Below, in pieces: positions 1 to 32,677 of a stretch of DNA of 32,677 bases. The stretch covers positions 1-32,677 of the forward strand of contig JACPZY010000120.1 of NCBI GenBank assembly GCA_016195215.1, in the 5' to 3' direction. The notes below the pieces were generated by a model that was not told where the DNA came from, ran no database searches, and was given only the letters and a program-made list of their open reading frames with translations. This stretch comes from Actinomycetota bacterium. GTDB taxonomy: Bacteria; Actinomycetota; Actinomycetes; Nanopelagicales; Nanopelagicaceae. Position numbers and translations under genes: made by a program. Position 1 is the first letter of the stretch; every line of letters starts with the position of its first letter.

Positions 1-2
1 TA

Positions 3-71
3 ATCACTACCGCCGGAGAGTTGCTCGCAGAACTCACACTAGATGAAGAGAAGGACTACCAACCTCAATGA
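3..71 (+). CDS. C-terminal end of an IS481-like / integrase-core transposase (truncated by window edge)
   Basis: Frame 3 reads ITTAGELLAELTLDEEKDYQPQ*. The ending L..LTLD...DYQP resembles the C-terminus of actinobacterial IS481-family transposases. Only 22 aa are visible. Confidence 0.45.
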   Translation: MTTAGELLAELTLDEEKDYQPQ

Positions 72-105
72 AAGACACTTCCAATGAAATAGTTGAGTGT
101 CTAGT

Positions 106-142
106 ATGTCTGGAGACATCCGTCCTCGATGTCTGGAGACAC
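106..142. repeat. Two direct copies of near-palindrome ATGTCTGGAGACA (106-118 and 129-141), probably IS terminal region
   Basis: atgtctggagacatccgtcctcgatgtctggagacac. TGTCT-GG-AGACA is self-complementary around GG. Lies just downstream of the transposase tail. Confidence 0.5.
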
Positions 143-150
143 CACACGGA

Positions 151-221
151 GTTAACGACGGGAATCGAACCCGCACCTGCTATTTGGCTAAAGAGCCATG
201 CTGCCACTACACCACGCTAAC
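151..221 (-). tRNA. tRNA-like gene 1, atypical anticodon arm; isotype not assigned
   Basis: Reverse complement GTTAGCG TG GTGT AGTGGCA GCAT G GCTCT TTAGCCAA ATAGC AGGT GCGGG TTCGATT CCCGT CGTTAAC. Acceptor (7 bp with one G-U), D arm and T arm pair well. The anticodon stem has one mismatch and an 8-nt loop. CCA is not encoded. Confidence 0.65.
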
Positions 222-309
222 AACGCGGGTAAATAGTGGTGTTTGCCAGAAATCATTTTAATCAGTCGAAGATGTTTTGTTGATAGCGGGCAGTTGTGTA
301 CTGCAAGCA

Positions 310-342
310 AGAACGGCCTTGGATAATTACCAAAGCCGTTCT
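310..342. terminator. Hairpin A (13-bp stem, one mismatch, 7-nt loop)
   Basis: agaacggccttgg ataatta ccaaagccgttct. Confidence 0.6.
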
Positions 343-344
343 CG

Positions 345-466
345 TCGCTAACTCCAAGGCCCGATACTTGATGATGAAGATAGCCACTCTTCGCATCGCA
401 CCATTTCCTTGCAAACTTCAAGGCGATGAAATTCTGGCATAAATCTCCGCTACTCGGAGTAACAAG
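345..466 (-). repeat. Conserved ~120-bp element, copy A
   Basis: gctaactccaaggcccgatac...catttccttgcaaacttcaaggcgatgaaattctggcataaatctccgctactcggagtaacaag aligns along its length with 1932-2057. Part of ORF 188..526(-), which probably is not a real protein. Confidence 0.6.
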
Positions 467-539
467 TGATCGATTCAGGAGATTTGCCGTAAATGTTGGA
501 TTACTGCGGTCCCATAGCCAGTCCACCTAAACTGGGCTG

Positions 540-962
540 GTGGAACACTATGGCGTCTACGGAGTGTGGCTGCAGAACGGTTTAGTCGTTGCTATTCGAA
601 AAGCTCGGGGTCCCTACACTGGCATGCTCGATCTTCCCGGTGGCTCGCCGGAACTTGGTGAGACTGCCATTGACACACTGGAACGAGAGTTGCGTGAGGA
701 GTGTGGGGTAACAAGCGTTCACGTCACTTCGTGGCACGCCTTCGATTTTCACGTTGATCGGTCCAGTTCAGGTGAGCCAATCCAGTTTCACCATACAGGT
801 CTTATCGCTCTCGTGGCCGTGCAAGATGAAGTTAAGTCGGTACAAGACGTCGAAGATGTGAAGGATGTCGAACTCATTGATCCAACTCAGCACTCCGTTG
901 AGAAGTTCACTCCTGCGTTCTCGTACGCGCTTTCCCTTCTCGCCCCTGACGCTGACGGGTAA
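540..962 (+). CDS. Nudix hydrolase
   Basis: 140 aa with Nudix box GGSPELGETAIDTLERELREECGV (GX5EX7REUXEEXGU). GTG start. Confidence 0.85.
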   Translation: MEHYGVYGVWLQNGLVVAIRKARGPYTGMLDLPGGSPELGETAIDTLERELREECGVTSVHVTSWHAFDFHVDRSSSGEPIQFHHTGLIALVAVQDEVKSVQDVEDVKDVELIDPTQHSVEKFTPAFSYALSLLAPDADG

Positions 963-982
963 GGACATCGAAGCAAGCATTA

Positions 983-1016
983 AGGGGTTGCGTTAACGAT
1001 TGGTGGGGTTGGCGAG
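983..1016. repeat. Short dispersed motif, copy 1
   Basis: aaggggttgcgttaacgattggtggggttggcgagg. Confidence 0.45.
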
Positions 1017-1144
1017 GATGCTCTATTCCACCGCATTAGGAAAGTTCCATTTTTTGACTGGCCGACCAACAAAGAATTCTTCATGATCTGCCGGGCAATA
1101 ACACTCTCGTCCAGACCCGATTTCCATGGTCTTCACATCGCTGC

Positions 1145-1315
1145 TTACTTGTCGCCAATCTCAAAGAGTGCAGCCGGGATTGATTCCCAACCCAGTACAT
1201 CGAAGATCTCTTGCATGCTCACTTCCCCGTCGTCAAGCATCTTTAGAACAGGGTCGTTGGTGTCATCTGCTATTCGGTCCGCTTCGGTCCTTTGAGTCGC
1301 CAACTTTTTAACCAC
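1145..1315 (-). CDS. Small 56-aa hypothetical protein (not in the ORF track)
   Basis: Reads VVKKLATQRTEADRIADDTNDPVLKMLDDGEVSMQEIFDVLGWESIPAALFEIGDK* from a GTG preceded by GAGGGA. Protein-like composition. The opposite-strand ORFs 1083..1311 are low-complexity shadows. Confidence 0.55.
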   Translation of the reverse strand: MVKKLATQRTEADRIADDTNDPVLKMLDDGEVSMQEIFDVLGWESIPAALFEIGDK

Positions 1316-1365
1316 AGTTAATCATCCCTCAACGATCGGAATTTGTGAAGTTATTTGTGCCGTTC

Positions 1366-1584
1366 TTAATGACCACGCAGAGTAATGATCATCAATCGTA
1401 GATCATCCGCATCGATGCCATGCTTGACTTGTATTTTCTGCTCGATCCAAGGAGAAATATCAAGTGATGCAATCCAAATTGGTTCCCAATTCCCCGTCGG
1501 TGGAGGATTTAAGAATAAGACGAATCTGTGATGTGTTAGACGGTAGGAGGTGTACCAGACGCCTCTGTTGATGATGCGGTTCAA
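1366..1584 (-). pseudogene. Possible small toxin-like (BrnT-type?) protein or remnant
   Basis: ...NWEPIWIASLDISPWIEQKIQVKHGIDADDLRLMIITLRGH*. The segment W-x-K-x-x-x-KHGI resembles BrnT-type toxins; the C-terminus looks cut short. Confidence 0.25.
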
Positions 1585-1595
1585 TAGAGAAACAG

Positions 1596-1631
1596 AAGGG
1601 GTGTATTAACGATTAGGGGGATTGGCAAGGA
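1596..1631. repeat. Short dispersed motif, copy 2
   Basis: aaggggtgtattaacgattagggggattggcaagg. Confidence 0.5.
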
Positions 1632-1649
1632 GATTGCGCACATAAATTG

Positions 1650-1678
1650 AAGGAGCCCCGAGTCACCTCGAGGCCCTT
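1650..1678 (-). terminator. Hairpin downstream of tRNA-like gene 2
   Basis: aaggagccccgag tcac ctcgaggccctt (stem with two mismatches). Confidence 0.4.
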
Positions 1679-1742
1679 GCTCAACTTCCCTAACTTCTTG
1701 ATCGATACCAATAGATCAGTCGTGAGAATTTAAGGCTGCGGA

Positions 1743-1814
1743 GTTGCCGACGGGAATCGAACCCGTCTCGGTAACTTGGTGAAAGTTGCAATGCGACCAC
1801 TACACCACGGCAAC
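1743..1814 (-). tRNA. tRNA-like gene 2; atypical anticodon arm (possibly Val-CAC, not certain)
   Basis: Reverse complement GTTGCCG TG GTGT AGTGGTC GCAT TG CAACT TTCACCA AGTTA CCGAG ACGGG TTCGATT CCCGT CGGCAAC. Perfect acceptor and T stems. One extra nt between D and anticodon stems, or else a 9-nt anticodon loop. CCA is not encoded. Confidence 0.65.
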
Positions 1815-1898
1815 ACCGTGCGCTTAGAATCGAGCAAATTGTTAGTAGGCCTGCAAGCCATGACTACCCCTGTGAATGCAACGGTGTTGTGCAGAAAG

Positions 1899-1932
1899 AC
1901 GAAGGACCTCGAATAATTTCGAGGTCCTTCGT
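1899..1932. terminator. Hairpin B (15-bp perfect stem, TAAT loop)
   Basis: acgaaggacctcgaa taat ttcgaggtccttcgt. Confidence 0.75.
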
Positions 1933-2057
1933 TTCGGCAACTCCAAGGCTGAATACTTTTGTGAAGGAGTAACCAGCTCCGGCACTCAACCATTTCCTCG
2001 ACAAAATCAAGGCGAGGAAACTATGACATAAATTCACGCCACTCGGAGTAATCAGAG
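1932..2057 (-). repeat. Conserved ~120-bp element, copy B
   Basis: ggcaactccaaggctgaatac...catttcctcgacaaaatcaaggcgaggaaactatgacataaattcacgccactcggagtaatcag; paralog of 345-466. Confidence 0.6.
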
Positions 2058-2068
2058 CGGAGAAGGCG

Positions 2069-2106
2069 AAGGGGGTGTATTGATGATTAGGGGTGCTGCT
2101 AACGAG
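2069..2106. repeat. Short dispersed motif, copy 3
   Basis: cgaagggggtgtattgatgattaggggtgctgctaacgagg. Confidence 0.5.
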
Positions 2107-2267
2107 GATCACGCCACTACGGGCTGCACCATATTTACCCGTCAGTCTCCCAAGCCTAGACTCGCGAAAATATCAGCAGGTACCCAGTGCCGACACCTTG
2201 AGTGTGAACGTACTGTTCGAGAGAATTCAATGACGTGAAGAGCACATTGCAAATGTAAGGAAGGACC

Positions 2268-2675
2268 ATGACGACCGGATATTCGGGGACTCCGCAGGCC
2301 CGCAAGCTTGGGATAAAGCCGGGCCAGCGGATCTGCCTCGACAATTCACCGCCAGGATGGCGCCTTACCGACCCGCCAGCCGACATATCCCTTGTTGGTG
2401 CTCGCGGACCTGCCGACATTGTCATAACTTTCTTTACCTGCGCTGATAAGTTATCCAGACGGTTACCTGCACTTGTGAAACGCATCTATCCCTCGGGTGC
2501 GCTCTGGGTCGCATGGCCCCGCAGGGCCGGAGGTCATGAGAGCGACATCACCGAAAATCTTATCCGCGAACATGCCCTCCCACTCGGTGTAGTCGATGTC
2601 AAAGTCGCCGCAATCGACGACGACTGGTCAGGATTGCGATTGGTCTGGCGAGTCAGCAACCGCGGCTATTCGTAA
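2268..2675 (+). CDS. DUF3052 family protein
   Basis: MTTGYSGTPQARKLGIKPGQRICLDNSPPGW...; GYSGTP..KLGIKPG N-terminus typical of DUF3052. Confidence 0.7.
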   Translation: MTTGYSGTPQARKLGIKPGQRICLDNSPPGWRLTDPPADISLVGARGPADIVITFFTCADKLSRRLPALVKRIYPSGALWVAWPRRAGGHESDITENLIREHALPLGVVDVKVAAIDDDWSGLRLVWRVSNRGYS

Positions 2676-2689
2676 AGACAATCCGAGGA

Positions 2690-2858
2690 TCAGGAATAAA
2701 TCTTTTTGAACAAGAACTTGGTCATTACCATCTTCGATCGTGGCTTCTAGGTCGTAACAGGCAACGAAACTCTCAAGATCACGCGCATTAAGCACAGCGA
2801 GGACTCGATCAACAACGGTTCTCATTAGAGGCACCATAACAAATACATCAGCTGGTGC
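2690..2858 (-). pseudogene. Truncated NTF2/SnoaL-like fragment
   Basis: VVDRVLAVLNARDLESFVACYDLEATIEDGNDQVLVQ resembles the N-terminal helix and first strand of SnoaL-like proteins, then homology stops and the frame runs antisense into the DUF3052 gene. Confidence 0.45.
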
Positions 2859-2860
2859 GT

Positions 2861-2893
2861 AGGGGGTGTGCTGACGATTTGTGGCAAAACTCA
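2861..2893. repeat. Short dispersed motif, copy 4 (most diverged)
   Basis: tagggggtgtgctgacgatttgtggcaaaactc. Confidence 0.35.
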
Positions 2894-2911
2894 ACTTGGA
2901 TCGAGTGTTCC

Positions 2912-3919
2912 TTAACGATTCTGATTAGCCCACGTTTTCAATATTGCTTGCTCTTTCTCAGGACTGATTCCAGGTGTCGACATACGTTCATTTAAGGGCG
3001 GTTGATTTACGTTCTGCATCGTTGCCCACGTGTCACTAACAGTTTCCAAAATTGACCGGCAATGGAGACCTGCTGTTGCTGCGCGAGTCGTGTCAATACC
3101 GAAGATGCCGTAAAGATTAGGGGATATCCAGATGGGCATTTCGGTCCAGGGCTGGACATCGTTTTCAATAAGAAACTCTGGCGGAATCCAAACGAAATTC
3201 GCATCTGACTCTGTCGTGAGCCGGCAGGCTTCGAGTAACTCCGAAATATTTGTATGGTTAGCGGGCGAAATCGCATTGAAGGCGCCGGCAATTCTTTGCT
3301 CTGCACACGTGACCATCCATGCTGCTAAATCGCGCGCATCTATGTACTGAAGTGCTAAGTCACTTGGACCAGGTGCGAGAACGTCCCCACCTTGAGCAAT
3401 TCGGTTTAACCACCACGGCAAGCGGCCGGGAATCTCGTAAGGTCCCAGGATTATTCCTGCTCTTGCTAAGAAGGATGAATTGTTTCCAAAACCATTTAGG
3501 ATCGCAATTTCTGCGCCACGTTTATCCGCCGAATAACTGGTCTGGTCAGCAGAAGGATCTGCCTCAACTGTTGGAGATTCCTCGTCCATCCCCAGCGGAA
3601 GAGGGTCCTCCGCGTAAACCGAACAACTAGATACGTAACTGTAATAAGAGGTGTGTTGACGCAGAGCCTTGACACTCTGTTCTACAACACGAGGCGCGGT
3701 CGCCCACGTGTCAAAGACGGCATCCCACTGCCGATTTAATGCAAAGTCGAATGCGCCTGGTTCTGTTCGATCGCTGAAGATTGACTCCACTTGGTCATTT
3801 GCCACACTCTGAGGCAACTCAGTTCGAGTAAGCGTCGTAACCTCATGACCTCGAGATATGGCCGCTTCGACAATCGCACGACCTACAAAAGCTCCACCGC
3901 CAAGTACAAGAATGCGCAT
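2912..3919 (-). CDS. NAD-dependent epimerase/dehydratase family protein
   Basis: MRILVLGGGAFVGRAIVEAAISRGHEVTTLTR Rossmann motif, SVYAEDPLPLGMDEESP, Y-S-x3-K. Confidence 0.85.
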   Translation of the reverse strand: MRILVLGGGAFVGRAIVEAAISRGHEVTTLTRTELPQSVANDQVESIFSDRTEPGAFDFALNRQWDAVFDTWATAPRVVEQSVKALRQHTSYYSYVSSCSVYAEDPLPLGMDEESPTVEADPSADQTSYSADKRGAEIAILNGFGNNSSFLARAGIILGPYEIPGRLPWWLNRIAQGGDVLAPGPSDLALQYIDARDLAAWMVTCAEQRIAGAFNAISPANHTNISELLEACRLTTESDANFVWIPPEFLIENDVQPWTEMPIWISPNLYGIFGIDTTRAATAGLHCRSILETVSDTWATMQNVNQPPLNERMSTPGISPEKEQAILKTWANQNR

Positions 3920-3991
3920 GTTGCGAAATCTAGAGTTTAGATGGCCATATGTCTATGGAGGTTGCAACTCACCAAAGAGAGTTTTGTGCGC

Positions 3992-4047
3992 CTCCAACTA
4001 AGACGGAGATGCCGCTTCGAGTCCTGTCACTGGCATATCACCAGAAA
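3992..4047 (-). repeat. 56-bp repeat, copy 1 (second copy at 17321)
   Basis: ctccaactaagacggagatgccgcttcgagtcctgtcactggcatatcaccagaaag; minus strand encodes SLSGDMPVTGLEAASPS*. Confidence 0.5.
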
Positions 4048-4055
4048 GGCTTTAC

Positions 4056-4615
4056 TCAATCGTTGGGGATCTTCGAATAGATAATCAAGTCATGACGACC
4101 CTTGCTCGTAAATCCCGCGTTTCTCGCGATTCCTTCACGGACGTAGCCGGCTTTCGTGGCAACTCTTTGAGAGGCAAAATATTTCCCGGTGCCACTCTCA
4201 CTTCAAGTCGCTGAAATCCAGTTTCCAGAATGATCCAGCGCGAGAGTATAACTAAGGCTTCAGTTGCAACACCTTTGCCTCGAGCCCAAGGCGAAGTCCA
4301 ATAACTTATCTCACATGACTTGCCGCGCCATTCCGCTCTCTTTATATCAATCACGCCTGCAAATTGTCCGTCGAGGTCAATGGCGCTTACTAGTCCAGTG
4401 CCACCCTCCTGTCTTTGGGTGGCGAAATCTAAAATGAACCATTGAGCGTTTTCGGTTGTATAAGGGAAAGGCAGAGGAAACCATTTTTGCATTTCATCAT
4501 CGTTGCCTGCAGTGAAGATGGCTTCTTGATCAGATAATGTTAATGGCCTTATGACGATTGAACCCGAGACCAAAGTGCAGGAGTCGAATTTTTGATCGGT
4601 CTTCATGTAGCGCAA
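4056..4615 (-). pseudogene. GNAT N-acetyltransferase with a -1 frameshift
   Basis: ORF 4085..4615 reads a RimJ-like GNAT up to RLEVRVAPGN. In another frame ASQRVATKAGYVREGIARNAGFTSKGRHDLIIYSKIPND* continues to 4056. Consistent with loss of one T in the TTTT run near 4178-4181. Confidence 0.75.
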
Positions 4616-4761
4616 TATTACGCAGAATTATAGATAGGCAGTCGCTTTCCAAGCTCAATTTCCATTTGGCCTATTCTGCTCCACTATGGGGTCCTAACAA
4701 TGAACTGAGATTCAGTTCTTTCATTCATTGAATGATCTTCAGTTTCAGCCATAATCAGTCA

Positions 4762-5298
4762 ATGGAAGGACTCCAAATCCGTGAAGCGCTTTTGAGTGAC
4801 GCGGAAGGAATAGCCAAGGTTCATGTTCACGCATGGCAAGAGGCCTACGTGGGTTTAGTACCGGATTTTTTCTTGCAATCTTTAAGTGTCGAAGAGAGAA
4901 CGGCTACCTGGGTCCAGAACATTGAGAATTCGCCGCCCAAGACACACATATTGGTGGCTGAATTGGATAACCGGATCGTTGGCTTTGTCAGCGTGGGGGC
5001 CAACAGGGAAAGTGGACCATCGGATCAAGGTGAGATATTTGCGATATACGTAGATCCGGAAATTCAAGGACGAGGCATTGGTGCCACACTCATGAAGGTG
5101 GGCATCCAAGCGCTCAGAAATGAATCTTTTGCGACGGGAATCTTGTGGGTTTTGGAGGGTAATTTGCTGACTCGCACATGGTACGAGTCGCATGGTTGGA
5201 AAACCGATGGAAAGACTAAAGAGGACTCCCGGGAAGGCTTCTTGTTAAAAGAAGTTAGATACGGAATTGATCTAGATCAACTATTTGCTCTTACTTAA
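4762..5298 (+). CDS. GNAT family N-acetyltransferase
   Basis: MEGLQIREALLSDAEGIAKVHVHAWQEAYVGLVPDFFL..., IYVDPEIQGRGIGATLM acetyl-CoA motif. ORF track starts at 4732. Confidence 0.85.
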   Translation: MEGLQIREALLSDAEGIAKVHVHAWQEAYVGLVPDFFLQSLSVEERTATWVQNIENSPPKTHILVAELDNRIVGFVSVGANRESGPSDQGEIFAIYVDPEIQGRGIGATLMKVGIQALRNESFATGILWVLEGNLLTRTWYESHGWKTDGKTKEDSREGFLLKEVRYGIDLDQLFALT

Positions 5299-5724
5299 TT
5301 GGCCACGAACAGCCCCCCCAGGCATAGCTTTAGTATGCACGTTGAAGTAATACAAACTTGGACGCATCGCAATTTCTGATAAAAGTGATGCTGCAACTTT
5401 GACGCAGTTTTGAGGTGCGCTATTGAATTTCATCGTATCGAAAGTGACTGCAACTGCACCATCTGCACCCTTCGCCCCTTTATGGATGTGAGACCCTGTA
5501 ACTTTCACTAATCCCATAGTTTTGATCGTGGAGCAAATAGTGCCCTTGGACGAGTTGAGAATGAAAGTTCCTGAGGATGAACCATTCATCACCCCCATGC
5601 CTGCTGTTTCATTCATTCCTGTAGCCGTGACTGCGAGCTTCGTAATGGCAGCGGCCCGTGCAGCAGGTGCTAATCCAATAGCGACAGCTGCGGCGGTGAA
5701 GGTGATAAATATTTTTTTTCGCAT
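5281..5724 (-). CDS. Secreted CHRD-domain protein
   Basis: Signal peptide MRKKIFITFTAAAVAIGLAPAARAA; SHIHKGAKGADGAVAVTF...YYFNVHTKAMPGGAVRGQL is CHRD-like. Confidence 0.8.
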   Translation of the reverse strand: MRKKIFITFTAAAVAIGLAPAARAAAITKLAVTATGMNETAGMGVMNGSSSGTFILNSSKGTICSTIKTMGLVKVTGSHIHKGAKGADGAVAVTFDTMKFNSAPQNCVKVAASLLSEIAMRPSLYYFNVHTKAMPGGAVRGQLSKSK

Positions 5725-6037
5725 TTCACTTTCCCTCCGATTTAGTTTTTCTCGTGTACAGTTATGATATTCGCTTCAGCATTTCGCTTTTCACGGTGCA
5801 AGGCGGCCCGAAAAGGCGCCATCCGTGAAATCCTCCCATCTAAATTCCTAATAAGGGAGATAAAATGAGGGCATAGTGGGAATGCTCAGTATTCTTTAAG
5901 TATGGTGACGATTTGCCGAGCCGGAACTCGGAGCGAGGAATCGCCTCTAAATTTGAATTTCTCTTTTCAACCCAGGAGGTAGAGGGACAGCGAGGAGAAG
6001 CAACCCGTCTGCCCTAAGGCTGGTCGGTCCCACTCGA

Positions 6038-6273
6038 TTGTGCCATTCTTATCTTGTGGAGCCACAACAGAATGTCATCGGGGGTGAGTTGGAGATCTGC
6101 AGCCTTGGTCCACTAACTGGCTTCTATCGCGATGGCAAGAAGCACTCAATGACGGTATGCCAACCGGCGTCGTCCTTGCCGCCACCAATGAAGCGGCTGC
6201 GCTCTATGTGTCAGTTGAGGCGCTCATCGCCAACTCGGTTGACGTCCCCTCGGATCCGAGTTCACTTCTCTGA
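6038..6273 (+). pseudogene. DUF2237 family gene with internal deletion and frame change
   Basis: N-part NVIGGELEICSLGPLTGFYRDG in frame 6038; C-part RWQEALNDGMPTGVVLAATNEAAALYVSVEALIANSVDVPSDPSSLL* from 6130 to 6273 in another frame. The middle of the domain is absent. Confidence 0.7.
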
Positions 6274-6280
6274 TCCGAGG
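6248..6280 (+). terminator. 9-bp perfect inverted repeat at the 3' end of the DUF2237 remnant
   Basis: CCTCGGATC (6248-6256) / GATCCGAGG (6272-6280). Confidence 0.35.
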
Positions 6281-6368
6281 ACGGATAAATTCCATAACGC
6301 ATAAGTGAATTACCAGAGTCAATGTTTATTCATCTACTCTAATTTTTTTGAGATTCGCGAACTCGCAG

Positions 6369-7571
6369 TCAACTCTTTGTGAAGCGTGCCGCCTCCTCAG
6401 ATCCGCCTGTCGCATCTCCCTCCGTGTAAGAGTGGGCGCCAGCACCTGCGAGTTTGCCACCATCAACAATCAGGTATTCATTACGGATTGGCCGTCCGTC
6501 GAAAAAGCACTCCAGTATCTCGCGGGTGCCAGCGGCGTACCGTGTCTGCGCGGAGAGACTGCTGCCCGAAATATGTGGAGTCATCCCATGGTGTGGCATG
6601 GTTCTCCAGGGGTGATCCTCGGGGGCGGGCTGCGGAAACCATACGTCTCCGGCGTAGCCGGCGAGTTGCCCACTCTCAAGTGCCCGTACGATCGCATCGC
6701 GGTCGCAGATCTTCCCGCGCGCCGTATTCACGAGGTAGGCGCCACGCTTCATTTGCGCGATCAGCTCGTCGTTAAATAGGTGTTCCGTCTCCGGATGCAA
6801 TGGTGCGTTAATAGTCACTACATCGCAGACCTTCACCATCGATTGCACATTCGGATGCCATGTGACTCCGAGCTCCTGCTCGACATCAGGGGGAAGTCGG
6901 TGGCGATCCGTGTAGTGAAGACCGACCTCGAACGGCTTCAGTCGCCTCAACACCGCGGTACCTATCCGTCCCGCCGCGACCGTGCCGACCTGCATCCCTT
7001 CGAGGTCATAGGAACGCGAGACACAGTCGGCAATATTCCATCCCCCCTTGAGGACCCACTCGTACGACGGAATGTAATTGCGCACCAATCCCAGAATCAT
7101 CATCACGACATGCTCGGAGACGCTAATGCTGTTGGAATAAGTCACCTCGGCTACTGCGACACCGCGCTCGATTGCGGCCTGAAGATCGACGTGGTCAGAA
7201 CCAATCCCGGCGGTGATCGCTAGCTTGAGCTTCGGTGCTTTGGCAAATCGCTCGGCGGTCAGGTACGCCGGCCAGAACGGCTGGGAGATCACGACGTCCG
7301 CATCAAGCAACTCCCGCTCAAAGACCGAATCTGGACCGTCCTTATCGGAGGTCACGACGAGGGTGTGGCCGCTAGCTTCGAGGAACTTTCGTAGACCAAG
7401 TTCGCCGGAGACGCTTCCCAGCAACTGACCGGGGGTGAAGTCGATCGCCGCCGGCGTCGGTGCCGCCTGCCCATTAAAGTACCCCTCGATTTTGGGGATC
7501 TCATCACGGGCGTAGGTGGTGGGAAACCCGTCAACCGGATCGTCGTAGAGAACACAGAGGATTTTCGCCAT
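6369..7571 (-). CDS. fdh: NAD-dependent formate dehydrogenase
   Basis: MAKILCVLYDDPVDGFPTTYARDEIPKI...DFTPGQLLGSVSGELGLRKFLE...TSDKDGPDSVFERELLDADVVISQPFWPAYLT...GDVWFPQPAPEDHPWRTMP. Very close to Pseudomonas-type NAD-FDH. Preceded by GGAGG. The ORF-track extension to 7727 is probably not translated. Confidence 0.92.
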   Translation of the reverse strand: MAKILCVLYDDPVDGFPTTYARDEIPKIEGYFNGQAAPTPAAIDFTPGQLLGSVSGELGLRKFLEASGHTLVVTSDKDGPDSVFERELLDADVVISQPFWPAYLTAERFAKAPKLKLAITAGIGSDHVDLQAAIERGVAVAEVTYSNSISVSEHVVMMILGLVRNYIPSYEWVLKGGWNIADCVSRSYDLEGMQVGTVAAGRIGTAVLRRLKPFEVGLHYTDRHRLPPDVEQELGVTWHPNVQSMVKVCDVVTINAPLHPETEHLFNDELIAQMKRGAYLVNTARGKICDRDAIVRALESGQLAGYAGDVWFPQPAPEDHPWRTMPHHGMTPHISGSSLSAQTRYAAGTREILECFFDGRPIRNEYLIVDGGKLAGAGAHSYTEGDATGGSEEAARFTKS

Positions 7572-7769
7572 TTTGACCTCCGAAGGTGGCCACTTCTCTA
7601 TGGGTAAGTGCCCAACTTTCGATGCTACACCTCGGTCTTCTCCAATGACAGAGCCAGCCCCAACGAGAAAGCAAGTCGGCCACCCAAGATCCGCGCACAG
7701 AATCAATTCGACCAAAGATGTAGACACTAGAGATGAAGAGATTTTGAGAGATTGAAGGTACTAGTTAGT

Positions 7770-7785
7770 GTGCGCTCGAAGGGAT
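7770..7785 (-). repeat. tRNA-3'-end-like site A
   Basis: gtgcgctcgaagggat, 15/16 to consensus GTGCGCCCGAAGGGAT. Confidence 0.4.
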
Positions 7786-7863
7786 GGAACTGGGCACTGG
7801 GAGTCGATGTTTGAGATCGCATAAACGTACTTTCAGAGCTTTAGATTGTGGGAGAAATCCTTT

Positions 7864-7884
7864 ACACTCCCCTGTGGGGTGTGT
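7864..7884. promoter_or_regulatory. Inverted repeat upstream of the abiE operon, candidate operator
   Basis: acactcccc tgt ggggtgtgt, one mismatch in 9 bp; 13 bp upstream of the likely ATG at 7897. Confidence 0.5.
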
Positions 7885-7896
7885 AGGATTACTCCC

Positions 7897-8511
7897 ATGA
7901 TGAAGGGGCGAAAAGCAATCAAAGAAGGCGAAAACGAGTTACTAACCGATTTGCCGTACCTATTTACCACTGCCGAGGCTCTTGCGAAGGGAATTTCGAG
8001 TTCTACATTTCATCGACTCGCCCAACGTGGTGACTTTCATCCAATAGCTCGCGGTCTTTATATGCAGGATGCAGAAGGCACAGCTGACCTGGATTTGGCC
8101 GAGATCGCCTCAAAGGCACCTGGTGCCACGATATGTTTAACATCAGCTCTTGCAGAACATGACCTGTCAGATGCAATTCCTAAGAAATTGCATATCGCAA
8201 TTCCTCGTGGAAAATGGGCACCAAGGACTACGGCAGCGATAACCTGGCATAGATTCGATCCAGAAACTTTTCACATTGGTAGACGAGAGCGACCCATCTC
8301 CGGCACAAATTTAACAATTGGAATATATACGCCAGAACGAACGCTCGCTGATCTTGCTCGTCATCCGAATTTGGATCAAGCTGAATTAATTGAAGGGATC
8401 CGTCGCTGGTTGCGGAAACCAGGAAACTATCCTGCCAATCTTTTGAAAGTCGCTCGCAAACTTCCCGGAGCGCGTTATCGAATCCAAACTATTTTGGAAA
8501 TACTCTCGTGA
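7897..8511 (+). CDS. abiEi: AbiEi-type antitoxin (type IV TA)
   Basis: LPYLFTTAEALAKGISSSTFHRLAQRGDFHPIARGLYM...; wHTH N-domain typical of AbiEi. The next gene is an AbiEii nucleotidyltransferase with overlapping start and stop. Confidence 0.8.
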   Translation: MMKGRKAIKEGENELLTDLPYLFTTAEALAKGISSSTFHRLAQRGDFHPIARGLYMQDAEGTADLDLAEIASKAPGATICLTSALAEHDLSDAIPKKLHIAIPRGKWAPRTTAAITWHRFDPETFHIGRRERPISGTNLTIGIYTPERTLADLARHPNLDQAELIEGIRRWLRKPGNYPANLLKVARKLPGARYRIQTILEILS

Positions 8512-9386
8512 CAACCGAAGATGAAATTTATCGAGAGTTGCAACGACAAGCAAGACAGGTGGGCCGCAGCAGCATAGAACTTATGACACTGTATGTATTG
8601 GAGGGTTTTCTCGCTCGTGTTGCCAAGAGCCAATTCAGTCGACATTTTGTTCTCAAAGGTGGAGTCTTACTCGCTGCTTGGGATGCCAGACGGCCAACCC
8701 GCGATATTGATTTTGCTGCTCTTGATATAAGCAATAATATTAAAAATTTATTAAACATATGCTGTGATATTGCCTCAATTTCTCAGGTTGATGGCATCGC
8801 TTTTAATACTGCTTCAGCCTCGGCTATCACTATCCGTGATGACGACGAGTACTCAGGTGTCCGAGTGTCGATGTCGGCGAGAATAGCAACTGCGCAAATC
8901 ACATTCCATATTGACATAAATGTGGGTGACCCAATCGTGCCTGGTGCGGTCCAAGTGGATTATCCGCGAATATTGAATAGCTCGATCCGAATTCAATTAT
9001 TGGGGTACCCAATTTCTATGGTGCTGACTGAAAAAATCGTGACGGCTGCCCAACGTGGCACCGCCAGTACTCGTTGGCGTGACTTTGGAGATATCTACAA
9101 TCTAAGTCGAATACATTCCCTTTCGTTAAAAGATTTAAGGATGTCAATTAATGCCGTATCAAACCACCGCATGGTGGAAGCAGTCGCGCTCAGAGAAGTG
9201 CTTTTGGATTACCCACAAATTGGTCAAACTAAATATGAAAACTGGAGAATAAAACAAGATCGACTTGAATTACCGGAAGATTTCGGAGAGCTTTTGGATA
9301 CCACCTACATATTTACCGACCCGATTCTCGACGATCGCGCCCTCGAGACTTCCATATGGGATCCGCTTAGGTCTGTCCGGTATTAA
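8508..9386 (+). CDS. abiEii: AbiEii-type nucleotidyltransferase toxin
   Basis: FVLKGGVLLAAWDARRPTRDIDFAA is the AbiEii NTase motif (KGG...R.T.DiDf). GTGA overlap with the antitoxin. Confidence 0.85.
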   Translation: MTTEDEIYRELQRQARQVGRSSIELMTLYVLEGFLARVAKSQFSRHFVLKGGVLLAAWDARRPTRDIDFAALDISNNIKNLLNICCDIASISQVDGIAFNTASASAITIRDDDEYSGVRVSMSARIATAQITFHIDINVGDPIVPGAVQVDYPRILNSSIRIQLLGYPISMVLTEKIVTAAQRGTASTRWRDFGDIYNLSRIHSLSLKDLRMSINAVSNHRMVEAVALREVLLDYPQIGQTKYENWRIKQDRLELPEDFGELLDTTYIFTDPILDDRALETSIWDPLRSVRY

Positions 9387-9481
9387 TCAAGAGATTCCAC
9401 AAAAGATAACTCAATCGGCGCCGACACTACAGAAACCTACGAGATCGAAAAAATGGATCTCGTGGACGAAATTTCGGTTCC

Positions 9482-9504
9482 GTGCGCCTGAAGGGATTCA
9501 AACC
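9482..9504 (-). repeat. tRNA-3'-end-like site B
   Basis: gtgcgcctgaagggattcaaacc; minus strand ggTTTGAATCCCTTCAGGCGCAC resembles T-loop plus acceptor 3' strand. Confidence 0.55.
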
Positions 9505-9537
9505 GTCAACATTCAATAGAGCAACTGAATTATCGGC

Positions 9538-10620
9538 CTACCGTACGACTAAAATTGGCTTGAGAAGAACATGTGCGGCTGTCTGTTCAGCGGCAAAATC
9601 CACTTTTCTAATTTGGTTCCCTTTCTCTCCCATCAATATTGCCAGAGCACTACTAGCCACTTCCGCAAGGTTCTGATCGAGGCTCGTGAAACCGAACTCC
9701 TTTGAGATTGGTGTGTTGTCAAAACCCGTGACACAAATATTATGTTTTGAAGCTCGTTGGAATTCCAATAAACATCCAAGCGCCACAGTGTCGCTGACGC
9801 AGACGACGGCATCTAAATTTGGAACGGTGTCTAGAAGACGGCGGGCCGACTGCCTTCCGCTCTCAATCGACTGCTCACCAAAGACCGCAAGAGCGCTCAA
9901 GCTCAATTCAGCGCGACGTCCTCCTTTTCCAGCCAACTTCAGGAGAGTTTCCTTCCATCCTAAATATCGATCTTCTCCGACGCTTCGCGCAGATTCTCCG
10001 GGGACATTATTTGTCTCCCAACCTGCGAACCCGATATTTCTGTAGCCCTTCTTCCAGAGCATGGCAGTGGCTTCAGCGATTCCGGCGGCGCCATCAATAT
10101 CCACCCACGGGTGGGTAGTTGAGTAGAGGTTTTCATGCCCCCAAGGTTTTCCAAAACTCAGAAAGGGGACATTATTCCTTTCCAAGAAATCCAGTCGGGG
10201 GTCATCGACATGTGTCGAAGTAAGGATAATTCCATCCGTATCTCGTGACTTGATGATTCTTCCCAACTTATCTATTTCTTGTTTCTCAGTTCCCGCGGTA
10301 TAGGCGATCACCTTTATGTGACGATTCTCTGCAGCCTCAATTAATTCGTAGACGAAATCGTTCTGAATGAATCCCCTAAAGAGTCCTGGCGACGAGTTCG
10401 CATCGACGCGAACTGAAATCGATGAAGACTTCTTTGATCGCAATCGGCGTGCGGAGAGATTGGGGGTGTAATCCAGGGATTTAACAGCTTGAAGGACTTG
10501 ATCGCGAGTTCGGGGGCGCACTCGTTCTGGAAAGTTAAGTACGTTTGAGACCGTTTGAATTGAAACGCCAGCGACTTCTGCCACGTCAAGGATTGAAGAG
10601 GGTCGGGTTTTCTTACTCAT
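9538..10620 (-). CDS. LacI family transcriptional regulator
   Basis: SSILDVAEVAGVSIQTVSNVLNFPERVRPRTRDQVLQAVKSLDYTPNLSARRLR HTH; periplasmic-binding-like C-domain. Confidence 0.92.
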   Translation of the reverse strand: MSKKTRPSSILDVAEVAGVSIQTVSNVLNFPERVRPRTRDQVLQAVKSLDYTPNLSARRLRSKKSSSISVRVDANSSPGLFRGFIQNDFVYELIEAAENRHIKVIAYTAGTEKQEIDKLGRIIKSRDTDGIILTSTHVDDPRLDFLERNNVPFLSFGKPWGHENLYSTTHPWVDIDGAAGIAEATAMLWKKGYRNIGFAGWETNNVPGESARSVGEDRYLGWKETLLKLAGKGGRRAELSLSALAVFGEQSIESGRQSARRLLDTVPNLDAVVCVSDTVALGCLLEFQRASKHNICVTGFDNTPISKEFGFTSLDQNLAEVASSALAILMGEKGNQIRKVDFAAEQTAAHVLLKPILVVR

Positions 10621-10667
10621 CTAACTCAACCTCCAATCTCCCCACCGCATTCACCGTAAAAGTTTCC

Positions 10668-12116
10668 TTACGGAGATGAAATACGATCTATGTTGTCGGT
10701 AATCCAAGCATATGCGCCAACTGTCCATCCTTGAATCATCTGCGGCGGCTGGCACACTCTGTTGATCTGACCCTTCTCGGAGAGCACATCTGTCACGCGC
10801 GTGGTGATTAATCCATTTTCGATGGAGTCTCCTCTAAAGAACTCGGGGTAACCACCAATTGACTCAATCGCCTTCTTGGTCCTTGAAAGCAGAAGGAGCG
10901 ACTCCTTCCGGAACCCATGTTTTATTAAGCCGCGCGCGGTAAAGACAGCATCCATTGGCCATGCCGACCCAGTGTGGTAGCCGCCTGGTCGATAAGACGG
11001 ATGGTTCGATGAAAGTGTTCGAAGTCCGCTCTCTCCCAGAAGCTGTGGGTCCGAGACTGCCGCAGCGATCGCCTCTCGATACTTCAGCATTTCAGGAGCA
11101 CCGAGAATTTTTGAACTGAGCAAACGACCCTGATTACTCGCTTGCGAGTCGAGCGCTTTTTGAAGGTCACCATCGACTCGTTCAGTGCCCAAGGCAAATC
11201 TGTCCCCGAGCCAGAGAAGTTCAATAAGTCTTTCTTGCAGTCGATCGGCTCGCGCCAGAAGAGCAGATTCAGATTCCGGCCACGTGCTGGAGGGTCTCAG
11301 CCTTTGAATTGCAACGGCGCTTAGTAAGGCATCGTACGTTTCCCCAACCGTCTCGATTGATGCCGTTGAATTCCCTCTCGCGAGAGTTCCATCGCGGTGC
11401 ATATAAGAATCCTCGGAATCCTTCCACACCTGATTTTGAATTCCTTTGGGGTTGCTCCGATGCGATTCAATGAAACCGGAGGGCGTCTGCATTCGGAAAA
11501 TGATCCAATTCGTAGCAGCAATCACTCGTTGCCAGAGGGGAATGCCCTCCACCTCAACATCCAACTCCGAGGGGTTTTCCTTTGCAATATTGGCCACTGC
11601 ACCCACCCAGAGCAGAGTGGAATCAACCGCGCCATAGTAAGGAAAATGCCAGTCTCCACTCTTCATCAGTTCTATGGCGCGTTCATCACTGAGTTCGCGA
11701 ACCTCGTGAGGAATTCGTCCTGGCTCTTCTTCGCTAGAAGTATCAGACTTAATTCCCTGAACTGAACCAAGTGCCTTTACCACGTTACTTTCAAGTGACG
11801 GCAAACGCGTTCTCAGCAAATTGGAAATTAAAAGGGAGTCCCGTCCAAAAAGGCAGTGAAATAGATTCTGCTCAGGGATGCGCGCATGATGAGCAAAGGA
11901 GACAGCAGCAAATGGAATTTCGAAACCATTCTGTTTGCCAAGGATCATCTGGATGGCGAGATCAATCGGCGGTCTCGTCTCTAATTTGAAAATTGGATCC
12001 GATGGCTCCAGGACGACTAGATCCGAAATAATACGCTCTCCGAGCTTAATATCTGACTCAGGCAAGGTTAACTCACATTTCCAATGCGTTTGCGGACTCT
12101 TGAAGTGCTTCTTCAA
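10668..12116 (-). CDS. Amylo-alpha-1,6-glucosidase-like / (alpha/alpha)6 glycoside hydrolase
   Basis: LFGRDSLLISNLL, GAVDSTLLWVGAV, RPGGYHTGSAWPMDAVFTARGL. Confidence 0.7.
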   Translation of the reverse strand: MKKHFKSPQTHWKCELTLPESDIKLGERIISDLVVLEPSDPIFKLETRPPIDLAIQMILGKQNGFEIPFAAVSFAHHARIPEQNLFHCLFGRDSLLISNLLRTRLPSLESNVVKALGSVQGIKSDTSSEEEPGRIPHEVRELSDERAIELMKSGDWHFPYYGAVDSTLLWVGAVANIAKENPSELDVEVEGIPLWQRVIAATNWIIFRMQTPSGFIESHRSNPKGIQNQVWKDSEDSYMHRDGTLARGNSTASIETVGETYDALLSAVAIQRLRPSSTWPESESALLARADRLQERLIELLWLGDRFALGTERVDGDLQKALDSQASNQGRLLSSKILGAPEMLKYREAIAAAVSDPQLLGESGLRTLSSNHPSYRPGGYHTGSAWPMDAVFTARGLIKHGFRKESLLLLSRTKKAIESIGGYPEFFRGDSIENGLITTRVTDVLSEKGQINRVCQPPQMIQGWTVGAYAWITDNIDRISSP

Positions 12117-12687
12117 TTTTGGGCAGAATCAAGCACTGAGAAAGTGTCAGCGCAAGAAATATGTATACGAAGAAAAAAGGCCAGCCAAATAAGAGGATGG
12201 AGAGCGCTAGAGCCAGCGTTCCCTTATTTTTCCTCACCAAGTTTAAGCTTGTTGCAAAAAGAATAATCTCTTCACCACGGAAACCTTGGAAGGCCCTTCC
12301 TGGAATTAAAACCACAGAGACGAATAACCAGAGAATTAGACTCGACAGTACAATCGAAGAGTAGAAATACTTGGCGAAGACCGCCGAAGATTCTTGCTGC
12401 CTGGCATTTTGTAGGGCGAGACCCAGGATGATGCTAGTTGGAAGGAGGACTTTCCGAACAAAGGGATCGCTAAGTGAAAGATGAAAAGAGCTTCTTCTCA
12501 TCGGTCTCTCATGTTTAGCAACAATTGCTCCAGAGAGAAGAACGGCCAAATCTGCAACGAAGAGCGCTGTAATCCTTATTAGTAGCGATGATGTTTCAAT
12601 AATGAACCAGAGAGAGATAGCCCAGAGCATGGCGGAGGGGATCGCTTTGATGTTGAGGTCCCAGACCATCTCAAGAGCGCGTCTCAT
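12073..12687 (-). CDS. Membrane protein, DUF624/YesL-like
   Basis: Several hydrophobic segments; sits between ABC permease genes and the glycosidase, a common DUF624 context. Overlaps the downstream gene. Confidence 0.5.
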   Translation of the reverse strand: MRRALEMVWDLNIKAIPSAMLWAISLWFIIETSSLLIRITALFVADLAVLLSGAIVAKHERPMRRSSFHLSLSDPFVRKVLLPTSIILGLALQNARQQESSAVFAKYFYSSIVLSSLILWLFVSVVLIPGRAFQGFRGEEIILFATSLNLVRKNKGTLALALSILLFGWPFFFVYIFLALTLSQCLILPKIEEALQESANALEM

Positions 12688-12694
12688 ATGCCCA

Positions 12695-13525
12695 CTACCC
12701 TTTAACCGAGGAAGAGAGTTGCATATTGATTATGTAACGTTGCCCGAAGGCATAAATTGCAAGAATCGGCAGGGTGGATAGGACTACTAGAGCCATAATC
12801 GGAGGCCAGTCCGTTGAAAATTGCCCCTTAAATTGCAAAATCCCAAATGGAAGCGTCCAGTGATTGGGGCTCTGTAGAACAATGGAGGGCCAGAATAAAT
12901 CATTCCATGTCCCCTGGAAGGTCAAGATCGCAACTGTCGCCAGGACGGGCATGGCATTTGGCAGCATCACTCGGGTGAAGGTCTGGAAGGGGCCGGCCCC
13001 GTCTATTTTTGCAGCATCCTCAAGATCTCGTGGGATCGAAAGGAAGAACTGACGTATGAGAAAGATATCCGCTGCGCCAATTGCCTTAACCAAGAAGATG
13101 GCTAAGTAGTTGGAGGGTTGATTACTTATTAGACCCATTTTGACCAGGAGTTGATAAATCGGAACAAGGCGCAATTGGTCAGGAATCATCATTGTTCCAA
13201 GGACTATATAAAAGAGAATGTCGCGCCCGGGAAATCGCAAGCGGGCAAAGGCGTAACCGGCAAGTGAAGCAAAAATGAGGTGCAAGATCACCACTACTGT
13301 TGCGATGAAGAGAGAGTTTGCAAAAAGCGAGGGGAAAGAGGGTTGAATCTTCGTAAAGACCGTGCCGTATGCCCTTACGGTGGCGCTCTGAGGGAGAATA
13401 TTTGTTTGAAAAACTTCCTCTTGCGGTTTGAGTGAAGTGCTGAGTGACCATAAGAATGGAATAAAAGTGAAAGCCGAATAAGCGATCAATATAAAGTAGA
13501 AGAATTTTCTTTTAATATAAGCCAT
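12695..13525 (-). CDS. Carbohydrate ABC transporter permease (MalG-like)
   Basis: EDAAKIDGAGPFQTFTRVMLPNAMPVLATVAILTF EAA loop. Confidence 0.9.
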   Translation of the reverse strand: MAYIKRKFFYFILIAYSAFTFIPFLWSLSTSLKPQEEVFQTNILPQSATVRAYGTVFTKIQPSFPSLFANSLFIATVVVILHLIFASLAGYAFARLRFPGRDILFYIVLGTMMIPDQLRLVPIYQLLVKMGLISNQPSNYLAIFLVKAIGAADIFLIRQFFLSIPRDLEDAAKIDGAGPFQTFTRVMLPNAMPVLATVAILTFQGTWNDLFWPSIVLQSPNHWTLPFGILQFKGQFSTDWPPIMALVVLSTLPILAIYAFGQRYIINMQLSSSVKG

Positions 13526-13527
13526 AT

Positions 13528-14484
13528 CTAGTTCTCACCTCTCCAGGCACCAGAACCAAAGAGGTATCTCTGTAAGAGAGTTAAGCTAAAAATTATTACA
13601 AAAAGAATTACTCCGATCGCGCTTGCAAATCCAAATTCAAATTGCCTAAAAGAGGCGTTATAGATGTATAGAACCATCGTCATAAGTGAATAATCGGGAC
13701 TTCCGTCAGCTCCGCCTGCCAGAATCGCTTGATCGTAGAGTTGGAGTGCGCCGATCATTCCTGAAGTCACTACAAAGAAATGAGCTGGCTTTAAAAGAGG
13801 CATGGTTATGTACCAAAAAACCTGTCTTCGAGTGGCTCCATCCATGATTCCAGCTTCTGTGAGGGAGCCATCGATACTCTGCAGATTCGCAAGGTAGAAA
13901 AGCATCATCGTTCCGCTGGTAGTCCACATATTAAGGCCGATAATGGAGAAGAGAGCTGTGCGTGAATCCGAGAGCCACGCCCCCTGATTGAAGAGATTCG
14001 GGACGTTTACACCAAAGAAGGAGAGCGCTCGATTGAAGAGCCCCTCAGGAGCAAGTAGGAATATGAATAGGGTGGTTATCGCAGCACTACTCGCTATTGA
14101 AGGAAAGTAGAATGCAGAGCGGAAGAACTTCGCTCCCTTAATTTTACCGTTCACTAATAAAGCCAGAAGAAGTCCAAGAGCGGTTTGGAGCGGGACAACT
14201 AAGGCGGCATAAGTAACAGAGTTTCGTATCGATTTTAAAAAGATCGGATCGTGTATCGCCTGTTTGTAATTCTTGATTCCAAGATACCCACGAGGGCCTA
14301 AAATTCCCCACCTGAAAGTGGAAATATAGATCGCATAGAAGAAGATTCCGACGCTAAGTACGAGGAAGAGTGCCATGGGAATCGAAACAAAAGACCACCC
14401 AACTAAAGCCTCACTTCGGTTCCGCTTACGCCTTAGTGCAGAGGGCGAGGATTGGCGAAGAAGCTCACTTGTACTCTTACTCAA
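13528..14484 (-). CDS. Carbohydrate ABC transporter permease (MalF-like)
   Basis: TEAGIMDGATRRQVFWYITMPLLKPAHFFV EAA loop. A TTG start at 14484 with GGGAGG upstream fits better than the GTG at 14538, which lies in a hairpin. Confidence 0.88.
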   Translation of the reverse strand: MSKSTSELLRQSSPSALRRKRNRSEALVGWSFVSIPMALFLVLSVGIFFYAIYISTFRWGILGPRGYLGIKNYKQAIHDPIFLKSIRNSVTYAALVVPLQTALGLLLALLVNGKIKGAKFFRSAFYFPSIASSAAITTLFIFLLAPEGLFNRALSFFGVNVPNLFNQGAWLSDSRTALFSIIGLNMWTTSGTMMLFYLANLQSIDGSLTEAGIMDGATRRQVFWYITMPLLKPAHFFVVTSGMIGALQLYDQAILAGGADGSPDYSLMTMVLYIYNASFRQFEFGFASAIGVILFVIIFSLTLLQRYLFGSGAWRGEN

Positions 14485-14520
14485 TCTTGCCTCCCACCTA
14501 CGAATTGAAGAGTTGAAATT

Positions 14521-14558
14521 GGGTTGCACGGCCACCACAAGGATCGACCGTGCAACCC
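14521..14558 (-). promoter_or_regulatory. Intercistronic stem-loop between substrate-binding protein and permease genes
   Basis: GGGTTGCACGG (14521-14531) / CCGTGCAACCC (14548-14558), 11-bp perfect inverted repeat. Confidence 0.65.
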
Positions 14559-14629
14559 AATATATTCATAACTGAGCACTGCTCTCTAGTACCTTCGTTC
14601 CGAGAACGCAGATAGCCTCAGTTTTATAA

Positions 14630-15859
14630 CTAAGGCTTCGGCCATGCAGCTTGAGCTGCTGAAAGAATCGTGGCAGCCGCTGTGGCCGGAACGAAATTCT
14701 TATTTTGAATTTGCGCCTTAGCTTTGTTATTAAATGCATCAATTACCTTCGACCACCCGACGATTGCTGGAGGGCTAAACGTATAGGGATCTTTAGCGAC
14801 TTGAGCATTGACGTCATATCCCAAAGGAGTGGGCACGTCTGAACGCGAGGGAATTGCAACGCCCTGCGAGGTCCAAATCGTCATTCCGCGACTACCGGTC
14901 ATGTACTGAATAAAGGTCCATGCATCAGCTTTATTAGCAGAATCTTTTCCGATGGAATACGCAGCAGTGAAGGCCAATGATCCGGCATGCACTGCGGAGG
15001 GAAGAGGAGCCTTTATCATCGCTTTAAATACGGATGGGAAAGAGTCCTTTAGGAAAGGATCGATCCAAGCCCCTTCCATTGTGTAAGCGCACTTTGCCTT
15101 ACCAAATGCTTCCCCTGCCCAACCGGCGGATAATTGCGCTGGAGTGCGGAAAGCACCTGACTTGTAATTATTCATAATCCAGTTCATGGCTGTTTTTGTC
15201 TGAGTGGATTGCAGGAGAGATTTCGTCCAAGAGGCATTGCTAATTCCGCCTCCAAATGAGACGAAGAATGCACCGAGACGATTGAGATCGGCATCGACAC
15301 ACAATGGCGTGATCTTCTTTGCGAGAAGTAATTTCGCCTGGGCATCAAACTCCTTGATCGTCTTTGGCAGAGCCTTGATCTTTGCCTTGGCCATTAGAGT
15401 CTTATTGCCCTCGAGAACCAATGGGTTTGCGTCCTTTGGTAGACCATAGATCGCGCTTCCAGATTGAAAGGGTTTCAAATAGCTCTTATTAAATGAACTC
15501 AAATTAAAATTAGACGAGGCTATAGATGACGAGAGGTCATAGAGCACGCCTTGATTAATCCAATCTTGAGCAACACCCCAGTCAAGGTAAAAAACATCTG
15601 GTGGAGTCTTGGCGGCAAATTTCGCTGCCATTTGGGCGCTGTGATCCGAATCAACAATCAGGTCCACTTTAATTAAGGGGTAGCGAATCTGGAAAGTTGC
15701 AATGGCATCGGCAAGTGCGGCTGTTTCGGCGGGAGAAGAGCCCCATGTGGCAAGGGTGATCGTGTTTACCGTCTCTGCTGCTTGTGCAATTGGTGCAAGG
15801 GGCGAAAGCAGCATCGCTGCCGCCAGACCGACCCCGAGTGTCAATCTTTTTCTGAACAT
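14630..15859 (-). CDS. Extracellular sugar-binding protein of ABC transporter
   Basis: Signal peptide; TITLATWGSSPAETAALADAIATFQIRYPLIKVDLI..., family 1 SBP features. Confidence 0.92.
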   Translation of the reverse strand: MFRKRLTLGVGLAAAMLLSPLAPIAQAAETVNTITLATWGSSPAETAALADAIATFQIRYPLIKVDLIVDSDHSAQMAAKFAAKTPPDVFYLDWGVAQDWINQGVLYDLSSSIASSNFNLSSFNKSYLKPFQSGSAIYGLPKDANPLVLEGNKTLMAKAKIKALPKTIKEFDAQAKLLLAKKITPLCVDADLNRLGAFFVSFGGGISNASWTKSLLQSTQTKTAMNWIMNNYKSGAFRTPAQLSAGWAGEAFGKAKCAYTMEGAWIDPFLKDSFPSVFKAMIKAPLPSAVHAGSLAFTAAYSIGKDSANKADAWTFIQYMTGSRGMTIWTSQGVAIPSRSDVPTPLGYDVNAQVAKDPYTFSPPAIVGWSKVIDAFNNKAKAQIQNKNFVPATAAATILSAAQAAWPKP

Positions 15860-15880
15860 GGTCCTCCTAGAGATTTACCG

Positions 15881-15895
15881 GTTCAAAATTTGAAC
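15881..15895. promoter_or_regulatory. Perfect palindrome GTTCAAAATTTGAAC, candidate operator
   Basis: 7-bp arms with one central base, 22 bp upstream of the SBP start codon. Confidence 0.4.
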
Positions 15896-16092
15896 GTTCC
15901 AAAAACGTAGAGGAATAGCTCCCAGAAGGAAATAGCCCAAGGCCATATCTTTATAACGAATGTATAACGTTTCTCGTAGGGAGTCCTCTCCCTCAACCCT
16001 CTCGCCTGGGACTTGATCCTGCCAGCAATCATTGGCTACCGTGAAGTTATAGTGGCTCGAACTCCAGTGTCGATTCGATGAGGGGAAAATAG

Positions 16093-17013
16093 ATGCAATA
16101 CGCATATCTCGGTAATTCGGGTCTGAAGGTCAGCCGAATCGCCCTCGGATGTATGAGTTTTGGGGATACCTCCAAAGGTTTCAATGAGTGGGCGTTGAAC
16201 GATGAGCAGGCTGAGCCCATTTTTCGCCAGGCCTTAGAGCTGGGAATCACCTTCTGGGATACCGCCAACATCTACGGGATAGGAACATCCGAGGAAATTG
16301 TGGGGCGAGCCATCAAAAAGTACTCCACGCGAGAAAAAATTGTTCTTGCCACCAAAGTGAATTTCAAAATGCATGACGGGCCGGGCGGTGAAGGTCTCTC
16401 TCGAAAAGCCATTATGGAGCAAATCGATGCTTCTCTCCAGCGATTGGGTACCGACTATGTAGATCTGTATCAGATTCATCGCTTTGACCCGAATACTCCG
16501 GTGGAAGAAACAATGGAGGCGTTGCACGATGTGATCAAAGCTGGGAAGGCGAGATATATCGGTGCATCCTCGATGTGGTCCTGGCAATTCTCCAAGATGC
16601 AATATTCGGCAGATCTTCATGGATGGACGAGATTTGTTTCTATGCAGAATCAGTACAACCTCATCCAACGCGAAGAGGAGCGCGAGATGTTCCCGCTCCT
16701 TAAGGACCTAGGCATCGGAAGCATCCCGTGGAGTCCGCTTGCAAAAGGCCGCCTTGCCCGACCTTTCGGCACGCACACGCATCGCTTCGACCATGACCCG
16801 GTCGCGGAGCGGAACTATGGTGATGGAGATCAATCCATCATCGATGTCGCTTGGGTCTTGAAGAATCCAATTGTTACTTCACCTATAGTCGGGCCAACCA
16901 AGGCACATCACCTTGCTGACGCTGTAGCAGCACTTGATATTTCGCTAACTCCAGAGGAAATTGAAAACTTAGAAGGAAGTTACACGCCCCGCCAGCCAAG
17001 TGGATATATGTAA
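16093..17013 (+). CDS. Aldo/keto reductase
   Basis: MQYAYLGNSGLKVSRIALGCMSFGD..., DTANIYGIGTSEEIVGRAIK, YVDLYQIHRFDPNTPVEETMEALHDVIKAGKARYIGAS. Confidence 0.93.
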   Translation: MQYAYLGNSGLKVSRIALGCMSFGDTSKGFNEWALNDEQAEPIFRQALELGITFWDTANIYGIGTSEEIVGRAIKKYSTREKIVLATKVNFKMHDGPGGEGLSRKAIMEQIDASLQRLGTDYVDLYQIHRFDPNTPVEETMEALHDVIKAGKARYIGASSMWSWQFSKMQYSADLHGWTRFVSMQNQYNLIQREEEREMFPLLKDLGIGSIPWSPLAKGRLARPFGTHTHRFDHDPVAERNYGDGDQSIIDVAWVLKNPIVTSPIVGPTKAHHLADAVAALDISLTPEEIENLEGSYTPRQPSGYM

Positions 17014-17029
17014 GCCTGTTCAATAGTTT

Positions 17030-17080
17030 CTGCGCCCGAAGGGATCTGAGTCCCTAACCTTCTGATCCGAAACTAAATCT
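17030..17080 (-). pseudogene. 3' remnant of a tRNA gene, tRNA-Arg-like (site C)
   Basis: tgcgcccgaagggatctgagtccctaaccttctgatccgaaac; minus strand TTTCGGATCAGAAGGTTAGGGACTCAGATCCCTTCGGGCGCA matches the anticodon-loop-to-3'-end half of tRNA-Arg. The 5' half is absent. Confidence 0.65.
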
Positions 17081-17276
17081 GAGGGTCCAGATCTGGAAAC
17101 TTTTCCCAGGCAACAAGTTCCGCGATGTCATCGGCGCACTCAAGAATCGTTTCGCGGTTAGCCTTCAGAAAGTCCAATTTCGTACCCGTTGTTGAAGGAT
17201 ACCCCAAAGCATTTCGTCCTGATTGGTTCAGCTGGTATCTGTAAGAAAGGATAGAGTTGTTTGCTGGAAGTGACAT
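17073..17276 (-). CDS. Small hypothetical protein (67 aa)
   Basis: ...LGYPSTTGTKLDFLKANRETILECADDIAELVAWEKFPDLDPQI; protein-like and acidic. Confidence 0.35.
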   Translation of the reverse strand: MSLPANNSILSYRYQLNQSGRNALGYPSTTGTKLDFLKANRETILECADDIAELVAWEKFPDLDPQI

Positions 17277-17320
17277 TCTGAACGTGGAACCCTATGACTT
17301 GAAAACAGAACGTCTAGAGA

Positions 17321-17376
17321 CTCCAACTAAAACGGAGAGACGGCTTCAAGTCCCATCAATGGCACATCACCAGAAA
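17321..17376 (-). repeat. 56-bp repeat, copy 2
   Basis: ctccaactaaaacggagagacggcttcaagtcccatcaatggcacatcaccagaaaa; minus strand encodes NFSGDVPLMGLEAVSPF*. Confidence 0.5.
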
Positions 17377-17460
17377 AGTTCGTTGTATGGGGCCATTCTT
17401 GATGCCTATAGCAAGGTGAACATCGTAGTTTCTTGAAGCTTTGGGCCTGATTACGACGGC

Positions 17461-17476
17461 GTGCCTCCGAAGGGAT
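17461..17476 (-). repeat. tRNA-3'-end-like site D
   Basis: gtgcctccgaagggat, 14/16 to consensus. Confidence 0.35.
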
Positions 17477-17511
17477 AAAACTATTAGTTGGGAAATACGG
17501 AAGAAATGAAT

Positions 17512-17550
17512 ACGAGCCCGAACCTTTATAGATCAAAGGTCTGGGCTCGT
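17512..17550 (-). terminator. Terminator hairpin after the APC permease gene
   Basis: acgagccc gaa cctttatagatcaaagg tct gggctcgt: outer 8-bp and inner 5-bp stems. Confidence 0.7.
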
Positions 17551-17579
17551 CAATGCAGATTCTATAGAATTGTCGTTAT

Positions 17580-18932
17580 CTATTCGTGATCGAGATGCAC
17601 GTAGGCCACCGCCTCAATTGCTTTGGGATTCTTTGACTTGAGGTACACCAATGCGGCAATTCCCATAACCATCCAGCCGGCCATAAAGTAAGCAGAATAG
17701 GAGAGGGGGGCCGCAAGTGGCACTATGAACTTCAGTCCAGGTATTCCAGTAAATCCGGCGGCGCTGAAGAAACCGGGAATCAAGAATAAGACGCCAACCA
17801 TTGGAATAAGGATGTGTATAACTGGGTGGCGCTCATCTCTACGATGTTTAGCAAAGTAGCCGATGCATGCGAAGTTCGACACGATGTAAACAAGGACAAC
17901 GATAATAACCAGTCCTGTCGCAACCACTCCAAAGGCAAGCTGCGGGGTGTATTTGAAGCCAAGTCCCAAGCCAATGATTAATCCGAGGATTAATTGGAGG
18001 ACAATGGCGTTGCGGGGAGATTTGAACTTTGGATCTAGTTGAGCTAGAGAGCGTGGGAAGGCACCTACCCGACCGAAAGCAAATGCGGTTCGAGTGAATA
18101 CGTTTGCACCTGCGTTGGCGTTTGCCAGAGTCGAGTTAATAATTGCAAAGAGAACAAGTAACCAGAAGAGTGTGGAGATACTCTTCGCGAGTCCATCCCA
18201 CGGTACTCCGTTATTGTAACTTGCAAAGGATTTAAATTTATCTGGCCCAAATGAAACGGTTGCTGCATAAGTTGTGAAGGCGTAAAGAACGCCAATAGAA
18301 ATTGTTGCGATCATTATTGCGCGAGGAACATTTCGACGGGGATTTTCAGCTTCTTCTGCCAAAGGCGCCGCTGCTTCAAAACCAGAAAAAGCCAAGAGGG
18401 TAAAAACAGATCCAGCGATCACGCCTGACCAGCCTGAGAATCCAGGGGCATTCGCATGTGAAGTCGTAAAGACAGAAAGCGTATTTGCGCTGCCGGCCTT
18501 TATTACAAGTACAACTGCTACAAGGGTAAAAACTGTAATTTCAATGAAACCTAACCAGGTGCCGACCTTGGCAGAGGTACGGATACCGCGCCAAACAAGT
18601 CCGCACACTAGCAAGGTTCCAAGGGTGGTAAATATCCACCAAGCGCCTATCGGGAATGATTTCTGCTCAGAGTTCCATTCACCCGCAACGGTATAACCGA
18701 GTTGCAACATAACAAGCGGCATTCCAATAAAGGCAACTATTACTGCAAGGGGTAGTGCGCCTCCAGCCAGTGGCGATCCAAAAGGAATTGATGCGGCTAT
18801 TGCTGCTCCAGGAGCCATAGAACAGATTGATTGAAATACAACTTCACGCAATCCAATCGCGTTGCGCTCCAAACGAGGTACAGGGTTAGAAGTGCTCAAC
18901 TTTCTCTCCTTCTTCTGATTTACCTTCATCAA
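17580..18932 (-). CDS. APC superfamily amino acid permease
   Basis: LREVVFQSICSMAPGAAIAASIPFG..., FSGFEAAAPLAEEAENPRRNVPRAI. Confidence 0.88.
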   Translation of the reverse strand: MMKVNQKKERKLSTSNPVPRLERNAIGLREVVFQSICSMAPGAAIAASIPFGSPLAGGALPLAVIVAFIGMPLVMLQLGYTVAGEWNSEQKSFPIGAWWIFTTLGTLLVCGLVWRGIRTSAKVGTWLGFIEITVFTLVAVVLVIKAGSANTLSVFTTSHANAPGFSGWSGVIAGSVFTLLAFSGFEAAAPLAEEAENPRRNVPRAIMIATISIGVLYAFTTYAATVSFGPDKFKSFASYNNGVPWDGLAKSISTLFWLLVLFAIINSTLANANAGANVFTRTAFAFGRVGAFPRSLAQLDPKFKSPRNAIVLQLILGLIIGLGLGFKYTPQLAFGVVATGLVIIVVLVYIVSNFACIGYFAKHRRDERHPVIHILIPMVGVLFLIPGFFSAAGFTGIPGLKFIVPLAAPLSYSAYFMAGWMVMGIAALVYLKSKNPKAIEAVAYVHLDHE

Positions 18933-19027
18933 TTGGATATTGACATAGAAGAAAGTGTGGCACTTACGCTTGCATATTTTGTGTTACGCAACGGTAGTAA
19001 TTTTATAGGGCGGTTTCTTGAGTTCGT

Positions 19028-20032
19028 TCAGAGGCGAAGCTCTTTCGCCTTATCCCGAAAGCTGGCGTGAATTCCGGAATAGGCTTGAACTTCTGGTACC
19101 AGATTTTTAGCAGCCTTGATCACCACGCTGAAGTTTGCATCGACTACGTTGGCGATTGGCGCCTTCGTAATCTGAGAAAGCAGCTGATATGAGTCCATTT
19201 GGTGAAGTTTGTACAGTTCTTGAAACCATCTAACTAACTCGAGCTGCCCGATTCGCCAAGAATCCTCCATTGGGCGCGAAGATCCAACCGCCATGTAGAA
19301 ATCGTCATTTTCAATCCGAGGCCAGGTAGGTGCACCACCCTTAGTCAGGTCGACAATAATGATCGAATTCATGGCACCTTCAACCGCAGTTCCACACGCC
19401 TCGCCCTCACCTTGACGGTAATGTCCATCGCCAATGGAAAAGAGTGCGCCTTCTACGTTGACGCCTAAGTAGATTGTTGATCCAGGTCTCACTTCTGGAG
19501 AATCCATATTGCCGCCAAAACGTTCGGGCACAAGGCTGGAGCGAACCTCTCCACCTGATGGAGCGAGGCCGATAGTGCCGAGCATGCATTCAATGGGAAG
19601 GTCGACTGAGAAATCCCCGAACCGAGATTGAAACCCAACAGTATTTTTCGCTGTATCCACGTCATAGACCCAGGTCGTGTCAGGTAGCGGATCTTGAAGA
19701 GTGGCAGTTCGATCCGTACTAGTAAGCCCACCAAAAAACGGAATTGTGCTGGATACTCCATAAGTTCTCGCGGGTTTCAAATCAACAATGTGGATCGCCA
19801 ATGTGTCGCCAGGCTCCGCGCCTTCAATGAAGAAAGGACCAGTTTGCGGATTTACATGATGAAGATCGACCTTCTCAGATGCCAAATCATTTATGGATTT
19901 AATCGTATTATTGAATGCGTCCTCTGACCAAAGTTTAAGAATAGTGCCAGGTTTAATCCGCATGGCTGGCCTTGACCCACCAAAGGTGTAGACGAGTTGG
20001 TCGAAAGTCGGTCTAAATTCTATGATCTCCAT
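19028..20032 (-). CDS. Acetamidase/formamidase family protein
   Basis: HHVNPQTGPFFIEGAEPGDTLAIHIVDLKP..., GDGHYRQGEGEACGTAVE. Confidence 0.88.
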   Translation of the reverse strand: MEIIEFRPTFDQLVYTFGGSRPAMRIKPGTILKLWSEDAFNNTIKSINDLASEKVDLHHVNPQTGPFFIEGAEPGDTLAIHIVDLKPARTYGVSSTIPFFGGLTSTDRTATLQDPLPDTTWVYDVDTAKNTVGFQSRFGDFSVDLPIECMLGTIGLAPSGGEVRSSLVPERFGGNMDSPEVRPGSTIYLGVNVEGALFSIGDGHYRQGEGEACGTAVEGAMNSIIIVDLTKGGAPTWPRIENDDFYMAVGSSRPMEDSWRIGQLELVRWFQELYKLHQMDSYQLLSQITKAPIANVVDANFSVVIKAAKNLVPEVQAYSGIHASFRDKAKELRL

Positions 20033-20044
20033 AAATAAATCCTA

Positions 20045-20071
20045 GTGCGCCCGAAGGGATTTGAACCTTTA
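20045..20071 (-). repeat. tRNA-3'-end-like site E
   Basis: gtgcgcccgaagggatttgaaccttta; minus strand AAAGGTTCAAATCCCTTCGGGCGCAC resembles T arm plus acceptor 3' strand. Confidence 0.6.
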
Positions 20072-20144
20072 GTTTTTGAGCTAGAAGAAGAATTTCAAAT
20101 TAGTTTAAGCAATGAAAGTTAACCTGGAAAGTCCTTTTGGCAGA

Positions 20145-20395
20145 TCAGATTGGCCTAGCGGAATATCCATTCTCAAGTTCAGCGACTGATCCCATGGCTA
20201 ATGCAACAAGTGCTGCATCTCGCGGGCTTTCATCTAGCTCAACCATTCCGCCAGGAACTTTCCAGTTCTTTTTGTAGGTTGGTTCGACTAGAAGTATTCG
20301 ATTTTGCTTGTCGACGAAGACCAACCCTGAACCCATCCTTTTCCGTGGCAGATTTCGGAAATACTCACTGCCTGCGATCTCCTCGAGAGATTCAC
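20145..20395 (-). pseudogene. Truncated Nudix hydrolase
   Basis: SESLEEIAGSEYFRNLPRKRMGSGLVFVDKQNRILLVEPTYKKNWKVPGGMVELDESPRDAA, then homology ends inside the Nudix box (no REUXEE). Nonsense tail LVALAMGSVAELENGYSARPI*. Confidence 0.7.
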
Positions 20396-20398
20396 TTA

Positions 20399-21754
20399 TT
20401 AATCGGAGTAGTGCTCTCTGATTTCAGCAAGTGACTTGTCGAAGAGTTCTAATCCCAATTTGGCATCGGCTTCAGAAATGTTTATCGGTGGGGTGAGGTG
20501 TAGTCGATTGAAATTGGGGAATGGCATGAGGCCATTCTTTCTGCACGCAGCAATCAATTCATTCATCTCGGGACTGGAACTGCCATAGGGAGCCATCGGC
20601 TCACGTGTTTTCCGGTTTTTGACGATATCCATTCCCCAGAAAACTCCGACTCCGCGGACATCTCCAATGACCTTGTGCTTCTTGGCTAATTCACGGAGGC
20701 CGGGACCAAGAATCGCCTCCCCAATATGTGTTGCATTCTCGTTCATCTTCTCGTCTTTCATGGCGTCGATAGTGGCCACGGCGGTTGCGCAGGCAAGTGG
20801 ATGCCCTGAATAGGTAAGACCGCCGGGGAAGACGCGTTCATCAAAGGTCTTCACGATCTTCTCAGGAATCACAACGCCACCGAGCGGGATGTAGCCAGAG
20901 GTGATGCCCTTGGCGAAAGTAATGAGATCTGGCGTTGCTGTGGAGTGCTGGAAGGCAAACCATTTACCTGTTCGACCAAAGCCAGCCATGACTTCATCGG
21001 CGATCCAGAGAATCTCGTACTTGTCGCACAATGCCCGAACGCCGTCTAAGTAACCCGCGGGCGGTACAAGTACTCCGGCAGTACCAGGGACACTCTCCAG
21101 AAGAACCGCCGCAATTGTTTTTGGTCCCTCAAAGATAATTGTCTGCTCGAGGTGTTCAAGGGCGCGTTGGCATTCCTCTGCCTCATTGGTCGCCCAAAAG
21201 GATGAGCGGTAGAGGTATGGACCCCAGAAGTGAACGTGTCCATGGGCAAATTCATTGGGAAACCTCCGTGGATCTCCCGTTGCATTAATCGCAGAGCCGG
21301 TGTTGCCATGGTAGGAACGGTAGGTTGAAAGAATTTTATGTTTATGCGTGTGAATGCGCGCCATGCGGATTGCATTCTCCACTGCGTCAGCGCCCGCGTT
21401 TGTGAAGAAGACTTTCTGAAAGGCAGGTCCTGCAACTTCAACAATTCGTTTGGCTGCTTCGTTCCGTGCAACGTTGGCATGTTGGGGGGCGATGGTTGCC
21501 AGTACGGCGGCCTGCTCTTGAATTGCCTTGATTACTTTTGGATGTTGATGACCGATGTTGGTAAAGACAAGTTGGCAGGAAAAATCTAAATATTTCTTCC
21601 CCGAGTAATCCCAGAAATAAGACCCTTCCGCACCTGCAACAGGTATCGGTGAAATTTGTCCTTGGGCAGACCATGAGTGGAAGACGTGAGCATGGTCGGT
21701 GGCAGAAACTTCTGCACCTTTATCGGGATCAATAGTTGGCGAGTTCATTATCAT
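20399..21754 (-). CDS. Class III aminotransferase (omega-amino acid / beta-alanine type)
   Basis: LWIADEVMAGFGRTGKWFAFQH, ITFAKGITSGYIPLGGVV, TYSGHPLACA. Confidence 0.9.
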   Translation of the reverse strand: MIMNSPTIDPDKGAEVSATDHAHVFHSWSAQGQISPIPVAGAEGSYFWDYSGKKYLDFSCQLVFTNIGHQHPKVIKAIQEQAAVLATIAPQHANVARNEAAKRIVEVAGPAFQKVFFTNAGADAVENAIRMARIHTHKHKILSTYRSYHGNTGSAINATGDPRRFPNEFAHGHVHFWGPYLYRSSFWATNEAEECQRALEHLEQTIIFEGPKTIAAVLLESVPGTAGVLVPPAGYLDGVRALCDKYEILWIADEVMAGFGRTGKWFAFQHSTATPDLITFAKGITSGYIPLGGVVIPEKIVKTFDERVFPGGLTYSGHPLACATAVATIDAMKDEKMNENATHIGEAILGPGLRELAKKHKVIGDVRGVGVFWGMDIVKNRKTREPMAPYGSSSPEMNELIAACRKNGLMPFPNFNRLHLTPPINISEADAKLGLELFDKSLAEIREHYSD

Positions 21755-21807
21755 TCCTTTTCTTTTCGCACTAGCGCCACTATAACGCTCTCCAGTAATC
21801 TGCGTGC

Positions 21808-23292
21808 ATGACTCATGTAACTCATTGGATTAATGGCGCAATTTCGGATGAAGATTCAGGTCGCCACGGCGAAATTTACAACCCTGCAACCGGGCTTGTT
21901 ACGGGGACTGTCGCCTTTGCAGACCCAGCCACAATTGATTACGCAGTCGAAGTAGCCAAGAAAGCATTCGATAATTGGCGACATTCGTCGTTGACTAAGC
22001 GGGTACAAGTTCTCTTTGCCTTCCGTGAGTTGGTAAACACTCACAAGGAGGAAATTGCGGCACTTATCACTGCACAACATGGAAAAGTCTTAAGCGATGC
22101 GTCAGGCGAAGTTACTCGCGGGCTGGAAGTCATTGAATTTGCATGTGGTATCCCGCACTTGCTCAAGGGTGGCTTCTCTGAAGAGGTCTCATCTGGTGTA
22201 GATGTCTATTCAATCCGGCAACCGCTGGGCCCTGTTGCAATAATCTCGCCATTCAATTTTCCTGCGATGGTGCCAATGTGGTTCTTCCCAATAGCAATTG
22301 CCTGTGGAAATAGCGTCATCCTCAAACCATCTGAGAAGGATCCAAGTGCCTCCATGTATATGGCAAATCTTTTGAAAGAAGCTGGGCTTCCTGATGGTGT
22401 CTTCAACGTTGTGCACGGAGATAAGGAGGCGGTAGATGCGCTACTTACGCATCCCGGTATTAAATCAATTTCATTTGTCGGATCAACTCCAATTGCAAAA
22501 TACGTTTATGAAACTGGAACAAAATCTGGCAAGCGAGTCCAAGCTCTCGGCGGCGCGAAAAATCACATGGTAGTTCTGCCAGATGCAGATCTGGATCTGG
22601 CGGCGGATGCGGCGATCAATGCGGGTTTCGGGTCAGCGGGAGAGCGTTGCATGGCCATATCTGCTCTTGTTGTTGTTGAACCGGTGGCTGATGAATTGAT
22701 CGCAAAAATCAAAGAGCGAATGGCCAATATTAAAACGGGCAATGGCGCAATGGGCGCTGACATGGGCCCACTCGTAACGCTTGCACACCGAGAGAAAGTT
22801 GCGGCCTACGTTGCGGCGGGCGAGAAAGAAGGTGCAACTCTCGTTGTCGATGGCCGCGATATTAATATCGAAGGTGGCGGTTTCTGGCTCGGACCAACAC
22901 TCTTCGACAATGTCACTCCAGAGATGTCCATATATAGGGATGAGATTTTTGGACCCGTCTTAAGTGTGATTCGAGTGAAGAGTTATGACGAGGCACTCTC
23001 ACTTGTGAATAACCACCCGTATGGAAACGGCACCGCAATCTTTACCAACGACGGGGGAGCAGCTCGTCGTTATCAGAATGAAGTTGAAGTAGGAATGGTG
23101 GGAATCAACGTTCCCATACCGGTTCCTATGTCCTACTACTCATTTGGCGGATGGAAGAGCTCACTCTTTGGTGATTCACATGCATACGGAGCCGAAGGCA
23201 TTCAATTCTTCACTCGCGGAAAAGTTGTGACGAGTCGCTGGTTAGATCCAAGCCATGGTGGAATTAATTTAGGGTTCCCTCAGAACACTTGA
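21808..23292 (+). CDS. mmsA: CoA-acylating methylmalonate-semialdehyde dehydrogenase
   Basis: ISPFNFPAMVPMWFFPIAIACGNSVILKPSEKDPSA, GSAGERCMAISALV, MSYYSFGGWKSSLFGD. Confidence 0.93.
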   Translation: MTHVTHWINGAISDEDSGRHGEIYNPATGLVTGTVAFADPATIDYAVEVAKKAFDNWRHSSLTKRVQVLFAFRELVNTHKEEIAALITAQHGKVLSDASGEVTRGLEVIEFACGIPHLLKGGFSEEVSSGVDVYSIRQPLGPVAIISPFNFPAMVPMWFFPIAIACGNSVILKPSEKDPSASMYMANLLKEAGLPDGVFNVVHGDKEAVDALLTHPGIKSISFVGSTPIAKYVYETGTKSGKRVQALGGAKNHMVVLPDADLDLAADAAINAGFGSAGERCMAISALVVVEPVADELIAKIKERMANIKTGNGAMGADMGPLVTLAHREKVAAYVAAGEKEGATLVVDGRDINIEGGGFWLGPTLFDNVTPEMSIYRDEIFGPVLSVIRVKSYDEALSLVNNHPYGNGTAIFTNDGGAARRYQNEVEVGMVGINVPIPVPMSYYSFGGWKSSLFGDSHAYGAEGIQFFTRGKVVTSRWLDPSHGGINLGFPQNT

Positions 23293-23404
23293 TTACTCTC
23301 GCTCAATAAAGACCCGATTTAAGGGTTATATGCGCTAGATGCTATTCTTTCCACCGCTCTATTGATGTTCATTAAGGGCATAAATCGAGTGGAGTTGAGG
23401 GTCA

Positions 23405-25303
23405 ATGGTTAATGCATCTACCGCGCATTTGGCAGGTTTGCCAGTGAAGAAGCGCGAAAATCTACGGAACGTCGCGATCATTGCCCACGTTGACCATGGC
23501 AAGACCACGCTCGTTGACGCCATGCTCTGGCAATCTGGCGCATTCGCGGCCTACAAGGAGCAGTCCGAAGGCCAGGATCGGATGATGGATTCGATGGACC
23601 TTGAGCGCGAAAAGGGCATCACCATCCTTGCCAAGAACACGGCAGTTCACCGCGGAGAGAATATTGTCAACATTATCGATACTCCCGGCCACGCCGATTT
23701 TGGTGGCGAAGTAGAACGTGGACTTGAAATGGTGGACGGCGTCCTTCTTCTCGTTGACGCTTCGGAGGGACCACTTCCTCAGACACGGTTCGTGCTCCGC
23801 AAAGCGCTTGAGAAGAATTTGCCAGTAATCCTTGTGATCAACAAAGTCGACCGTCCTGACTCCCGTATCGCCGAAGTTGTCGATGAGGCCTATGAATTAT
23901 TTCTAGATCTCGATGCAAACGAGAAGCAGATCGAGTTCCCCATTGTTTACGCATCCGCCAAAGCAGGCCGTGCATCTCTTACACGGACCGCCGATGGCGG
24001 CATGCCGGAGGAGACAAATCTTGATGTTCTCTTCGACACCATCTTCTCTGCAATCCCTGCTCCTGAATATCATGAGGGTGCACCGTTGCAGGCGCACGTC
24101 ACCAACCTCGACTCATCTCCCTACCTTGGCCGCCTTGCCCTCTGTCGCGTTCGCGAGGGTGTCATCAAAAAGGGCCAGATGGTCACATGGATTAAGACCG
24201 ACGGAACGATGGAGAAAGTCAAGGTTTCCGAGCTCCTTCTCACCGAAGCGCTCGAACGTGTTCCTGCATTAGAGGCAGGTCCTGGAGACATCATCGCTGT
24301 TGCGGGTTTTGAGACAATCACATTAGGCGAGACTCTTGCCGATCCAGAGAATCCCGTGGCACTTCCACTTATTACTGTTGATGAGCCAAGTATCTCGATG
24401 ACTATTGGCATCAATACATCACCGCTGGCTGGACAGAGCGGAACGAAGTTGACGGCGCGACTAGTGAAGAGCCGCCTTGATGCAGAGTTGATTGGAAATG
24501 TTTCGCTCCGCGTTCTTACTACCGAACGTCCTGATACCTGGGAAGTACAAGGTCGTGGAGAACTTCAGCTTGCCGTTCTTGTTGAAATCATGAAACGCGA
24601 GGGCTTCGAACTTACCGTTGGAAAGCCACAAGTGGTTACAAAAATGGTGGATGGAAAGATGCACGAGCCCATGGAGCACCTCACCATTGATGCACCTGAA
24701 GATTACCTCGGTGTTATCACTCAATTGATGGCACTCCGCAAGGCCCGCATGGAGCAGATGGTCAACCATGGCACTGGATGGATCCGCCTTGACTACCGCG
24801 TTCCCTCCCGTGGATTGATTGGTTTCCGCACCGAATTCCTCACCGAAACCCGTGGAACCGGACTTCTCCACCACGTCTTTGACGGATACGAAGCCTGGCA
24901 TGGCGAACTCCGGACTCGACCTACGGGATCGCTCGTTTCGGATCGTCGTGGTTTCGTGACCAGTTATGCGATGTATGCAATTCAAGATCGCGGAAGTATC
25001 TTCGTGGAGCCAGGAGCCGAAGTGTATGAGGGCATGGTTATTGGCGAGAATTCGCGCTCTGAGGATATGGATGTCAATGCGGTTCGGGAGAAGAAGCTCA
25101 CCAATATGCGTTCTTCCGGTACTGATGAGGCCGAACGCCTGATTCCACCGAAGCGCCTGAACATGGAGGGCGCACTCGAATTCTGTCGCGAAGATGAGTG
25201 CATTGAAGTTACCCCTGCAATGGTCCGCATCCGCAAAGTCATTCTCAATGCCGACGAGCGGGCCCGTCTGACAGCACGCGCCAAGCGGGCCAACCAGGAG
25301 TAA
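23405..25303 (+). CDS. typA: Translational GTPase TypA/BipA
   Basis: [43 protein letters not shown], full-length C-domain. Confidence 0.97.
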
Positions 25304-25334
25304 TTGCAGGCTTATGTCATGGCTCTCATGTTAA

Positions 25335-28182
25335 ATGGGTGCTGTGTCCAAGGATCGAGCGCCTAAGGAAAAAGCGGCAGTAGTGGGCGCACTCAAGCGA
25401 CGACCCTTAGAGCAGGTAAGTCACGAGTTCACCGAAGATCAGAAGCGGGTCATTTCCCACCGTAATTCACCGCTCGTCGTTTTAGGTGGACCCGGAACCG
25501 GGAAAACAACTCTTCTTATTGAATCCGCACTCGCACGGATTAATGAGGGGCAAGATCCCAATTCAATTCTGATGCTGACCTATGACCGTGAGAGAGCGTC
25601 AGAACTCCGTGATGCTGTTGCACTCCGCACTACCTCCATCATGCACGAACCGATCGCCAGGACTTTTCACTCCTTGGCATTCTCCATCCTTAAAATGAAG
25701 GCTCATCCTGATGCGTCAGATCCAATTCTTATGTCAGGCGCCGAGCAGGAATTTTTCATTCGTGAATTGATCGATGGTGATATCGCAAGTGGGAAAAATT
25801 ATTGGCCGAGCGATCTTGATAAGGCACTTTCAACAAATGGTTTTGCCCGCGAACTCCGTGATCTGATTTTGCGCGCCTCCGAACGCAATCTCTCACCCGA
25901 CCAACTCCGCGCTCTGGGCAGAGAGAGTGGAGAGAAATACTGGGAGGCCGCATCTGTATTCTGGAAGCAGTACCTCGACATCTTGGATCTTCAGGCCGAT
26001 TCCGCCGCGGATGCCAAACGACGGATCGATCCCAGCCAGATTGTTGCAGAGGCATATCGCCACCTCAAGGCCAATTCCGTTCTTGCAACCGACCTTCGTT
26101 CTCGCTTTCTCACAATCCTTGTAGATGAATTTCAAGAGAGCGACCCTGCCCAAAGAGCACTTCTTCGAGAACTTGCCAGTCGCGACATAGTGATCTGTGC
26201 CGACGGAGATAGCGCCGTCGGGAGATTTAGGGGCGCAGACCCAGATCAATTGGCTGTCGAGTTGGATTTCTATCAATCATCTGGCGAGAGGATTCTTCTT
26301 CACCACGAATTCCGAAGTTCATCCAATGTATTTAAGGTAGGCGAGCACGTGGCCTCAGCATTCACGGGTAGTGCTCCACAACGGATCCGTATCTGCACGA
26401 GTCCGAATAGGAGTGAGGAAGAGGCAGGAGTTCTCCTCGGACGGTTCCGCTCGCAGAGCGAGGAGGCTCAGTACATTGCCTACCAATTCCGCTATGCGCA
26501 TCTGATTGAGAAGAAACCATGGAGTGAAATGGCCGTCATTCTCCGTGCCCCAGGCGTGCAGGCCGCGGCGCTGCGCCGTGCATTCTCTCAATCGGGAATT
26601 CCCGTGGCATCGCAAGTCGAATCACTCTCACATAATCCGACGATTTCGCCATTCCTGCTTCTTGCGCAGATCGCCCTCAACGATGCGCCGCTCAACCTGG
26701 AGAACTGCGAACGGCTACTTCTGTCGGAGTTTGGAGGTGCCGACTCCGTATCTCTGAGGAGAGTTCGAAGAGCGCTTCTGGGGGCGCGGTCGGATGAGGA
26801 TCAGCGAACGGGTGCACAATTACTGATTGATGCCGTTGAAGACGGTGATAATGCAATTGAGGGGGCGCAATCCCTGCAGCGAATTCACGATCTCCTTTCG
26901 CGCGCACGGAAAGTACTCCGACGCCAGGGTGCGCAGGGCGAGGATCTCCTCTGGGAAATTTGGAGCAATGCATTAACAAGTGACGGCTCTAAATTGAGCG
27001 AGAGTTGGCGAAGGCAGGCACTTCGGGGTGGAGCACGGGGAGCCGCCGCTGATCGCGATTTGGACGCGATGATGCAACTCTTTGAATCCGCAAGAAGATT
27101 TGCAGAACGGTTCCCGCATTCAAAGGCGGATAGTTTTATCCGGCAGATTAGCCAGGAAAGTATTTTGGGGGATGTCATCACCGCACAGGGGCAACGACCA
27201 GATGTTGTCGAGATTCTCACCGTTCACTCTGCGAAAGGCCGCGAATGGGAGGTTGTTGCGGTTGCGGGATTGCAAGAAGGGACGTGGCCAAACCTTCGCC
27301 AACGCGGATCGCTCCTGGGTAGTGAGCGTCTGGTAGAAGTAATGAGGCATGGGGTTCTGGCACGGAAGGAGTTGGACGCCCTCGCGGCTAGTGGACTTGC
27401 TGAGGATGAGAGGAGACTTTTCTATGTCGCAACAACGCGCGCAAAATCCCGACTTATTATTACCGCGGTTTCCAAGGAAGATGATGAGCCATCGACTTTT
27501 TTTGAGGAGAGTGAACTTCTCGTCAATACTGCTGCTGATGCAACTGATGAAAAGAGAGGCAGAGCGCTAACCCAAGTGCCTCGACCGATCACTCCGGCAG
27601 CATTGGTGGCGACACTTCGCCGCGAACTGATGGCCAATAGTCCGACGGCGGGATCTCTGCTCAAACGTCTATCGGATGAAGGTTTATCTGAGGCAAATAT
27701 AGATACATGGGCAGGAGTTCTGCCGATCAGTAGCGATGATCCAATTGTTCCTGCAGGAAATCTAGTCTCCGTCTCGCCCAGTAGCGCTGAGGGATTTACC
27801 GAGTGCGGACTCAAATGGTTTCTCGAACGTAGTGGCGGCAGTAATGGTGATAGTACGGCCCAAGTGCTCGGTTCGGCGATTCACGCATTTGCCGCACTGA
27901 TGGAGCAAGATCCTTCACTTACCGAGGAGGAACTTTGCAGAGCAGCACCCGAGTCGCAAGAGTGCAGGTGCAGAGTTGGTTTACCTGGGCTCCAAGAGCA
28001 AAGAGGCCTCAGTTCGTCGGCAGCCGTCTGTCGATGCGGGAGAGATCAGAAATGAAATTCAAGTTATTGCAGAAGGAATGGGCGGAAGTATTTTTACTGC
28101 GACCCTTAACGAACGCTGTGGCGGTTGCCAGGTTCGAAATGCCTGTCCGATCCAGAGTGAGGGCCGGACGGTGATCGGATGA
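25335..28182 (+). pseudogene. adnA: AdnA-like UvrD/REP helicase-nuclease subunit, nuclease core deleted and frame broken
   Basis: Walker A GGPGTGKTTLL, VDEFQESDPAQ, TVHSAKGREWEVVAVAG, FYVATTRAKSRL. Frame breaks at ~27925-27945. The downstream frame (AEQHPSRKSAGAELVYLGSKS...ERCGGCQVRNACPIQSEGRTVIG*) ends at 28182 in an ATGA overlap with adnB. Confidence 0.8.
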
Positions 28183-31100
28183 GTCAGAAAATTCGTTACT
28201 CTCCCGAGCAGATCGCAGAGCGCCTGCGATCTATCGACAACAAGATGCGTATGCCATCGAGCGAACAGTCCGCGATAATTCGCGCGCCACTCGAACCAGC
28301 AGTTGTCATCGCTGGCGCTGGATCCGGCAAGACAGAGACGATGAGCGCTCGCGTTCTCTTCTTGATTGCCAACGGATTGGCAAAACCGGATGAGATTTTG
28401 GGTCTTACCTTCACCCGAAAAGCTGCGGGGGAGCTCGGAGTTCGTATCCGCAGAAGGCTAAGGCAGCTACGTGATCCAAAACTTGGAATGGATATTCCAC
28501 GCGGAGAGCCCGTGATCATGACCTACCACTCTTATGCAGGCCGTCTTCTCAACGAGCATGCGATCCGCTACGGAATCGACGCGAGTTCCGATCCAATCGG
28601 AGAGGCGGCGATATGGCAGATGGCCGCCAGAATTGTGAGCAATTGGCCCGATGAGGATTTCAGCTCCGAAAGTGCCTTAAGTACGGTTATTTATGACGTT
28701 ATAGGACTCTCACGGATGATTCTTGAGCATATGACATCTCCGGATGAGATCAGGAAAGTATCTGGAGATTTGTTGGCCCAACTTGAAGGACTAGGGACAA
28801 AATCGAACGATACGGTTCGCACGGTTCAGAAAGTCCTTCAGCAGCGAATTTCAATTCTTCCCATGGTCGAAGAACTCATATCGACTCGTCAGAAGAATGG
28901 CGAACTCTCCTTTGATGATCAAATGTCACTCGCCGCTCGCATCGCGATGGAGATTCCAGAGGTCGTTGAGATAGAACGAGCTAAATACAGAGTTGTATTA
29001 CTTGATGAGTATCAAGACACTTCTCAATCTCAAGTTCGGATGCTCTCCTCTTTATTCGGAGATGGACACGCGGTGATGGCAGTTGGCGATCCCTGCCAGG
29101 CAATCTACACATGGCGGGGTGCCTCTGCCGGAACCATTGGTGCCTTTGCGAAAAATTTCCCCAATAAGTCCACTAAGAGTGGAGCAGAGAGTTCGCTTCA
29201 TTTCTCACTTCCGATCACTTATAGAAATGACGAAATTATTCTTCAACTTGCAAACACCGTCTCCGAGCAGATTCGTGAGGGAAGCCCTGTTGAGGTCCTT
29301 CCACTAGCAGCAAGACCTGGAGCTGGAGCCGGAGAGTTGGCCTGTGGAATTTTTGAAACCATAGAGGGAGAGGCAAAGGGAATCGCCGAGTATTTCTCTA
29401 ACCTCTGGTCTGACCCCGAACGTATGAGCAAGGATGAGAAGGATCGAACATCCTTCGCCGTTCTTGTACGGAAGCGCTCGCAAATTGCAGAAATTGAATT
29501 AGCGCTCCGCTCTGAGGATATTCCAGTCGAAGTCCTGGGCGTTGGCGGTCTCGTAAATGTCGCTGAAGTGGCAGATGTAATCTCGCTCCTGCATGTCATT
29601 ACCAATCCAGATGCAGGTGCATGGCTGATGCGTCACCTCACTGGGCCTCGTCTCAACTTAGGCGCCTCGGACATTGCCGCCCTCGGGCGATTCTCTCGCT
29701 CACGATCGCAGGTGCAGAGAACAACATCCAAGGCTCTCGTCGCCAAGATCGTTCAGGGAAATCCCCTCCGCGAAGAGGCAGATGACCAGTTCTCTGGAAG
29801 TCTCATCGACGCGGTAGATGAAATAGCAAAGGCCAACGCTGATAATTTCACCAGAGAGGGTCTCTTGCGTCTCACGCATTTTGCGGCAGATCTTAGCCGC
29901 CTCCGATCTCGCGCTGGTGGACCGATGACCGATCTAGTCTGCGAAATAGAGAGTTACCTCAACCTCGATGTAGAGGTGATGCTCCGTGACGGAACCGAGA
30001 ATGGACGTCGACACCTCGACCGCTTTATGGATGAAGTTGCGAAGTTCTCTCGAAGTGGAGGAACAATCTCCGACTTCCTCGTATGGCTAGATGTGGCATC
30101 TTCAGAAGAAGGCGGGTTGAAATCCGGCACTCCCGAAGTTCGCCGAGACGTTGTTCAGATTTTGACGATACATACTGCAAAGGGTGCTGAATGGGATGTC
30201 GTGTCCGTGCCTGGATTGGCAAAGGGGAATTTTCCTGCCAATGGACAGAAAAGGGATAACTGGCTTACTAATGAGGAGCACATTCCATTCTCGCTTCGGG
30301 GTGACAACCACGAACTGCCGACTTTTGATATTTCTCAGTGCACGACAAATACGGAAGCAAAGAAAGTATTTGACGCATTTGCACTCGAGTGCAATCAACT
30401 CAGGCACGATGAGGAAATTAGATTGGGATATGTCGCGATCACGCGGGCGCGGACACATTTAATCTGTACGACCTCACGGTGGAGAGATGGAGTAAATCCA
30501 GTTGAACCAAGTGAGATCTACGATCTCGTTGCTCAGACTGCTCAGGTTTATGGCGGAGTGATTCTCGCGGATGCCCCAACTCCTCAAGTTGATGACCAAA
30601 AGCCAGCCTCTGAGAATCCACAGTCCGCTCTCTGGCCTCGCGACCCATTGGGTGAGCGTCGTGCATCATTTGATGCGGCAATAGAGTTAGCTCGCAGAAG
30701 CCCCGCGCACTCTCTTGGTACTGAAGTGGTCGAGGATGGAGAGTTAGCCGATAGCGAAACCATTAAGTCATGGATTCGCGATTCCCAGGCCCTCATCAAT
30801 GAATTACATGAGAGCAAAGAGCGAGCAGATGTTCTTCTTCCTCCGAGGCTCTCTGTTTCTACGCTCGTCGCTCTACGCGAGAATCCGGAGGAATTGGCTC
30901 TCGCGATAAGAAGACCGATGCCCCGTCCGCAGGACGAATTTTCGCGTCGGGGCACTGTTTTTCACCTCTGGGTCGAGAAGTATTTTGGCCAGGGCACACT
31001 CTTCGATGATGAAGACTTAGATCCAATTGATCCTCTCGAATCGGACCAGACCCTTGAAGGACTGAAGAATAAATGGCTCTTCAGTGAATGGGGGGATCGC

Positions 31101-31406
31101 CGGCCCTACGCAGTTGAAGTTCCATTTGAAAGCGTCCTGGCCGGAGTCCTTCTACGCGGTCGTATCGACGCTGTGTATAAGGATGGTGCCCGATATGAAG
31201 TGGTGGATTGGAAGACAGGATCAAAACGGTTAGGTGAATCTGCCACTATCCAGTTGGCGATGTATCGGTTGGCCTGGGCAAAATTGCAGAATATAGACCC
31301 CTCCCTTGTCAGCGCTGCCTTTCACTACGTTCCAACTGGCGTGACGGATCGACGTGCTGATTTACTGGATGAAGCTGGACTGATTGCTCTTCTAGACGAG
31401 CACTGA
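28179..31406 (+). CDS. adnB: AdnB-like UvrD/REP helicase-nuclease subunit
   Basis: VIAGAGSGKTETMSARV, LDEYQDTSQSQ, GDPCQAIYTWRGAS, TIHTAKGAEWDVV. Intact nuclease motif GRIDAVYKDGARYEVVDWKTG...QLAMYRLAW. Confidence 0.88.
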   Translation: MSQKIRYSPEQIAERLRSIDNKMRMPSSEQSAIIRAPLEPAVVIAGAGSGKTETMSARVLFLIANGLAKPDEILGLTFTRKAAGELGVRIRRRLRQLRDPKLGMDIPRGEPVIMTYHSYAGRLLNEHAIRYGIDASSDPIGEAAIWQMAARIVSNWPDEDFSSESALSTVIYDVIGLSRMILEHMTSPDEIRKVSGDLLAQLEGLGTKSNDTVRTVQKVLQQRISILPMVEELISTRQKNGELSFDDQMSLAARIAMEIPEVVEIERAKYRVVLLDEYQDTSQSQVRMLSSLFGDGHAVMAVGDPCQAIYTWRGASAGTIGAFAKNFPNKSTKSGAESSLHFSLPITYRNDEIILQLANTVSEQIREGSPVEVLPLAARPGAGAGELACGIFETIEGEAKGIAEYFSNLWSDPERMSKDEKDRTSFAVLVRKRSQIAEIELALRSEDIPVEVLGVGGLVNVAEVADVISLLHVITNPDAGAWLMRHLTGPRLNLGASDIAALGRFSRSRSQVQRTTSKALVAKIVQGNPLREEADDQFSGSLIDAVDEIAKANADNFTREGLLRLTHFAADLSRLRSRAGGPMTDLVCEIESYLNLDVEVMLRDGTENGRRHLDRFMDEVAKFSRSGGTISDFLVWLDVASSEEGGLKSGTPEVRRDVVQILTIHTAKGAEWDVVSVPGLAKGNFPANGQKRDNWLTNEEHIPFSLRGDNHELPTFDISQCTTNTEAKKVFDAFALECNQLRHDEEIRLGYVAITRARTHLICTTSRWRDGVNPVEPSEIYDLVAQTAQVYGGVILADAPTPQVDDQKPASENPQSALWPRDPLGERRASFDAAIELARRSPAHSLGTEVVEDGELADSETIKSWIRDSQALINELHESKERADVLLPPRLSVSTLVALRENPEELALAIRRPMPRPQDEFSRRGTVFHLWVEKYFGQGTLFDDEDLDPIDPLESDQTLEGLKNKWLFSEWGDRRPYAVEVPFESVLAGVLLRGRIDAVYKDGARYEVVDWKTGSKRLGESATIQLAMYRLAWAKLQNIDPSLVSAAFHYVPTGVTDRRADLLDEAGLIALLDEH

Positions 31407-31412
31407 CTGAAA

Positions 31413-32243
31413 CTACTCGTCGAGATCGACCGATAAAGGTAAATGGTCACTGACCCCAGTTTGTATTGAAGGCACATGGACGACATCTTCTGGCGAAATC
31501 TTCTGTGAAAGAAAGTAATCAATTTGAACTTTCGGATGCCACGTCGGGAAGGTACGTTCTTTAACGAGCGAGTTCCAGGCAAGACCACGCACGGGAAGTG
31601 AAATTGGCAGATTGAGATCGCCCATAATTACGATTTTTGATTTGTCAGTGACCGGCAACCCTTTCGCCCATCGCTTAATCGTCAAAAGCTGAAAATAATT
31701 GAATACCGGGACGAAGGAGAGATGAGTGTTAATAATGAGCCAGCCATTCTCAAGTTCAGCGGCAAGTGCAGTTCGAGGGTGATCGCGTACATATACCTTT
31801 TTCAGCTCGCCATCTCTCGGCAGAGTCATGAGAATTCCGATTGGGGCTGTGGGCAGCTCTAAACGATGCCAGGAGCGAACCGGAAATTTTGAGATAAGTC
31901 CGATGCCATACCCGGGCAGACCAACCTCACTCTTATTGGTAAGAACCCGCGGATCGGATGCCTCAGTGCCACGCCAATTCTTATCAGGTGAGCCGATGAC
32001 TGAGGGGGCAAAAGCCCAATGCTCGGCGCCCAACATAGAGGCAATCTCCGCAACTTGGTTCTGGCCACCTGATCTCTCAAGGTGATAATCCACCTCTTGG
32101 ACTCCCAAGAGGTCGGGATCGAGGGTCCGCACCGCGCTTTTCAGCAGATCGGCAGGCGCAGAATCCGATCCTTTGGATTTCCCACCTTCGGGCATGAGCG
32201 GGGTTGGTAGGCCGTGGAGAAGATTCCACGAGGTGAGGCGCAT
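31413..32243 (-). CDS. Endonuclease/exonuclease/phosphatase family protein
   Basis: MRLTSWNLLHG, DLLGVQEVD, INTHLS, IMGDLNLP, SDHLPLSVDL. Confidence 0.9.
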   Translation of the reverse strand: MRLTSWNLLHGLPTPLMPEGGKSKGSDSAPADLLKSAVRTLDPDLLGVQEVDYHLERSGGQNQVAEIASMLGAEHWAFAPSVIGSPDKNWRGTEASDPRVLTNKSEVGLPGYGIGLISKFPVRSWHRLELPTAPIGILMTLPRDGELKKVYVRDHPRTALAAELENGWLIINTHLSFVPVFNYFQLLTIKRWAKGLPVTDKSKIVIMGDLNLPISLPVRGLAWNSLVKERTFPTWHPKVQIDYFLSQKISPEDVVHVPSIQTGVSDHLPLSVDLDE

Positions 32244-32249
32244 AGGGCC

Positions 32250-32677
32250 ATGCTAGTAGTGTCGCCCATCATGAGTGCGCCAGAGAGTAGAGAGCAAGCT
32301 GAAAAGCCAAGAGGGCTACATAGCCTGGTGCTTGCTCGAAGCACGATAGATCGGGCCGGTGAAGTACGAGCCGATTCCGCGAGATTGGAAGCGCTCTGGA
32401 GAGAAGGCAAGATTCTCCTTCTAGTAAAAGATCGCTTTCACTCCTCCGATACCTCTCTGGTTTTTCATGACGTCTCCGCTATTTCTGACTCTATCTCTGA
32501 CTCTGGTTCTGATACTGAAAGGAGTTCCTCGGGCGAGAGGTACTTCCTAGGAATTGATAGTGAGTCGGGTCGAGGCTATTTTGTCTGGTATACCGATGAA
32601 GAAATTGTTGCGCAGGAGAATCTTCGGACTCTTCGCCAGATTGGTGCAACCCTCTCCGATGAAGAAGCAGGTCTAGC
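32250..32677 (+). CDS. nudC: N-terminal part of NADH pyrophosphatase NudC (cut by window edge)
   Basis: Open frame from ATG 32250 or 32271: MSAPESREQAEKPRGLHSLVLARSTIDRAGEVRADSARLEALWREGKILLLVKDRFHSS...YFLGIDSESGRGYFVWYTDEEIVAQENLRTLRQIGATLSDEEAGL; matches the NudC N-domain style. Not in ORF track because it is truncated. Confidence 0.75.
   Translation, partial: MLVVSPIMSAPESREQAEKPRGLHSLVLARSTIDRAGEVRADSARLEALWREGKILLLVKDRFHSSDTSLVFHDVSAISDSISDSGSDTERSSSGERYFLGIDSESGRGYFVWYTDEEIVAQENLRTLRQIGATLSDEEAGL

Follow-up and report, generated by a model that had tools for sequence, protein, structure and literature searches.

Does the adnA-like gene on this DNA encode a DNA-repair enzyme subunit that has lost its nuclease core, or was the core dropped when the sequence was put together? 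The window, by which we mean the whole stretch of 32,677 nucleotides that was analysed, comes from a draft genome of 2.05 Mb in 228 contigs (G000). An earlier note on it had left two readings side by side, a one-nuclease AdnAB in the strain and an assembly error. Read as biology, the gap would suggest that AdnAB can work with one nuclease. We compared the locus with 20 congeneric genomes, one genome per species, among which the nearest congener (G016; 2.04 Mb, three contigs) served for the detailed alignments. The comparison makes an assembly error the most likely cause of the adnA gap, in preference to a novel type of repair enzyme.

Results

Anatomy of the adnA gap

The adnA-like open reading frame runs from 25335 to 28055 on the plus strand and encodes 906 amino acids; the features of the locus are collected in Table 1. 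Its N-terminal UvrD-type SF1 motor is well recognized (Pfam UvrD-helicase, 5.8e-38; UvrD_C, 2e-27), and its best solved relative is AdnA (6ppj_A, 3.4e-107). The alignment with this chain stops at residue 847, and the nuclease region of G016 aligns further along it, to residue 1042. The match to the AdnA family ends after PSLTEEE(L), at EEE 27932, and the translation of the reading frame as assembled closes with 40 residues unrelated to AdnA. Family sequence picks up again in the +1 frame at 27934 (TTT GCA GAG CAG CAC CCG, reading FAEQHPSRKSAGAELVYLG...), and this frame stays open to a TGA at 28180–28182, which overlaps the adnB ATG at 28179. The earlier note had correctly named the +1 frame and the ATGA overlap with adnB, but had placed the re-entry point four codons too late. 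Alignment with adnA of G016 (L003; an intact frame of 1085 aa), a comparison with relatives that the note had itself proposed, sized the gap: 18 nt stand in place of 353 nt, a net loss of 335 nt. This is one base short of 112 codons, which accounts for the frameshift, and falls within the 100–200 codons that had been estimated. The two adnA pieces are not chance matches, because the 5′ piece shares 82% and the 3′ piece (G016 residues 1004–1084) 73% identity with G016 AdnA.

The missing segment holds the part of the PD-(D/E)XK nuclease that is responsible for catalysis, with, in the wording of G016, the motifs GVEVEF, GNVDRLE, VVDFKTG, and QMQAYQL. A complete C-terminal RecB-like nuclease with the catalytic Asp, DxK, and QxxxY motifs is therefore absent from AdnA as assembled. 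The Pfam model PDDEXK_1 (247 positions) is matched over positions 2–62 in the adnA reading frame and 178–247 in the tail, the middle being absent. The Fe-S cysteines are all kept in the DNA, the first in FTECGLKW and the last three in CGGCQVRNACP, and are split over two reading frames, so no one protein carries the four-cysteine ligation set. The earlier description thus holds in its main parts: both ends of the Fe-S nuclease domain, with the first cysteine and the last three, are present, and the segment with the D-x-K and QL..YQL motifs is gone. The statement that AdnB keeps its nuclease motif was likewise borne out by intact matches to the motor and to PDDEXK_1. The adnB-like gene lies directly downstream in the overlapping arrangement, as in an operon, and in synteny with G016.

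The sequence at the junction, GAGGAGG AA CTT TGC, resembles a prfB-type site, with a Shine-Dalgarno-like stretch followed by a CTT that could re-pair to TTT. A programmed +1 frameshift there would rejoin the tail, and the shift needed is indeed +1 exactly at CTT. We find this reading scarcely credible. The pattern stems from EEEL codons that were there already, and these are followed by TGC in place of the TGA stop by which the prfB shift is driven. The nearest match to such a site that was inspected in the genome is not a prfB site, and the product would still be without the catalytic core.

Table 1. Features of the adnAB locus and of a second excision in the window
Feature	Position	Strand	Evidence
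Amino-acid permease, 48 codons (144 nt, in frame) absent at ~18720	17580..18932	-	Alignment with two family homologues (L189, L190)
adnA-like 5′ part, intact (UvrD-type motor and start of the nuclease domain with the first Fe-S Cys)	25335..27932	+	82% identity to G016 AdnA; Pfam; 6ppj_A
Apparent deletion junction GAA CT/TTGCAG (slash marks the join), +1 shift, net 335 nt absent relative to G016	27932..27936	+	Alignment with G016
Ancestral-frame adnA 3′ end with the last three Fe-S Cys, stop overlapping the adnB start (ATGA)	27934..28182	+	73% identity to G016; constrained coding pattern; PDDEXK_1 178-247
Out-of-frame end of the open reading frame, unrelated to AdnA, stop at 28055	27936..28055	+	Translation
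adnB-like gene, full length, motor and nuclease motifs GRIDAV, VVDWKTG, QLAMYRL	28179..31406	+	Pfam UvrD-helicase, UvrD_C, PDDEXK_1

Elsewhere in the window, most of positions 1–20200 is unmatched at the syntenic location of G016 and forms a variable region, with genes for a sugar ABC transporter, a LacI-type regulator, a permease, and a formamidase-type protein; a conserved block adjoins it from 20210 onward. A GNAT acetyltransferase gene (4059–4615, minus strand) changes frame near 4166–4175 relative to G016 through a 2-nt difference, giving an unrelated C-terminus.

The nuclease core in relatives

The missing segment is conserved in the genus. In all 20 congeners adnA is intact, with a match that spans essentially the whole 245-residue nuclease region and contains no stop, and alignment of representative congeners displayed all of the nuclease motifs. 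The truncation, whose conservation in sister genomes had been suggested as a check, is accordingly not shared: no second genome with the truncated form was found among these congeners. DNA and protein searches of G000, in which some short contigs read as N, did not find the missing core elsewhere. The sole other gene in G000 with a full PDDEXK_1 match is a separate RecB-type gene, encoding a stand-alone PD-(D/E)XK protein (C93 408–1520; 371-aa frame), and similar genes occur in G016 and G035.

Beyond the genus, four genomes of genus g17 (G036, G070, G081, and G091) and one of genus g13 (G032) contain no PDDEXK_1 gene and no motor of AdnA or AdnB type, only UvrD-type motors of other lengths. 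These five genomes are 92–99% complete, and sister genera have adnAB; an AdnA nuclease match was also not found in further g17 genomes. Genus g17 has thus apparently lost the DNA-end resection enzyme as a whole, as judged from the four genomes examined.

Loss of AdnAB is evidently tolerated in the family, at least in this one genus and in the single genome of the other, and together with the clean junction within syntenic DNA this would fit a real, very recent deletion of 335 nt in the population. Such a deletion would have inactivated adnA by frameshift, leaving a pseudogene or a strain variant picked by the assembler; AdnA would then have its motor domains but no nuclease, and with translation stopping at 28055 the translational coupling to adnB would be weaker. 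We consider a real deletion unlikely, given that adnA is whole in every congener and that four other equally fresh excisions would be needed in about 255 kb, one of them frameshifting the sole sucD copy (see below).

Age of the lesion

Between the window and G016, synonymous change approaches saturation (pS 0.71–0.76). The out-of-frame adnA tail contains no stop, and its substitutions follow the pattern of coding DNA under constraint, with a nonsynonymous difference from G016 (0.164) no higher than that of an intact pair (0.25, G016 vs G015). The lesion should therefore be far younger than the split from G016, and an old pseudogene was rejected because the tail is undecayed. Judged by these substitutions, either the deletion would be very recent or it never took place.

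Substitutions in the part of adnA that encodes the motor likewise indicate normal evolution. This and the intact AdnB would fit a functional AdnAB in which truncated AdnA provides a motor and a scaffold and cutting is left to AdnB. We regard such an enzyme as extremely unlikely. The AdnA protein as assembled ends in the 40 unrelated residues, with the first Fe-S cysteine parted from the other three; no examined relative shows this form, and the lesion shifts the frame and is too young to show selection for truncation. In addition, a single nuclease-site substitution in mycobacterial AdnA, D935A, was reported to make the protein highly unstable (PMC13309787), which speaks against a working subunit without the core. 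Of the two readings that the earlier note had left open, the one-nuclease enzyme thus has no positive support, and assembly error is strongly favored by the recurrent excisions described below. It is also highly unlikely that we are looking at a living actinobacterial lineage in which the nuclease core of AdnA was genuinely and recently lost, with both motors and the nuclease of AdnB retained and the Fe-S tail possibly reattached by +1 frameshifting. Even if the deletion were real, a working one-nuclease enzyme would be unlikely.

Other gene-internal excisions in the draft

As a control, about 255 kb of G000 (sampled contigs and the window, about an eighth of the genome) was compared with the 2.04 Mb of G016. 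Besides adnA, four further clean excisions inside genes were found, in genes whose names, apart from that of the permease, were assigned by reading the sequences. A sucD gene lacks ~172 nt with a frameshift (C191, L104 16670), a glutamate-dehydrogenase-type gene lacks 279 nt in frame (C143, L091 9240), an aldo/keto reductase gene lacks 145 nt with a frameshift (C154, L101 966), and the fourth is the permease of Table 1, on the same contig as adnA and seen against the two family homologues. The sucD gene is intact in 20 of 20 congeners and present in G000 only as two broken pieces, no second copy having been found there; the glutamate-dehydrogenase-type gene is intact in each of the 17 congeners that have it. 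Lesions of the same type thus recur in unrelated conserved genes of this draft.

Under a uniform scripted criterion, three of 153 G016-to-G000 gene pairs carried a lesion (adnA, sucD, and the aldo/keto reductase), compared with none of 152 pairs on 18 contigs from other congeners; the glutamate-dehydrogenase-type lesion came from an earlier run and DNA comparison, outside this list. A looser scan of other congeners returned a 33-residue gap in the AdnA of one and a split with a net loss of 43 nt in another. The lesion scan also listed several seeming stops and minor frameshifts (L114, L121, L176, and STOP rows), which were set aside by eye as probable antisense or mis-started reading frames. 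From the partial sample, a rough figure of ~40 such lesions may apply to the whole draft.

Reading frames are intact on both sides of all five junctions, and no secondary disabling mutation was seen at the four lesions other than adnA. Five lesions undecayed on both sides are hard to explain as real deletions of different ages. Three larger clean indels on the G000 side (~570–1,320 nt) that were examined sit at gene boundaries, which would be the pattern of natural gene gain and loss, whereas the five excisions sit inside genes. Synteny with G016 continues on both sides of the adnA junction at nearly equal identity (74.3% and 73.7%), as expected for a join of neighboring pieces. The junctions share only ~0–10 nt, with no long repeat at the junction, so that repeat-mediated loss was rejected; the shared length is also below the k-mer overlap an assembler needs, and plain repeat collapse is thus not the mechanism. 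Scaffold Ns were not found in the sampled contigs with readable sequence, so any closed gap would be invisible.

Discussion

A single frameshifting excision might be a true mutation. For five excisions, all fresh, clean, gene-internal, and without decay, in about an eighth of a genome and with the only sucD copy among the genes hit, assembly joins are a far better explanation than deletions in the cell. We therefore favor, at a probability of roughly 85%, an assembly join of a kind that dropped stretches of 144–335 bases in this draft, 335 of them at adnA. Two pieces of a normal adnA, in their correct order, would have been joined and the ~335 bases between them dropped, as may happen when contig ends merge across an unresolved gap, and the organism would own an ordinary two-nuclease AdnAB. 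It is the recurrence of this lesion type across the draft that suggests a loss during assembly rather than in the cell.

Some observations weigh against an artefact. Sequence comparison indicates that this draft is not alone in having such events: relative to G000, G016 appears to lack 333 nt in frame in an accessory methyltransferase-type gene (L094 1492–2666 vs L128) and a further stretch in the gene next to it. The excess of lesions over controls is a matter of small counts, and short contigs reading as N may harbor the missing adnA core. We searched the literature for clean gene-internal assembly deletions of this kind and found nothing.

Despite ratings of 95% completeness and 1.7% contamination, the draft appears to have suffered clean gene-internal losses in several conserved genes. 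Completeness and contamination scores do not reveal such losses, and in other drafts gaps of this kind could pass for domain loss or pseudogenes.

In relation to known systems, the lesions resemble assembly deletions in metagenome drafts in being clean, gene-internal losses of 144–335 nt, confined to a single genome, in conserved single-copy genes that are otherwise undecayed. RecBCD works with a single nuclease, and a one-nuclease end-resection enzyme is thus possible in principle; the sequences give no sign of this locus evolving toward RecBCD, all examined congeners having two nuclease domains. The closest counterpart is AdnAB of mycobacteria and other actinobacteria, to which this AdnA has strong sequence matches (6ppj, 6ppr, and 7sjr, chain A). 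The locus shares with it the gene order, the ATGA overlap, the UvrD-type motors, the Fe-S cysteines, and the C-terminal PD-(D/E)XK nuclease in AdnB, and differs in that AdnA, as assembled here, is frameshifted and without ~112 codons of its nuclease core.
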